Positions 1 through 55,382 of a DNA stretch of 55,382 nt are shown here, piece by piece. The stretch is from an uncultured Anaerolineaceae bacterium (GTDB taxonomy: Bacteria > Chloroflexota > Anaerolineae > Anaerolineales > Anaerolineaceae). The notes beneath the pieces are model-generated. The model searched no databases, was not told the origin of the DNA, and saw only the letters and a list, made by a program, of their open reading frames with translations. The DNA lies in contig CAKMKJ010000043.1 of assembly GCA_927443345.1 (NCBI GenBank), positions 1 to 55,382 on the forward strand. The letters run 5' to 3'. Positions within the stretch are counted from its first letter, which is position 1, and every line of letters begins with the position of its first letter. Position numbers and translations under genes: made by a program.

Positions 1-10
1 GGGGTGAAGA

Positions 11-865
11 ATGATCGCCTCCATCTGGTCATGGATTGTTCAACCTCTGACTTACGGTTTTATGCAGCGTGGATTGGTCGCCTCCATTTTGGTGGGGACG
101 GTGTGCGCGATAATCGGTGCATTTATTGTGCTGCGCGGCATGGCTTTTTTTGGCGATGCTCTGGCACATACCATCCTGCCCGGGGTAGCCGTGGGCTATC
201 TGGTCTCTGGTGGTGCGCAGGCCTCTCTCTTTTGGTGGGCACTCGGTACGGCCATTGTTTCAGCGCTTGGCATTGGTGCGATTAGTAAAAAATCTCAACT
301 GCGTGAAGATACCTCCATTGGAATTGTCTTTGCGGGCATGTTTGCGCTTGGTATTGCGTTAATCTCAACCGTGCGCAGCTATGCTGTGGATTTAAGCCAT
401 TTCTTGTTTGGTGATGTTTTAGGGGTCTCTTCTCAAAGCCTGATCACCATGGTAATCTTTAGCGCGGTGGTTTTAATTGCCATTTGGGCTTTTTATAAGC
501 AATTGGTGGTCGTCTCGTTCGATCCGCTGCTGGCAGTCACCTTGCGTATGCCGGTGAAGTTCCTCAACAACCTTTTGTTAATTTTAATTGCCATCACAGT
601 GGCTGTCTCCATGCAGATCGTGGGAGTGGCCTTGATGGTGGCCATGCTGGTGACCCCCGCGGCAACCGCCTTTTTGTTGACCAAACGTCTGCCGCGCATG
701 ATGCTGCTGGCTGCCCTCTCGGCAGTGCTTTCGAGTATTATCGGCTTATATGTGTCTTTTTATTTGAGCATTTCTTCAGGTTCTGCTGTCGTTTTGATCT
801 GTACATTCTTTTTTGTGCTGACCTGGGTAATTCAGAGTTTAAGAGGCAAACGAGCCGACCGCTGA
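11..865 (+). CDS. Metal ABC transporter permease (ABC-3/ZnuB-MntB type)
   Basis: Integral membrane permease of the ABC-3 family, which with an ATPase and a substrate-binding lipoprotein imports zinc, manganese or iron. The 284-residue product is almost entirely hydrophobic (about eight helices) and has family hallmarks: an early GALIVLRGMAFFGDAL-like stretch (here beginning at about residue 36), the glycine-rich loop near residues 92-105, and a VGVALMVAMLVTPAATA motif at about residues 200-215. The length is normal for the family. The ATG follows a GGGGTGA run that could serve as ribosome-binding site and may also contain the stop of the preceding gene. The partner ATPase gene should lie just outside the window. 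The metal cannot be assigned from the permease alone. Family confidence is high. Confidence 0.9.
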   Translation: MIASIWSWIVQPLTYGFMQRGLVASILVGTVCAIIGAFIVLRGMAFFGDALAHTILPGVAVGYLVSGGAQASLFWWALGTAIVSALGIGAISKKSQLREDTSIGIVFAGMFALGIALISTVRSYAVDLSHFLFGDVLGVSSQSLITMVIFSAVVLIAIWAFYKQLVVVSFDPLLAVTLRMPVKFLNNLLLILIAITVAVSMQIVGVALMVAMLVTPAATAFLLTKRLPRMMLLAALSAVLSSIIGLYVSFYLSISSGSAVVLICTFFFVLTWVIQSLRGKRADR

Positions 866-921
866 ACTTCTTCATTATGTTACAATGAGGGTTCATTTGA
901 GTTCAGGAAAGGATTTATTGA

Positions 922-1434
922 ATGACTTCAAAACAATACGCAAAAGCCCCCGAGATGGTAATTGACTCACACAAGAGCTATACCGCCACTTTCAAAACCG
1001 ATAAAGGCGATATCGTTGTTAGTTTATACGCCGCCAAAGTTCCCAAGACGGTCAACAATTTTGTTTTTCTAGCCCGCGAGGGTTTTTATGATGGCACGAT
1101 TTTTCATCGTGTGATCGAAGATTTCATGGCCCAGGGCGGCGACCCCACCGGAACCGGTATGGGCGGCCCAGGTTACAAATTCAATGATGAATTTCATACC
1201 AGTCTGCGCCACAGCGCACCGGGTGTGCTCTCCATGGCAAACGCCGGACCGAACACCAACGGCTCACAGTTTTTCATCACCCACGTAGCCACCCCCTGGC
1301 TGGATAACAAGCACAGCGTTTTTGGTCAGGTCACCAAGGGTCTGGATGTGTTGTTCTCCATCCCCGTGCGAGACCCGTCCAAAAGAGAGGCTGAAGCGGT
1401 CAAGATCAACTCGATCGAGATAGAAGAGCAATAA
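922..1434 (+). CDS. Peptidyl-prolyl cis-trans isomerase, cyclophilin type
   Basis: Cyclophilin that catalyses cis/trans isomerisation of X-Pro bonds. The 170-residue product carries the core motifs: [19 protein letters not shown] (catalytic Arg of FHRV and the QGGDP loop), [16 protein letters not shown] and [10 protein letters not shown]. No signal peptide is evident, so it is probably cytoplasmic. An AGGAAAGG Shine-Dalgarno precedes the ATG. It starts 56 bp after the permease gene on the same strand; a TACAAT at 881-886 could be a -10 box, but no convincing -35 was seen. A strong hairpin terminator follows. Assignment is very secure; the specific folding client is unknown. Confidence 0.95.
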
Positions 1435-1453
1435 TTTTGGCAGTAAACATCAG

Positions 1454-1480
1454 AGACACCCGCGAGGGTGTCTTTTTTTG
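1454..1480 (+). terminator. Rho-independent terminator after the cyclophilin gene
   Basis: Arms AGACACCC (1454-1461) and GGGTGTCT (1466-1473) with a GCGA loop are followed directly by six more T residues. A near-identical palindrome lies at 3657-3676, so the same hairpin sequence is used twice at the borders of this accessory stretch. Confidence 0.9.
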
Positions 1481-1605
1481 GGTAAGGGTAATGCAGCGTA
1501 GGGTGAGCCGCCAAACTTGGCAAGATTTTGTAAATCTTTTATTCTACGTTGTCAGTGTCACTAAAAAAATCTTAAAAGGCGCCCCACCATTATTTTTCCC
1601 AAAGA

Positions 1606-1630
1606 GGTGGGTTCAAAGACCGAACCCACC
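1606..1630. repeat. REP-like palindrome GGTGGGTTC / GAACCCACC
   Basis: Nine-base perfect arms GGTGGGTTC (1606-1614) and GAACCCACC (1622-1630) around a 7-base loop. GTAGGGTG upstream (about 1498) and CACCCTAC (1628-1635) also form an inverted pair. Palindromes of this composition are scattered between genes in many environmental genomes; the function is unknown. Confidence 0.6.
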
Positions 1631-1963
1631 CTACTATACTGTAAAAACCTTTCGTTTGTTAATTGTTTTGCCTTCGTTTTTATGCACGAATATTTTTAAG
1701 AAGAAAAACGCAAGAAATTCAATCTCAAATTGGGTGATTGTGGATGAGAAATGATTCGTTTTTGTTTCATAAAAAAATCGAAAACAAAGAAAACGAATCA
1801 ATTAGTAGAGAATCTAATCCACTTGTAAAAACAGCTCGCCCTCAAAAAACAAAGAAAATGTGGGCGCACAAATCGCGCAAAGAAAACGAACCCTCGTGAT
1901 TTTGATGGGTTTCTCTTGTGCATGCAGTATTCAGTTGTAAAAGAACAATTACTGATAAGGGTT

Positions 1964-1995
1964 AAATATTAGAACAAACATTCTATTTTGTCAAG
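1964..1995 (+). promoter_or_regulatory. 32-bp motif shared with 25694-25725 (possible SOS-like box)
   Basis: The stretch AAATATTAGAACAA, then a short variable part, then TTCT and TTTTGTCAAG, matches 25694-25725 at 29 of 32 positions. Inside is an AGAA-N6-TTCT inverted pair (1971-1974, 1981-1984), which loosely resembles LexA-type boxes. Both copies sit some hundred bases before a hypothetical gene of an accessory stretch. It could be a regulatory site or a mobile-element remnant. Confidence 0.4.
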
Positions 1996-2240
1996 GGGAA
2001 TTATCATTTTGTAATATAATTAATCCGATAGTGAAAACAACATATCAATTCTTGAACAGGAATTAGTACAAAACGGCAGGCAATTAACCGAAAAAGACCT
2101 AAAGGAGATCATTGCCCAGATAAAGGCAATCAATAATCTTTGGGTTTTGATAACTTCTCATTATAAAAAACAACAATTTGGTATACACTCTAGGTAAATA
2201 ATCCATTGAATTTCTTGAAGTTTATAGGAGAATATTTATT

Positions 2241-2831
2241 ATGGATGCAAATATTGATTTAAAACCCAAGATCAGCCGAGGAAAGAAAAATAAATTCGTC
2301 GTCGAAGAGAATGTAGGCGCGATCCAATGGCCGCAGGAATGCGCCGCTTGCGGCAAACCCGTTGAAATATATGACGAAAACCCAGACGAAATCGGCAGTT
2401 TTATGAATAATTTCAAAGTAATCCCTCCCAAAGTTCCCTACTGTCAAGCTTGCTTTTCTAAAGTTAAGAACACAAAAAAGCTGGATACAGCCGTTTTGTT
2501 TCTGGGTTTTATTCTTGGGATCCCGCTAGGAATTCTTTCTGCGTATTCAGGTTTCATCATGGCTGAAAAAATAACAAAGACCGAAATCATGTGTATGGGG
2601 ATTATGGGTGTCTTAGGACTTTTGGCGGGTATCTATATCGTCAGGTTTATCATTCGAGGCCCGGTCAAAGCGATCTTTAGAAACCACTACACAGAGTATG
2701 TAGAATTCGAAAATAAAAACGAAAGATTATCAGACAAGCTTTCTTTGTGGTTTCTCGAGATTAAAATCCCAAATAAAACCTATTCAGAAAAATTTGCGAT
2801 ATTGAATTCTATTCAATTAAACAAGAAATAG
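2241..2831 (+). CDS. Zinc-ribbon membrane protein, unrecognised
   Basis: I do not recognise this 196-residue protein. Two CxxC pairs (CAAC near residue 34 and CQAC near residue 68) probably form a zinc ribbon at the cytoplasmic N-terminal half. Two hydrophobic helices follow (about residues 83-105 and 115-138), then a charged C-terminal domain. A good Shine-Dalgarno (AGGAGAA) precedes the ATG. It stands alone in an A/T-rich accessory stretch next to another small membrane protein. The reading frame continues open for about 30 codons after the TAG stop, so the protein may once have been longer. Coding status is likely; function is unknown. Confidence 0.7.
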   Translation: MDANIDLKPKISRGKKNKFVVEENVGAIQWPQECAACGKPVEIYDENPDEIGSFMNNFKVIPPKVPYCQACFSKVKNTKKLDTAVLFLGFILGIPLGILSAYSGFIMAEKITKTEIMCMGIMGVLGLLAGIYIVRFIIRGPVKAIFRNHYTEYVEFENKNERLSDKLSLWFLEIKIPNKTYSEKFAILNSIQLNKK

Positions 2832-3067
2832 AAACTATTATCAAAGATCCATATAACGATATATCTCAATTATCACGACCTAGATTCAACGAAATATTAG
2901 AGATCAGCTTTTCCCAGAAAGGATGAGAAAGTCAGCCTGCTGTCTTTGGTGAACAAGGAGATCCAACGGCGAAAATGGATTTTTTAAAAGAAAGAGTGGA
3001 TATAGAAGTTGAATTTGGTCTTTCTTCTTTTTATTGGGGTTAATGTTTGGTTTAAAAAGGAGTCAAT

Positions 3068-3427
3068 ATGAATAGCGAAAAGGCTAACAAAATCGGATCG
3101 ATTATCGGAACGATCCTCGGAACCATCATCGTGATTGGAATAGTGATCGGTATCGGCTACCTCGGCTTTAATCTCCTAAAAGGCGTTTTCGAGCCCCGCC
3201 CTTGGAAAGGTATGTTCTTCCCGGACACGAGCAATCCCGGTTACACCTCTGTCACCAAGGATTTTAAAACCCTTGAAGAATGCCGCGCTTGGGCGATTAA
3301 TGAAGCCAAGGACAGCTCCTTATCCTCTGGCGTTTGGACTTACCAATGTGGCAAGAATTGCGAATTGAACAACAAAAATTCAATAGGCAACATCAATACC
3401 TACGATTGTGAACAGATTAGAAAATAG
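3068..3427 (+). CDS. Small membrane-anchored protein with Cys-rich exported domain, unrecognised
   Basis: The 119-residue product has a long N-terminal hydrophobic segment rich in Gly and Ile (about residues 10-40) and then a soluble domain with four Cys residues (in EECRAW, YQCGKNCE and YDCE), consistent with a single-pass protein whose C-terminal domain is exported and disulfide-bonded. The AAGGAG Shine-Dalgarno is well placed before the ATG. No catalytic motif is visible. The 236 bp before it and about 250 bp after it show no other gene. Function unknown. Confidence 0.65.
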   Translation: MNSEKANKIGSIIGTILGTIIVIGIVIGIGYLGFNLLKGVFEPRPWKGMFFPDTSNPGYTSVTKDFKTLEECRAWAINEAKDSSLSSGVWTYQCGKNCELNNKNSIGNINTYDCEQIRK

Positions 3428-3656
3428 CCCTAGATAATAAATACTGTCTCGGGTTAGGCAAAGAGGAAGTCTAGCGCAGCGCGCATCGGCGTAAATTCAT
3501 AGGTTACGCTATGCTAAATTATTAGTTACCGATGAGTTTTTTATATACCCTTTTAAATCTCGTTGAAATGGCAAGATTTGGGATGTATACAAATGTCTAC
3601 ATATAAGACATGAACATTATCTCGCTAGGTTCGAAGTTTGAGTCTTCCTTGTGAAC

Positions 3657-3676
3657 AGACACCCGCGCGGGTGTCT
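3657..3676 (-). terminator. Perfect 20-bp palindrome after the HD-GYP gene
   Basis: A perfect palindrome beginning AGACACCC sits five bases beyond the stop of the 3681-7841 gene and probably ends its transcript. The T-tract on the minus strand is poor, so termination strength is uncertain. It is almost the same hairpin as that at 1454-1473. Confidence 0.55.
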
Positions 3677-3680
3677 GTTA

Positions 3681-6600
3681 TTAAGCGTTATCATCCATCA
3701 TCTTGGCGAAGGCCGTGACCACTTCTTCGTCAAAGTGGGAGCCGGCCTGATCGACAAGGTGTTTAAGGGCATTGGGTTTGTTCCAGGCTTTGCGGTAGGG
3801 GCGGTCAGAGACAAGCGCATCCCAGGCATCTACAATGGCGAAGATGCGCGCTGAAAGCGGAATCTGATCGCCTTTCAATCCGCGCGGATAGCCGGTGCCA
3901 TCCCACCACTCATGGTGGCAATAGGGAATATCCAGCACATCTTTGAAGTAGGGCAACTCAGACAGCATCTCGTATGCGTAGGTGGGGTGTTTCTGCATGA
4001 TGGACCATTCATCTTCGGTTAATTTACCAGGTTTGAGCAGAATGGTGTCAGGCACGCCCATTTTACCGATGTCGTGCAGCAGCGCCCCGCGGCGGATGTT
4101 ATCCAGATTTTGTTCATCGATGCCCATACGTTTGGCCAGTTCGAGGGTCATGTTGGCGATGCGCAGCGAATGACCCTGCGTTTCTTTGTCGCGCAGTTCA
4201 AGCGCGTGAGCCCAGCCTTCAAGGGTGGCATCGTAGGCGCGTTTGAGTTCGGTGGCTTGAACACTGGTTTGTTCATAGAGATCCGAGCGATGGATGGCGC
4301 TGGCGGCCAGGTCGCCAATGGTTTTGAGCAGATGCACCTCGTTTTCACTCATCAAGCGATTAGCGCCAATGATAATGGAGCCGATGGTTTCACCTTTGGC
4401 GACTAGCGGCACCCCCGCCAGGGTAACCAGGTTGCTAATTAAATCTGGAAATGCAAAATAGGCATCGTGCGAGGCGTTGATGTTGACGTAAGGTTTGCAT
4501 GAGCTGACGATGAATCCGCTTAAGCCTTCATTGGCTTTCAGTTGGCGGTTGTCGATACTCTGCCAGCAGCCGACAGCGCGGACTAAATTCGGCAGGTCTT
4601 TTTGATCTTCAATAGTTGAAATAATGGCGCCTTCAATGGATAGCAGATCCATCAATTCTGCAAGGATGGTGGTGCGAACCTTCTCACGGGTTAGATCTGT
4701 GCGCAGCGCTTCACCGATCTTGGCGACCACTTCAAGGTCATGTTCTCTTTGTTTGCGGTTGGTGATATCTATGGCTGTGCCAATGGTGGCTTTTTCACCC
4801 TGGTAATCAATAAAGCCAGCGGTGACATCCAGCCATTTTTGTTCACCGGTTCTGATATTGAATGACGTTTCAAAACGGATCATACCTGATTCAGTGCGCA
4901 GCAGTTCGTTATATTTTTGCCTGACATCACCGCCGTCACCGTGGTTGATGACCTTCCACAGACTGGTATTCAATAGTTCGGGCTCGGTAAAACCAGTGAT
5001 CTCACACCACATCGGGTTGACATACAGAAACTGATCATCCCGGTTAATGAAGATGCCGGCGGCAGCCGTTTGAGCCAGAGCCTTGAATTTGGCTTCACTT
5101 TCGAGTATGGCGTTTTCGGTTTTCTTTCGTTCTGTTATGTCTCTGACATAGGCGACCGCAAAGCGGGTACCCTCGATATCGGTGATCTTGGTACTGATTT
5201 CCACCGGGAAGATGATACCGTCTTTTTTGACATTCGGGATATTGCTGAAGTGTCCGCCTTGTTCGATTTGCCAGGTGACGTAATCTGGTTTGTCAGCGGT
5301 GAAATCGCGAGTGACCAAATCAGTCACATTCATGGTGAGCAATTCTTCGCGGGTGTAACCAAACACTTCTTCAGCCACATTGTTGCATTCGAGAATTTCA
5401 CCGGAGAGCGATTCGAGGAAAATACAATCCGTGGATGCTTGAATGAGCAGTTCGTTGCGCTTGGTACTGGTGCTTAAGGCTTGTTCAGCTCTTTTGCGTT
5501 CAATGGCGATGGCAACCTGGGCTGATACAAAAGTGAGCATCTGTTCATCGCGTTTTTTAAAACGAACTTCTTCAGAATAAGATTGAACAGCCATCACCCC
5601 GATGGTGTGGTTTTCAATGAGCAGCGGAATGCCTATCCAATCTACTGAAGGTGTGCCAATGTTTACGGCGTCGCCTCTGTGTTCCAATCTATTGAAAGAT
5701 TCAGGGTTAGCCAAGATGGGCTTACCGGTACGAATGATGTGTTCGGTCAGGCCATTCCCTGCCCTGCGTGGAGGCGGCGGCGGATCGTATTGGTCTACAA
5801 AATAAGGGAAGCTAACCGTGTCGGTTTCATCATCGTAAAGGGCGATGAAGAAATTCTCTGCAGGCATCAAATCGAGCAGTACTGCATGAATGGATTGGAA
5901 TAATTCATCCAGGTTTTTTGAAGTGATCGTAGATTGGGCGATCTTATAGATGATCGCCTGGGCTTTCTCGTTGTAATACTTTTCGGTAATATCTTCACCG
6001 ATACTGGCGATAGCCGTGACGTTGCCCTGATCATCTTTAAGCAGTGTGTTATTCCAGGAGACCATGATCTGTTCACCAGAGCGAGTGAGAATCATGTTTT
6101 CAAGACGCTGCGGAATTTCACCTTCCTGCGCCTGATCAATTAGTTCTTCCATTAATTGCCCGGCTGAATCGGTGGGTACAAAATGCTCATACCAGTTTTT
6201 GCCCATGGCGTCTTCTTTATGCCAGCCGGTTTTATCGAGGAAATGGCTGTTGCAAAAGGTAATGTTGCCTTTGATGTCTGTGATGATGGCAATCAGCTTT
6301 ATGGATTCCATCAAAGTGCGCAGATGCTGTTCTGACTGGATGTTGGCTTGTTCGGCTTTCTTTTCATCAGTGATGTCTTCGCCCACCGTTTGATATTCGA
6401 TGAAATATCCTTCATCGTTTCTGATGGGCTGGGTTTTCCAACGGAACCAGCAAGGATCTGCGGGTTTAGTCATCACGCAATATTCGTTGATTTCCGCTGC
6501 CATATCCGGGGTGAGATAAGCAAATTGGCGTTCAGCGATTTTCTTAAACTCATCCGATGGCACATTGGTTAACTTGTCACCAATCAGTTGAGCAGAAGTT

Positions 6601-7841
6601 GACCGGGCAAAGGAACAAAAGGCCTGGTTGACAAACGTCATCACCCCGTTGGGTTTAAAACGCACGATCATTTCAGGATTATCTTCAACGATTGCCCGGT
6701 AGCGCGCTTCGCTGTTTTTAAGTGCCTGAAGGGTTTCTTCACGGTCACTGATATCTCGAATAATTGCGATGTAGGCAATGGCGGTACCATCTTTATCGCG
6801 AATGGCTCTAATGCTTGCTTCGGCAGGAATCACTTCACCGTTAATTTTTTGGATCTGATAATTGTTTCGATGAATGTTGTTGCCTGCGAACTTTTCAACA
6901 AACGCCGCAGTAACATTTTGTCTACTGGTTGGCGTCATGAAATCCATCACACTTTTACCGACTAGAATGTGATTACCCTCGACACCAAGGAGTACCGCAA
7001 ATTGTTGATTTGAGAATATTAATTTACCATCAGGATCTACCAAAACCACGCCATCTGGTGAAATTTCAACCAGATTCCGATATTGGGTTTCACTTTCAAT
7101 CAGGGCATCTTCAATTTTCTGCTGTTCAGAGATATCGATGATCCACCCTTCAAGGGCAACCACTTTACCCGATTGATTGAAAACGCCTTTACCCTGTTCT
7201 TGCACGGTTCGAATCTCACCGCCGGAATGTTTTATGCGGTAATTAATGCGATAAGGTCTGTTTTCACTGAGCGCTGTTTGAATTTCTTTCCAGGTTCGCC
7301 AATAATCTTCTGAGTGAATCAATTTTGAGAAGGGGAATTCTTTTTTATTTAGGAGGGTCTCAGCCGGGTAGCCGGTCAATTGATAACAACCCTCGCTCAA
7401 AAAATGCATCATACGTTTTTCGTCATTGTTGCAACGATAAACTACACCGGGCATGATTCCTAACAAGGGCTCAATGTCGTTGCTTTTTGAAGGTTCTTCG
7501 TCAGTGACCAGAAAAGCGGATTTTTCAAGGATCACGAGGTGAGCTTTTACCCCCTTGTATTCAAGATCCAACAAGGACGACACCTTGATCCAGTTGTCTT
7601 TGGCAATCGGGTCTTTTAGTTTTCTGATGCGGTTGATTGCGCCTTTTTGTTTTTCGAAAATAACAAATTCGTTTTTGAGGATGTGAAAATCACGCGCACA
7701 GGTCGCGTTTGAATATAAGACTTCTTCGTTTTCAGAAATTACAAGTATCGAAGATTGAAGAGACTCAGCCCAAAAAGCTACTTTGTCATCCAGTGGATTG
7801 ATTTTTTGTTCATCGATGAGGCTGTCAGGCATATTATTCAC
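3681..7841 (-). CDS. Multi-PAS/GAF HD-GYP protein (putative c-di-GMP phosphodiesterase)
   Basis: A 1386-residue cytoplasmic signalling protein. Domain order from sequence: an N-terminal PAS-like region (1-120), PAS domains at about 125-245, 248-372, 376-496 and 500-625, GAF at 628-785 (with an unusual run of five prolines at 687-691), PAS at 790-908 and 912-1032, GAF at 1035-1190, and HD-GYP at 1205-1386. The HD pair (H1256 D1257), HHEWWDG (1309-1315) and GYP (1317-1319) are intact, so it should hydrolyse c-di-GMP. No membrane segment is seen. The start is GTG one base after the stop of the upstream diguanylate cyclase gene; an ATG three codons later (7832) is an alternative. The coupling suggests that one transcript makes both the synthase and the hydrolase. 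The ligands of the PAS and GAF domains cannot be told. Confidence 0.92.
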   Translation of the reverse strand: MNNMPDSLIDEQKINPLDDKVAFWAESLQSSILVISENEEVLYSNATCARDFHILKNEFVIFEKQKGAINRIRKLKDPIAKDNWIKVSSLLDLEYKGVKAHLVILEKSAFLVTDEEPSKSNDIEPLLGIMPGVVYRCNNDEKRMMHFLSEGCYQLTGYPAETLLNKKEFPFSKLIHSEDYWRTWKEIQTALSENRPYRINYRIKHSGGEIRTVQEQGKGVFNQSGKVVALEGWIIDISEQQKIEDALIESETQYRNLVEISPDGVVLVDPDGKLIFSNQQFAVLLGVEGNHILVGKSVMDFMTPTSRQNVTAAFVEKFAGNNIHRNNYQIQKINGEVIPAEASIRAIRDKDGTAIAYIAIIRDISDREETLQALKNSEARYRAIVEDNPEMIVRFKPNGVMTFVNQAFCSFARSTSAQLIGDKLTNVPSDEFKKIAERQFAYLTPDMAAEINEYCVMTKPADPCWFRWKTQPIRNDEGYFIEYQTVGEDITDEKKAEQANIQSEQHLRTLMESIKLIAIITDIKGNITFCNSHFLDKTGWHKEDAMGKNWYEHFVPTDSAGQLMEELIDQAQEGEIPQRLENMILTRSGEQIMVSWNNTLLKDDQGNVTAIASIGEDITEKYYNEKAQAIIYKIAQSTITSKNLDELFQSIHAVLLDLMPAENFFIALYDDETDTVSFPYFVDQYDPPPPPRRAGNGLTEHIIRTGKPILANPESFNRLEHRGDAVNIGTPSVDWIGIPLLIENHTIGVMAVQSYSEEVRFKKRDEQMLTFVSAQVAIAIERKRAEQALSTSTKRNELLIQASTDCIFLESLSGEILECNNVAEEVFGYTREELLTMNVTDLVTRDFTADKPDYVTWQIEQGGHFSNIPNVKKDGIIFPVEISTKITDIEGTRFAVAYVRDITERKKTENAILESEAKFKALAQTAAAGIFINRDDQFLYVNPMWCEITGFTEPELLNTSLWKVINHGDGGDVRQKYNELLRTESGMIRFETSFNIRTGEQKWLDVTAGFIDYQGEKATIGTAIDITNRKQREHDLEVVAKIGEALRTDLTREKVRTTILAELMDLLSIEGAIISTIEDQKDLPNLVRAVGCWQSIDNRQLKANEGLSGFIVSSCKPYVNINASHDAYFAFPDLISNLVTLAGVPLVAKGETIGSIIIGANRLMSENEVHLLKTIGDLAASAIHRSDLYEQTSVQATELKRAYDATLEGWAHALELRDKETQGHSLRIANMTLELAKRMGIDEQNLDNIRRGALLHDIGKMGVPDTILLKPGKLTEDEWSIMQKHPTYAYEMLSELPYFKDVLDIPYCHHEWWDGTGYPRGLKGDQIPLSARIFAIVDAWDALVSDRPYRKAWNKPNALKHLVDQAGSHFDEEVVTAFAKMMDDNA

Positions 7842-7842
7842 A

Positions 7843-10005
7843 TTATATCTTGTCGATCATCGTCACACGATTTCGTCCATTCTCTTTAGATTTATATAAG
7901 GCTTTATCTACCGTTTTAATCATCATGCTGATGGAGGAAATTTGAGAATTTGCTCCCGTAACACCGACGCTAATAGTAACAGTGATTTTACCAACAGATG
8001 TATTAAATGGTTGTTCGGCTACAGATTTTCTAATCCGCTCTGCAACGGTCTTGGCGTTGTCTGGTTTCTGTTCGGTTAAAAGAATTAGAAACTCTTCACC
8101 ACCGTATCTTGAAATGTAATCAGTTTCTCTGATCTTTGTGCGGGCGCGGGCGGCAATTTCAATCAGGATTTCATCGCCTATGGGATGACCGTAAACATCA
8201 TTAATGGCTTTAAAACGGTCAATATCCACCATAATCAAGGATAATGGTCTGGAATATCGTTTTGCCGCTCCAAACTCGCGATTGGCAACTTCATCAAAGC
8301 CACGGCGATTTAGAACGTTGGTCAGCTCGTCAGTAATGGCCAAGCGTTGAACTTCTTGCAGTAAGTTGGCATTTTCAATTGCTATGGCAACCTGCCCTCC
8401 AAAAATGCTGGCGGCCTGGATGTCAATTTTTTGCAGGCTTTCTCCCCACAAACTTAATATGCCTATCGACTTTTTATCGATGACCAGCGGAACCAAAATG
8501 CATTTGGTGTTTTTTGTTATCGCCAGAGTTTCAATCAATTTTACGATTGCCGGTTTAAAATTTGGAGGTGTAATTTGTATAAGAACTTCTTCTGGATGCT
8601 CAATGTATTCGGCTTGTTGCGTATCAACTATCTCGCGGAACAGAGGTAAAGTATCAATCGAAGTGATTACTTCAGTGTTTTTGGTTTTGCCGAGGTTTTT
8701 TATAAATGCGACTAATTTTGATTGGACAGATGAATAAGTAAGCGCCAGATTATCCGTTTCGCCAACCCTCAAGGCAACCATGCTGTGGATTTTTAATAAC
8801 TCGAGCTCCAAACCTATGGTGTTCATGACAGTGTTTATATCCACACCACTCTTGATCGCGGTTGAAACATGACTCAAAGATTCAATCAAAGCATTGGCAT
8901 GGGTCAATTGGCTGGATTGGATGCGTTCTTGCTCAAGCATGTGAATCTTACAAATAGCAGTGGATATCTGCATGGCTGCGTATTCGCCCATTGACCGCAC
9001 ATCTTCATTGACCTGGTCTAAGCTTGAGTACCCAATGATAATTGCGCCAAACTTCATGCCTTCAGCGATGAGCGGCAGGCAAAAGAGGGATTTTTCACGA
9101 TATAAACCGTGAAATTTCTTTTCCATCAAATGAGAATGGTCAAGGTTTTCAATCAAGGTTGAGTGCTGATTTTCGAGAATTTTTTCTGTCAGCGTGCGAT
9201 CACCCGGATCTGACTTTCCGATGACATAATCCTTGCTAAACTCTCCTGTTGCGGCCCATCCTGTGACCGTTTGGGTGTCTTCATCCCATTTTGATATATA
9301 AACATTTGTGCCCTCTAATAGATCAATCAGTTTTTCAGGCAGCAGATCAAAGATATCTATCAAGGATTTCGCTTCAAGCACCTGATGCGTAAGGTCATTG
9401 ATGGATCTTAGTTTCTTTCCAAGACGGGTTGAGGCGTCATACAACCTGGCATTACGAATGGCTAGCCCGGCCTGGCTGGCAAATATCTGCATGGCGTAGG
9501 TTTGAACCTTATTGAAAAAACCTGCAACATCACTGTCGCAGTTTAAAAAGCCGATTACTTCATTGTCTGAAATTATGGGTGATGCAATGTGCGATTTAAT
9601 CCACTCTGATTCAGCAAGCCGATGCCAATCTTGCTCGAGATGTGGATAAAATGACAATATTGGTTGTTTGGTTGATATCATTTGTGAAAAATTACTTAGT
9701 TCATTGATATCAAACGATTTTGACATCATCATTTCTTTAGTGCCAAGAACCTCATATCCTTTTGAACGAACAATTTTGGCAATGTTGCCATTAATCAACA
9801 TAATGTTTGCGGTTTTATATGCCACAACCTTGGCAAGATTTTCGAGAATTCGATCGAGAACTTCATCCAGATTCAAACTACTATTAAGCGCCATGGATAC
9901 ATCTGCCATGGCTGCAACTAAAACCTGCTGATTTTCCTCCAGTTCAAGTGGAGGTGTTTTTTTTCGCTCACTAACATTAATCATTGTCGGTTCGATTCTC
10001 TTCAA
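7843..10005 (-). CDS. GAF-domain diguanylate cyclase (GGDEF)
   Basis: A 720-residue soluble protein that should make c-di-GMP from two GTP. Three GAF-type sensor regions (about 30-190, 200-355, 370-550) precede a GGDEF domain (about 555-720). The active-site loop reads GGEEF (635-639), the metal site MVDIDRF is intact, and an RETD inhibitory site (626-629) lies exactly five residues before the loop, so product inhibition is expected. The start shown is TTG, preceded by GGAG at suitable spacing; ATG at 9984 is an alternative. It is translationally coupled to the HD-GYP gene downstream. No transmembrane segment is visible. Confidence 0.93.
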   Translation of the reverse strand: MKRIEPTMINVSERKKTPPLELEENQQVLVAAMADVSMALNSSLNLDEVLDRILENLAKVVAYKTANIMLINGNIAKIVRSKGYEVLGTKEMMMSKSFDINELSNFSQMISTKQPILSFYPHLEQDWHRLAESEWIKSHIASPIISDNEVIGFLNCDSDVAGFFNKVQTYAMQIFASQAGLAIRNARLYDASTRLGKKLRSINDLTHQVLEAKSLIDIFDLLPEKLIDLLEGTNVYISKWDEDTQTVTGWAATGEFSKDYVIGKSDPGDRTLTEKILENQHSTLIENLDHSHLMEKKFHGLYREKSLFCLPLIAEGMKFGAIIIGYSSLDQVNEDVRSMGEYAAMQISTAICKIHMLEQERIQSSQLTHANALIESLSHVSTAIKSGVDINTVMNTIGLELELLKIHSMVALRVGETDNLALTYSSVQSKLVAFIKNLGKTKNTEVITSIDTLPLFREIVDTQQAEYIEHPEEVLIQITPPNFKPAIVKLIETLAITKNTKCILVPLVIDKKSIGILSLWGESLQKIDIQAASIFGGQVAIAIENANLLQEVQRLAITDELTNVLNRRGFDEVANREFGAAKRYSRPLSLIMVDIDRFKAINDVYGHPIGDEILIEIAARARTKIRETDYISRYGGEEFLILLTEQKPDNAKTVAERIRKSVAEQPFNTSVGKITVTISVGVTGANSQISSISMMIKTVDKALYKSKENGRNRVTMIDKI

Positions 10006-10196
10006 TTTCAGGCTCCAATCACGACTAAATCAACCACCTGTTTTCACCGTTAATTTTGCAATGGGTAATGAATTATATTAATACTATTATACGGAAGCCT
10101 GTAATAATCACGCAAGCAATTTTGAGGGGTAATATGAAATGTGTCACATTTTCAAATGACATTCTATCTATTTTTGTATAAACCTTGAAATAACTA

Positions 10197-10226
10197 TTGA
10201 TTTATTTTTTGATTTCATGTTAAAAT
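10197..10226 (+). promoter_or_regulatory. Probable promoter for the 10337 gene
   Basis: TTGATT (10197-10202) and TAAAAT (10221-10226) with an 18-bp spacer resemble a sigma-70 type promoter. Transcription would begin just before the 14-bp stem at 10236-10270. Confidence 0.5.
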
Positions 10227-10235
10227 AGACCTTGT

Positions 10236-10270
10236 CAGATGCTCGGGTGCCCCCCTCACCCGGGCATTTG
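10236..10270 (+). terminator. Leader hairpin, possible attenuator
   Basis: A 14-base-pair stem (10236-10249 with 10257-10270, including two G-T pairs) closes a 7-base C-rich loop and is followed by ACTTTTAA. It lies between the promoter and the start of the 10337 gene, so it could be an attenuator or a 5'-end stabiliser. The T-run is short. Confidence 0.5.
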
Positions 10271-10336
10271 ACTTTTAATCCTCATGAATGGTTTAATCTT
10301 TTAGGAAGAATTATTAAGGCTCGGTTTGGAGGGTCT

Positions 10337-10660
10337 ATGCACAGAAAATATCGCGGATTGCGCACCATTGGGTTACTGTTGAAAATTATCGGGGTTTTCG
10401 AATTATTCGTGGGTTTGTTTTGCGCATTTGTGCTGCCACTGGCTTTATCAGATTCTCATATTTCATTGTTTCAATCGGGAATACGAGATTATTATCCCGC
10501 GTTTGGATTAATGATTGGGATCATCACCGGTGTCCTTATTTTTCTGGCAGGTTTGGTTTGCGGGTTGCTGACTTTTTCATTGGGTGAGTTGATTAACGTT
10601 GTGTTGGCCATAGAAGAGAATACTCGCACTACAGCCTTGAAACGCCAGGAGCAGGAATGA
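10337..10660 (+). CDS. Small two- to three-helix membrane protein, unrecognised
   Basis: The 107-residue product begins MHRKYRGLRTIG and has hydrophobic segments at about residues 10-36 and 55-85, followed by a charged tail that ends in an amphipathic stretch (VVLAIEENTRT). I chose this ATG because GGAGGG lies 5-6 bases upstream; the frame is open further upstream but that part is the hairpin leader. It is transcribed divergently from the diguanylate cyclase gene, which may hint at a signalling link, but no domain is recognisable. Function unknown. Confidence 0.7.
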   Translation: MHRKYRGLRTIGLLLKIIGVFELFVGLFCAFVLPLALSDSHISLFQSGIRDYYPAFGLMIGIITGVLIFLAGLVCGLLTFSLGELINVVLAIEENTRTTALKRQEQE

Positions 10661-10777
10661 TATTAATTGTAAAAGAACACCCAGCGAAGCCGAAACAGGC
10701 ATGATTTACCAAGTCTAAGTTTTATTCGGTTTTTGTGATTGCCAGATCTTGGGTTTTTGTGTCGTAACAATCAATAT

Positions 10778-10808
10778 AAGAGGATGGTCAATTTGGCCAT
10801 CCTCTTTT
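10778..10808. terminator. Bidirectional terminator between convergent genes
   Basis: Ten-base arms AAGAGGATGG and CCATCCTCTT with TTTT on the plus side; it can serve both the small membrane-protein gene and the convergent histidine kinase gene, whose stop is 7 bases away. Confidence 0.85.
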
Positions 10809-10814
10809 GCAGGG

Positions 10815-13559
10815 TCATAAATCTTTGTTGTTTAGATAGAACGCTTCAACCAGAGGTACCTGGCGTTTGATCTCAGCAATATATGGATAGCTTCCGGTTA
10901 GTGTTCCGTCTGCGGTAAGTGTTTCCAACTTCAAAGCGGGTGCAGAGATGGTTTTAGCTTCAAAATTACTTGAAGCGCCTTTAATGCTGTGCGCAAGAAA
11001 ATGAATCTTTCTGGCGTCGTTGTTCAGCAGGGCTTTTTCCATGTCACTGATTGAAGTCTTGATGTGTTCTAAAAATTCTCCTAAAAGTTCAAAGAAGGTG
11101 GGCAAATCGTCGCCAAACCTGGGTAGTGCTTTTTCAAGATCAAAAAGGCCTTCCGCTTTTTGAAGCATCACATCCAATGCGTTTTGGGGTTGTTCATCAT
11201 TTTCATTTGGTGTTACACCATCAGAGTAATGTTCGATGACCTTGAAAAGTTCTTCAACGTTGAGCGGTTTGGATAGATAATCATTCATGCCAGCGTCAAG
11301 GCAGCGTTCACGATCACCAGCCATTGCATAGGCAGTCATGGCCACAATGGGCAAGTTCGCAAATTCAGGAGAAATTTCACGAATACGTCTGGTGGCTTCA
11401 AACCCATCCATCTCGGGCATTTGAACATCCATGAGTACGAGTTTATATTTTTTATTTTGAACTGCAGCGACGGCCTCTTTGCCTGTATTGACCACATCAA
11501 CCGGGTAACCCGCTTTTTGCAGCAAGCGGATGGCTAATTTTTGGTTGGTCGGGTTGTCTTCAGCAAGCAAGATGTGAGTCAATCCCCTTTGTTGTTCTTT
11601 GAGAGAGTGACGGGTGATTAGAGATGATTTGCTCTTCGCTTCATCAGTTTGATTTCGTCTGCCAAGGATGTTTAGCAAAGCGCCAAATAATTCTTTTTGG
11701 CGAACCGGTTTGAGCAGGTAACCGTTGCAGCCCATGGCTTCCAAGCGGGCGGCATCTCCGCGCTGACCCATGGAGGTCAGGATAATTACCGTGGTATCGT
11801 GAAGGGCTGGATCACTCTTGATCCTTGAGAGCACTTCTTCACCGTCCATTTCAGGCATTTGCATATCTAAAAGAACGAGTTGGAAAGGTTTATTCAATTC
11901 GTTAAAGGATTTAAGAATGTTTAAGGCTTCTTTGCCGCTGGCGACTGCAAAAGCATTACAACCAAACCCTTTAATCATCTTTTCAAGGATGGTGCGATTG
12001 GTGAAGTTGTCATCCACAATGAGGACGGGCACATTGATCAAATCTTGCGGCAGAGCCAAAAGCGGAACGCTGCCTTCTTTTACATTGCCCACATTAATGG
12101 TAAACCAGAATGTGCTGCCCTTGCCGGGTTCGCTTTCAAGGCCAATATCGCCGCCCATCATTTTGGTCAATTGGGCTGAAATGGCTAAACCAAGCCCGGT
12201 ACCTCCGTACTTGCGGGTTGAAGAACTATCCGCCTGGACGAAGCGTTCAAAGACCGCTTTTTGACGATCCACCGGAATGCCAATACCGGTATCTGAGACG
12301 AGAAAACGCAGGGTGCTGTTCTTTTCGGTTTTCGATTGCATCATGACCCTGATCACCACTTCACCTTCATGGGTGAATTTTATGGCATTGCCAACCAGGT
12401 TGATCAATACCTGGCGCAGACGGCCGGCATCCCCCTGAACGCGAGATGGAACTTCCTTGTCGATCAGGCAGGCTAATTCAATACCTTTATTCTCTGCTCG
12501 AGAAACCAAAGTGTGGGCGACCCCCTCAACTGTGGAACGCAAATCGTATTCAATCGCATCAATCGTGAGTTGACCAGCTTCAATCTTGGAAAAATCAAGA
12601 ACATCGTTAAGAATACCCAGGAGTGCTTCTGCGCTATCTCGGGCAGTACTAACATAGTCTTTTTGTTCAGAGTTTAATGAAGTATCAAGCAGCAGTTCAA
12701 GCATGCCCATGATGCCGTTCATCGGGGTTCTGATCTCATGGCTCATATTGGCGAGAAATTCACTCTTCGCCCGATCGGCCTGTTCTGCCATCCGTTTGGC
12801 TTCAACCAGTTCAGTGACATTGTAATAGATTGCCAGAATGCCCTGTTTTTTTCCTTCCACGATTACGGGCACACCTGCAAATTCAACCTCCACTTTAGTG
12901 CCGTCTTTGCGTTGACGACTTGCCAACCCTTTGACTGCGCCTCCGTCTAATACTGTGCGGGTCAAGTCGACGGCTTCTTGAAGGGATTCTGGAGCCACCA
13001 AAGGGTCTAATTTCTGACCGATCACTTCGCCTTCTGCGTAGCCAAATAAAACCTCAAAAGCGGGGTTGGTGGATCTGATTTTTTCTTCCAAATCAAGGAT
13101 TACAACTGCAACAGGATTGTTTTGGAAAAGAGATTCAAAAAACTCTTTTTGTTTAAGAATCTCGTTTTCATCATGTTTTTGACGGGTTATATCTTGAAAA
13201 ATATATAACAAGCTGTTGTCATTGCCTGAAAGGGGAACCTGGCATAAGGTTAACTTATACCAATCTGAGATGCCAATGATTTGAACTTCAGTTCCGGCCA
13301 GTTCATCAATTTCAACTTGAGGTGTTATGGAATCTGCGAAAAAACTTGAAATCGGCTGTCCCAGTATTTTGTGATACGTGGTATCCAATTTGATAATAGT
13401 GGAACGATTGCAGCGCAGGATGACGCCATTAGCATCGGTTAAAACCAACAAATCAGGGATTTTGTCAAAAGTGGCTTCCCATTCCTTTTTGGCCCTTAAA
13501 ACCGCATTTTCAATTTTGGAAAATTCAGATTCTGAGCTACTGTTTGTGTTCTTGGACAT
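10815..13559 (-). CDS. Hybrid sensor histidine kinase (PAS-PAS-HisKA-HATPase-REC-REC-Hpt)
   Basis: A 914-residue soluble hybrid kinase with a complete internal phosphorelay. PAS domains at about 25-130 and 135-252; HisKA with [15 protein letters not shown], phospho-acceptor His274; HATPase with the N box (NLVGNAIKF), G1 (DTGIGI) and G2 (GGTGLGL) at about 385-490; receiver 1 at 511-632 (Asp565); receiver 2 at 662-780 (Asp711); C-terminal Hpt with HSIKGAS (His857). No transmembrane segment, so it probably senses a cytoplasmic signal or docks to another sensor. The final acceptor is not encoded nearby as a free response regulator. It has its own promoter and lies downstream of the unrecognised 570-residue gene on the same strand. 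Confidence 0.95.
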
Positions 13560-13633
13560 AAAACAACCCCTTTTCAGGATGATTGCATCAATGAAATAAT
13601 CAATAAGTTTGGTGAATTATGAACTGAAAATTA

Positions 13634-13662
13634 ACAATAAGATTAATCCAGGCTTTTGTCAA
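13634..13662 (-). promoter_or_regulatory. Sigma-70-like promoter for the histidine kinase gene
   Basis: On the minus strand TTGACA (13662-13657) and TATTGT (13639-13634) are separated by 17 bp, about 75 bp upstream of the kinase start. Confidence 0.65.
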
Positions 13663-13676
13663 TCACGAAAAGAAGA

Positions 13677-15389
13677 TTATTTGGTTAATGTTAACAGTCT
13701 TTTTCGTTCCTGGTTAAATATGCGTCTCAAAATAGCAAGTGATGAGGCATATGTAGAATCTACGCCTTCATAAGACATGGTGCCTGCGCCCAGGTTTTTA
13801 CCCTTGCTTAATGGGGTGTCAGATGCGTAATGAAGAATGCCAATATCAAACGAAACTCCCTGCAGATTAGCAATTTCATTCACCGGATGTCTTTTTGGCC
13901 GTGACATTTCAAAGATGGCAGACAGATAGGGGCCGGCTTCCATCTCTATATCGGTGTACCCTTCGCGGTACATCACATCCATTAATCGAGCGTTCTGCAA
14001 AAAGGTGCCCAATACGGTCAAGGCTTTTTGATTGTCTAATACACTACCAAACACCAGATAAGGCATGACATCCGCGGCTGAAAACGCGTTTTGGAACAGA
14101 TAAGTATTTTGAGAGTGCTCATCTTGTATGACGTTGGGAATCATAACATCACCGCGGACGCCATTTAGTGTGGCCGCTTTGCCCATTATATAAACACCTA
14201 ATATCTCTGAGATATGTTCAGCAAGTTTGACCAGAATATTATAAGCACCCAAGCCTAATGGATAATCAATATTAAGGATCAGCGCATTACTTTGTTTGAG
14301 AAACTCCGCATCTTCCTTGCTGGCAAACAACCGAGGATCAAGGCGAGAAGGGTTCAACTTGTTCAACTCAATGACTTGTGTTTCTACATCAAATGAATGC
14401 TCAGAAGGAACACGAACGATGCCAAATTTTATTTCATCAGCGTATTGCTGCGACAAATAGGCTTTGCCTTCTTCTGACTGTTGAAATTTTTTAAGTGCGT
14501 AGTAAAGAAAATTTTCAAGTGAGGATGGTGTAATTGATGCCTGCAGGTCCTTCCACTCAGTTTGCAGGGTTTTATCAGCGCATTCTTCAATATACTTGAT
14601 GATAGGCTGTTTGTTTGCCAGCGCAAATCCTGACAGCAGATTTGGAATGCTGTGTGTGTTACTTGACACAAAATACACAGGCCGGTCTAGTAATTTGGGC
14701 TGGTATTTTTCAATGTTGTCATACCAGATGCGTGTTGCCCGCCAATATTCACTCAAAGAGCCACTTAATAAGCGAACTTTGAAATTACATCGGCGGTTGG
14801 CGATTTGCGAAAGGATGGCGCTGGTCTCTTTACCCCAAATGGTGATCAACCTTGATGCGTCATCCAGAGAAATATCCAGCCATTTGGCAAGTTTAACGGC
14901 ATCAATATTGGTTAACTGGTCAGCATCAAAATCGCTGTCTCTGTTTAAAAAACCGTGGATTTTGTTCCATTCAATTTGAAAAGCAGTCAAAACAGGAACA
15001 ACATCTTCAATGTCAGATTGGCTGGCAATAAAAACGGCAAGGGTACCGTTTTTGTCATAATAGGTCGGTCTTCTTCTGGCTTTTGTATAAACTTGTTGCC
15101 AACTTACAACATCCTGGTATCCATGCCGTGAAAAAACAAGGCTGCTTTGTCCGAGGACGATGGTGTTGACCGCGGAGATGCAGGAAGGCAGTCTCAGGGT
15201 GGCGTAGATAAAGGCTGAAGTATCCAGTTTTTCTTGTCGCGCTTCAATGTGTAAAGAAGAGTTCATGCCGGCATGAACTTCTTCTAGCGAACGAATCTGC
15301 ACATCTGTGGTTGACCGCAAAAGTGAATAGATTGTTCGGATATAAAGGTCAATTTCGTCTGACGCTGATTTAGGGACGGTTCTTTCCAT
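13677..15389 (-). CDS. 570-residue soluble protein, unrecognised; C-terminal part resembles nucleoside phosphorylases
   Basis: I do not firmly recognise this protein; it may belong to an uncharacterised DUF family. It has no signal peptide or membrane helix. In the C-terminal third, GKAATLNG (403-410), GDVMIP (413-418) and DIEMEAGPY (480-488) fall in the order and spacing seen in MTAN/purine nucleoside phosphorylases (a GTAG-like loop, GD(V/L)V(I/V) strand, and the (D/E)MExx substrate-binding motif), suggesting that fold. The N-terminal 350 residues (motifs SSNTHSIPNLLSGFA and IWYDNIEKYQPK) have no relative known to me. The ATG start is clear, although the ribosome-binding site (GGAAAAATGG) is weak. 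It is divergent from the 1509-residue sensor gene and upstream of the hybrid kinase, so a role in the same signalling circuit is conceivable but unproven. Confidence 0.8.
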   Translation of the reverse strand: MERTVPKSASDEIDLYIRTIYSLLRSTTDVQIRSLEEVHAGMNSSLHIEARQEKLDTSAFIYATLRLPSCISAVNTIVLGQSSLVFSRHGYQDVVSWQQVYTKARRRPTYYDKNGTLAVFIASQSDIEDVVPVLTAFQIEWNKIHGFLNRDSDFDADQLTNIDAVKLAKWLDISLDDASRLITIWGKETSAILSQIANRRCNFKVRLLSGSLSEYWRATRIWYDNIEKYQPKLLDRPVYFVSSNTHSIPNLLSGFALANKQPIIKYIEECADKTLQTEWKDLQASITPSSLENFLYYALKKFQQSEEGKAYLSQQYADEIKFGIVRVPSEHSFDVETQVIELNKLNPSRLDPRLFASKEDAEFLKQSNALILNIDYPLGLGAYNILVKLAEHISEILGVYIMGKAATLNGVRGDVMIPNVIQDEHSQNTYLFQNAFSAADVMPYLVFGSVLDNQKALTVLGTFLQNARLMDVMYREGYTDIEMEAGPYLSAIFEMSRPKRHPVNEIANLQGVSFDIGILHYASDTPLSKGKNLGAGTMSYEGVDSTYASSLAILRRIFNQERKRLLTLTK

Positions 15390-15567
15390 TTTTCCTCATA
15401 ATTTATTGTAGCATAGGGCATCTTCAACTGCATCAATTATCTTAATTTTACTTATTTAGCTTGAAAACGCGGCAATAAATATAGAATTAAGCTAGACTTA
15501 ATGGCGAAAAGTAATTATTGGTGATACTCTTTATTATGAGATTCCATTCGAAATGATAACAGGCTAA

Positions 15568-18500
15568 ATGCAAAAACAACTTCGTTCGTCCAATTGGTTA
15601 GTAATTCTCATGTGTGCCATTCTGGCTGCCTTGTCGTTCTGGTCGATAAGAATTCTAGTTACAAACACTCGTGGTGATTCTAATGAAACAGAATATGCGA
15701 AGTCTATTGTTAATGACCAGACTGTCGTAAGCAAACAACAAACCTTGTTGATAGGCGGGGACGATTCCAACCCTCCTTATTCATATATTCAGGATGGCGA
15801 AGCATTAGGGTTGGATAATGACCTGATGCGTGAAGTGGCTAAAAACCTTGGGATGAAAGCGGTTTTTAATTTATCAACGCTTGCAGAAGCCCGCCAAAAC
15901 TTGATAGATGGCAAAGTGGATGTTATAGGCGGTATTTCTTTTTCACAACATCAAGATGAAAACCTTCTTTTTGGCACCTCCCACGCGGTTCAATATTACG
16001 ATCTATTTGTGAGACAAGATTCTGGCATTTCATCTATCTCATCCATGAAGGATAAAATTGCCATTGTTATTGCTGGTGATGAAATAATCAATTTCCTCAC
16101 TCAACAAGGCATTGCCGGTCAAGTTGTTGCGGCCGAGACTCCAGTAGAGGCATTAACCTGGCTGGCTTCAGGCAAATATGATGGCGTTGTAATTAACAAG
16201 ATTCAAGGATATTACTTAATCAACAAATACAATATTAGCAATCTCAAAAGCGTGGGTGATGTTTTAAACGAATTGGATTATGGCTTTGCAGTCGCAAAGG
16301 GGAATAGAAATTTATTATTCAAGATCAATCAATCAATGGCAATCATAAACGCTTCAGGCATTTATGATGAGCTAAATAACAAATGGTTATCTGCTTACCA
16401 AAAAGCCAGTTTTTTTGATAAAAACCAATATATTATCTATGGGTTGGTTATCTTCTTTACAGCCATTTTTATTATTGTCGCGTGGGGCTGGTCGTTGCGC
16501 AGACTTGTAAAACGACGGACTGCGGAGTTAAAAGCTAGTGAGAAGAAATATAAGCAATTGATCAGCAGTGCAACCGAGGGCGTGGTTATTCTGGTCGAAC
16601 GTAAAGTCGTTTTTTTGAATTTGCAAGCCGCAATGATTCTTGGGTTTGAAGATAAAATCCCCGAAGGCCAATTGGAGTTTTTTGATTTTATACACCCACT
16701 TGATCATGAGTTGGTATTGATCAAGTATCAACAAATCATGGATGACCTGCCTGCCAATGTGCTGATCTCGTTTCGTATCAATACAATTAACAAACAGTTG
16801 CGCTGGATTAAAGTTAATTCCGCAAAAATTGAATGGGAAGGCAAGCCTGCGATACTTGCTTTCTTTTCAGATGTCACCGAAGAAAGGAAAATGCAGGAAT
16901 CCATTAAAACAAGTGAAGAAAGATATCGGCTGGTTTTTGCTCAATCTCCAGTCGGTTTATTTCATTATGATTCAGAGCTCATCATTACCAATGTGAATCA
17001 CCGATTCGCCGAGATTTTTGGGGGAACGTTAAGTGACCTTGAAGGCTATGATCTTCATAAACTGAAAGAAGAAAGAATTATTGATGCACTCAAGATAGTC
17101 AACCAAAATGGAAACGGTTTCTATGAAGGGCGTATCACCCCCATATTCTCAAAAGCACAAAATAGCGTCTATGTAAAAATGCAAACAGCCCCACTCCACA
17201 ACGAAAAATATGAAATTCAAGGTGGAATCGGACTCATTGAAGACCTAACAGCTCAAATTACCATTGAACATAAGATTCAAAATCTCGAAGACCGATTTGC
17301 CAAGGCATTTTTTACTTCTCCTGATGCGATTATTGTGAACGAGTTAAAAACCGGGAGATTTATTGATATTAACAGGGGATTTACTGAACTTACTGGTTAT
17401 ACCCGAGATGAAATCATCGGAAAAACGTCTCTTGATATTGAACTTTGGGTGCATCGTGAAGATCGCCACAAATTAGTTGATGGCTTGATTGCGAACGGCG
17501 AGTATAAAAACCTTGAAGCTGAATTCAGGTATAAAGATGGCCAAATTCGAGTTGGATTATTGTCGGCAAGTGTGATTGAAGTCGATGGTGTGCCTTGCAT
17601 TTTATCAATAACGCGAGATATAGATGACACCAAAAAGAGTGAACAACTGATCAGAGAAAGTGAAATCCGCTACCGATCAATTTTTGATTCTGTCTCTGTT
17701 GCTATTTGGGAAGAAGATCTGCTGGAAGTTTACGACATGCTTGAAGAATTACGGCAATCAGGCATTACTGATCTCTCAGAGTATATGAGTAATCATCATG
17801 AGTTTCTGATCAAGGCGGTACAGTCTATCAAAATTTTGGATGTTAATGATGCCAGTCTAAAAATGTATAAAGCCGATTCGAAGGAACAGCTTTTATTTAC
17901 ATTAGACAGAATCTTTAATGATGAATCAGTTGAAATATTTAAAAGTGAATTATTGGCAATGTGGAATTGTGAACCTTATTTCAATGGAGACACAGTCAAC
18001 CTTGATTTGGATGGAAATCGGATGATTGTAAATCTACTCTTGAGGCTTCCGGCTGAGCGAGAAAAATATCGGAATGTGTTGGTCAGCATGACAGATATAA
18101 CACAACGAAAGTTGGCTGAAGCAGCCTTGCTTGAAAGCGAATTAAGGTATCGCCACCTTGTTGAGCAGATCAATGTTGTGGTCTACCTCGATTACGTGGA
18201 ACTTCCCAGCAGGACAAAATACATCTCTCCGCAAATTGAATCACTGTTAGGCTATTCTCAAGATGAATGGCTGGCTGATCCTGATTTATTGACCAAGGTC
18301 ATACATCCAGATGATCGTCAATCTGTACTTGATGAAGATAATCGAACGGATGCTTCACGTGAGCCGTTTGTTGTTGAATACAGGGCTTTTACTCGAGACG
18401 GGCAAATGCTTTGGATTCATGAAGAAGCAACATTGGTTTATGACGAGCAGGGTAAGCCTGAAGACTGGCATGGCGTCATGTACGATATTACCGCTCGTAA

Positions 18501-20097
18501 AATGGCTGAAGAAGCCTTGAGAGATAGTGAAAATCGTTATCGATCAATTTTTAACACAGTACCTGTCGCGATAAAAGAAGAAGATTTTTCAACCATTTAT
18601 GCGATGATGGAAGAACTACGCCAGGCAGGTGTAGAGGATTTTGAGGAGTATCTTTCGAAACACCCGGAATGGGCGAAAAAAGCAGTTGAAAGTGTGAAAA
18701 TAATTGAAGTCAACCAGGAGACTCTGAGGATATATAAAGCCGAATCAAAAGAGCAATTGCTTTATTCGCTTGACCAATATTTTTCACCAGAGTCTTTCAA
18801 CGTTTTTCAAAGGGAACTGGTGGCATTTTGGAACCGTCAAAGTTTTTATGAACATGAAACGGTTAATGTGACATTAACTGGTGAAATGATCAATGTGTGG
18901 ATCTCAATCGCCATCCCTGATAACCCTGAAAACTACAACAGAATATTGGTTACCATCATGGATATCACGGAGCGCAAAAGAGCTGAAGAGCAGATCAGAG
19001 TGCAGGTCAGGTATCTGGCAGCCTTGCGCGCTGTGGATATGGCTATATCTGCCAGCATGGACCTTCCGATCACGCTGCGTGTTTTACTCAATCAGGTGCA
19101 TCAGCAGTTGATGGCGCCGGCTGTCTCGATCTTAATCCTTGATCAACACACTCAGACGCTGCGCTACGCAGCAGGAATAGGCTTTAAAACCAACGCCATC
19201 GAATCGACAAATTTGCGCCTTGGACAAAGTGGCGCTGGTCAGGCTGCATTAGAGAGGCGCATTGTCACGATTGAGAATCTGGATGTCAAAGGCGCGTGGA
19301 CGCCCACCAAAGATTTCGAATTGGAAGAGTTTACCAGTTATATGGGCATTCCATTGGTGTCTAAGGGAACCGTCAAAGGGGTGCTGGAATTGTTTGGCCG
19401 TAAACCTTTTGTTCAAGATTCAGCCTGGATGGGGTTGCTTGAATCTATGGCGGGCCAGGCGGCAATTGCCATCGAAAACGCGACCCTGATGGATGAAGTT
19501 CAGAAAGTGAATGTTAATTTGCGCTCAGCCTATGACGCAACCATCGAAGGTTGGGCGCGCTCAATTGACTTGCGCAGCGGCGATTCTGAACTGCATGCCA
19601 AGCGTGTTGCTGAACTGACGATTGAACTGGCTCAGTTTGTGGGTGTGCAGGGTGAAGGGTTGTTGGCTTTAAGACGCGGCGCGCTGCTGCACGACATTGG
19701 CAAACTGGGTGTTCCTGATGCCATTCTGTTGAAAAACGGTCCGCTGACCGAAGAGGAATGGGTAATTATGAAAACCCATCCAGCCGTAGCCAAGCGGCTG
19801 CTCACTTCTATCGATTTCCTGCAATCTGTAGTCGAAATCCCTTATTATCATCATGAACATTGGGATGGATCAGGTTATCCTGAAGGATTAGCCGGCAATG
19901 ACATTCCGCTGAGCGCCAGAGTGTTTGCTATAGTGGATTGTTGGGATTCTTTGCGATCTGACAGGCCGTGGCGCCAAGCCTGGACGGACGGCAACGCCTG
20001 GGACTACATTGAGAAGAATTCTGGCGTTTTGTTTGACCCGCAGATTGTCGAAAAATTTAGACAACTTATCGGTCACGGATATTCAGCTTACTATTAA
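15568..20097 (+). CDS. Transmembrane sensor HD-GYP protein (SBP-PAS-GAF-HD-GYP)
   Basis: A 1509-residue inner-membrane receptor that should couple an extracytoplasmic ligand to c-di-GMP hydrolysis. Signal anchor at 10-31; periplasmic solute-binding family 3 domain at about 55-285 (GDDSNPPYSYIQDGEALGLD start, typical of amino-acid sensors); second membrane helix 288-307; PAS domains at about 323-440, 447-568, 572-688 and 855-978; two copies of an atypical long PAS module at 698-848 and 985-1135; GAF at 1145-1305; HD-GYP at 1320-1509 with H1375 D1376, HHEHWDG (1428-1434) and GYP (1436-1438) intact. The two long modules are about half identical, an internal duplication. The Shine-Dalgarno is weak. 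The bound ligand is unknown. Confidence 0.92.
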   Translation: MQKQLRSSNWLVILMCAILAALSFWSIRILVTNTRGDSNETEYAKSIVNDQTVVSKQQTLLIGGDDSNPPYSYIQDGEALGLDNDLMREVAKNLGMKAVFNLSTLAEARQNLIDGKVDVIGGISFSQHQDENLLFGTSHAVQYYDLFVRQDSGISSISSMKDKIAIVIAGDEIINFLTQQGIAGQVVAAETPVEALTWLASGKYDGVVINKIQGYYLINKYNISNLKSVGDVLNELDYGFAVAKGNRNLLFKINQSMAIINASGIYDELNNKWLSAYQKASFFDKNQYIIYGLVIFFTAIFIIVAWGWSLRRLVKRRTAELKASEKKYKQLISSATEGVVILVERKVVFLNLQAAMILGFEDKIPEGQLEFFDFIHPLDHELVLIKYQQIMDDLPANVLISFRINTINKQLRWIKVNSAKIEWEGKPAILAFFSDVTEERKMQESIKTSEERYRLVFAQSPVGLFHYDSELIITNVNHRFAEIFGGTLSDLEGYDLHKLKEERIIDALKIVNQNGNGFYEGRITPIFSKAQNSVYVKMQTAPLHNEKYEIQGGIGLIEDLTAQITIEHKIQNLEDRFAKAFFTSPDAIIVNELKTGRFIDINRGFTELTGYTRDEIIGKTSLDIELWVHREDRHKLVDGLIANGEYKNLEAEFRYKDGQIRVGLLSASVIEVDGVPCILSITRDIDDTKKSEQLIRESEIRYRSIFDSVSVAIWEEDLLEVYDMLEELRQSGITDLSEYMSNHHEFLIKAVQSIKILDVNDASLKMYKADSKEQLLFTLDRIFNDESVEIFKSELLAMWNCEPYFNGDTVNLDLDGNRMIVNLLLRLPAEREKYRNVLVSMTDITQRKLAEAALLESELRYRHLVEQINVVVYLDYVELPSRTKYISPQIESLLGYSQDEWLADPDLLTKVIHPDDRQSVLDEDNRTDASREPFVVEYRAFTRDGQMLWIHEEATLVYDEQGKPEDWHGVMYDITARKMAEEALRDSENRYRSIFNTVPVAIKEEDFSTIYAMMEELRQAGVEDFEEYLSKHPEWAKKAVESVKIIEVNQETLRIYKAESKEQLLYSLDQYFSPESFNVFQRELVAFWNRQSFYEHETVNVTLTGEMINVWISIAIPDNPENYNRILVTIMDITERKRAEEQIRVQVRYLAALRAVDMAISASMDLPITLRVLLNQVHQQLMAPAVSILILDQHTQTLRYAAGIGFKTNAIESTNLRLGQSGAGQAALERRIVTIENLDVKGAWTPTKDFELEEFTSYMGIPLVSKGTVKGVLELFGRKPFVQDSAWMGLLESMAGQAAIAIENATLMDEVQKVNVNLRSAYDATIEGWARSIDLRSGDSELHAKRVAELTIELAQFVGVQGEGLLALRRGALLHDIGKLGVPDAILLKNGPLTEEEWVIMKTHPAVAKRLLTSIDFLQSVVEIPYYHHEHWDGSGYPEGLAGNDIPLSARVFAIVDCWDSLRSDRPWRQAWTDGNAWDYIEKNSGVLFDPQIVEKFRQLIGHGYSAYY

Positions 20098-20113
20098 GAT
20101 TAGTTTATTTAAC

Positions 20114-20872
20114 CTAACTGATTTGATCGACCAGTGAAACCAACGAGGTCAGATCAGGGATCTTGTAATCTGGCTGGATGCTTTCTATTACATCATTGTT
20201 CTCAGGACGGTTGGCCCGCCGGGTAATCCATACCGATTTGATGCCCGAGTTTTGCGCGCCTAAAACGTCAGCAGGCAAGGTGTCGCCAACCATGATTGCA
20301 GATTCTGGTTGGGTACCCAGTTTTTTTAAGGTTTTGGTGAATATGCGCGGATCGGGCTTGCGGATGCCTTCTTCTGCAGATATGACCACTAATTCAAAAT
20401 AGTGGCGCAGGTTGTGGTTATCAATCAGACGGTTAAGGTCGGGGGTGTTTGAAGCGTTTGAGATGATCGCCAGCCGATAACCCATGTTACGCAGGGTAGT
20501 CAAGGTTTCATGGGTGTCGGGTTCCAACTTCCACCAGGCTTCGGTGTAGAGGTACATGGCTTTGACAGCTTCTGCCAATACGGGTTCATCCAAATGATGC
20601 ACATCAAAATGAATCAGGGTCTTGAGCAGGGTTTCTTCGACTGGCCGTTCAATCAGGTCTACTGCCCGATTGCGATAATATTGAGAGATCGCCTCGTAAA
20701 ATTTACCTGCAAAGGTCTGGCGCTCTATTTTACATCCAGAGGCAAGTAAAGAATCTGCCATGGCCAGGTAGGATTCGCGCATGGCCTGGTGAAAATCTCC
20801 CTCGAAATTAATAAGTGTAAATCCGAGATCAAATAAAATTACTGATAATTTCTTTTTTTCAATTGTTAACAC
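20114..20872 (-). CDS. HAD superfamily hydrolase (subfamily IA)
   Basis: Haloacid-dehalogenase-like phosphatase. Motif I is VILFDLGFTL (nucleophilic Asp; the usual second Asp is replaced by Gly, as in several IA members), motif II IISNASN, motif III Lys with GIRKPDPRIF, and motif IV IMVGDTLPADVLGAQ. A helical cap domain occupies about residues 20-110, so it probably acts on small phosphorylated metabolites. I chose GTG at 20872 because AGGGGA lies 7-8 bases upstream; a TTG start at 20890 would add six residues. It converges on the HD-GYP sensor gene, 16 bp between stops. The substrate cannot be assigned. Confidence 0.88.
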   Translation of the reverse strand: MLTIEKKKLSVILFDLGFTLINFEGDFHQAMRESYLAMADSLLASGCKIERQTFAGKFYEAISQYYRNRAVDLIERPVEETLLKTLIHFDVHHLDEPVLAEAVKAMYLYTEAWWKLEPDTHETLTTLRNMGYRLAIISNASNTPDLNRLIDNHNLRHYFELVVISAEEGIRKPDPRIFTKTLKKLGTQPESAIMVGDTLPADVLGAQNSGIKSVWITRRANRPENNDVIESIQPDYKIPDLTSLVSLVDQIS

Positions 20873-20938
20873 AACAAAATCCCCTGGCAATAAAAATTCG
20901 GCGTTTTCTTGCCATTATTGATATAACCCAAAACACAG

Positions 20939-21964
20939 CTAATAGTAGCGTTCAGGGTTGTATTGGTTCAAAACTGGTTCTCCGTGCAGGTAGCGGTTAA
21001 GGTTTTCGGTAAACATTTCACCGGCACGCTCTTTATAGCGCGGAGAGAACCCCGATACATGCGGTGTGATGATCAGGTTAGGGGTTTTCCATAACGGCGA
21101 TTCAGCGGGCAGAGGCTCCTGGGTGAATACATCGAGGGCTGCACCAGCCAGCTTGTGTTCATTCAAGGCATTCATCAAGGCAGTCTCATCCACGATGCCG
21201 CCGCGCGACACATGCACCAAAAAAGCGCCGGTCTTCATGGATGCGATCTCCGCTGCGCCAATCAAGCCGCGGGTTTCAGGAGTAATGGGTAGACCCACCA
21301 CCACAAAGTCACACAGTTTAAGCATATGCTTCAATGCTTCAACCGGATAGAGACGGTGGAAATAGTTGCCTTCAGGGTCGCCGTGGCCTTCAATGGAATA
21401 TCCGGCATCCATGGGTTTCATGGCGTCTTTCTTGACGGCCAGCACTTTCACGTTGAAAGGCTGCAGCATCCGGGCAAGTTCACGATTGATACTGCCGTAT
21501 CCCACCAGACCGACGGTTGAGTCTGTAAGCTCCACAGGGGTGAATTTATCCCAACGGTCTTTAGGCCATTCTTTGCGCATTTGGTTGGCAAATAGCTCGG
21601 GTGCGCGGTGGCTTAATCCCAGCAACATCATCAAAATGTATTCAGCTTCCTGGATGGCAGACCCGCCGCTCATGGAAGAAAAGATCAGGTTGGGCGTCTT
21701 GAGCAGGGCTGATTCCTGGATGAAATCAATGCCGGCGTAGTGAAACTGGATCCATTTGAGGTTGGGCACAAGTTCGGGTGGGGGGAGTAAAACATCTGTG
21801 TAGAGTACCTCGATCTTGCTCCATACTTCGGTGGGGATGTCTTCGACTTTCTGAGCCGCAATCATGGTGACTTTAATGCGCGGCGTCAGACTTCTCAATT
21901 TTTGCATCACACCATCAGGGAAGGGTATAGTACTTAATACTTCTATATTCTTTGGAGCGCTCAT
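20939..21964 (-). CDS. D-2-hydroxyacid dehydrogenase (NAD-dependent family)
   Basis: A 341-residue member of the D-isomer-specific 2-hydroxyacid dehydrogenase family, which interconverts 2-keto acids and D-2-hydroxyacids. The nucleotide-binding turn is VGLVGYGSIN (about residue 156), and the catalytic trio is present: Arg in VSRGGIVD, Glu in FTQEPLP and His in ITPHVSG. The length is normal. It ends the aldehyde dehydrogenase/CoA-transferase operon, 12 bp after the CoA-transferase beta gene. Given those neighbours the substrate might be 2-oxoglutarate/2-hydroxyglutarate, but other keto acids are equally possible from the sequence. Its Shine-Dalgarno is poor, suggesting coupling to the upstream gene. 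Confidence 0.88.
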   Translation of the reverse strand: MSAPKNIEVLSTIPFPDGVMQKLRSLTPRIKVTMIAAQKVEDIPTEVWSKIEVLYTDVLLPPPELVPNLKWIQFHYAGIDFIQESALLKTPNLIFSSMSGGSAIQEAEYILMMLLGLSHRAPELFANQMRKEWPKDRWDKFTPVELTDSTVGLVGYGSINRELARMLQPFNVKVLAVKKDAMKPMDAGYSIEGHGDPEGNYFHRLYPVEALKHMLKLCDFVVVGLPITPETRGLIGAAEIASMKTGAFLVHVSRGGIVDETALMNALNEHKLAGAALDVFTQEPLPAESPLWKTPNLIITPHVSGFSPRYKERAGEMFTENLNRYLHGEPVLNQYNPERYY

Positions 21965-21976
21965 TTCATTTCTTTC

Positions 21977-22759
21977 TCACGAACCTTTAAGATAAATTCC
22001 TTCAGGGTCGAGCTCTTCTCGCAATAAGGTTAGTTCTGATGACTCTAATTGTAAAGTCTCTTTTAAGGTATCGGCAATTTTGATATCCCAGCCGGTGTTG
22101 TCTTTAACCTGTTCGACGGTGCAGCCGGGATGCAACGCGGTGAGCATCAGTTCGCCGTTCTCATCCGGTTCGAGCAGCCCCAGGTTGGTGACAACCACCA
22201 ACGGGCCGCCTCCGCGGACGCCGGTGGCTTCGCGCTGTTTTCTTCCGCCTAGAAAGCCTGCCGAGGTGATGTAATCCACCTTTTCAGGAAAACGGCGCTT
22301 TTGATGCGGGGTGATGATGTAATTGCGGTTGGCCCAGCCGCCCATTTCTTGCGAACCGCCTGAACCTGGCAGACGAACCTTGGGTTTGTGGTAATCGCCG
22401 ATGACGGTGGCGTTGATGTTGCCAAAGCGGTCAATCTGCGCGCCGCCCAAAAAGCCAACATCCACGTTGCCGCGCTGCAGGTAGAGGGTGAAGATATCAT
22501 ACATGCCACAGACGGAGCTGGCGCCGGTCACCAGGGTGGGGTCGCCGATCGAAAGCGGCAGCTTGGAGGGTCGGGCGCCGATGACGCCGGCTTCATAGAT
22601 CATCTGCAGGTTGGGGGCGTGGGTGCGCCGGGCCAGGTTGCAGGCCAGGTTGGGCAGGCCGACGCCAACGAAAACCACATCGCCGTCGCGAAGCAGACGG
22701 GCAGCGTTGACGCACATTAGTTCAGAAGCGGTGTATTGCGGAGAAGTTGGTTGATCCAT
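21977..22759 (-). CDS. Class I CoA-transferase, beta subunit (glutaconate CoA-transferase-like)
   Basis: Second subunit of a GctAB-type CoA-transferase (PF01144). The 260-residue product has the MIYEAGVIGA stretch, whose Glu corresponds to the catalytic Glu that forms the CoA thioester in the family, as well as GGAQIDRFGN, the PGSGG turn, and a C-terminal HPGCTVEQV segment. The alpha subunit gene is directly upstream (17 bp), with the hydroxyacid dehydrogenase downstream. Which acid is activated (glutaconate, 2-hydroxyglutarate, 3-oxoacid, or a ring-cleavage product as in IpdAB) is not resolved by sequence alone. Confidence 0.88.
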   Translation of the reverse strand: MDQPTSPQYTASELMCVNAARLLRDGDVVFVGVGLPNLACNLARRTHAPNLQMIYEAGVIGARPSKLPLSIGDPTLVTGASSVCGMYDIFTLYLQRGNVDVGFLGGAQIDRFGNINATVIGDYHKPKVRLPGSGGSQEMGGWANRNYIITPHQKRRFPEKVDYITSAGFLGGRKQREATGVRGGGPLVVVTNLGLLEPDENGELMLTALHPGCTVEQVKDNTGWDIKIADTLKETLQLESSELTLLREELDPEGIYLKGS

Positions 22760-22776
22760 AATTCTCTCGTGTTTTC

Positions 22777-23679
22777 TTAATAATCGCCGTAATTAACGGG
22801 CGCGGCAAACTTGGGTTTCACTGCCAGGCGCTGATGTGTTTCTGCGCCAAGCTTCTGCCAGTATTCTTCGGCATCAGTGAGGTTATAGACCCACTCATTC
22901 AGCCAGGCTTTGACGGCGGCGGGGTCTTCGCTGATCTTATCCCAGTTGAGATAAAAGGCGTTGTCGCGGTCTGAGTAACCCTGGGTGTAGGAGGGGTGAG
23001 AACAATGAGGCACCAGGCAGACAGCCTTAACGATCAACTCTGGAATGAGGGTGCGGTTGGGGTCAGAGCGGATGACGTCTTCATCCACGATCTCTTCGGC
23101 GGTGATGATGACGTTCTTCGAGGCAAAGGCGACCTCTTTTTGCTCGCCGATGATGCCCCAAATGTGGGCGTTGCCTTTGGCATCCGCGCGCTGCACGTGG
23201 ATGATGCCCACGTCTGGCGTAAGCGGCGGCAGGGTGACCACTTCACGGCCGGTGTAGGGGTCTTTTACCCGGCGGTAATTGGGATTGTTCTTTTCAAGGT
23301 CAGGTGCGGCGGTCTGGTTCATGGAGGCGAAGGGGAGGCCTGAAGCGCCGGCTTGCAAGCGGGCGATCATGCCGAAGTGAGAATATTCCTCCCACTCGAG
23401 TTGGCCAGATTCAAGCTGTTCGCGCACGATGCGCAAAGAACCCACACCGGGGTTGCCGATGTAGGAGAAGATCAGTTTTTTAGCGCAGCCCGCTGCCACC
23501 ATTTGATCGTAGATCAGGTCAGGGGTGGCGCGCGCCAGGGTGAGATTGCGCCGACCCTGGCGAATGATTTCGTGACCCGCTGCGAAGGGGATGAGGTGCG
23601 TAAAACCGGCGCAGTAGACGGTATCACCGTCATGCACATAATTGGAGATGGCTTCTTTCAACGTGCAGAGTTTCGACAT
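22777..23679 (-). CDS. Class I CoA-transferase, alpha subunit (glutaconate CoA-transferase-like)
   Basis: First subunit of the same enzyme; 300 residues from the ATG chosen here. It carries the N-terminal HDGDTVYCAGFTHL segment with glycine loop, and the FSYIGNPGVGSLRIVRE stretch typical of the GctA branch. I selected the ATG at 23679 because TTGAGG lies seven bases upstream; a TTG at 23691 would overlap that site. It begins 24 bp after the stop of the aldehyde dehydrogenase gene. The two subunits belong together by adjacency and by matching branch of the family. Confidence 0.88.
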   Translation of the reverse strand: MSKLCTLKEAISNYVHDGDTVYCAGFTHLIPFAAGHEIIRQGRRNLTLARATPDLIYDQMVAAGCAKKLIFSYIGNPGVGSLRIVREQLESGQLEWEEYSHFGMIARLQAGASGLPFASMNQTAAPDLEKNNPNYRRVKDPYTGREVVTLPPLTPDVGIIHVQRADAKGNAHIWGIIGEQKEVAFASKNVIITAEEIVDEDVIRSDPNRTLIPELIVKAVCLVPHCSHPSYTQGYSDRDNAFYLNWDKISEDPAAVKAWLNEWVYNLTDAEEYWQKLGAETHQRLAVKPKFAAPVNYGDY

Positions 23680-23703
23680 AGACAACCTCAAGCTTCGCAG
23701 AGA

Positions 23704-25287
23704 TTAGTTTTTCTTGACGCGAACTTGAATCTGTTCGCGTGTGTAGAGTTGAATGTAATGAACACCACCTGCGTTCTTGCCGCTTGAGCCTGAACCCTTC
23801 CATCCGCCAAAGGGCTGGAAGCCAGGCCAGGCACCGGTGGTAGCGCCCTGGGCACGGTTGGTATAAGCCACACCGCATTCAATATTGTCAAAGAACCAGT
23901 CGACTTCGGCCTCAGTGCCGTAGAATCCGCCGGTCAGACCGTAATCTACGTCGTTGGCAATGGTCATGGCCTGGTCGAGGCTATCCACTTTGCCGAGGGT
24001 GGTGATGGGCACGAACATTTCCTGCTTCCACAGTTTGTGGTCGAAGGGCAGTTCGGCGAGGGTGTTGGCACAGAAGAAGCCTTTGGCAAATTCGCCTTCG
24101 GTAAGGATTTTGCCGCCGGTGAGGATCTTGCCCGAGGCTTTGATATCGGCGATGAAATCTTGATAATCTTTGTAGGAACTCTTGTTGGCCACAGGGCCGT
24201 TGTAAACGGTGCGCAGGGTGGGGTCGCCGATGACCAGTTTTTCTGTCATTTCAACCAGGCGGGTAACAAGTTGGTCATAGACGGGCGCTTCGATTAAGAC
24301 GCGGGAGGCCGCGGAGCATTTTTGCCCTTGCAGGCCGAAAGCCGAGCGGATGATGCCGGTGGCGGCTAATTCGAGATCGGCATTGCGTGAGACGATGACG
24401 GGATTTTTGCCGCCCAGTTCGAGCACGGTGGGACGCACCCAGCGGCCAGAGCCGAAGTCGGCATAGATTTTCATGCCCACCCCAAATGAACCGGTGAAGG
24501 TGACGCCGGCGACATCCGGGCTATCGATGAGCGCCTGCCCGATGGTGGAGCCGCCGCCGCTGACGAAATTGACCACGCCGGCCGGAGCGCCTGCGTCGTG
24601 CAGACAATCAGTGATGAGGCGGGCCGTCCAGGGGGTGTCGGTGGCGGGTTTAAGCACAATAGTGTTGCCGGTGACCAGGGCCGCGCCGGCAGGTCCGCCG
24701 GTGAGGGCCGCGGGGAAGTTAAAGGGGCTGATGACCAGCCATACGCCGTGCGGGCGCATGACGGAGGTGTTGGTGCTGGTGAAGCCGGTCATGGGGTCGT
24801 TGCCCATCTGGGTGACGAGACCGTTGGTGGCTTCCATGCGGTCGCAGGAATAGCGCAGGAGGTCGGCGGTTTCGGCAACGTCGCCGAGGGCTTCCATGCG
24901 GTTCTTGCCGACTTCGAGTGAGACGACAGCGCCCATCTCGAAGGTGCGTTCATCCATGAGGGCGGCGGCTTTGCGAACTATGGCGACACGTTCCTGCCAG
25001 GGTCTGCGGCTCCACGCAGGGAAGGCGCGTTTGGCGGCAGCGGTGGCTGCCAGAGCGTCATCTTTGTCGCCTTTTTGGAAGATGCCCAACACTTCATCCG
25101 TGTTGGCGGGGTTTCGGTTTTCAAATTTTTCTTTGGCAAAGACTTCTATGCCATCGATAAACATGGCATGTTCTTTTCCAAGAGACGCTTTCACTTTTTG
25201 CAAGGCAGCATCGAAACGCGTATGCAGTTCTTCAGGTGGGTTGAACATGGTTGCGTAGGTCAACTTGAACTGATTTTCTGACGACAT
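23704..25287 (-). CDS. Aldehyde dehydrogenase, 1-pyrroline-5-carboxylate dehydrogenase-like
   Basis: A 527-residue NAD(P)-dependent aldehyde dehydrogenase. Visible are the cofactor-site motif SPFNFP, FTGS at the Rossmann loop, the general base in LELGGKNP and the catalytic Cys in GLQGQKCSAASRV. The extended N-terminus (about 40 residues before the conserved domain) and the GQKCSA context point to the L-glutamate-gamma-semialdehyde (P5C) dehydrogenase branch, which would make glutamate from proline or arginine breakdown. GGAGG precedes the ATG. It is the first gene of a four-gene operon with its own promoter. Branch assignment is probable, not certain. Confidence 0.88.
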   Translation of the reverse strand: MSSENQFKLTYATMFNPPEELHTRFDAALQKVKASLGKEHAMFIDGIEVFAKEKFENRNPANTDEVLGIFQKGDKDDALAATAAAKRAFPAWSRRPWQERVAIVRKAAALMDERTFEMGAVVSLEVGKNRMEALGDVAETADLLRYSCDRMEATNGLVTQMGNDPMTGFTSTNTSVMRPHGVWLVISPFNFPAALTGGPAGAALVTGNTIVLKPATDTPWTARLITDCLHDAGAPAGVVNFVSGGGSTIGQALIDSPDVAGVTFTGSFGVGMKIYADFGSGRWVRPTVLELGGKNPVIVSRNADLELAATGIIRSAFGLQGQKCSAASRVLIEAPVYDQLVTRLVEMTEKLVIGDPTLRTVYNGPVANKSSYKDYQDFIADIKASGKILTGGKILTEGEFAKGFFCANTLAELPFDHKLWKQEMFVPITTLGKVDSLDQAMTIANDVDYGLTGGFYGTEAEVDWFFDNIECGVAYTNRAQGATTGAWPGFQPFGGWKGSGSSGKNAGGVHYIQLYTREQIQVRVKKN

Positions 25288-25344
25288 ATTTGCGAATCCT
25301 CCGGGGTAAGTTGGGTTAACGCCTGATGTTTCGGCTCATGATCT

Positions 25345-25373
25345 AGTATAGCGCAGTCCATGAGGGGAGTCAA
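25345..25373 (-). promoter_or_regulatory. Sigma-70-like promoter of the aldehyde dehydrogenase operon
   Basis: On the minus strand TTGACT (25373-25368) and TATACT (25350-25345) are 17 bp apart, about 58 bp upstream of the ATG. Confidence 0.75.
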
Positions 25374-26078
25374 AGAGGGCGGCGCGCGGGAAGGGCTTTC
25401 TCTCGCACACTTGCCCAGGCTGCAAGTGCCAGGGAAGGCGCAAAGTACGCAGAGAAAATCTCAAAGCAAGAAAACTCCTGAAAAAATACTACAAATGAAA
25501 AAATCTAACCACACTATTTTTTAGTGATTCATTTTTATGCACGAATCGCGCGGCACGGTGAAGACCTCAGAAAATGTGATTATTTATTTATTCGTATTCG
25601 TCTTAAAAAAGAAAACGACTAAAACGACTCCGCTTAAATTAGATGATTGTTGAGTTGTGAAGGAATCCGCGATGATGGGGGATAATGAGAATGAAATATT
25701 AGAACAATAATTCTGTTTTGTCAAGAAGGAAATAATGAAATTTTTAGTATATACTCTTTAGTTGCAAGCATGATTTCACTCTTCGATATATAATGATTCT
25801 AAATAACGAATTGTTTTGAGAAAACTTATTAACTAACAGTCACACATATTATAGACACAGATAAGATGAAGACAGTTTATACGACTTGGCGGGATTATGA
25901 CACTTCAATAAAATACTCCAGTATGGCGATATATGGGTAAAATTTGATTTAAAAATTTCTTCTTGCTGGAATATCGTCGAAAAAAAAGATTGAGAATAAC
26001 ATTTTTTCATAAACCAGGACAATGATCTGCAAATTTGAATAAAGTTTAGTACTAATTAAATATTGGAGAGTGATTACA
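25374..26078. other. Intergenic stretch with dispersed repeats, no gene seen
   Basis: About 700 bp, mostly A/T-rich. It contains a small inverted repeat (CACTTGC 25408-25414, GCAAGTG 25422-25428), a repeat-like CGCAAAGTACGCAGAGAAAA segment (about 25439) of a kind common between genes, the TTTTATGCACGAAT motif also seen near 1678, and the 32-bp motif at 25694-25725. No open frame with a ribosome-binding site was found before the SUKH gene. Confidence 0.5.
25694..25725 (+). promoter_or_regulatory. Second copy of the 32-bp motif (see 1964-1995)
   Basis: 29 of 32 positions match 1964-1995, including AAATATTAGAACAA and TTTTGTCAAG. The AGAA-N6-TTCT inverted pair is kept while the central bases differ, which favours selection on the arms over recent copying. 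Confidence 0.4.
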
Positions 26079-26762
26079 ATGGGGAGTCTTACAACACTTT
26101 TTCAGGAAATAAAATTACACCATTTTTCCGAACCATGTATAGATGTAACTGAGATTGACCGATTTGAAAAGCAAATTGGATTTAAGTTACCTTCCGACAT
26201 AAAATTGTTCTACAAAAAATTCAAAAATGCCAGCCTTTTTGACAACCAATTTTGTACGACTTATCGAATTGTACCTATAACTGAAATCCACTCAACACGG
26301 ATTGATATCTACGGAATAGACACAGACGAATATGGACCAGCAACATGGTTAACCATTTGTGATGTGATGGATGGTAACTATATAGGAATTGATATATTGT
26401 CAATAAATGGAGATGAATGCAACTTTATTGACTGTTTCCATGAATCTTTTGCTCAACAAGGAGATAGTAGAATTGTTGCTAAATCATTTACAGAATTTTT
26501 GGATCTCGCGTTACACAGTGGAGAAGATTTGTTTTTCCTTCAGACTGGTTTTGTTGGTTATGGTGACGCATTTCCCATGCCACCAGAAAGTTCAATTATT
26601 AGGGTTGAAAACCAAGGCGATTCTCAAAAAGGGTGGAAAGTTGAAATATTAATAAATGATAATTGGTGGTCATTATTCTTTTCAGATAAAGATTTTGGAG
26701 GAAAAGAACAATCTCAAATAAAAGCAGAAAACTTTTTACAAGAAAGAAAAGGAAAAAAGTAG
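26079..26762 (+). CDS. SMI1/KNR4 (SUKH) family protein
   Basis: A 227-residue soluble protein with the SUKH fold: an N-terminal EIDRFEKQIGFKLPSDIKLF segment (the E-x(2)-hydrophobic-(G)-x-LP-x(2)-hydrophobic signature), then WLTICDVMDGNYIGID, typical of the central strands, and a further C-terminal domain of about 70 residues. SUKH proteins commonly serve as immunity proteins against polymorphic or contact-dependent toxins; no toxin gene is visible here, so it may be an orphan immunity gene. The ATG at 26079 was preferred over GTG 26070 because GGAGAG is 8-9 bases upstream. The gene is A/T-richer than the neighbouring metabolic genes, in line with transfer. Confidence 0.8.
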   Translation: MGSLTTLFQEIKLHHFSEPCIDVTEIDRFEKQIGFKLPSDIKLFYKKFKNASLFDNQFCTTYRIVPITEIHSTRIDIYGIDTDEYGPATWLTICDVMDGNYIGIDILSINGDECNFIDCFHESFAQQGDSRIVAKSFTEFLDLALHSGEDLFFLQTGFVGYGDAFPMPPESSIIRVENQGDSQKGWKVEILINDNWWSLFFSDKDFGGKEQSQIKAENFLQERKGKK

Positions 26763-26763
26763 T

Positions 26764-26780
26764 GTGCATCCGCGATGCAC
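26764..26780. repeat. Palindromic repeat GTGCATC-CGC-GATGCAC, copy 1
   Basis: Seven-base perfect arms around CGC, directly after the SUKH stop codon. Two further copies with the same core lie at 27011-27029 and 27721-27739. Confidence 0.75.
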
Positions 26781-26949
26781 TTCATCGCAAAGTGCGCGGT
26801 TCGCAATGACTTTTTGTTCAAGTTGACCAATTCAGGCAGCGAAAGTCCGCGTGGGAAGGTCGAGATTTAAGGGTTTTGGCGACAAGAAGTACAGTTAGGC
26901 CAAAATAACTTTAAGATATACGTCAAAAACCTTGGTGGGGGTTGCTTCG

Positions 26950-26991
26950 CCCCGTATGTATATAAGTCCGTTATTAACGACTTATGCGGGG
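26950..26991. repeat. Inverted repeat between SUKH and membrane-protein genes
   Basis: CCCCG plus ATAAGTC on the left (26950-26954, 26962-26968) pair with GACTTAT and CGGGG on the right (26979-26985, 26987-26991). CTCGCAATGACAG follows; a related TTCGCAATGACT occurs at about 26809, so this is a cluster of dispersed repeats. Confidence 0.5.
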
Positions 26992-27010
26992 CTCGCAATG
27001 ACAGTTGCTG

Positions 27011-27029
27011 GGTGCATCCGCGATGCACC
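27011..27029. repeat. Palindromic repeat, copy 2
   Basis: Eight-base arms GGTGCATC and GATGCACC around CGC. It lies 41 bp before the ATG of the next gene, so any longer reading frame through it is unlikely to be translated. Confidence 0.75.
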
Positions 27030-27069
27030 TACGGACTACAAACTACAAAATACTATTGAGACAAATAAA

Positions 27070-27654
27070 ATGACAGAGGACTCGTGGAATATTGTGATTG
27101 TACTTCTGGTAATCATTTCGGTATTTTCGTTGATTTTTTTATTGGATAAACGGGTAACAAAAAAAGGAGCTTTGTTTACAAGAAATCCAAGCAAATTATT
27201 GAGAGTGTTGGCAATTATTGTGGGGATATTGTTTTTGGGTTTCTTTGTGATTGCGTTTTTTGTTGACAATACAATTTATCCGATGTTTGTCATCCTCGGC
27301 GGTTTTCTAATTGGATATGGATTAAATTTCGACTCCATTTTTAAAAAAGATAGCAATGTAAATCAAGAAATCATTCCACCACTTCCACCCTCCACGCAAC
27401 CAGAATCCGCGACTGGCTCAAACAATGAAAACAGGTCACCTCATTTTGAGAAAGGTAGAGTAATTCGATTTATAAAAACTTTTTCACTGATCATTACTGC
27501 ATCAATTGGACTCGTATTAGTGTCTAAATGGGCTTCGAGGCATCAAGAGAACCCATTTTCAGAGGCCATCGCAATTGGGGTGATCATTTTATATCTCATA
27601 TTAATATTTGGTAAAGGGATTTTATTGGCTATTTCGCATTTAAAAAAGAAATAA
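27070..27654 (+). CDS. Four- to five-helix membrane protein, unrecognised
   Basis: The 194-residue product starts MTEDSWN and has hydrophobic segments at about residues 8-26, 45-67, 70-85, 130-150 and 165-185, with a Pro/Ser/Asn-rich linker (about 100-122) that separates two membrane halves. No catalytic motif is seen. I start it at this ATG because everything upstream in frame runs through dispersed repeats. It sits in a series of three small membrane-protein genes on the same strand with repeats between them. Function unknown. Confidence 0.65.
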   Translation: MTEDSWNIVIVLLVIISVFSLIFLLDKRVTKKGALFTRNPSKLLRVLAIIVGILFLGFFVIAFFVDNTIYPMFVILGGFLIGYGLNFDSIFKKDSNVNQEIIPPLPPSTQPESATGSNNENRSPHFEKGRVIRFIKTFSLIITASIGLVLVSKWASRHQENPFSEAIAIGVIILYLILIFGKGILLAISHLKKK

Positions 27655-27720
27655 GCGTTATGCTCCATATTGGGAGTACGGATGGTAATTAACTGACGGA
27701 TCCTATAAGGTTTACAAAGT

Positions 27721-27739
27721 GGTGCATCGCGGATGCACC
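27721..27739. repeat. Palindromic repeat, copy 3 (reverse orientation)
   Basis: GGTGCATC-GCG-GATGCACC is the exact reverse complement of the 27011-27029 core and sits 31 bp before the ATG of the 27771 gene. Confidence 0.75.
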
Positions 27740-27770
27740 CTATAAAAATGTTGAAATAAAAGAGGGAAAA

Positions 27771-28205
27771 ATGAAAAAGAAATTTCAGTATTCCAACATT
27801 TTATTGGTGATGATGCCGATTGTGATGTTAATTATTTCGATGACGATTGATTATCTTGAACCCATCACGGCAAAATATTACTCCCGGATATTCAAAATGG
27901 ATTTACTTATGTGGTTGTGGAGTCTGGGCCGCGTTGTATTTGTCTTGGTGATTTTCGCGGGGGTGCTCTATTTCATCAACAATAAGCACAGAACCAAATT
28001 TCACAGTATTGTGTGGCTTGGGCTTGGATTTTTGGCAATGTTAGCATCCACGCCCTGGGGGCATGCGATTAATTGGGTAAATATCCAAATGCGATTTTTT
28101 CAATTTTTTCCAAAAAATTTATTCTTTTTGGCCGGGGCGTTTCTTTTAGTGACAGGGATTTATGGGTTGATCAGGCCTTACGAGAATCGACAAAACAATG
28201 AATGA
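27771..28205 (+). CDS. Four-helix membrane protein, unrecognised
   Basis: A 144-residue product with four hydrophobic segments (about 9-26, 48-68, 78-96 and 112-132), a Lys-rich N-terminus and a polar tail, consistent with a small integral membrane protein with both ends in the cytoplasm. An AGAGGG site precedes the ATG. No sequence motif suggests a reaction. It is followed after 8 bp by a GC-rich imperfect hairpin (about 28213-28253) that may end the transcript or regulate the next gene. Confidence 0.65.
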   Translation: MKKKFQYSNILLVMMPIVMLIISMTIDYLEPITAKYYSRIFKMDLLMWLWSLGRVVFVLVIFAGVLYFINNKHRTKFHSIVWLGLGFLAMLASTPWGHAINWVNIQMRFFQFFPKNLFFLAGAFLLVTGIYGLIRPYENRQNNE

Positions 28206-28283
28206 GATAAAATTGAGGGTGTGTCCCCCGGTTTTATCGGGGAGACACTCCCTAAAAATCAATCAATACATTACAGGTGGAAT

Positions 28284-28838
28284 ATGCTTACTCAAGAGAT
28301 CAACATACCTAAAGTACTACATGAACTGCACGGAGAGAAGGCCAGGCTTTCGAGTCTATTGCTGGTTTATTTGACCGCGCTGGTGGTGGGCGGGATTGCA
28401 CTCTGGCAGATGGTCCCTCTAGAGCTGCCGGTCTGGAAGGTAATTCTGGCGGTGATAATGTTTTTGGATATCGGCGGCGGGGTGACAGCAAACCTCACCT
28501 CTTCAACCAATCAGTATTATCAACGGAAAGCCAAGTTGCGGCCAATCTTTTTAGCCATGCATGTTGTTCACCCGCTGCTGTTGATTCTGGTCTTTCCGCA
28601 GAGTGTGTGGTTTCTATTATTCGTGATGATCTATACACTGGGGTCCGCGTTTGGGGTCAACCTGATCAAAGATCGAGAGCTGCAGCAAACCGCCGCAGGT
28701 GTGCTGGTTGCGACGGGCGTATGTTTTGCAGTATTATTTCCGATTTCACTGCCCTTTCTTTTTGCCTTTGCCCCCTTGTTTATGGCGAAGTTAATATTGG
28801 GGTTTGCGGTAAAACGACCTGATTTTGAGGTTGATTAA
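28284..28838 (+). CDS. Integral membrane protein, unrecognised
   Basis: A 184-residue product from ATG 28284, chosen because AGGTGG lies 6-7 bases before it. A soluble N-terminal 22 residues (LTQEINIPKVLHELHGEKAR) is followed by five or six hydrophobic segments, including a Gly-rich FLDIGGGVTANLTSSTNQYY loop. That loop recalls small permease-like families, but I cannot name one. It is the last plus-strand gene before the convergent spermidine-synthase-like gene, and its base composition is closer to the core genome than that of the two membrane genes upstream. Confidence 0.7.
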   Translation: MLTQEINIPKVLHELHGEKARLSSLLLVYLTALVVGGIALWQMVPLELPVWKVILAVIMFLDIGGGVTANLTSSTNQYYQRKAKLRPIFLAMHVVHPLLLILVFPQSVWFLLFVMIYTLGSAFGVNLIKDRELQQTAAGVLVATGVCFAVLFPISLPFLFAFAPLFMAKLILGFAVKRPDFEVD

Positions 28839-28865
28839 AATAAATAAGAAATAGAAAATCAAGTT

Positions 28866-28903
28866 GATGAAATGGGGCATTTCATGAATTGCCTCATTTC
28901 ATC
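28866..28903. terminator. Hairpin between convergent genes
   Basis: Fourteen-base arms, GATGAAATGGGGCA and TGCCTCATTTCATC with one mismatch, flank a 10-base loop. It lies between the stops of two convergent genes and probably terminates transcription, although there is no clear T-tract. Confidence 0.5.
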
Positions 28904-28980
28904 TATTGAAACAACAGCGGGGAAAGAAGTTTAAAATGACAAATTTCATTATGAAGTTCCATTGTCAAGGGCAAGAAATT

Positions 28981-31065
28981 TCACCTCAGCAACTGGATCA
29001 AGTTGCTATAATCGTCCGTCCACAGGCGGATGTCGCGGCGGAACCCCGTCAGTCCATCGATTTGATTTGCGAGGGCGGGGTTCTGCAATAATTCAATATC
29101 ACGCGTGAGCAGCACCCACACAGATTGAGCAGAGGCGGAGTCGCCATCCTGCGCGGCGGTTTGGATGATGGCCATTTCGAGATTATAGTACTCGGCCAAC
29201 AGCCAGAAGACCGGGCGCAGATCCAGACGGTTATTGGAGATGTGGGCTGCGATGAGACCATCCGGGGCGAGGGTCTGCAGATAGACCTCGAAGGCTTCGC
29301 GGGTAACCAGATGCACGGGAATGGAATCGCTGCTGAAGGTATCCAGCACCAGCAGGTCAAAGTTGTGCTTTATGCCTGAGTCGAGTTCGTTTTCGAGCGA
29401 GAGGCGTGCATCCCCGAGGACGAGGGTGTTGTGCGCCGCACTATCTTCGATGTATGAGAAGTATCCATTCAAACCGTTGGCAAGGTCAATCATCACGGGG
29501 TTGATCTCGTAAAAGCGATAGTCATCCGCGGATTGACCGTAAGCAGCCAGCGTACCGGCGCCCAGCCCCAAGACACCCACGCGCATGCCTGAGCCGTAAC
29601 TCGGATGGTTCAGAATAGCTAGCCCAACCCCGCTGTTTTTGCTGAAATAACTGGTAGGGGTGCTGCGCAGGGCAGGCTCAATGAATTGAAAGCCGTGTAT
29701 GGTGGTGCCGTGCACCAGCAAATTTGCAGGTTGTTGAGCAGCGCCGACCTCGTTTTGTTGGACGGTGACCACGCCGTAGAAATTGCGTTTGACAAACAAA
29801 TTGCTGCCTGAAGAAGAGATGATGAAGTAAAGACACACGATCACGACCACATCCGCCACAGCGACCACCCAAAAGCCGGGTTTGATGCGGGAAGGCGCGC
29901 TCGTCCGCGGCCAGGTTAGGGCCAGCAGAATCCACACGAAGGCCAGACCGACATACAGCTCCCAATAGCCTTTGAAGAGCAAGGGTGCGGCCAGATTGAC
30001 GAAGAGTCCGCCCAGCGCACCGCCAATGGAGCCCAACAAGTAGAATCGGGTGAGATGGGAGGATTGCGGACGCAGAGCATACAACTCTCCGTTGCAGATC
30101 ATGACCGCCGTAAAGAGGAAAAAGTTATAAATGATGATTTGTAGGATGAAATGGGTCTGCGGTTTGAGCAGCACAAAAAAGCAGGCGATGGTAGCGGCCA
30201 ACAGCAAGACGAAAAATACCTTGCGGTGGTACCAACCCTTGTCTGAAAAGGTGAGCACGAATGAAAGCAGGTAGAGCGCCAGCGGAATAACCCACAGGAA
30301 GGGAATCGCGGCGACTTCCTGGGTGATCTGGCTGGTGACCGCCAGCAGTAAAATTGAGGCGCAGGCGCTCAATAGAATCCACAAAATTTGGCTGCTTTTC
30401 TTGATTTTTAGAAGGTTAATTTCAGCGGGCTTTTCTGCGGCACGTTCCGCGGTGGGGGCATGGCGCAGGGTTTTAAGCGCATTATGAGCAGCCAACACCG
30501 CAAAGAGCAGGTAACAACTGGCCCAGATCCAACCTTGCCAGCGGATGGAGAAAAGCGGTTCAAAGACGAAGGGGAAGGCGGCCAATCCCAGCAGCGAACC
30601 GGTGTTGGAGAGGGAATACAGCCAGTAAGGTGAGCGGCCGGGGAATTTGCGGCTGAACCAGGCCTGGGTTAATGGGCTGTTGGTGGATAAGACAAAAAAA
30701 GGAAGACCGACGCTGATGGTCAGCAGGAAAAACAGATACGCTACCGGATGAGAAATCTCTGCGGGTTTGAGGCTGCTGCCAGGTGTGATGGGCGATGGCC
30801 AAAGCACCCACAGGGCGGCGATCAGACAGACCGACACGGCCAGCAAGCCCACATGGGTCAAAGTTTGTTTTTTGACGCTGCGCAGGCGCACCATCCAATT
30901 GGCGTAAGCGTATCCGCCAGTGAGCAAGATTTGAAAGAACAACATGGCGGCCGTCCACAGCGAGGAAGCGCCGCCAAACCAGGGGAGCAGCGTTTTGGAG
31001 ATTAACGGCTGAATCTGAAAGAGCAAGAAGGCTGAAAGAAAAATGCTGAGGGCATAAGTGAGCAA
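28981..31065 (-). CDS. Membrane-fused spermidine-synthase-like protein
   Basis: A 694-residue fusion of a polytopic membrane domain (about 11-13 helices, residues 1-410) with a C-terminal Rossmann domain of the SpeE type (about 420-694). The latter has VGVLGLGAGTLAAYG (SAM-binding loop), FYEINPVMIDLA, LGDARL and LVLDTFSSDSIPVHL. The usual polyamine-site Asp is seen in LDTF, but other aminopropyltransferase residues are not obvious, so true spermidine synthesis is doubtful. Fused MFS/spermidine synthases are widespread and mostly uncharacterised. The start is TTG with AGGA seven bases upstream, and TATAAT lies at 31104-31099. Confidence 0.85.
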   Translation of the reverse strand: MLTYALSIFLSAFLLFQIQPLISKTLLPWFGGASSLWTAAMLFFQILLTGGYAYANWMVRLRSVKKQTLTHVGLLAVSVCLIAALWVLWPSPITPGSSLKPAEISHPVAYLFFLLTISVGLPFFVLSTNSPLTQAWFSRKFPGRSPYWLYSLSNTGSLLGLAAFPFVFEPLFSIRWQGWIWASCYLLFAVLAAHNALKTLRHAPTAERAAEKPAEINLLKIKKSSQILWILLSACASILLLAVTSQITQEVAAIPFLWVIPLALYLLSFVLTFSDKGWYHRKVFFVLLLAATIACFFVLLKPQTHFILQIIIYNFFLFTAVMICNGELYALRPQSSHLTRFYLLGSIGGALGGLFVNLAAPLLFKGYWELYVGLAFVWILLALTWPRTSAPSRIKPGFWVVAVADVVVIVCLYFIISSSGSNLFVKRNFYGVVTVQQNEVGAAQQPANLLVHGTTIHGFQFIEPALRSTPTSYFSKNSGVGLAILNHPSYGSGMRVGVLGLGAGTLAAYGQSADDYRFYEINPVMIDLANGLNGYFSYIEDSAAHNTLVLGDARLSLENELDSGIKHNFDLLVLDTFSSDSIPVHLVTREAFEVYLQTLAPDGLIAAHISNNRLDLRPVFWLLAEYYNLEMAIIQTAAQDGDSASAQSVWVLLTRDIELLQNPALANQIDGLTGFRRDIRLWTDDYSNLIQLLR

Positions 31066-31098
31066 GTGGGCATCCTGGGTTGATTAAGATATTGTCTA

Positions 31099-31147
31099 AT
31101 TATAGAGGATAGGTTGGACTTGAAGGAAATATCATCTCGGCTACAAT
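31099..31147. promoter_or_regulatory. Overlapping divergent promoters
   Basis: On the plus strand TTGAAG (31120-31125) and TACAAT (31142-31147), 16 bp apart, face the 31209 gene. On the minus strand TATAAT (31104-31099) faces the 31065 gene, without a clear -35. The two promoter regions overlap, so the genes may compete for polymerase. Confidence 0.5.
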
Positions 31148-31208
31148 TAGAATTGTAAACAGGTTTGGGTTTGGTATTTGTTATTAGGTAATTTTTAAGG
31201 ACAATGGC

Positions 31209-32738
31209 ATGAAAGATCAACCTTCAAAGCTGCTGCATTATTTATTGCCCACCTTTGCCAATCTGGTTTGGATGTTGGCTTTTTTCATCGTGTTGATCTC
31301 CGGTCCGCGGTTGATGAATGCAGACGGCGATTTGGGCCGCCACCTGACCATTGGCCGCTACATGCTTGAGCATACTGAAATTCCGCTGCGGGATCTGTTC
31401 TCGCATACCATGGCGGGGCAGCCGCTGACACCGCACGAATGGCTGTCTCAGGTGATCTTTGCTCTGGTAGATAAGATAATGGGGTTAAATGGCGTTATTT
31501 TAGTTTGTGCGCTGATCATTGCCACTACTTTTAGATTCGTTTTTGTGCAGGCGCGGATGGCGAGCCGGACGCTAAGCGCCGCGTTATTGGTGGTGATGTT
31601 GGCGATGTTAGCCTCCGCCATGCATTGGCTATCGCGTCCGCATATCTTCACCTTTCTACTGCTGGCGGTCTGGATGACGGTGTTGTATCAATTGCGCAAA
31701 GGGAAGGTCAAGCAGTGGTGGCTGCTGCCCGCTTTGATGTTGATTTGGGCAAACCTGCACGGCGCTTTCATTGCCAGTTTTGCGACCTGGATAACCTACG
31801 GCGTGGGCTTGTTTTGGGATTCTCTTCATCACAATATTCCTGAAGACGAAGCGCTGCATCCGCGGTTTTGGCGCTATTACTTGCTCGGCGGAGGCGCGGC
31901 TTTTTTGGTCTCGCTGATTAACCCATCCGGCCTCGGATTGTGGAAAACCAGCCTGGGTTACATTGGCAATGATTATCTGGTTAATCACACCGTTGAATAT
32001 ATGTCGCCAAATTTTCATAACGCCAATTTCTGGCCGTTTTTGATCTTTATCGCTTTGCTGATGGTTGTCATTGGATTAAGTAAAAAGCGCATCGAATCAG
32101 GTTTGCTTTTCACATCCGCGGCCTGGTTGGTGATGGGTCTTTACAGCGGACGCAATATTCCGCTTTTCGCGATTGTGGCTGCTCCGCTGCTGGCACAGGG
32201 GCTGGATGAGCTGATGTCGAGCGTCACCAGCCGGGTCAAGTTTCTTGGGCGGCTCAATGACATGGATGTGCGCATTCAAAAGGTGGATGTGACGCTCAAA
32301 GGTTATTTTTGGCCGATCCTCAGCGTGGTGATTGCAGTGATTTGTTTTTCGGCGGGGTTCAGGTTTGATGCCGGCAAGACCGGGAATGTTTTTTATCCAC
32401 AATTATTTCCGGTAGATGCGGTTAATTGGCTGCAGGAGAATCCGCAAAAGGGAGACATGTTCAATTCATTCACCTGGGGCGGTTATCTGTTATATCGTCT
32501 GTGGCCTGAAAAACAGGTGTTTATTGACGGACAGACCGATTTTTACGGAGAAGCACTCTCGCGTGAATACGCACAGGTGATGAATGCTGCCGAGGGTTGG
32601 CAGAGTATTCTGGAGGACTACCAGGTGGAATGGGCGATCTTGCCAAGCAAGGATGGTATTGTGCAGGCGCTCAGCTCTGATTTGGGTTGGGAGAGTGTTT
32701 ATAGCGACGATACGGCTGTGATCCTGCGAAGGAAGTGA
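31209..32738 (+). CDS. Polytopic membrane protein, GT-C glycosyltransferase-like
   Basis: A 509-residue product with about ten transmembrane helices up to residue 395 and a soluble C-terminal domain of about 110 residues. The first loop contains DGDLGRHLTIGRYML, followed by LTPHEWLSQVIFAL. Such an acidic first extracytoplasmic loop with paired Asp and a C-terminal globular domain (VFIDGQTDFYG, WAILPSKDG) is the plan of GT-C enzymes that use polyprenyl-linked sugars. I infer a glycan or lipid-carrier role but cannot name the substrate. An AAGGA site lies before the ATG. It is single, divergent from the fused SpeE-like gene. Confidence 0.75.
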   Translation: MKDQPSKLLHYLLPTFANLVWMLAFFIVLISGPRLMNADGDLGRHLTIGRYMLEHTEIPLRDLFSHTMAGQPLTPHEWLSQVIFALVDKIMGLNGVILVCALIIATTFRFVFVQARMASRTLSAALLVVMLAMLASAMHWLSRPHIFTFLLLAVWMTVLYQLRKGKVKQWWLLPALMLIWANLHGAFIASFATWITYGVGLFWDSLHHNIPEDEALHPRFWRYYLLGGGAAFLVSLINPSGLGLWKTSLGYIGNDYLVNHTVEYMSPNFHNANFWPFLIFIALLMVVIGLSKKRIESGLLFTSAAWLVMGLYSGRNIPLFAIVAAPLLAQGLDELMSSVTSRVKFLGRLNDMDVRIQKVDVTLKGYFWPILSVVIAVICFSAGFRFDAGKTGNVFYPQLFPVDAVNWLQENPQKGDMFNSFTWGGYLLYRLWPEKQVFIDGQTDFYGEALSREYAQVMNAAEGWQSILEDYQVEWAILPSKDGIVQALSSDLGWESVYSDDTAVILRRK

Positions 32739-32786
32739 CATCCAATTTACTTGAGAATTGAATAAAAATCTGAATAAATTACGGGA

Positions 32787-32812
32787 TAGGGCACGTCACG
32801 CCGTGCCCCTAC
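32787..32812. repeat. REP-like palindrome GGGCACG / CGTGCCC
   Basis: Perfect seven-base arms (32789-32795 and 32802-32808), flanked by TA and CTAC. It is 50 bp after the stop of the GT-C-like gene and could help termination for the convergent genes. Confidence 0.55.
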
Positions 32813-32853
32813 CTTGGCTATCAACGTTTCGAGGGTTGAAAATGATATAGAAT

Positions 32854-33804
32854 TTACACTTCAGCGGGTAATCCGTTCAACGCGTCTGCAAGGTTGATGA
32901 AATCTTGAGCGACCCAGATGTGGCCAGACTTGAGTGGATATTCGCCGTGCAGCAGGTCTTTCCAGCGGGAAGGGATGGCGGAAAGGCCGTACATGGCGCC
33001 CGCAAGCGCGCCGGTGACCGCACCTGTGGTATCCGCATCGCTGCCAAGGTTTACCGCCTTTACCAGCGACTCTTCAAAAGATTGGGTGGTGAGGGTGGCC
33101 CACAGTGCGCTTTCGAAGGTGTGCAGCGCCCAGCCGGTATTTTTGAGATCGTCCCGAGAGCGCATGGGGGCCAGGTTGATGGCCAACGAAAATTCCTCGG
33201 TGAGGGTGACCTGGGCGGTGCATTCGACGATGGCCGCGCGCAAGGCCGCCCCCGGCGGGGTGGAAGACTCGCGCAGAATCAATTTTCTCAAGATCAAGTT
33301 CAATAGAATGGCAGAATTGACGGCATCCGAGTTCTTGTGGGTGACCTCGGATTGCAGCCGGGTTTCGGCTACCAGCAGCGCCAGGTTTTGATGTCTGGCA
33401 ATGGCCAGCGGCCAGCAGCGCATCAGTGCGCCGTTGGGGGCGCTGTCGGGGTTATCCGCGTAAACCTTTTGGGAGGCATCTTCCCATGAAACACCTTGGG
33501 CGATCAGCCTGAGCACTTTGGCGGTGCTAATGCCGACATCTGCGGGGTGACTCTGGAACCAGCCGGTGAAACGACCGGCCAGATCTCGCGCGTCAAGCGG
33601 ATTGGCGTGCTGAAGACTTTCTGCCAGCGCCAGCGCCATCTCGGTATCATCTGTGTAGCTGCCGGCTGGCAGCGCCCCGGGGACCATCTCGGTGAGCATG
33701 TTGTGGATTGAACTGGGTGGCTTGAATTCAAGCGGCATGCCCAACGCGTCACCCACGGCCGCGCCAACGGAGATGCCTTGCAGACGATCAGACAAGTTGT
33801 TCAT
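32854..33804 (-). CDS. ADP-ribosylglycohydrolase family protein
   Basis: DraG/ARH-type hydrolase of 316 residues. The metal-binding motifs are intact: GDALGMPLEF near the N-terminus, YTDDTEMALALAESL, and LGSDADTTGAVTGALAGAMYG near the C-terminus, which hold two Mg or Mn ions. It should cleave ADP-ribose from proteins or small molecules. I start it at ATG 33804, which follows AAGGAG closely and overlaps the upstream glycosyltransferase by 17 bp. It is the last gene of the sbcD-sbcC operon. No ADP-ribosyltransferase is seen nearby, so the target is open. Confidence 0.9.
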   Translation of the reverse strand: MNNLSDRLQGISVGAAVGDALGMPLEFKPPSSIHNMLTEMVPGALPAGSYTDDTEMALALAESLQHANPLDARDLAGRFTGWFQSHPADVGISTAKVLRLIAQGVSWEDASQKVYADNPDSAPNGALMRCWPLAIARHQNLALLVAETRLQSEVTHKNSDAVNSAILLNLILRKLILRESSTPPGAALRAAIVECTAQVTLTEEFSLAINLAPMRSRDDLKNTGWALHTFESALWATLTTQSFEESLVKAVNLGSDADTTGAVTGALAGAMYGLSAIPSRWKDLLHGEYPLKSGHIWVAQDFINLADALNGLPAEV

Positions 33805-34957
33805 AGAACTCCTTGACCTTGTCGCGCGCGGATTGAATGCCTGCCCTTTCGCGGATGACAAGCGCATTGCGTTTGGCGGCTGATGCACACAGGTCTTCAT
33901 TATCGAGGGCATGCAGAATAGCTGCCGCCAGGGCACTTGGGTTGGCCGGGTCAACCAGCAAGCCGTTTACGCCGTCCGTGATCCATTCGCGGATGGATTG
34001 GATGTCACCACAGATGGGGAAGCAGCCCAGCGCCATGGCTTCAAGAAGCGAATTGGGGCTGCCGTCGTGGGTGCTGTTTGAGACCATTACCTGAGACTTG
34101 GCGTATTCACGCCATAATTCAGGCTGTGAAACATAGGGTAGAAAACGCACATTCTTTTCGATGCTAAGCTGCGTCACCCAATTAACGGCTTCAGCCTGAC
34201 CTTCCATGGAGGCGCAGACGAACTGCACATCTGGCTTTTTGTCCAGTACCAACGGAATGGCTTTAAAAAAGGTGTCGGTGCGCACGTAGGAACGCAGCCC
34301 GCGCGGATTGATGACCTGGGCCGGATCGGCGCGCTCAATGATTTTTGTAAGTGCGATCAATTCATCCACATCTGTGCCGCCGTTGCCGGGCACGACCATG
34401 CAGGGTTTCTGCGGGTCAAAACCCCACTGCTGTGCGCGCTGAAGATCACATTGGGTATCCGACATGAGGGCATCTGCGCGGCGCAGGGCTTTGCGAGTCA
34501 TGCTCTGCATACGTCCGGTGGAGGAGGCGTGCAGGGTGAAGTCGTTGCCCCAGGTGGAAAGGATGAGTGGAAATTCAGGGGGCGTTGAGGCTGCCAGCAT
34601 GCCCTCGAAGGGGATGCGGAAGGCATGCACCCAATCGGGTTTTTCTGTTTTTAAGATGTCTAAATAGGCATCAATGTGTTTTGAGATCGTCCATGGGCCG
34701 AGCAGGTGGCGCATGCGTTGGGCCAGCGGACGGAAACGGCTGACCAACTGCTTGACGAGGTTTTTAGTCCCAGTGCCGGCCTGGCTGCCGCCCTGAGAGG
34801 CAAATGCCAGCGGCAGAACGTAAAGCTTATGCAAATCGCTAATGGGTTCGCAGGGATACGACGAGATCAAGACCAACTCATAATTGAGGGGCTTGAGCAT
34901 GGCGATCCAGCGCCGGGTGATGGGAGAGCGGCCATCGGCGATCAGCAGTAGTTTCAT
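33788..34957 (-). CDS. Glycosyltransferase family 4 (first of pair)
   Basis: A 389-residue GT-B-fold glycosyltransferase. The N-terminal half begins MKLLLIADGRSPITRRW, a Rossmann start, and the C-terminal half has the nucleotide-sugar site motif HDGSPNSLLEAMALGCFPI with the E-x7-E arrangement typical of GT4, then GVNGLLVDP. It transfers a sugar from a nucleotide donor, perhaps to a surface glycan or lipid. Its start overlaps the stop of the upstream GT4 gene by 4 bp (ATGA), so both are coupled. Donor and acceptor are unknown. Confidence 0.9.
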   Translation of the reverse strand: MKLLLIADGRSPITRRWIAMLKPLNYELVLISSYPCEPISDLHKLYVLPLAFASQGGSQAGTGTKNLVKQLVSRFRPLAQRMRHLLGPWTISKHIDAYLDILKTEKPDWVHAFRIPFEGMLAASTPPEFPLILSTWGNDFTLHASSTGRMQSMTRKALRRADALMSDTQCDLQRAQQWGFDPQKPCMVVPGNGGTDVDELIALTKIIERADPAQVINPRGLRSYVRTDTFFKAIPLVLDKKPDVQFVCASMEGQAEAVNWVTQLSIEKNVRFLPYVSQPELWREYAKSQVMVSNSTHDGSPNSLLEAMALGCFPICGDIQSIREWITDGVNGLLVDPANPSALAAAILHALDNEDLCASAAKRNALVIRERAGIQSARDKVKEFYEQLV

Positions 34958-36045
34958 AAGACTGATTTTATCGCTTTTGCAAAAGAATCCAGCATGGCTT
35001 CGAGGTTCACTTCCTCGCTAACGATGCGGTAAGAGGCCTGACCCATTGCCCGCAATTTGACAACATCAGATAGTGTGGAGGTCAGCACCGTGGTCAGGGT
35101 TTCGAGGTTGGCGGTAGGAAGCAGCACGCCGTTTTCAGGACGCACGAGTTCACCCTGGGTGCCGTCAGCCTGGCCGACGATCACCGGCAGGGCGTGGGCC
35201 ATGGCTTGCTGCACGGCCAGACCACCAGTGCCGGGCAGCACGAAGAGATCAGCCTGGTTGAAATAAGGGTCAAGTTCCGCACCGTGTTTGGCGCCAGCGA
35301 AGTGAGCAGAGGGGAAGACCGTTTTGGCCAACCTCTCAAGACTGGCGCGGTCGGGTCCGTCTCCGATAATGGTCAAGATTGGCGTTAGTTGGGTGGGCAG
35401 GCCAGCGCAGGCTTGCAGCAGCAGGTCGAGTTTTTTACGCTCTTGCAGGCGGCCGACGAAAAGCAAATGAGGTTTGCCGCCCTTAAAAGAATTTGGCCGC
35501 TCAGGGGCTGCCTGGGTTGGACGGTGTGCCACTGCATTGGCAGCTACAAAGATGCGCCGGGGAGAAATTCCGCAGTCAGCATATTGCTGGGCACCCGCCT
35601 TTGAGTAGGCGATCACAGCGTCGAGCGAGTTTAAGAAGTTGTTACGCAAGATAGATTCCGCTTTACCGGCGGAAGGGGCACCAAGACCCCAGCCGATGAC
35701 GGGCAATCCGCGGCTTTTCATCCATTGAATAGCAATGGGGGTTGAAAGATAGCGCGCGTTGGCTTCAACGATCAGCACATTGGGCCGCCAGCGTGCAAGC
35801 CAATCGAGGAAATTACGCTGGTAAAGGACATAGGTTTTGCCTCTCGAGATATGCAGGTTGCGAGTGTGTTGGTAATCTCCGTTTTGCAGGCCGGGGGAGG
35901 TGTGGATGGCTTCTTCAGCGCGCGGGTCACCTGCAAACAGGCTGAATCCCTGCAGGCAGGATTGTGCCACCAAGTTAAAGAAAGGCGCACGGTATTCAGG
36001 GAAGACACGTTGCTGCAGCGCGAGGCGGGCGGGGATGAGGGTCAT
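34954..36045 (-). CDS. Glycosyltransferase family 4 (second of pair)
   Basis: A 363-residue GT4 enzyme with LLFVGRLQERKKLDLLLQA, IIGDGPDR, and the donor-site segment LFVLPGTGGLAVQQAMAHAL in which the normal E-x7-E is reduced to G-x-x-V-Q-Q, a possible active-site variation. The N-terminal motif EYRAPFFNLVAQ resembles enzymes that start glycan chains. It overlaps SbcC by 4 bp upstream and the other GT4 gene by 4 bp downstream. Acceptor and donor are unknown. Confidence 0.88.
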   Translation of the reverse strand: MTLIPARLALQQRVFPEYRAPFFNLVAQSCLQGFSLFAGDPRAEEAIHTSPGLQNGDYQHTRNLHISRGKTYVLYQRNFLDWLARWRPNVLIVEANARYLSTPIAIQWMKSRGLPVIGWGLGAPSAGKAESILRNNFLNSLDAVIAYSKAGAQQYADCGISPRRIFVAANAVAHRPTQAAPERPNSFKGGKPHLLFVGRLQERKKLDLLLQACAGLPTQLTPILTIIGDGPDRASLERLAKTVFPSAHFAGAKHGAELDPYFNQADLFVLPGTGGLAVQQAMAHALPVIVGQADGTQGELVRPENGVLLPTANLETLTTVLTSTLSDVVKLRAMGQASYRIVSEEVNLEAMLDSFAKAIKSVL

Positions 36046-38624
36046 GCGGCCACCACCCTGACTTGCGATCCGTTTGTCTCTTTGGTTATTTCAATGCGGG
36101 CAGAAAAAGCGTCTTTGAGTTCTTCAAGATGGGTGATGACGATGATTTTGGAGAACTCATCGCGCACATAATTAATGGCTTCAATCAGACGCTGCCGTCC
36201 TTCTGCATCCTGGCTGCCGAAGCCCTCGTCAATCACCAATGTGGATAGACGTGCGCCGGCGCGGTGGGCAAGCATGCGGCTTAAGGCAAGGCGCAGGGCA
36301 AAGTTGATCCTGAAGGCTTCACCGCCTGAGAAGAGTTCATAGGCGCGTTCTTCCGCGGAGGAGCTGATCATGATATCAAGGGTTTCTTTGCGGTCTTCGC
36401 GTTTGTTGTCACGGTATTCGCGTTGGGTGGCAAAGGTCAGGCGCATCATGCCAGAGGAGAGGCGGTCAAGCACTTCGTTGGCGTGCTCTTCAATCTCAGG
36501 CAGGGATTGCTCAATCAATAAAGCAGGGATGCCGTCTTTGCCAAAGGCTTTTTCAAGCATTTTTAATTGAGCAATCTGCTTCAGAATTTCGTTTTTTTCA
36601 TCTTCTTTAACAGTCTGTTGTTTTTTGACGTCATCCAGCACGTCGACGCGGTTGCGGGCGTAGCCCACTCTGGTGAGCAGACTGTTGACCTGCTCTTGCA
36701 GATCGCGATATTTGCGCTCCAGATCAGAGAGGTCGGGCGAAGCAGAAAGGCTCTCATTCAGCTTCAGGCTGGCGGATTGGTATTCTTTTTCAAGGGTCTC
36801 AAGATGTTTTTCTGAGGCATCCACAGATTTTTCGAGGGTTTCGATCTCGCGTTCAAGGGGCACCAGCGCGGAACGTGCCTGTTCCAATGATAATAGCTGC
36901 TGCTGATATTCGCGGCCGGCTTCTTCTGCCATGCGCGCCTGGGTGTGCGCTTCTGCGTCGTAGCCAAGCTTTTTCAATTCTTTGTCAATTTCGGCTAATG
37001 CGGATCTTGCTTCCGCGGCGAAATCTTCTTTTTTCAGGCTGACGCGCAAAACTTCAATGCGTTTGAGACCATCAGACTGCCATTTCTCAATCTCGGCCTG
37101 GCTACGGGAAAGCTCTTCTGATTTTGAATCAAAGAGGCGCTGCTGAAGTTTCAGGTCGGCATCCACGCGCTGCAAAGCAGCCAGCGCGGTTTCTTTTTCT
37201 TTATATTGGGCATCCACCCCTTCAAAAAATTTTAGGTTTTTGCGGTAGATTTCTGCTTTTTGGGTGCCGCGGGCGGTCAGGTCTTCAATAATGTGGAGTT
37301 TTTCGGTTTCTTGAAGCAGTTTTTCGCAGGTGGGGCAATTGGCACCCTGGATGTCTTGCAGTTCTTTGCGATGGGCGGCGAGTTCATCCATTTCAACTTT
37401 AAGGACGGCGTTCTCGGCTTTGGCGCGAGCTTTTTCGGCTTGCAGGTCTTGCAAGTCTTTTTCAAGCACAACGCGCATTTCAAGCTGGGCTTCATCCGCA
37501 GCGACGGCCTGGCGGGCTTCATCAACCTGTTTTTGCAATTCAGGCAGACGGTTTTGTAGGTTGGCGATCTCGGTCTCTTTACTGCTTAAAGCATTGAATT
37601 CGGCCTGCAAGCTGGCGCGTTCGCCTTCAATTTTCAAGAGGGGTGACTGGCGTTTCGATTCATACTGGTGAAAGTTGGCAGCTTGTGCATCCAGTGCGGC
37701 CAGCATTTTCTGCTGCTCAAGCCAGGCGGCATGCCCGGCGCGGATTTGGGTTTCGTTGGCTATTTGCAGGCGGAAGGTTTTTTGTTCTTCCTGGCGCTCG
37801 CGCAGGTCATCCAGTTTCTGATCCAGCTCGGATTGCAGACGCTTGATTTCAGCGGATTGCTTTTCGAGCAGGGATTTGTCGCCTTCGAGGCGATCAGCGA
37901 TCAGACGCTGCTGGTCGAGAATCTGTTTGCTGGCCTGAGCCAGAGCGTTTTGGGTTTCGTGTTCTTGCTGCAGGGCTTTGAGTGATGCTAACCGCTCTTG
38001 CTCTTCGTTTAATTCGGAGGCGTATTCTGCAAGGATGCCTTCGCAATTGGCAAGTTCAAGCTCACGGGCACGGCGGCGTTTTAGCGCTTCTTCTTTGTAT
38101 TGCTCCCAAACTTCGAGGCCAAGGATGCTGGCCAGAATGCGTTTGCGGTCGGCCGGACGCTGTTGGGCGAATTGGTCGGCTTTGCCTTGCAAAAAGAATG
38201 AAGCATTGATGAAGGTTTCGTAATCCAGACGCAGGGTCTGCCGGATGCGTTCTTCGGTGGCACGCAGGGTGGCTTCGGTGAGCGGACGCCAGCTTTCATC
38301 TTCTGCGCGGATGAAAAAATCCAACGTGGTTGTTTTGCCTTTAAACTTCATCCGTTGAACACGATAATGCGCATTCTCGTAATCGAAATCCATAATAACT
38401 TCTGCAGGTTTGTTAATTTTTGGTGATTGTGTTCTGTGATTAATCACGGCGTCATCATTTCGACGCGCTTCACCAAAGAGCACCCAGGTGATGGCGTCAA
38501 GCAGAGAAGACTTGCCCGCACCGTTGGAGCCTGAGATGCAAGCCATGTCGAAGCCGGTGAAATCAATATCCACAGGGTCATAATATGAGAGAAAACCCTT
38601 GATCTGCAGACGTACAGGAATCAT
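36042..38624 (-). CDS. sbcC: SbcC-like SMC-family exonuclease subunit
   Basis: ATPase subunit of the SbcCD (Rad50-Mre11-like) nuclease that opens hairpins and processes blocked DNA ends. The 860-residue product has Walker A GSNGAGKSS (32-40), long coiled coils (about 180-420 and 450-690) broken by a zinc hook CPTC (430-433), the signature LFSGGEAFRINFALRLALS and Walker B/D-loop LVIDEGFGSQD. It is somewhat shorter than E. coli SbcC but normal for Rad50-like bacterial proteins. Its partner, sbcD, lies upstream but is separated from it by the CNNM/CorC-type gene. It overlaps both neighbours by 4 bp. Confidence 0.93.
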   Translation of the reverse strand: MIPVRLQIKGFLSYYDPVDIDFTGFDMACISGSNGAGKSSLLDAITWVLFGEARRNDDAVINHRTQSPKINKPAEVIMDFDYENAHYRVQRMKFKGKTTTLDFFIRAEDESWRPLTEATLRATEERIRQTLRLDYETFINASFFLQGKADQFAQQRPADRKRILASILGLEVWEQYKEEALKRRRARELELANCEGILAEYASELNEEQERLASLKALQQEHETQNALAQASKQILDQQRLIADRLEGDKSLLEKQSAEIKRLQSELDQKLDDLRERQEEQKTFRLQIANETQIRAGHAAWLEQQKMLAALDAQAANFHQYESKRQSPLLKIEGERASLQAEFNALSSKETEIANLQNRLPELQKQVDEARQAVAADEAQLEMRVVLEKDLQDLQAEKARAKAENAVLKVEMDELAAHRKELQDIQGANCPTCEKLLQETEKLHIIEDLTARGTQKAEIYRKNLKFFEGVDAQYKEKETALAALQRVDADLKLQQRLFDSKSEELSRSQAEIEKWQSDGLKRIEVLRVSLKKEDFAAEARSALAEIDKELKKLGYDAEAHTQARMAEEAGREYQQQLLSLEQARSALVPLEREIETLEKSVDASEKHLETLEKEYQSASLKLNESLSASPDLSDLERKYRDLQEQVNSLLTRVGYARNRVDVLDDVKKQQTVKEDEKNEILKQIAQLKMLEKAFGKDGIPALLIEQSLPEIEEHANEVLDRLSSGMMRLTFATQREYRDNKREDRKETLDIMISSSAEERAYELFSGGEAFRINFALRLALSRMLAHRAGARLSTLVIDEGFGSQDAEGRQRLIEAINYVRDEFSKIIVITHLEELKDAFSARIEITKETNGSQVRVVAA

Positions 38625-39949
38625 TCTTTTTCAGCCTTGTGGGCTTTAGGTGAATCGTATTTGCTGAGCAGCACCTTATCCACGCGGCGGTCATCCATAT
38701 CCATGACCTCAAAGCGATAATTCAGAAGGTGAAAGTGCTGACCAGTGGTAGGGATTGCGCCGATCTGGTTCATGACAAAGCCGCCGACCGTCTGGTAACC
38801 GACCTTGTCTTCTTCGGGCAGTTGGTCTACATCCAGGAGTTCTTTGAGTTCGTCTATGGGCAGCAAGCCGTCAAGCAAATAACTGCCGTCTTCACGGATG
38901 ACGATCTCGGATTCAGAGCTCTCGTCTGCGCTGGGGATTTCACCCACGATGGATTCTAGAATATCGAACAAGGTAGCCATGCCCTGCAGGCCGCCGTATT
39001 CATCCACAATCATGACCTCATGTGTGCCGCCTTCGCGCACCATTTCGAGCATGCGCATGGCGGGGGTATTTTCGGGCACCCAGATCGGTTTGGTAACCAT
39101 ATCTAATAAATTAAAAGGGGTGTTGGTGACGAATTTTTCAAGCACGTCCTTGGCGTTTAAGATGCCTACGACGTTATCCAGCGAAGATTGGGCAACCGGA
39201 AAACGCGAATGGCTGCTATCCATGATCTGCTTAAGAAGCTGTTCGGGAGTGTCGTTGGCGTCCAGCCATTCGATCTCGGTGCGCGGGGTCATAATGGCGT
39301 TAATTGAACGGTCATTGAAACGGAAAACACCTTCAACCATGTCTTGCTCAACTGCGCCAAAAACACCCACCTGGGTGCCCTGCTCAATGAGCCCCTTGAT
39401 CTCTTCCTCTGTAATGGGGGGTTCCTTTGAGGCAGACATGCCTAGTATTTTTAGGCCTAAATCAGTTGAAGCTGCAAGCAGGCGTACAATTGGCAACATG
39501 GCTTTTGAAAGGAATTTCATAAAACCAGACACTTGCGAGGCGATCTTTTCGGGGTTGTTTAAGGCGATGCGTTTGGGGATTAACTCACCGATGACCAGGG
39601 AAAGATAAGTGGTGATAATTACAACCAAGAAAATCGAAATACCACCTGCGTAAGGCACCAGCCAGGGCACTTCTGCCAACCAGACAGCCATTCTTTCAGC
39701 CAACGTGGCACCGCCGAGTGCGCCTGTAAAAATACCGACCAAAGTGATGCCAATTTGAACGGCAGAAAGCAGACGGCTTGAATTCTTGAGAAGTTCAAGC
39801 GCAGATTGAGCGCCTTTATCACCGTCTTCAGCCCGCTGCTCAAGCCTCACTTTTCTTGATGAAATCAATGCCAATTCTGACATTGAGAAGAAGCCGTTGA
39901 TGAGAATGAGAACCATGATGAATAAGATCTCAAAAAACAGGTTGTTCAT
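38621..39949 (-). CDS. CNNM/CorC (HlyC) family membrane protein
   Basis: A 442-residue protein with an N-terminal DUF21/CNNM membrane domain (four hydrophobic segments, about 1-160, including INGFFSMSELALISSRKVRL), a CBS pair (about 205-330, RNAIMTPRTEIEWLD-like start at NAIMTPRTEIEWL) and a C-terminal CorC/HlyC transporter-associated domain (about 350-430). Members are linked to magnesium or cobalt efflux and are often annotated hemolysin. Its ATG shares one base with the sbcD stop, and it overlaps sbcC by 4 bp, so it is translated as part of the nuclease operon. Ion specificity cannot be inferred. Confidence 0.92.
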   Translation of the reverse strand: MNNLFFEILFIMVLILINGFFSMSELALISSRKVRLEQRAEDGDKGAQSALELLKNSSRLLSAVQIGITLVGIFTGALGGATLAERMAVWLAEVPWLVPYAGGISIFLVVIITTYLSLVIGELIPKRIALNNPEKIASQVSGFMKFLSKAMLPIVRLLAASTDLGLKILGMSASKEPPITEEEIKGLIEQGTQVGVFGAVEQDMVEGVFRFNDRSINAIMTPRTEIEWLDANDTPEQLLKQIMDSSHSRFPVAQSSLDNVVGILNAKDVLEKFVTNTPFNLLDMVTKPIWVPENTPAMRMLEMVREGGTHEVMIVDEYGGLQGMATLFDILESIVGEIPSADESSESEIVIREDGSYLLDGLLPIDELKELLDVDQLPEEDKVGYQTVGGFVMNQIGAIPTTGQHFHLLNYRFEVMDMDDRRVDKVLLSKYDSPKAHKAEKE

Positions 39950-41208
39950 TATTTATCTCCAGATTGCAGATCGACTTCGGCCATGCCCGAGACTTCTTGC
40001 ATAATGGAAGCAGCCAGTGCTTGCAAGGGTTGTGTGTTGCCAGGGTCTAACTTAACGGTTTGCCAATAACGCCCCAAGAGTTCGATGGGCGTCAGGTTGG
40101 CCACGGATTCATCAGGCGAGAAGCGAGAACGGGCTTCTTCTTGCGGACGGCGCACCAGGTGAAATTCAAAAGCCGAAGCGCATTTCTCTCGCAGCGAGGC
40201 TTCATCTAAAAAGACTTCAGTTTCGCGCGGATAGTCAATCACCAACCGCAGCATGGCGTCGGCAAGCTGGTCTTCGGCGGGCAGCACGGCAAGGATTTTT
40301 TCCATTAGGTTGTCACTGGCTTTGATCTTTACCGCAAGATCAATGAATCGCCTTCCCGATAACTTATGTGCTTTATAAGTGGTGTTTCCTTTTTCGATTT
40401 TCGCGATAACGAAGAACTTGTCATCCGCGGCTTCGCCAAAATCTACCCTTTCGATCGAACCGGGGTAGATCACGGGCGGGTGAGCGCCGGGGTTTAAGTC
40501 TTGAAATTTGTGAATGTGGCCGAGGGCGGTGTAATCCAGACGGGTGTCTTTGGCCAACGCACCGGGCAGCACCAGATCTTTGCCGAGCATGACGGTGCGT
40601 TCGTTGCCGTAAAGCGCGCCTTGAATGGAAGCATGCGCTGTCATAATGGTCGGCAGTGCGGGGTCAAGTTCGTTCATCCAGTTGTGCACCACATCGCCAA
40701 TACGTTTTTCAATCTCTTCGTTGGCAGTCTCCGCTGTAATGCCCGCCTCTTGCTGGGAGGCCATCAACCCTGAGCGGAAGATCCACGGCAGGGCAATCAT
40801 CTGCAGCGGCAAGCCCCACAAGTCCGCGGGTTTGAGAAACTCGGGTTTGTTGATCACGCGCACGAAGGGCACTTCGAGGGTGTCAAATTCCTGCAGGGTG
40901 TGGGCGCGTCCGCTGGCCGGGCTGACATCATGGTTGCCGGTGAGTAGAATGGTGGGGATTTTGGCTGCGGAAAGCCGCATGATGCGTTTACCCCATTCAC
41001 GCTGGTAGGTGGGAGAGGGCAGGCGGTCTTTGTAGGCATCCCCGGCAAAGATCACCAGGTCAACCTTTTCAGAGATGGCCGTGTCAACGATGTGATCGAG
41101 TGACTTGAGAAAATCGAGGACGCGCAACGGCAACCCTGAAACGGCGTCATGCCTTCCGTGGTTGGCGATATCTATATGTGCGTCGGCAAAATGTAATACC
41201 TTAATCAT
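39949..41208 (-). CDS. sbcD: SbcD/Mre11-like nuclease subunit
   Basis: A 419-residue metallophosphoesterase nuclease, the partner of SbcC. Motifs for the two-metal centre are in order: VLHFADAHID (D and H), IFAGDAYKDR, LLTGNHD, TAHASIQG and YTALGHIHKFQ; a capping domain follows. I chose ATG 41208; a TTG at 41220 would add four residues. The gene follows the C39-like peptidase gene by 27 bp and ends at TAATG, sharing a base with the CNNM/CorC gene. The sequence is closer to YhaO/Mre11-type nucleases than to E. coli SbcD, but the role is the same. Confidence 0.92.
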   Translation of the reverse strand: MIKVLHFADAHIDIANHGRHDAVSGLPLRVLDFLKSLDHIVDTAISEKVDLVIFAGDAYKDRLPSPTYQREWGKRIMRLSAAKIPTILLTGNHDVSPASGRAHTLQEFDTLEVPFVRVINKPEFLKPADLWGLPLQMIALPWIFRSGLMASQQEAGITAETANEEIEKRIGDVVHNWMNELDPALPTIMTAHASIQGALYGNERTVMLGKDLVLPGALAKDTRLDYTALGHIHKFQDLNPGAHPPVIYPGSIERVDFGEAADDKFFVIAKIEKGNTTYKAHKLSGRRFIDLAVKIKASDNLMEKILAVLPAEDQLADAMLRLVIDYPRETEVFLDEASLREKCASAFEFHLVRRPQEEARSRFSPDESVANLTPIELLGRYWQTVKLDPGNTQPLQALAASIMQEVSGMAEVDLQSGDK

Positions 41209-41235
41209 CGGTTGCCCCAACCGTCCGTGGGTTGT

Positions 41236-42552
41236 CTATGGGGTGATGCCCAACTGCACCAATTGCTCATAACTCGGGCCAAAGCCGGGATGGACTTTGA
41301 GTGCGTTTTGGAAATCTGTAATGGCGGCGTCTTGCTGGCCCAACTGTAATCTGGCCATCGCGCGCCAGTGGTAGCTTTCTTCAAGGATATGTTCGCTCTC
41401 GGCATCCAGGGTGGTCGTGGCCAGACTGATGACATCTAGATAGCGGGAGGTGTAATAGTAGGCGTAATAGGGTCCGGTTTGGTACCAGAGCATGCGGTAA
41501 GGCCGGTGGATTTCATCAATGGAGGGGTAGAGCGCAAAGGCTTTGTCAAATGCCGAGGCTGCGCCGCCATAATCGGCCAACTTCACCAGACTGGTGCCCA
41601 TGTTATACAAGGCAAAATATTGGCCGCGTGCATCCGTAAGGGATGCAGCTTCGGCGATGGCGCGATCGGCTGCGATACGGTATGAGGCAGTTTCATCCGC
41701 CAGAGGTCCCAACACGTTGAGTACGTCGTTTTGCATATCGGGAGGGTAAACGACGATAAAGATATTGTTGAAGGCGCGCCAGTTATTGATCATGTTTTCG
41801 TACGAGACTTTAAACCCTTTCGCTGAGGGACGATCAGCCGAATCCAGCAAGGTCAGCAGGTAAGAATCCTGGGTGGTGAACTCCTGTTTGGAATCATCAT
41901 ACCCGATCACCAGATTGTAGTGTCCCATCCAGCCTTCGGCAGCCAGGTTTTCGGGTTCAAAGCCTTTTTCAACCAACACCGGAAAGCCCGCATTAAGCAG
42001 GGCTTTAATAGTATAGAGGTCGCCGCCCATGCGCATGATTGCACGCAGGTCGGTATGATTGTTGACATAGTCCAGCATCTCGTAGGGCATGACGTTCTTG
42101 TCGCGGTCATTGGGTTTGAGAATCGCAGCGGTATCTTGCTGTTTACCACTCCACTGCCAGAAGGAGAGTGCCATGGAGAGGGTGGCCGGGCCGCAGTTGT
42201 TCCACATTTGCGCTTCAGTGCGCACACCCGCCAGATAGACGGATGGCGGCAAAGGCATTTGGGTGGGTGTGGGTGCGAGAGTTGATTGCGGGGTGGGAGT
42301 ATTGATTGCGGGGGTGGGGCTGGCCAGGGCATTCATAGTGGCTTTAACCGCTGTAGCCATCTCATCCGGGGTGGATTCGGATGGGTTAAAAATTACAGCT
42401 TGCGGTGGGTTGATCTTGTAAAAGAGTTCAGTGTAGATTTTGTTGGTGTAATAACTAACCCGCGACCAGACCGGCGGCAGGGCGAGGACAATACCCCCAA
42501 CCACCAACAGGGCTAGAATTCCGATTGCGAGTTTTTTTCTGTTTTTTTGCAT
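41236..42552 (-). CDS. Membrane-anchored C39-like cysteine peptidase with TPR tail
   Basis: A 438-residue protein with an N-terminal signal anchor (8-27), a Thr/Pro-rich linker (77-103), a papain-like C39 domain (about 105-275) with Cys120 in NNCGPATLS, His211 in GHYNLVIGYDD and Asp229 in TQDSYL, and TPR-like repeats (about 290-438). The triad looks complete, so it may be an extracytoplasmic peptidase; many bacteriocin-export C39 domains are fused to ABC exporters, which this is not. It lies 42 bp after the lipoprotein gene and just before sbcD. The substrate is unknown. Confidence 0.85.
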   Translation of the reverse strand: MQKNRKKLAIGILALLVVGGIVLALPPVWSRVSYYTNKIYTELFYKINPPQAVIFNPSESTPDEMATAVKATMNALASPTPAINTPTPQSTLAPTPTQMPLPPSVYLAGVRTEAQMWNNCGPATLSMALSFWQWSGKQQDTAAILKPNDRDKNVMPYEMLDYVNNHTDLRAIMRMGGDLYTIKALLNAGFPVLVEKGFEPENLAAEGWMGHYNLVIGYDDSKQEFTTQDSYLLTLLDSADRPSAKGFKVSYENMINNWRAFNNIFIVVYPPDMQNDVLNVLGPLADETASYRIAADRAIAEAASLTDARGQYFALYNMGTSLVKLADYGGAASAFDKAFALYPSIDEIHRPYRMLWYQTGPYYAYYYTSRYLDVISLATTTLDAESEHILEESYHWRAMARLQLGQQDAAITDFQNALKVHPGFGPSYEQLVQLGITP

Positions 42553-42593
42553 AGAAAGATTATAACATTTTCAAAGCATCCAAAAAGCTGTTT

Positions 42594-43307
42594 TTAATCA
42601 ACACACAGCCCGTCCGTCTCGGGGTCGCTAAAAGCACCCACCGCCTCTGATTTACTGATCGATCCGTCTTGCTGCACGGTGACCGTGGTCATTGAAACAA
42701 CATGGGGTCCGCAGCCGCAGAGATTAGTGTCGTAGAGATTCACAGTGAACTGTGTGCCGTCAAAAGTGGAATGGCTTTCGATCAGCGGCCGGGAATAGCG
42801 TTTGTAGAGGGGATTTTGTTCAAGATCGTTGAGAGGTGTCAAACCGGTGGCGGCCACGGCGTAACTCAAGGCTTCGTCTTCGGACTCGATGGGGGCGTAG
42901 AGCTGCTGCATGCCTTGTGCGGAATCAATCAAGTGCATTTCGCCTTCCACTTCGACCAGGTAGCGCACGTAGAAAATTCCCCTGCAGCCTTCAGTGTATA
43001 CAGCCGGAATCACGATATCGTATTTTAAGCTCATGGTTTCGGTTTTGGCCATGGGTAGTTTAGGGTCCAGGCCGCCTAAGGTGTTATCCAGCGGATAAAT
43101 CCGACCAATGGGGTGCTCAATGGTCTTGAGATCAGCGGGCAGACAATCGGTAGATTCAAAACAGCCTAACTCATAGAAGCGGGTGTTATCCGCGGTAAAT
43201 TCGGGGGCAGGATATTCTTCAACGCTTTTGAACGGATTGAACTGCGAAAGGCGGCAAGAAGCCAAAAGCAGAACGGCAAAACTGATCAAAACCAAAGCGC
43301 GTTTCAT
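42594..43307 (-). CDS. Lipoprotein, unrecognised
   Basis: The 237-residue product has a lipoprotein signal: MKRALVLISFAVLLLASCRL, with LLASC as the lipobox at about residues 14-18. The mature part has paired Cys residues (CFESTDC near residue 50, CGC near 215, and CVD at the end) and predicted beta structure, suggesting disulfides. I start at the ATG with AGGAGG seven bases upstream; the longer in-frame GTG/ATG is less likely. It is the first gene of the minus-strand operon running to the ADP-ribosylglycohydrolase gene. Function unknown. Confidence 0.75.
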   Translation of the reverse strand: MKRALVLISFAVLLLASCRLSQFNPFKSVEEYPAPEFTADNTRFYELGCFESTDCLPADLKTIEHPIGRIYPLDNTLGGLDPKLPMAKTETMSLKYDIVIPAVYTEGCRGIFYVRYLVEVEGEMHLIDSAQGMQQLYAPIESEDEALSYAVAATGLTPLNDLEQNPLYKRYSRPLIESHSTFDGTQFTVNLYDTNLCGCGPHVVSMTTVTVQQDGSISKSEAVGAFSDPETDGLCVD

Positions 43308-43765
43308 ATTTACCTCCTGAAAAGCCAACGAAGTCATTAATAAATTTATGAAAAACCTTTTTCTCGCGAAGTCGCAAAGTTCGCCATGAAGATCATTTCT
43401 AGAAAAACCAAAACACTTTTACTTAATTTAATATACTAAATTTCACAAAGTCATCACCAATTTTTATTATTCGCCTCATCCCCGGTCCTTCTCCAGCTTG
43501 CTCCCCTCTCGCTAAACCAGCTCGGGGGCGCAAAATTCGTGGGAGAAGGGTGCCTTGGGATTATTAAGTGCATTTGAAAAATCAAAAATTTCTTCTAAGA
43601 GCAACCACTTTTTCTTATTACTTCTGAATAATTGAAAGCGTTCAAGTCTCTATTTTCTTTCAGAAGCAGAAATTTCATAATACATAGTATGCGAAGCGAG
43701 CTAGTGTACAAAGAATAACAAAAAAATTATATCTTTTATACCCATATTAATTTCGCGCACAATAC
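43308..43765. other. Intergenic region with repeat remnants
   Basis: About 460 bp without a supported gene. It contains a TTCTCGCGAAGTCGCAAAG-like repeat (about 43362), of a type shared loosely with the 25439 segment, and a longer imperfect inverted repeat (CCTTCTCC 43487-43494 and GGAGAAGG 43542-43549) around GC-rich sequence. No promoter was clear for the operon starting at 43307. Confidence 0.4.
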
Positions 43766-44704
43766 TTACTCACTCGCTGGCAGCGGATGCTTTTCAAAGA
43801 ACTGCCACATGAGGCGGGTGGCGTCGATTCGCTGGGTGGAATAACCCATGGCAGAAGAGGCGTCTGACGGGGTGCCTGGCCAGGTGTGCCCACCGCCATG
43901 GATGGTGTAGAGCTCAACATCCGCATTTTGAGAACAGTGTGAATAGCTAACGCTGCTTATCTCGCCTTCCTGTGGGACAGTTGTTAGCTCAGCACATTGG
44001 TTTCGTTCTGCCCAGGCTTTGATGAATTCGGGCACGGAGGGATAAGAGATGTTGTATTTCGAAATTACTTCACCTTTGTATTGAACAGTGGTGTCTTCAG
44101 TGCCGTGGAAAGCGATAAAAGGTACCGGCCGCGACGGTGAGCATATATCTGATGGATAATCATAAGCTCCTGCCACGCCGCCGATGGCTGCAATGCGGTC
44201 TGCCAGGTTGCAGGCTAACACATGACTCATGCCGCCGCCATTGGAATGGCCGTTGACATAAATGCGCGACGGATCAATGTTGTAGCTCTCTTCAAGCTGG
44301 TCTATTAAATCGGAAAAGAACAGCACATCCATCTGGGCATTTCTGCCGTAAAAAGTGTTTGCTGAAGTGTGCCAGTGGGTGGGGCTGCCGCTGGCCAGGG
44401 GGTAGACCGCGATCAGCCCTTCTTCGTCGGCAAGATCGTTCCAGCGGCTGTAAGGCGCCATATCTGACGGCTTGGAAGAGTATCCGTGCAGGCTGATGAC
44501 CAGTGGGGCGGGCGTTTTTGGGTCATACGATTTGGGTACGTAAAGCTGGTAAGAACGGTCTTCACCAGAAGAGGTCAGTTTCACGTTGCTTGTTTCAGCA
44601 GTCCACGCCTTGATCTTGATGAACAAGAATATGCCTAAAGCGATGACCATCAAAATCGCAATGTCTCGCAGATATTGCTGACCCAATGTTAATTTGCGTT
44701 TCAT
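43766..44704 (-). CDS. Secreted esterase, PHB-depolymerase/LpqC type (paralogue 1)
   Basis: A 312-residue alpha/beta hydrolase with an N-terminal membrane anchor (about 13-32) and an exported catalytic domain. The nucleophile elbow is GHSNGGG, with Asp in FHGTEDTTV and His in GGGHTWPG. LVISLHGYSS supplies the oxyanion hole. The family includes polyhydroxybutyrate depolymerases and feruloyl/acetyl-xylan esterases; the substrate is not predictable. An AGGGAAATAAG stretch lies before the ATG. It is 36 bp after its paralogue and probably cotranscribed. Confidence 0.88.
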   Translation of the reverse strand: MKRKLTLGQQYLRDIAILMVIALGIFLFIKIKAWTAETSNVKLTSSGEDRSYQLYVPKSYDPKTPAPLVISLHGYSSKPSDMAPYSRWNDLADEEGLIAVYPLASGSPTHWHTSANTFYGRNAQMDVLFFSDLIDQLEESYNIDPSRIYVNGHSNGGGMSHVLACNLADRIAAIGGVAGAYDYPSDICSPSRPVPFIAFHGTEDTTVQYKGEVISKYNISYPSVPEFIKAWAERNQCAELTTVPQEGEISSVSYSHCSQNADVELYTIHGGGHTWPGTPSDASSAMGYSTQRIDATRLMWQFFEKHPLPASE

Positions 44705-44740
44705 CTTATTTCCCTCCCGGTGATTCTATAGGCCCACTCT

Positions 44741-45661
44741 TTATTTCAAGGGATGGTGCTCAAAGAATTGCCACATGACGCGGGTGGCGTTGATGGCTTG
44801 CGATGTGTTGCCAACAATCCATGCGGGGATGGGCTCGCCGCCCGGCCAGGAGTGACCGCCGCCGGCAATGGTGTAGAAGGTCACGTCTGCACCCTGATTG
44901 CACTCAGACCAGGTTGTGCCGCTGATCTCGCCATCTTGCGGGATCAGAGAAGTGGTCTGGCATTGGTTGCGGTCTGCCCAGGCCTGCATCCAATCGGGGA
45001 TGTAAGGAAAAGGAATTTCAAAGGAGCGAGAGGGTCCGCCGAAGTAGGGCACGACGGGGTCTGCATCGCCGTGGAAAGCGATCAGCGGCACAGGGCGGGA
45101 GGGTTTGCAAAGGTTGGGTGGGTAAGTGTAAGCACCGGCCACGCTGCCGATGGCGGCGATGCGATCGGCCATTTTGCAGGCCAGTAGATAACTCATGCCG
45201 CCGCCGTTGGAAAGCCCATTAGCATAGATGCGCTTGGGGTCTATGTTGTACTCGGAGGCCAGTTTGTTAATCAGGTCAGAGATGAACTTTATGTCCAACT
45301 CGGGGTCGCCGGGGGAGTCGGTCAACCCGGTGGTGCGCCAGCGTTTGGGGAAATCTGTGCCCGAGGGGTAGACAACGATAAACCCCTGTTCGTCTGCCAG
45401 ATCGTTCCAGCGGCTGATCTGTGCCTGGTGGGCCGGCCACTCCGCGAATCCGTGGATGCTGATGACCAGGGGTGTGGGCACATTTTGGTCGTAGGAGGCA
45501 GGCACATGAAGAAGATACTGTCGTTTTTCGCCGGATGAGACAAGGGTGCCGTTGGTCTTGTTGACGATTAGAAAGGCTACCCCCAAGATGATGACGAACA
45601 GCAGCGCCACCCCTAACAGACTGGCCAGCGCAATGATGATGCGTTTGATCGTTTTACTCAA
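44741..45661 (-). CDS. Secreted esterase, PHB-depolymerase/LpqC type (paralogue 2)
   Basis: A 306-residue relative of the downstream esterase, with a signal anchor (about 6-34), LVISIHGFAEWP oxyanion loop, nucleophile GLSNGGG, Asp in FHGDADPVV and His in GGGHSWPG. The two proteins share domain architecture throughout and arose by tandem duplication; the nucleophile elbow differs (GHS against GLS). GAGAGA precedes the ATG. The MITE-like repeat at 45719-45866 sits in its upstream region and may carry or disturb its promoter. Confidence 0.88.
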   Translation of the reverse strand: MSKTIKRIIIALASLLGVALLFVIILGVAFLIVNKTNGTLVSSGEKRQYLLHVPASYDQNVPTPLVISIHGFAEWPAHQAQISRWNDLADEQGFIVVYPSGTDFPKRWRTTGLTDSPGDPELDIKFISDLINKLASEYNIDPKRIYANGLSNGGGMSYLLACKMADRIAAIGSVAGAYTYPPNLCKPSRPVPLIAFHGDADPVVPYFGGPSRSFEIPFPYIPDWMQAWADRNQCQTTSLIPQDGEISGTTWSECNQGADVTFYTIAGGGHSWPGGEPIPAWIVGNTSQAINATRVMWQFFEHHPLK

Positions 45662-45718
45662 TGGATTCTCTCTTTTGATTGTTTATTTCGAGATTTTGGT
45701 GAATTTAGTATGTTTAAT

Positions 45719-45866
45719 TCTTTTAACCACGAAACACACCAAAATTTCTAAAGAAAAACCAAAAGCAAAAAACAAAAGTAAATCCTGTTTTGAAATCTGA
45801 ATTTGAAGATCTATTTTTGTTTTTTGCACTTCCATTTTTTGTTATTCGTGTTTCGTGGTTAAAAGA
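45719..45866. repeat. MITE-like element with 19-bp terminal inverted repeats
   Basis: TCTTTTAACCACGAAACAC at 45719-45737 is matched perfectly in reverse at 45848-45866. Inside, A-rich and T-rich halves form a further long imperfect hairpin (for example GCAAAAAACAAAA against its complement). The end core AACCACGAAACAC is the same as in the repeats that surround the GxxExxY gene at 51.4-52.1 kb. There is no gene inside, and no clear target-site duplication. Confidence 0.7.
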
Positions 45867-45885
45867 TTGAATGATTCTATTATAC

Positions 45886-45913
45886 GAAAACTGCGCCCTT
45901 GTTGGGGGCGCAG
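45886..45913 (-). terminator. Rho-independent terminator of the Lys-rich micro-gene
   Basis: On the minus strand arms CTGCGCCC and GGGCGCAG are followed by TTTTCG; it ends transcription coming from 45935-46051, and with it the whole micro-gene series. Confidence 0.8.
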
Positions 45914-45934
45914 TTCATAATTGAACAGGTGAGA

Positions 45935-46051
45935 TTATTCGGTTTTTTTCTTGGCTTCGTTTTTCTCTTTCCTTTTTTCTTTCTGGGTCATCTTGGGTTT
46001 CTTCTTCTGTTCCTTATTGCCCTTATCGGCCTTGCCACCATTTTCTCCCAT
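45935..46051 (-). CDS. 38-residue Lys-rich micro-protein
   Basis: A very short open frame with a strong AAGGAG site eight to nine bases before its ATG and its own terminator 20 bp beyond the stop. The product starts MGENGGKADK and continues with runs such as KKKPKMTQKEKRKEK, so it is highly basic and probably disordered; binding to nucleic acid or ribosome would be plausible, but nothing proves it. It follows the 46213-46446 gene after a hairpin. The coding call rests on the ribosome-binding site, the terminator and the biased amino acid use. Confidence 0.65.
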   Translation of the reverse strand: MGENGGKADKGNKEQKKKPKMTQKEKRKEKNEAKKKTE

Positions 46052-46153
46052 TGTCTCATCTCCTTTGTTCGTTTGCAGGAATTGGCGTTGGCTTAAGTAT
46101 AGCACTAACAGTGAAAATCAGATAATTTTTGTCAAACGGATTGCAGAAATTAA

Positions 46154-46189
46154 ACACACAACGCGTACGAAGCAGTACGCGTTGTGTGT
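46154..46189 (-). terminator. Strong 15-bp stem-loop after the 77-codon gene
   Basis: Perfect 15-base arms (46154-46168 and 46175-46189) with a six-base loop. On the minus strand it is followed by TTAATTTCTG, a weak T-tract, so it might be a terminator or an RNA-stability element between the 77-codon and 38-codon genes. Confidence 0.65.
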
Positions 46190-46212
46190 CGGAGAAAAGA
46201 ATCAGAAACGTT

Positions 46213-46446
46213 TTAACAGGGCTGCAAGATCGAAACACAGTCCTGAGTGCTGCCACTAAAGAGCGGTTGATAATCTTTCTCGAATTTGTAGTTCCAGGTG
46301 AAGATGGTTTTGTATTCGATGCGGCAAGGGCCGGGCGCCATGGAATCTTCCATGGCAATTGAAATGCGATGCGCCTTGCGCTGCTCGTTTTCGAAATTCA
46401 GTCTTCTTTCCCATAGCAGGACATTATTGATCATATTTTCGTACAT
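46213..46446 (-). CDS. 77-residue micro-protein sharing the N-terminal motif of the 24-residue pair
   Basis: No known family. An AGAGGAGAAT site lies directly before the ATG. The N-terminus, MYENMINNVLLWERRLNFEN, aligns without gaps, offset by one residue, to the 24-residue proteins upstream: hydrophobic V-L-L-W, then E, basic residue, L, and EN. The rest (residues 25-77) has MAPGPCRIEY and a terminal cysteine-containing segment. The first 30 residues should form an amphipathic helix. In front of it a CCGGC/GCCGG stem (46468-46482) occupies the place of the palindromes seen upstream of the 24-residue genes. Probably part of one transcript with them. Confidence 0.65.
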   Translation of the reverse strand: MYENMINNVLLWERRLNFENEQRKAHRISIAMEDSMAPGPCRIEYKTIFTWNYKFEKDYQPLFSGSTQDCVSILQPC

Positions 46447-46502
46447 GGTATTCTCCTCTTGCGAAAACCGGCAGACCGCCGGGCAAAATAGCCAGTGTTG
46501 AT

Positions 46503-46577
46503 TTACTTTTTCAGGTGCAGTGCTTCGAGTTTTATCTCAAAAAGTACGACATATGTAATGAGTTGAGTGCTGAACAT
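46503..46577 (-). CDS. 24-residue micro-protein, copy B
   Basis: A 25-codon open frame including the stop, with AAAGGAG eight bases before the ATG. The product starts MFSTQLITYVV, identical to copy A for 11 residues, then LFEIKLEALHLKK. It is predicted to be a short amphipathic helix with a Lys-rich end. Identity at the protein level despite third-position changes (for example AGC against AGT, ATT-ACA against ATT-ACT) argues that both frames are translated. The palindrome GCAACCGGTTGC lies 19 bp before its ATG. Confidence 0.7.
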   Translation of the reverse strand: MFSTQLITYVVLFEIKLEALHLKK

Positions 46578-46595
46578 GGTGTTGCTCCTTTCTTT

Positions 46596-46607
46596 GCAAC
46601 CGGTTGC
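46596..46607. promoter_or_regulatory. Operator-like palindrome upstream of micro-gene B
   Basis: GCAACCGGTTGC, a perfect 12-bp palindrome identical to the core of the lacI operator (47803-47816). It is 19 bp upstream of the copy B ATG, directly before its Shine-Dalgarno. A T-run (minus strand, 46624-46618) precedes it, as in front of copy A. Confidence 0.75.
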
Positions 46608-46638
46608 TACCGGGTTTAAAAAAATATGATTGATAGGA

Positions 46639-46713
46639 TTACCTTTTCAGGTTTTCGGCTTTGAGTTTGTTTTCCAAAACCACGACGTAAGTAATGAGTT
46701 GAGTACTGAACAT
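46639..46713 (-). CDS. 24-residue micro-protein, copy A
   Basis: A 25-codon open frame including the stop, with AAAGGAG seven bases before the ATG. The product starts MFSTQLITYVVV and ends LENKLKAENLKR: a hydrophobic half and a basic half, typical of a surface-binding amphipathic helix. It shares 15 or more of 24 residues with copy B. It lies 62 bp after the lacI stop. No family known to me matches. Possible roles include a membrane-associated regulator, a small subunit or a signalling peptide; the sequence does not decide. Confidence 0.7.
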   Translation of the reverse strand: MFSTQLITYVVVLENKLKAENLKR

Positions 46714-46729
46714 TTTATTCTCCTTTCAT

Positions 46730-46745
46730 CTGCAACCGGTTGCAG
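46730..46745. promoter_or_regulatory. Operator-like palindrome upstream of micro-gene A
   Basis: CTGCAACCGGTTGCAG, a perfect 16-bp palindrome, 16 bp upstream of the copy A ATG and directly before its Shine-Dalgarno. Its core equals the lacI operator. In RNA, an alternative stem ACCGG/CCGGT (46751-46747 with 46739-46735) could form. Confidence 0.8.
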
Positions 46746-46753
46746 GCCGGTCT

Positions 46754-46784
46754 AAAAAAACGAACCTCGGCTGTATTAAGCCGA
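46754..46784 (-). terminator. Weak terminator overlapping the lacI stop
   Basis: On the minus strand TCGGCT/AGCCGA arms (46784-46779, 46772-46767) are followed by GGTTCG and seven T residues (46760-46754). The stem is short and the gap to the T-run is long, so partial read-through into the micro-genes is plausible. Confidence 0.5.
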
Positions 46785-47786
46785 TTTTCTGACGACAAGT
46801 TCTACGGGGACGGTCACATGAGTGACAACACCGGTCTTGATGGATTGCACCAGGTTTTGAGCCAGCAGCTTGCCCGACATCTGGATGTTCTGCTTGACCG
46901 TGGTTAGGGGCAGGTTGTTGTAGGTGGCGATGGCCAGATCATCGTAGCCGACCACGGCTATATCTTCGGGCACGCGCTTGCCGCTATTTTGGATCACCTC
47001 AATGGCCCCGATGGCCATGACATCGCCGCAAACAAACACGGCATCCAGATCTGGGGTTTTTTCAAGCAACTGCTTCATGCCAGTCATACCTGAATCCATC
47101 AGATAATCACCGTTAACCATCAATTTTGGATCAATCGTGCGGCCAGCGTTGAGCATGGCGGTTTCGTAACCCTTTTGTCGAAGCTGCGCTTCAAGATCGT
47201 ACTCAGGCCCGCCGAGAAAGGCGATCTTTTTTCTGCCGATGCGAATCAGGTGTTCGGTGGCCAGCATGCCGCCGCTCATGTTATCACCGGTGACCGTGGA
47301 ACAATTGGCTTCAGGGTCTGGTACACCCCAAAGAATGTAGGGGGCTTTCATGTCTGAAAGCAGTTTTGAATAAGCATGTCCGCGGCCGGTTTTCATGAGG
47401 ATGAATCCATCCACTCTGCCGCTGTCGAAATATTGGTGCGCCCAACTGGTATCGCGCGGTTTCATGTGAATCATTAGCAAATCGTAGTCCAGTTCATCCA
47501 GGCCGCTGCCGATGGCGCTCATGATCTCGAGGCCGAACATGTCTTCAACGGTGAATCCGCACTGATGGCTGTGAGTGACGAAGCCCACGGTGCAGCTCTG
47601 GCGCCTGCTGAGATTGCGCGCGGGCAGATTCATGCAGAAGTTGTGTTCTTCAGCGATGGCCTTGATGCGTTCTTTGGTTTCAGGGTTAATCAGGGAACTG
47701 TCATTTAATGCCCGACTGACCGTCGATTTCGAGACGTTGGCCAGCTTGGCGATATCTTCAATGGTTTTGACTAATTTTGTGCCCAT
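46776..47786 (-). CDS. LacI-family transcriptional repressor
   Basis: A 336-residue LacI/GalR-type regulator. The N-terminal helix-turn-helix is KTIEDIAKLANVSKSTVSRA (about 7-26), followed by the hinge region ARNLSRRQS, and a periplasmic-binding-like core with VFVCGDVMAIGAIEVIQ and VVGYDDLAIATY. The effector is probably a sugar or related small molecule, not determinable here. AGGA lies seven bases upstream of the ATG. A consensus promoter overlaps a perfect TGCAACCGGTTGCA operator, indicating autorepression, and identical palindromes precede the two downstream micro-genes. No sugar-utilisation gene is adjacent, which is odd for the family. Confidence 0.93.
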   Translation of the reverse strand: MGTKLVKTIEDIAKLANVSKSTVSRALNDSSLINPETKERIKAIAEEHNFCMNLPARNLSRRQSCTVGFVTHSHQCGFTVEDMFGLEIMSAIGSGLDELDYDLLMIHMKPRDTSWAHQYFDSGRVDGFILMKTGRGHAYSKLLSDMKAPYILWGVPDPEANCSTVTGDNMSGGMLATEHLIRIGRKKIAFLGGPEYDLEAQLRQKGYETAMLNAGRTIDPKLMVNGDYLMDSGMTGMKQLLEKTPDLDAVFVCGDVMAIGAIEVIQNSGKRVPEDIAVVGYDDLAIATYNNLPLTTVKQNIQMSGKLLAQNLVQSIKTGVVTHVTVPVELVVRKSA

Positions 47787-47802
47787 GTTTTATCCTGTGT
47801 AT

Positions 47803-47816
47803 TGCAACCGGTTGCA
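47803..47816. promoter_or_regulatory. LacI operator at the lacI promoter
   Basis: TGCAACCGGTTGCA, a perfect 14-bp palindrome with the central CG typical of LacI/GalR operators. It starts at the last base of the -10 box, so a bound repressor would block polymerase. Confidence 0.85.
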
Positions 47817-47845
47817 TTATAGCATTAATCAAATGGGCTTGTCAA
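47816..47845 (-). promoter_or_regulatory. Consensus promoter of lacI (and probably the micro-gene series)
   Basis: On the minus strand TTGACA (47845-47840) and TATAAT (47821-47816), both perfect consensus hexamers, are 18 bp apart. The operator follows immediately. Confidence 0.88.
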
Positions 47846-47887
47846 GAGGCATTAAAAGAGTTTGTATAACGAATCGAATTTGCGGTA

Positions 47888-48736
47888 TCACAGTCGCTCA
47901 GCCACAAGAATGGATTGGTTTCCGCGCACCTTGTTTCTGACGCGACCCCGGGTGTCTGTAAAGAAGGTTTTCTCAAGTTCCTTGGCATCTTTTCGATCAA
48001 GTAATCGATAGCCTGATTCTGCCAGGAAAAGATCGACGACAGATTCGCTAAACCCAAATTTCAATTGCTCAAAGCCGTTGTCTTGCCAATCTGCCATGCC
48101 TGCCTCGCCATACTCGAGGATCAGGTGGCTGCCTGTGCCGGTGAGCCCAAGAATGGAGGCCATGGTCTGAAGCATCAATTGAGGTTTGAGATATTGCACA
48201 GCTCCTTCGATTAGCAGCAAGGTTTTTGTTTCTCTGACAAAGCCTGCTTTTTCCAATTTCGTGGTGACAGATTCCATTTCAAAATTGATGGGGATGAAGG
48301 TGACGTTGTCAGGTACGATGATGCCCCGTTTGACATACTGGATCGTTTTCATGAGTTGGGTGGTTCCTGAATCCAGCTCAAAGACTCTGGCCCCGGCAAG
48401 TTCTTTGTGAAAACGCACGGCGCGTGAGTCAAACCCGGCCCCCAAAATGATGACTTGACTGAAAGTGTCAGCAGCGGCATTATCAAAGAGGGTATCAATA
48501 TATTTGGTGCGTGCAATGACCCATTCATAAACGCCTTTGGGTCCAAGCAGATATCTGAGCAGTCTATTGGCATGCGGAATTTTCAACAGGGTCTGCACTT
48601 CTCGCGGCAGCAGCATGGGGGCGACCCAGTCACCGCTTTTCAATAAGGGATTGGATTCATAGAAAGAGACGGCGCGGCATCCGCAGGTGATATCGGCCGT
48701 TCTTGAAGCTCTGGTTTCGATTCGGTGTGATGGCAT
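47888..48736 (-). CDS. Class I SAM-dependent methyltransferase (LCM/TIGR00027-like)
   Basis: A 282-residue methyltransferase of the leucine carboxyl methyltransferase-like family. The SAM loop is VIILGAGFDSRAVRF, the acidic residue is in FELDSG, and LLIEGAVQYL is typical for the family, as is the ARTKYIDTLF segment before the SAM loop. Bacterial members methylate unknown small molecules or polyketide intermediates. AAGGA precedes the ATG. It is separated from lacI by 101 bp containing the lacI promoter and transcribed in the same direction. The substrate is unknown. Confidence 0.87.
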   Translation of the reverse strand: MPSHRIETRASRTADITCGCRAVSFYESNPLLKSGDWVAPMLLPREVQTLLKIPHANRLLRYLLGPKGVYEWVIARTKYIDTLFDNAAADTFSQVIILGAGFDSRAVRFHKELAGARVFELDSGTTQLMKTIQYVKRGIIVPDNVTFIPINFEMESVTTKLEKAGFVRETKTLLLIEGAVQYLKPQLMLQTMASILGLTGTGSHLILEYGEAGMADWQDNGFEQLKFGFSESVVDLFLAESGYRLLDRKDAKELEKTFFTDTRGRVRNKVRGNQSILVAERL

Positions 48737-48820
48737 AATTTGTATTCCTTCTCTTAATCAACTTTCATAAACATATATACGCGGCAATCGGTTATTCGTT
48801 TCGCGGCTTTTTACACCGTA

Positions 48821-48848
48821 AAGAAAAACGCGTCTCATTGAGACGCGT
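48821..48848 (-). terminator. Rho-independent terminator of the NUDIX gene
   Basis: Nine-base arms ACGCGTCTC and GAGACGCGT around a 3-base loop, followed on the minus strand by TTTTCTTT. Confidence 0.9.
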
Positions 48849-48877
48849 CAATTTTGCGCAAAGTACTTTTGAATCTT

Positions 48878-49315
48878 CTATTTTTTGTACCAAGCCAGCA
48901 GGGTTTCTGGCACCAAACGGATTGTTCCTTTTAGGCAGTCTTCGAGCTTAACCCACATGGCATCCCAATGACTGCCATCCGCTTCAGACAAGATGAATAT
49001 TTTCCGTTCGTAAAAACTTTCATCAACAAACCTGCAGGGATAGAAATAATCAATTTCGTGGCCGGGATCGCCTTCACAAGTAAAAATGTTTTCAAGGATC
49101 AAAGGGTCGCCAGTAATTTCAACCGTGGTTTTCAGTTCTTCGTGCACTTCGCGGCAAACAGTATCAATAGCAAGCTCGCCAAACTCCACCGACCCGCCAA
49201 TGGAGCGGTAGTAATCATCTTTTTTGATTTTATCGGTCATTTTAACCACAAATAACATGCCCTGGTCTTCGATCCAGGCCAGGGATTTTACCCTGATGAG
49301 CGATTGTTTTTTCAT
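48878..49315 (-). CDS. NUDIX hydrolase
   Basis: A 145-residue hydrolase of nucleoside-diphosphate-linked compounds. The Nudix box reads GSVEFGELAIDTVCREVHEE, matching G-x5-E-x7-R-E-h-x-E-E, so the Mg site is complete, though the usual final G is replaced by Lys in the residues that follow (ELKT). Length is normal for a single-domain member. It lies 62 bp downstream of the dnaK stop with a terminator between them, so it needs its own promoter. The substrate is unknown. Confidence 0.92.
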   Translation of the reverse strand: MKKQSLIRVKSLAWIEDQGMLFVVKMTDKIKKDDYYRSIGGSVEFGELAIDTVCREVHEELKTTVEITGDPLILENIFTCEGDPGHEIDYFYPCRFVDESFYERKIFILSEADGSHWDAMWVKLEDCLKGTIRLVPETLLAWYKK

Positions 49316-49334
49316 AGGGCTTATTTTAACTCAA

Positions 49335-49361
49335 AAGGCGCATCCCATCGGGACGCGCCTT
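49335..49361 (-). terminator. Rho-independent terminator of dnaK
   Basis: Twelve-base arms (49335-49346 and 49350-49361, one G-T pair) followed on the minus strand by TTGAGTT after the stem's own TT; located 17 bp beyond the dnaK stop. Confidence 0.75.
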
Positions 49362-49377
49362 GAAAATCTACATTTCG

Positions 49378-51270
49378 TTACTTTTGTTCGGTGAACTCGC
49401 CATCGATGACGTCGCCATCTGGTTTGGGGGCTTCGCCAGCCTCCGGTGCCGGTTCGCCGGGCGCTTGCTGCGCCTGGGCGTTGGCGGTCATGACTTTGCT
49501 GTATTCAGCCTGCAGTTCTTCGGTCAGGCTCTTGATGTGGGCAACGTCTTCGCCTTTGAGAGCATCGCGCAAGGCTTGCGCTTTGGCTTCGACGCCGGCT
49601 TTTTGGTCGGCTGGGATTTTGTCGCCGGCTTCTTTGATGGCTTTTTCGACCTGGTAAGCGGTGTTGTCGCCGATGTTGCGGGCTTCAGCCAGTTCTTTAT
49701 GCTTCAGGTCTTCAGCTTCGTGAAGCTTGGCTTCTTCAACCATGCGTTCAATATCGTTCTTGGCCAGGTTGGTGGAGGCGGTGATGGTCACTTTCTGTTC
49801 GCGGCCAGTGGCTTTATCTTGTGCGGTGACATTAAGGATGCCGTTGGCGTCGATGTCAAAGGTGACTTCGACCTGCGGCACACCGCGCGGCGCGTTGGGG
49901 ATGCCCTCCAGGCGGAAGCGACCAAGAGACATGTTGTCTGAGGCCATGGGGCGTTCGCCCTGCAGTACGTGGATATCCACGGCGGTCTGGTTGTCATCAG
50001 CAGTCGAGAAGATCTGTGACTTGCGGATGGGGATGGTGGTGTTGCGTTCGATGACCGGCGTCATCACGGCACCCATGGTTTCAACGCCCAGTGAGAGTGG
50101 GGTTACGTCAAGCAGCAAGATGTCTTTGACTTCGCCGCCGAGTACGCCGCCCTGGATGGCCGCACCAATGGAGACGACTTCATCAGGGTTGACGCCTTTG
50201 TTGGGTTCTTTGTTGATCAGCTTGCGCACCATCTCGTAGACTTGCGGCATACGGCTGGAACCGCCGACGAGTACCAGTTCGTCAATTTCGGAAGGTTTCA
50301 AGCCAGCGTCTTTGAGGGCGCTTTCAAATGGTTTGTTGCAGCGTGCCAATAGTTGAGCGGTCATCTGCTCAAATTTGGAGCGGCTGAGTTTAAGCATTAA
50401 GTGCTTGGGGCCATTGGCATCCGCGGTGACGTAGGGCAGGTTGATTTCGGTTTCCATCACTGTAGAAAGTTCAATCTTGGCTTTTTCGGCAGTTTCACGC
50501 AGACGCTGCAAGGCCTGGCGGTCTTTGCGCAGGTCAATGCCCTGTTCGCGCTGGAATTCATCCGCAGCCCAGTTGACGATGACCTCGTCCCAGTCGTCGC
50601 CGCCCAGGTGGGTGTCGCCGCTGGTGGATTTGACTTCAAACACGCCCTCGCCGACCTCCAGCACGGAGACATCAAAGGTGCCGCCGCCCAGGTCGAAGAC
50701 GAGGATCTTTTCATTTTTCTTTTTATCGAGTCCGTAGGCCAGCGCGGATGCGGTAGGTTCGTTGATGATGCGCAGCACTTCGAGACCGGCAATTTTGCCC
50801 GCGTCTTTGGTGGCCTGGCGCTGACTGTCGTTGAAGTAAGCCGGTACGGTGATGACGGCCTGGGTGACTTTTTCACCCAAAAAGGCTTCGGCATCCGTTT
50901 TCAACTTGGCCAGAATCATAGCCGAGATTTCTTGCGGTGAGTAATCTTTGCCAGTGGCGGGGATGCGCACCTGCGCATCTTTGGCCGGGCCGGAGATGAC
51001 TTCGTAGGGCACCATCTTGCGTTCGGAGGTGACCTCATCGAAGCGGCGTCCCATGAAGCGTTTGATGGATGATACGGTGTTCTCGGGGTTGATGACGGCC
51101 TGACGCTTGGCGGTTTGTCCCACCAGACGTTCACCACTTTTGGTGAAGCCGACAACGGATGGACATAGACGGCTGCCTTCCGCGGTGGTGATGACCACCG
51201 GGTCGCCCCCCTGCATCACGGATACAACTGAATTGGTGGTGCCAAGATCGATTCCAATAATTTTTGACAT
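49378..51270 (-). CDS. dnaK: Molecular chaperone DnaK (Hsp70)
   Basis: A 630-residue Hsp70. The ATPase domain has [16 protein letters not shown], the phosphate-2 motif [16 protein letters not shown] and [13 protein letters not shown]; the substrate domain follows ([16 protein letters not shown] linker and VTAQDKATG), and the C-terminus ends [13 protein letters not shown], the conserved EVID-like end. It refolds proteins with DnaJ and GrpE, neither of which is adjacent. ATG 51270 was chosen because GGAGG is nine bases upstream; an ATG at 51285 would add five residues. I see no CIRCE element upstream. The repeat-flanked GxxExxY element begins about 120 bp before it. Confidence 0.98.
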
Positions 51271-51391
51271 ATTTAAAACCTCCACAGGTTCAAAGGGATT
51301 TAGTGCATTAGAATAGTATTAATATATCCCCTGAGTATTAAAAGAATGTAAACAAAGCATTTGATTTTCGTTGGAGAGGTTGGTAAAAACC

Positions 51392-52107
51392 TTATTAACC
51401 ACGAAACACACGGAAAACACTAAAAGGAAAGGCAAAAGTCTATAACAAAACCAAAAAAACAAAACCAAACCAAAAACCAAAACTTTATTAACCACGAAAC
51501 ACACGAAATACACTAAAAGGAAAAACTAAGGGCAATAACTAAAGGCAAAAACTAAAAACAAAAAGCATAAATGAATTCTTATTTTTATAAAACAATTCGT
51601 TCAACAGTTGCCCGCGGATAATGACCAAAATTGATTAGCAATCCTAGATGAAGTTTTGATACTTTTAGATAATTGTGGAGTTGGGCTTTGTGTTCATCGT
51701 TGGTTTCTTTAACGGCTTTGAGTTCAAGAATTCTCTTTTCATAACAAACAAAATCTGGACGATAGACTTGACTGAGGATGAACCCCTTATATTCAATTGT
51801 CATTTCAGATTGAGACATAAAGGGGATATTTCTTATTGAAAATTCTCTGGCTAGCGCTTCCTGGTATACGGCTTCAATAAAACCACAACCCAACTCTCGA
51901 TAAACCTCGAATATTGCTCCTTGAAGCACAAAGCTCTCTTCCTTAAGCAGGAGTTTACTATCTGCCGTAGAATTCATAATTCCCTCCTATAAAATTGATA
52001 TTTCGTATCTTGCCCTTCTTTTTAGTGTGTTTAGTGTGTTTCGTGGTAATAATGATTTTGGTTTTTGATTTCTTTTCAATTTTTTTGTGTCGTTTGTGGT
52101 TAATAAA
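51392..52107. mobile_element. Putative element: GxxExxY gene inside nested inverted repeats
   Basis: On the left, two direct copies of a 39-bp repeat (51392-51430 and 51484-51523, TTATTAACCACGAAACACAC followed by ACACTAAAAGGAAA-like bases) precede the gene. On the right, an inverted copy (52015-52052) matches with few differences, and a more degenerate inverted copy ends at 52107. Thus the gene at 51585-51977 sits in outer and inner inverted repeats, 716 bp in all. The same core is found at both ends of the 45719-45866 repeat. No transposase is present; mobility would depend on the GxxExxY nuclease or on an enzyme elsewhere. No target-site duplication was found. Confidence 0.6.
51585..51977 (-). 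CDS. GxxExxY protein (PD-(D/E)XK nuclease-like)
   Basis: A 130-residue protein of the GxxExxY family. The name motif is GFIEAVY (32-38). The nuclease-like residues are in RPDFV (P74 D75) and ELK (85-87), followed by QLHNY (Q99, Y103), which form the PD-(D/E)XK core plus the QxxxY motif, so it may cut DNA. Length is normal. GGAGG lies eight bases upstream of the ATG. Unusually it stands alone inside inverted repeats (51392-52107). The family is poorly characterised; catalysis in this protein is an inference. Confidence 0.88.
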   Translation of the reverse strand: MNSTADSKLLLKEESFVLQGAIFEVYRELGCGFIEAVYQEALAREFSIRNIPFMSQSEMTIEYKGFILSQVYRPDFVCYEKRILELKAVKETNDEHKAQLHNYLKVSKLHLGLLINFGHYPRATVERIVL

Positions 52108-52112
52108 CAGAT

Positions 52113-52571
52113 TTACTTAGGCCAGATGAGCCACAAGATCAGGGCTGTAGCCAAACCGGTGAGGACGCCGCCAACGACTTCAAAGGGGGTGTGGCCGAGC
52201 ATTTCTTTGAGCTTTTTCTGTTCTTCGTTGGGGGTCTTGGCGATAACAAACCAGTCATCCAGCATGCGGTTAAGAGCTTCGGCGTGATAGCCGGCTTCAC
52301 GCCTGACGCCTGCAGCGTCATACACGACAATCATGGTGATGGCTACCGCTATGGCAAAGGCCGGGTGGTCGAATCCGCTGAAGAGACCGATGGCCAGGGT
52401 GGTGCCTGACAAGGTCGCGGAATGAGAACTGGGCATGCCACCGGTGCCAAAGGCCAGTTTGACATTAAACTTGCGGTGCATGATGAAAAATACCGGAATC
52501 TTTAAAATGGAAGAGGCAAGCCAGGCAACGATGCAGGTGATCAGTTCGGGATAATTAACAAGAAAAGACAT
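52113..52571 (-). CDS. Divergent PAP2 family protein (DUF212)
   Basis: A 152-residue integral membrane protein of the divergent-PAP2 family. FGTGGMPSSHSATLSG carries the PSSH core of phosphatase motif II, and HTPFEVVGGVLTG the third-motif His, so a phosphatase acting on lipid-linked phosphates is likely but unproven. YDAAGVRREAGYHAEALN is a family hallmark. It has four or five helices. The gene follows xseB by 3 bp (stop 52575, start 52571) and so is probably cotranscribed. Its stop is 6 bp from the outer repeat of the GxxExxY element. Confidence 0.9.
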   Translation of the reverse strand: MSFLVNYPELITCIVAWLASSILKIPVFFIMHRKFNVKLAFGTGGMPSSHSATLSGTTLAIGLFSGFDHPAFAIAVAITMIVVYDAAGVRREAGYHAEALNRMLDDWFVIAKTPNEEQKKLKEMLGHTPFEVVGGVLTGLATALILWLIWPK

Positions 52572-52574
52572 GGA

Positions 52575-52805
52575 CTAATCCTCTTTGTCGAGGGAGGATT
52601 TGGAGGTGTTGAGCTCCTTGATGCGCAGTTCGGCATTATCCAGCAGGGAGGTGCAGTGTTGTGAGAGAATCTGTCCGCGCTCGAAAAGCTTCATGGTCTC
52701 GTCGAGGGGCTGCTGTTGGTTCTCCATCGCTTCAACAATGGATTCTAGTTCGCTGAACGCCTGTTCATAGGTTAACGCTAATGGTGTTTTATCCGTTTTC
52801 GCCAT
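52575..52805 (-). CDS. xseB: Exodeoxyribonuclease VII small subunit
   Basis: A 76-residue helical protein, the small subunit that assembles on XseA to form the single-strand-specific exonuclease VII. SFSELESIVEAMENQQQPLDE-like sequence is present (FSELESIVEAMEN, then PLDETMKLFERG and AELRIKEL), as in the family. ATG 52805 was chosen because AAGGAGG is six to seven bases upstream; the longer in-frame start is not needed. It overlaps the end of xseA by 17 bp. Confidence 0.93.
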   Translation of the reverse strand: MAKTDKTPLALTYEQAFSELESIVEAMENQQQPLDETMKLFERGQILSQHCTSLLDNAELRIKELNTSKSSLDKED

Positions 52806-54033
52806 GGGTACCACCTCCTTTAATTGCAACCACCTGGGATTTAATCGTGCCATCCGATACTTGAATTGTAACTTGATCTGACGTTTTTACCGTTTTGACA
52901 CTGCTCACCACCTGGCCCGCGGAATCGCTGACGATGGCGTATCCGCGCTGAAGCACGGCAAAAGGATTAAGTGAAGCGAGACGGGTTTGCAGGCTTTTCA
53001 CCTGGCTGTGCTGCATGCGCAGTTCGTTATGCAGCGCCAGTTCTGCACGGCTGGCAAGTTCATCCAGGCGCTGGCGGTCGTTGCGCACCAGCCAGAGCGG
53101 AGAGAGGTTGTCGAGCCGGTGTTTTAGATCCATGAGGTCAACCGCGGATTGCGAAGTCACGGCTTGCAGGGCATAACCCAGGCGTGAAGAGAGAGAAGCC
53201 AGACTTTCAAAAAGTTCCGCCCGATCGGGGGTGCATAATTCCGCGGCGGCGGTGGGGGTGGGCGCGCGTAGATCCGCGGCAAAGTCAGAGAGGGTGAAAT
53301 CTGTCTCATGGCCGACGCCGGTGACCACAGGCGCGTGCGAGGCGGCTACAGCTCTGACCACATTTTCATCATTGAATGCCCACAGGTCTTCAAGCGAGCC
53401 TCCGCCGCGCGCGAGGATGATCACATCCGCGCTGCCGAGGGCGTTGAGGCGTTTAAGTGAGTTCACCAGCGCGTCAGGTGCTTCATCCCCTTGAACGGGG
53501 GCAGACGCCAGCAGCACTTCAGCCAGCGGATAGCGGCGGCGCAGGGTGTTGAGCATATCCTGCAGGGCTGCGCCGGTGGGTGAGGTGACGATGCCGATGC
53601 GCTGCGGTATTTCTGGCAGCGGACGTTTGCGCGCAGTGTCAAACAAGCCTTCCGCTTCGAGGCGGGCTTTGAGCCGCATGAACTCCTGATAGAGAGCGCC
53701 TTCGCCAGACATGCGCACGGCGTCTACATATAACTGGTACTGTCCGTCGCGCTCATAGACGCTTATTGCGCCGTGGGCTTCAATGGCCATGCCGCTCTGC
53801 AGCATCAGCGGCAGACGGGCGGCGTTCATCTTCCAGATCACGCATTTGAGCGCAGAACTTGGGTCTTTGAGGGTGAAGTAAATGTGGCCTGAAGACGGCC
53901 GCGACAGGTTGGAGATTTCGCCGCGAATCCACACATCGCGCAGGATTTCGTCGCTATCCATTAGTTCGCGCAGATAGCGCGAGATGTCGCTGACTGTCAG
54001 GGAAGTAATTTGAAAAAGGGAGGGCTGCCGCAT
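52789..54033 (-). CDS. xseA: Exodeoxyribonuclease VII large subunit
   Basis: A 414-residue catalytic subunit. N-terminal OB fold (about 10-100, VWIRGEISNLSRPSSGHIYF), catalytic domain with IGIVTSPTGAALQDML, ILARGGGSLEDLWAFNDE and GVGHETDFTLSDFAADLRAP, and a coiled-coil C-terminus ending in the LQRGYAIVSD segment. ATG 54033 is chosen; TTG 54039 is possible. It forms an operon with xseB and the PAP2-like gene. Identification is very secure. Confidence 0.96.
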   Translation of the reverse strand: MRQPSLFQITSLTVSDISRYLRELMDSDEILRDVWIRGEISNLSRPSSGHIYFTLKDPSSALKCVIWKMNAARLPLMLQSGMAIEAHGAISVYERDGQYQLYVDAVRMSGEGALYQEFMRLKARLEAEGLFDTARKRPLPEIPQRIGIVTSPTGAALQDMLNTLRRRYPLAEVLLASAPVQGDEAPDALVNSLKRLNALGSADVIILARGGGSLEDLWAFNDENVVRAVAASHAPVVTGVGHETDFTLSDFAADLRAPTPTAAAELCTPDRAELFESLASLSSRLGYALQAVTSQSAVDLMDLKHRLDNLSPLWLVRNDRQRLDELASRAELALHNELRMQHSQVKSLQTRLASLNPFAVLQRGYAIVSDSAGQVVSSVKTVKTSDQVTIQVSDGTIKSQVVAIKGGGTHGENG

Positions 54034-54106
54034 ACTCAATAATATAACATACCCTCCCCTTTTTTGATGTTTGGAACTTAATTACAAAGTGTTTATTCTG
54101 TAATCA

Positions 54107-54829
54107 TTATGGAACAGGTGTGATTGAAGCGAATGCGGTTGCTGTGGCAGCGTTGGCTGTTGCTGTGCCATTTAATGCACCCGCAACAGCAGTCGCCAAA
54201 AGATCAGGTGTCGGGGTGATGGTGCCGGTGGCGGTGGCTGTCACAGAAGTGGAAACCACAATGACCACTGAAAAAGGTGCGCCAAAAGTCTTACCGGCGC
54301 CGTTTTGCAATGAATACCAGCCGGTATAAGTGCCCTTAGTAATAGGCGCTACCAGGTTTACCGAGACATTATCCACACGGCCTGAGCCGATAGCAGGGAT
54401 GGCGGTTGAAACGCCGCCCATGGCTGTTCCGCTGACGAAGACAACCTTGTAAGAAGTAGTCCAGTTGCAGGTGCCTGAGTTTTTGAGCGACCATGTTTTG
54501 GTGAAGGTCTGGCCGGGAGTCATGATCGTGTTATCGGGGATGGTCACGTCGGCCATAAATAATGAACTGTCACAAACAGGAACTGTGATTTTTAAGGTAG
54601 GAGTGGCCGCCATGGTATTCGTGACCAGGGGGGTGATGGTGGCCGTGGGTGATGGCGTCATGCTTGGCTGCGGGGTGACCGTAGGCATCGAGACGGCCAG
54701 AGTTTGCGCCACGGAAGTATAGAGTGCATCCATGGTGGCCTGGGTAAGTGGTGGTGGTGTGGCTTTGGCGCATGCGCTCAGCGCCAGCAGGCAGCAGACA
54801 ACGAGAGCAAAAATTCTTTTTCTGTTCAT
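54107..54829 (-). CDS. Lipoprotein with NBR1-type Ig-like domain
   Basis: A 240-residue exported protein: lipoprotein signal with ALSACAKATP at about residue 20, a Thr/Pro-rich linker (about 45-80), an Ig-like domain of the NBR1 type (about 82-200) with the hallmark TKTWSLKNSGTCNWT, GTYTGWYSLQN, and a low-complexity Ala/Thr-rich C-terminus. Such domains are common on the surface of Chloroflexota and probably bind proteins or glycans. The Shine-Dalgarno AAAGGA is about 9 bases before the ATG. Single gene, last before the convergence region. The partner is unknown. Confidence 0.85.
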   Translation of the reverse strand: MNRKRIFALVVCCLLALSACAKATPPPLTQATMDALYTSVAQTLAVSMPTVTPQPSMTPSPTATITPLVTNTMAATPTLKITVPVCDSSLFMADVTIPDNTIMTPGQTFTKTWSLKNSGTCNWTTSYKVVFVSGTAMGGVSTAIPAIGSGRVDNVSVNLVAPITKGTYTGWYSLQNGAGKTFGAPFSVVIVVSTSVTATATGTITPTPDLLATAVAGALNGTATANAATATAFASITPVP

Positions 54830-55075
54830 GGCAGCGATCCTTTTTTGTTAACCTTGAATTCATTGATTTGTTATTTTTGAAAACCATATCGTCATTAATC
54901 ATAAACCAGATTTTCCATACTTTCCTGTTAACTTATCAAGAAAGTGAAATTTATTAATAGTCTTGAAGAAGATGAAGGGGATTATGGATGATGGTCTGCA
55001 AATTGATAAACAAAGACACATTGATTACTTATAACCTGAATCGATTTTTAATCACAAGACTGATCGACAATCAAA
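54830..55075. other. Intergenic region, nothing supported
   Basis: A/T-rich sequence between the NBR1-Ig lipoprotein gene and the next terminator; no frame with a ribosome-binding site and no clear repeat. Confidence 0.4.
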
Positions 55076-55107
55076 AAAACAACCAGGAGTATGATCCTGG
55101 TTGTTTT
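55076..55107 (-). terminator. Rho-independent terminator after the RCC1-repeat gene
   Basis: Thirteen-base arms (55076-55088 and 55095-55107) around a 6-base loop, with A/T-tracts on both sides; it lies 26 bp beyond the stop of the partial gene and works on the minus strand. Confidence 0.85.
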
Positions 55108-55132
55108 AAGTTTTTCGTTATGAAGAAAAGGT

Positions 55133-55382
55133 TTAGGGTTCAATTACATAGACGGGAAGATTGCTGTCAATAATTGAATCATTACCTAACTGTCCGTAGG
55201 TGTTTTCTCCCCAGCACATGGCCGTATTACCTTGTCCAACCAATACACAACTGTGATTTCTGCCAATGCCAATTTCTTTCGCTTCAGAAATTCCAGTTGT
55301 TAACACTGCACTGGCGGATTCTTGATTGGTGCCATTGCCTAGTTGACCATATTGATTGTTGCCCCAGCAAGAGGTAGTGCCA
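55133..55382 (-). CDS. RCC1-repeat protein, C-terminal part (runs out of the window)
   Basis: The 82 visible codons end in TAA at 55135-55133; the start is outside the window. Two copies of the repeat signature are seen: SCWGNNQYGQLGNGT and MCWGENTYGQLGND, with an intervening IGIGRNHSCVL. These are the blades of an RCC1-type beta propeller, usually exported or surface proteins in bacteria. Each blade has one conserved Cys. The frame is open to the window edge. Binding partner is unknown. Confidence 0.85.
   Translation of the reverse strand, partial: GTTSCWGNNQYGQLGNGTNQESASAVLTTGISEAKEIGIGRNHSCVLVGQGNTAMCWGENTYGQLGNDSIIDSNLPVYVIEP

Follow-up and report, generated by a model that had tools for sequence, protein, structure and literature searches.

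GxxExxY nuclease genes enclosed by periodic inverted repeats: a candidate minimal mobile element

Y1 transposases are the known movers of REPs, and in the REPtron (RAYT plus REP) one small gene stands between inverted short repeats that are also dispersed solo. TIR-flanked Y1 genes, or TIRtrons, have been described as well (PMC3733652), and the 23S rRNA intervening sequence with its S23 ORF is presented as a selfish element of 428 nt that bears terminal inverted repeats and a single small ORF (PMC4990558). Among PD-(D/E)XK nucleases, the Rpn or YhgA-like proteins (PF04754) have been linked to horizontal spread, with independent insertions of rpnC suggested at one place and with cognate inverted repeats going unmentioned for Rpn in the accessible part of that paper (PMC5350276); a later paper presents Rpn as anti-phage toxin-antitoxins (PMC10327210). 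The nuclease gene reported here belongs to a Pfam family other than that of Rpn. Its family, GxxExxY, is mentioned in passing in the accessible parts of two papers (PMC8934634, PMC12085832), one of the mentions standing in an algal virus gene table. The matches listed among open PMC papers yielded no description of a GxxExxY gene-plus-repeats element, and one of six repeat strings sought there occurs, in the accessible part of an environmental-DNA fish study.

The window, by which we mean the whole stretch of 55,382 nucleotides analysed, comes from an uncultured Anaerolineaceae bacterium (contig CAKMKJ010000043.1; genome G000 here). Between dnaK and a 152-aa ORF at 52113-52571, called PAP2-like after an earlier reader and without an NCBIfam match in the family scan, lies a single gene with repeats on either side; a solo pair of the same repeat lies some way before it.

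51392..51429, plus strand: left outer repeat (TTATTAACCACGAAACACACGGAAAACACTAAAAGGAA), period about 9, from the repeat search and the printed copies
51485..51522, plus strand: left inner repeat, which with the outer copy makes up the direct pair 51386-51562 at 93-bp spacing
51585..51977, minus strand: GxxExxY gene, 130 aa, TIGR04256 / PF13366 PD-(D/E)XK nuclease
52016..52053, minus strand: right inner repeat, inverted relative to the left copies
52069..52107, minus strand: right outer repeat, inverted and degenerate
45720..45863 (seen as 45716-45868), no strand: solo inverted pair of the window repeat, MITE-like, with no GxxExxY gene inside

The nested arrangement described in the first-pass annotation is borne out, two left copies facing two right copies across the gene. 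An unprompted repeat search of the window returned the direct pair 51386-51469/51479-51562 (81% identical) and the inverted pair 51444-51522/52016-52094 (77% complementary over 79 nt); further inverted pairs are 51386-51435/52010-52059 (80%), 51484-51522/52069-52107 (74%) and 51392-51429/52069-52106 (74%). The repeat unit, with a period of about 9, runs ACCACGAAA-CACACGAAA-TACAC... Its core, ACCACGAAACACAC, is found 10 times in the window with up to three mismatches against 4.2 expected, a number that 1 of 100 shuffles attains, and the exact copies number four, three at the GxxExxY locus and one in the solo pair. Folded as single-stranded DNA, the solo pair gives a single long hairpin of about 150 bases (z -6.9), and copies related to it are present on contigs C66 and C82 of the host genome. 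Two other ORFs of at least 60 aa touch 51386-52107 (51319-51513, minus strand, 64 aa; 52087-52287, plus strand, 66 aa), both overlapping repeats. No known transposase was recognised between the window TIRs in a family scan that covered the nuclease ORF, and no target duplication is visible by eye at the window element.

Genome-wide, TAACCACGAANNACACGAA with up to two mismatches occurs in 54 places, against one for the reversed pattern, and the host genome holds three GxxExxY genes, two of them (L002, L003) with CACGAA arms and the third (L001) with arms of a CGCAAAG type. Repeats and genes do co-occur, so that the complete separation of the two which would have told against the first-pass annotation is not seen; the majority of the repeat copies in this genome flank no GxxExxY gene. 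Beside the second GxxExxY gene lies a tandem 70-bp CACGAA-repeat array (L053, G000:C55:17362-17640), and one contig starts with an imperfect palindrome of repeat copies of about 490 bases, possibly an assembly artefact (L047, G000:C66:1-486).

The ORF at 51585-51977 scores 129.1 bits to TIGR04256 (cut-off 35) and 132.5 bits to PF13366 and carries the motif as GFIEAVY, a score and motif that place it in TIGR04256; its D...ExK site, Pfam match and fold matches to nucleases place it in the PD-(D/E)XK superfamily. Among the order-level proteins, E23 and Y26 of the motif together with D63, E73 and K75 are identical in all 93, and motif G20, Q87 and Y91 are present in 92 of 93, as are the complete motif columns; in a set of 34 sequences from across phyla, the motif G, E and Y and D75 are invariant and E85 and K87 are at least 90% conserved. 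Among the fold matches of the protein model (pLDDT 92), SSO0001, a Cas4, ranks first (4ic1_G; Z 9.8; 98 residues at rmsd 3.3; Foldseek E 7.5e-5). Lambda-type exonucleases come next in Foldseek, and in a second fold comparison SSO0001 is followed by a Wolbachia CinB chain (Z 8.1) and R.SwaI (7.8), values near or in the range that the tool calls common. QxxxY marks RecB/Cas4 nucleases, and by fold and site the protein, with its conserved D...ExK and QxxxY, resembles a nuclease of the Cas4/RecB type, although it is shorter than Cas4. The best 50 fold matches include no transposase titles, which excludes no reading; a PDB sequence search with the protein gave no matches, and PADLOC and PHROGs gave weak ones only, among them PDC-M36A in PADLOC (E 0.001, 60 residues). 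The protein is under strong purifying selection: dN/dS is 0.016-0.117 in 10 of 13 pairs, dS being saturated in the remaining three, and 0.054-0.066 for L001/L095/L113, copies at different loci. Such selection argues against a mere passenger, which would be expected to decay.

Set against the described systems, the window unit shares with the REPtron its small gene between inverted repeats that also occur solo, but it is not a REPtron because the Y1 domain is absent: the unit encodes a PD-(D/E)XK nuclease, matching TIGR04256 and PF13366 only, and no Y1/HUH transposase, and its repeats, like those of GxxExxY loci elsewhere, belong to arrays with a period of 8-10 bp whereas REPs are GTAG-tagged hairpins. 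The likeness to MITEs and insertion sequences lies in the TIRs, the multiple copies, the internal deletions and some 8-bp target duplications that GxxExxY units show in G115, the multicopy genome described below. The unit carries a conserved nuclease gene, and no larger relative is seen in G115; since no transposase is recognised in it, we do not class it as an insertion sequence. The 23S rRNA intervening sequence has a fixed rRNA site and is processed as RNA, whereas the window unit lies between dnaK and the PAP2-like ORF; the analogy is with TIGR02436 genes, which have comparable arms here, of period 7.

The arrangement is general. An order-level search found GxxExxY matches in 75 of 121 genomes (the host's included), and its 93 loci comprise 3 from the host genome, 30 search loci and 60 others among the matches listed; a cross-phylum set consists of the best 80 of 572 confirmed loci, so that both sets are best-scoring matches and not random draws. 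The gene is patchily distributed, with 76 genomes positive in a phylum-wide sample of 400. We looked for an inverted repeat common to both 450-bp flanks, naming no motif and using windows shifted along the loci as controls; the score threshold of 16 was picked after the scores were seen, and the contrast with controls is stable from 14 to 20. Arms at this threshold are found at 60 of 92 testable order-level loci against 1 of 216 control windows (38 of 92 against 0 of 216 at a score of at least 20) and at 45 of 75 testable cross-phylum loci against 1 of 242, five of the 80 having too little flank; 32 and 30 loci respectively fall below it. The shifted windows rule out chance adjacency of gene and repeats. 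These locus counts are not fully independent, since L054 and L233 are one locus and a few others are close relatives. The cross-phylum loci come from Chloroflexota, Bacteroidota, Acidobacteria, Planctomycetes, Verrucomicrobia, Cyanobacteria, Proteobacteria, Methanosarcinales and others; of the archaeal ones, L232 and L265 reach the threshold and L298 does not.

Typical arms are ACCACAGAGACACAGAGACACAGAG and ACCGCAGAGACGCAGAG and, in the order-level set, CCACAGATGAACACAGAT. Periodicity is clear in 96 of 210 arms, at 8-10 bases in 92 of those 96, and the test is weak for the remaining arms because they are short; a few counted arms are of a non-periodic kind (for example L250). The CACGAA motif lies within 700 bp at 29 of the 93 order-level loci and points inward: up to 300 bp from the gene there are 34 plus-strand against 8 minus-strand copies upstream and 40 minus-strand against 3 plus-strand copies downstream, with 4 and 1 for the reversed pattern, and beyond 600 bp the motif falls to a few per 300-bp bin. 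Searches for carriage gave no GxxExxY match in 50,697 phage records and 8 in 72,556 plasmid records. One of the latter, on a Gemmatirosa kalamazoonensis megaplasmid (L308, 991307-996656), has a CGCAGAGG-type hairpin on each side, its tblastn match being split in two pieces, perhaps by a frameshift. Three GxxExxY genes lie on one strand inside 6 kb at G188:C14:59628-65351.

Repeat type follows protein type. Over the 105 loci with arms, repeat similarity correlates with protein identity (Spearman 0.42, null sd 0.04, permutation p 0.001), as it does in the cross-phylum subset (Spearman 0.26, p 0.001), a Mantel correlation that partly reflects common descent of the gene and the adjoining DNA. Beyond descent, the left and right arms of one locus also vary in concert, as in the syntenic trio L077/L087/L112 described below. 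Of 20 pairs from the same genome, the 17 with protein identity below 0.5 have repeat scores of 5-13 and the three above 0.5 have scores of 15-16.5; since unlike proteins have unlike arms inside single genomes, the host's general repeat content is ruled out as the cause. CACGAA repeats are more numerous in genomes with the gene (median 2 against 0 without it; p 2.8e-8, uncorrected for genome size or phylogeny), and five or more copies are found in 28 of 75 genomes with it against 3 of 46 without, these exceptions being G001, G003 and G053 (13, 7 and 7 repeats), where the search found no GxxExxY gene.

The clearest record of movement is in genome G115, which has 33 family matches, 30 of them taken as loci; all of the other 29 align to the first, L144. 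The unit is about 450 bp long with the nuclease as its sole gene, its copies have common sharp ends (GTATTTGTTTACCGCCGAGAACGCAGAG... and the complement), and internally deleted copies keep both. The end sequence occurs 73 times with no more than one mismatch, 59 times exactly, and is at background level only in the sister species G103 and G078. Both flanks are available for 11 copies: two are bordered by perfect 8-bp duplications and a third by one that matches at 7 of 8, a score reached by none of 110 mismatched-pair controls; seven have no duplication and one further (L150) is doubtful. An 8-bp duplication can also be seen by eye at L157 with its left end trimmed. The L149 copy is absent from G103 and G078 between the same flanking sequences, the intergenic DNA being too diverged for base-by-base alignment of the empty site, and for L151 a matching flank was found on one side only. 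L144 is an open full-length frame and L145 is open up to the contig start that cuts it; most other copies share a frameshift or have a deletion, and copies can therefore move in trans. The copies stand in unrelated flanks, which rules out a homing endonuclease with one allelic target site, so that the homing-like element raised in the first-pass annotation finds no footing here.

Other lineages add to this record. Two related elements of Bacteroidota, L242 (698 bp) and L250 (697 bp), share the TIR GCTACTCTTT and stand between perfect 8-bp duplications, TGCCCCCG and CCCGGGGA. The L001/L095/L113 element of the window's genus has a different locus in each of G000, G013 and G012. For two of the three pairs homology stops at the repeat ends or close to them, the third being a shorter match; L001/L095 have one additional small flank match. 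A unit whose ends match fits exactly into the gap between fabD and fabG in Sphingomonas parapaucimobilis (L309). Over the 105 broad loci, the window's included, target duplications of at least 7 bases number 4 against 3.6 expected and so show no excess over chance. In three further pairs (L057/L059, L074/L126, L082/L096) the long interspecies alignment continues across just one of the unit's two sides and breaks near the left arm, as if at a breakpoint; two of the three have additional small flank matches.

The window's own site is variable among relatives. A PAP2-like gene is found in 15 of 16 genomes of the genus, and a GxxExxY gene directly follows it in six (G000, G002, G004, G005, G009, G012) and is absent there in nine, so that the gene is not the constant feature of this locus that would have told against an insertion. 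The units in the slot differ in type, with CGCAGAG arms in G002 (L130) and CACGAA-like or degenerate ones in the others. By eye, the next neighbour in G002, G004, G005 and G009 recurs in G003, G006, G010 and G011, where the gene is absent. In G001 (L177) and G013 (L175) the PAP2-like protein shares 92-94% identity with that of the window; the slot before dnaK, which houses the GxxExxY unit in G000 and G012, is taken up there by period-7 GAGAATC/GGTTCTC repeats instead. The slot between PAP2 and dnaK looks like a place of repeated, independent occupation. This presence and absence, the recurrence of the architecture in many phyla, the multicopy sharp-ended element and the differing loci of congeners together lend support to the minimal mobile element proposed in the first-pass annotation.

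Units of gene plus repeats are found in a wide range of bacteria and in some archaea, traces of movement are visible in two lineages at least, and from sequence comparison the mobility of the unit is well supported. The sequences themselves show the architecture and its generality, the ends, the multicopy spread in different flanks and the internal deletions, and likewise some 8-bp duplications, the co-variation of repeat and protein and the purifying selection. The reading that we favour, and to which we give about an even chance, is that gene and flanking inverted repeats are one minimal mobile element, in which the nuclease has the element's own repeats as its target. The element would be about 0.45-0.7 kb long with one gene, the periodic repeats serving as terminal or subterminal recognition sites; the Cas4/RecB-like nuclease would bind several units of its own repeat type at each end and cut at or near the ends, and this cut would start excision or copying and so drive mobility. 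Joining could be left to host repair or replication, sometimes with an 8-bp duplication, and the same nuclease might act in trans on gene-less ends, which would account for the dispersed deleted copies and solo repeats. The earlier suggestion that the nuclease copies its own repeats is plausible to the extent that the repeat tracks the protein and that CACGAA is more abundant where the gene is present; that the nuclease catalyses the movement is what we infer. We know of no case of a PD-(D/E)XK nuclease alone joining DNA, and against the nuclease as mover stands the fact that no recombinase besides it is recognised in the unit. Also to be counted against the favoured reading are the G115 copies that have no duplication, the lack of an excess of duplications over the broad loci, the loci below the arm threshold, the many arms of unclear periodicity, the syntenic loci, and the CACGAA repeats of G001, G003 and G053.

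The main rival, which we think unlikely though deserving of serious attention, makes the unit a MITE or cargo whose outer TIRs are recognised by an unseen transposase elsewhere, the nuclease being a passenger that aids the persistence of the element. The 8-bp duplications and TIRs do resemble those of transposase-moved elements, the outer TIR of L242 and L250 is unrelated to the periodic repeats, which are internal, and the defective G115 copies move in trans. A parallel class of genes adds to its attraction. Four-helix-bundle genes of TIGR02436, the family to which the S23 ORF of the rRNA intervening sequences presumably belongs, are present in 60 of 121 genomes and occupy similar arms, with inverted arms scoring at least 16 at 17 of 30 loci against 1 of 58 controls and a period of 7 in 29 of the 34 arms of those 17. 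To our knowledge these genes encode no known enzyme and the S23 ORF protein is likewise non-enzymatic; the architecture therefore does not require a nuclease, and with this parallel the phenomenon becomes wider and the case for the nuclease as necessary mover weaker. The TIGR02436 loci (L318-L347) include the period-7 repeat types GTTAGCG, GAATCGA and AGGTGAT.

Against the cargo reading, the non-syntenic copies are under the strong purifying selection noted above, repeat type co-varies with the nuclease across phyla, and facing end pairs on one G115 contig are spaced 99-537 bp in 13 of 13 cases, so that no larger parental element with the same ends is seen there, although one could be missing because this assembly is 59% complete and many of its contigs stop inside copies. 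The Y1 loci examined also lack such arms. Y1 matches occur in 97 of 121 genomes, G115 not among them, and at 40 testable Y1-transposase loci (44 given, four skipped for short flanks) no periodic arms like those of GxxExxY are visible by eye; arms scoring at least 16 are found at 6 of 18 testable RAYT-like loci against 1 of 20 controls and at 3 of 22 testable IS200-like loci against 0 of 23, and by eye these are hairpins or other repeats. Of the host genome's three Y1 matches, L378 and L379 were inspected, and the sole motif match, at L378, contains two mismatches and no CACGAA core. A Y1 or RAYT mover is accordingly not supported by the inspected loci or by G115. Four Y1-type transposase genes of equal score (138.2 bits) lie on one contig, G061:C1.

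We consider it improbable that the family is a REPtron-like domesticated system, in which a fixed, vertically kept nuclease maintains or copies dispersed repeats in trans and the gene itself rarely moves. Some loci have this character: L077/L087/L112 and L269/L273 are syntenic between species, such loci being old and quiet, and in the former trio both arms have shifted together, L077 having mostly CGCGGAT and L087 and L112 mostly CACAGAT on both sides. The solo state of the majority of CACGAA copies in the host genome and the excess of these repeats in genomes with the gene point the same way. The multicopy gene-bearing elements of G115, the different loci in congeners and the patchy distribution speak against it. 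That the repeats are operators or RNA structures which regulate the nuclease (as, for example, a toxin or defence gene) and take no part in mobility, we regard as very improbable: the arms are often close to the gene and PDC-M36A is matched weakly, but solo inverted pairs occur without the gene, the arms lie on both sides and sometimes hundreds of bases away, and the G115 data, where element ends coincide with repeats and duplications are seen, disfavour it.

Returning to the nuclease acting on its own repeats, we would venture tentatively, and with somewhat less than even confidence, a wider proposal: that GxxExxY proteins, as Cas4/RecB-like nucleases outside all known transposase types, may catalyse the movement of minimal DNA elements of a new class, found in bacteria and archaea, whose inverted repeats of 8-10-bp period they recognise, alongside a four-helix-bundle sister class with repeats of 7-bp period, the two together explaining much of the short periodic repeats of environmental genomes. 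If this is true, a unit of about 450 bp with a nuclease of 120-130 aa would rank with the smallest DNA elements able to move themselves, and a new catalytic type would be added to transposition. The proposal offers a function hypothesis for TIGR04256 GxxExxY, a named but unexplained family, and a possible origin for short periodic repeats in environmental genomes, and the class-specific period (8-10 against 7) suggests a general principle by which small proteins are paired with repeat arrays of their own.
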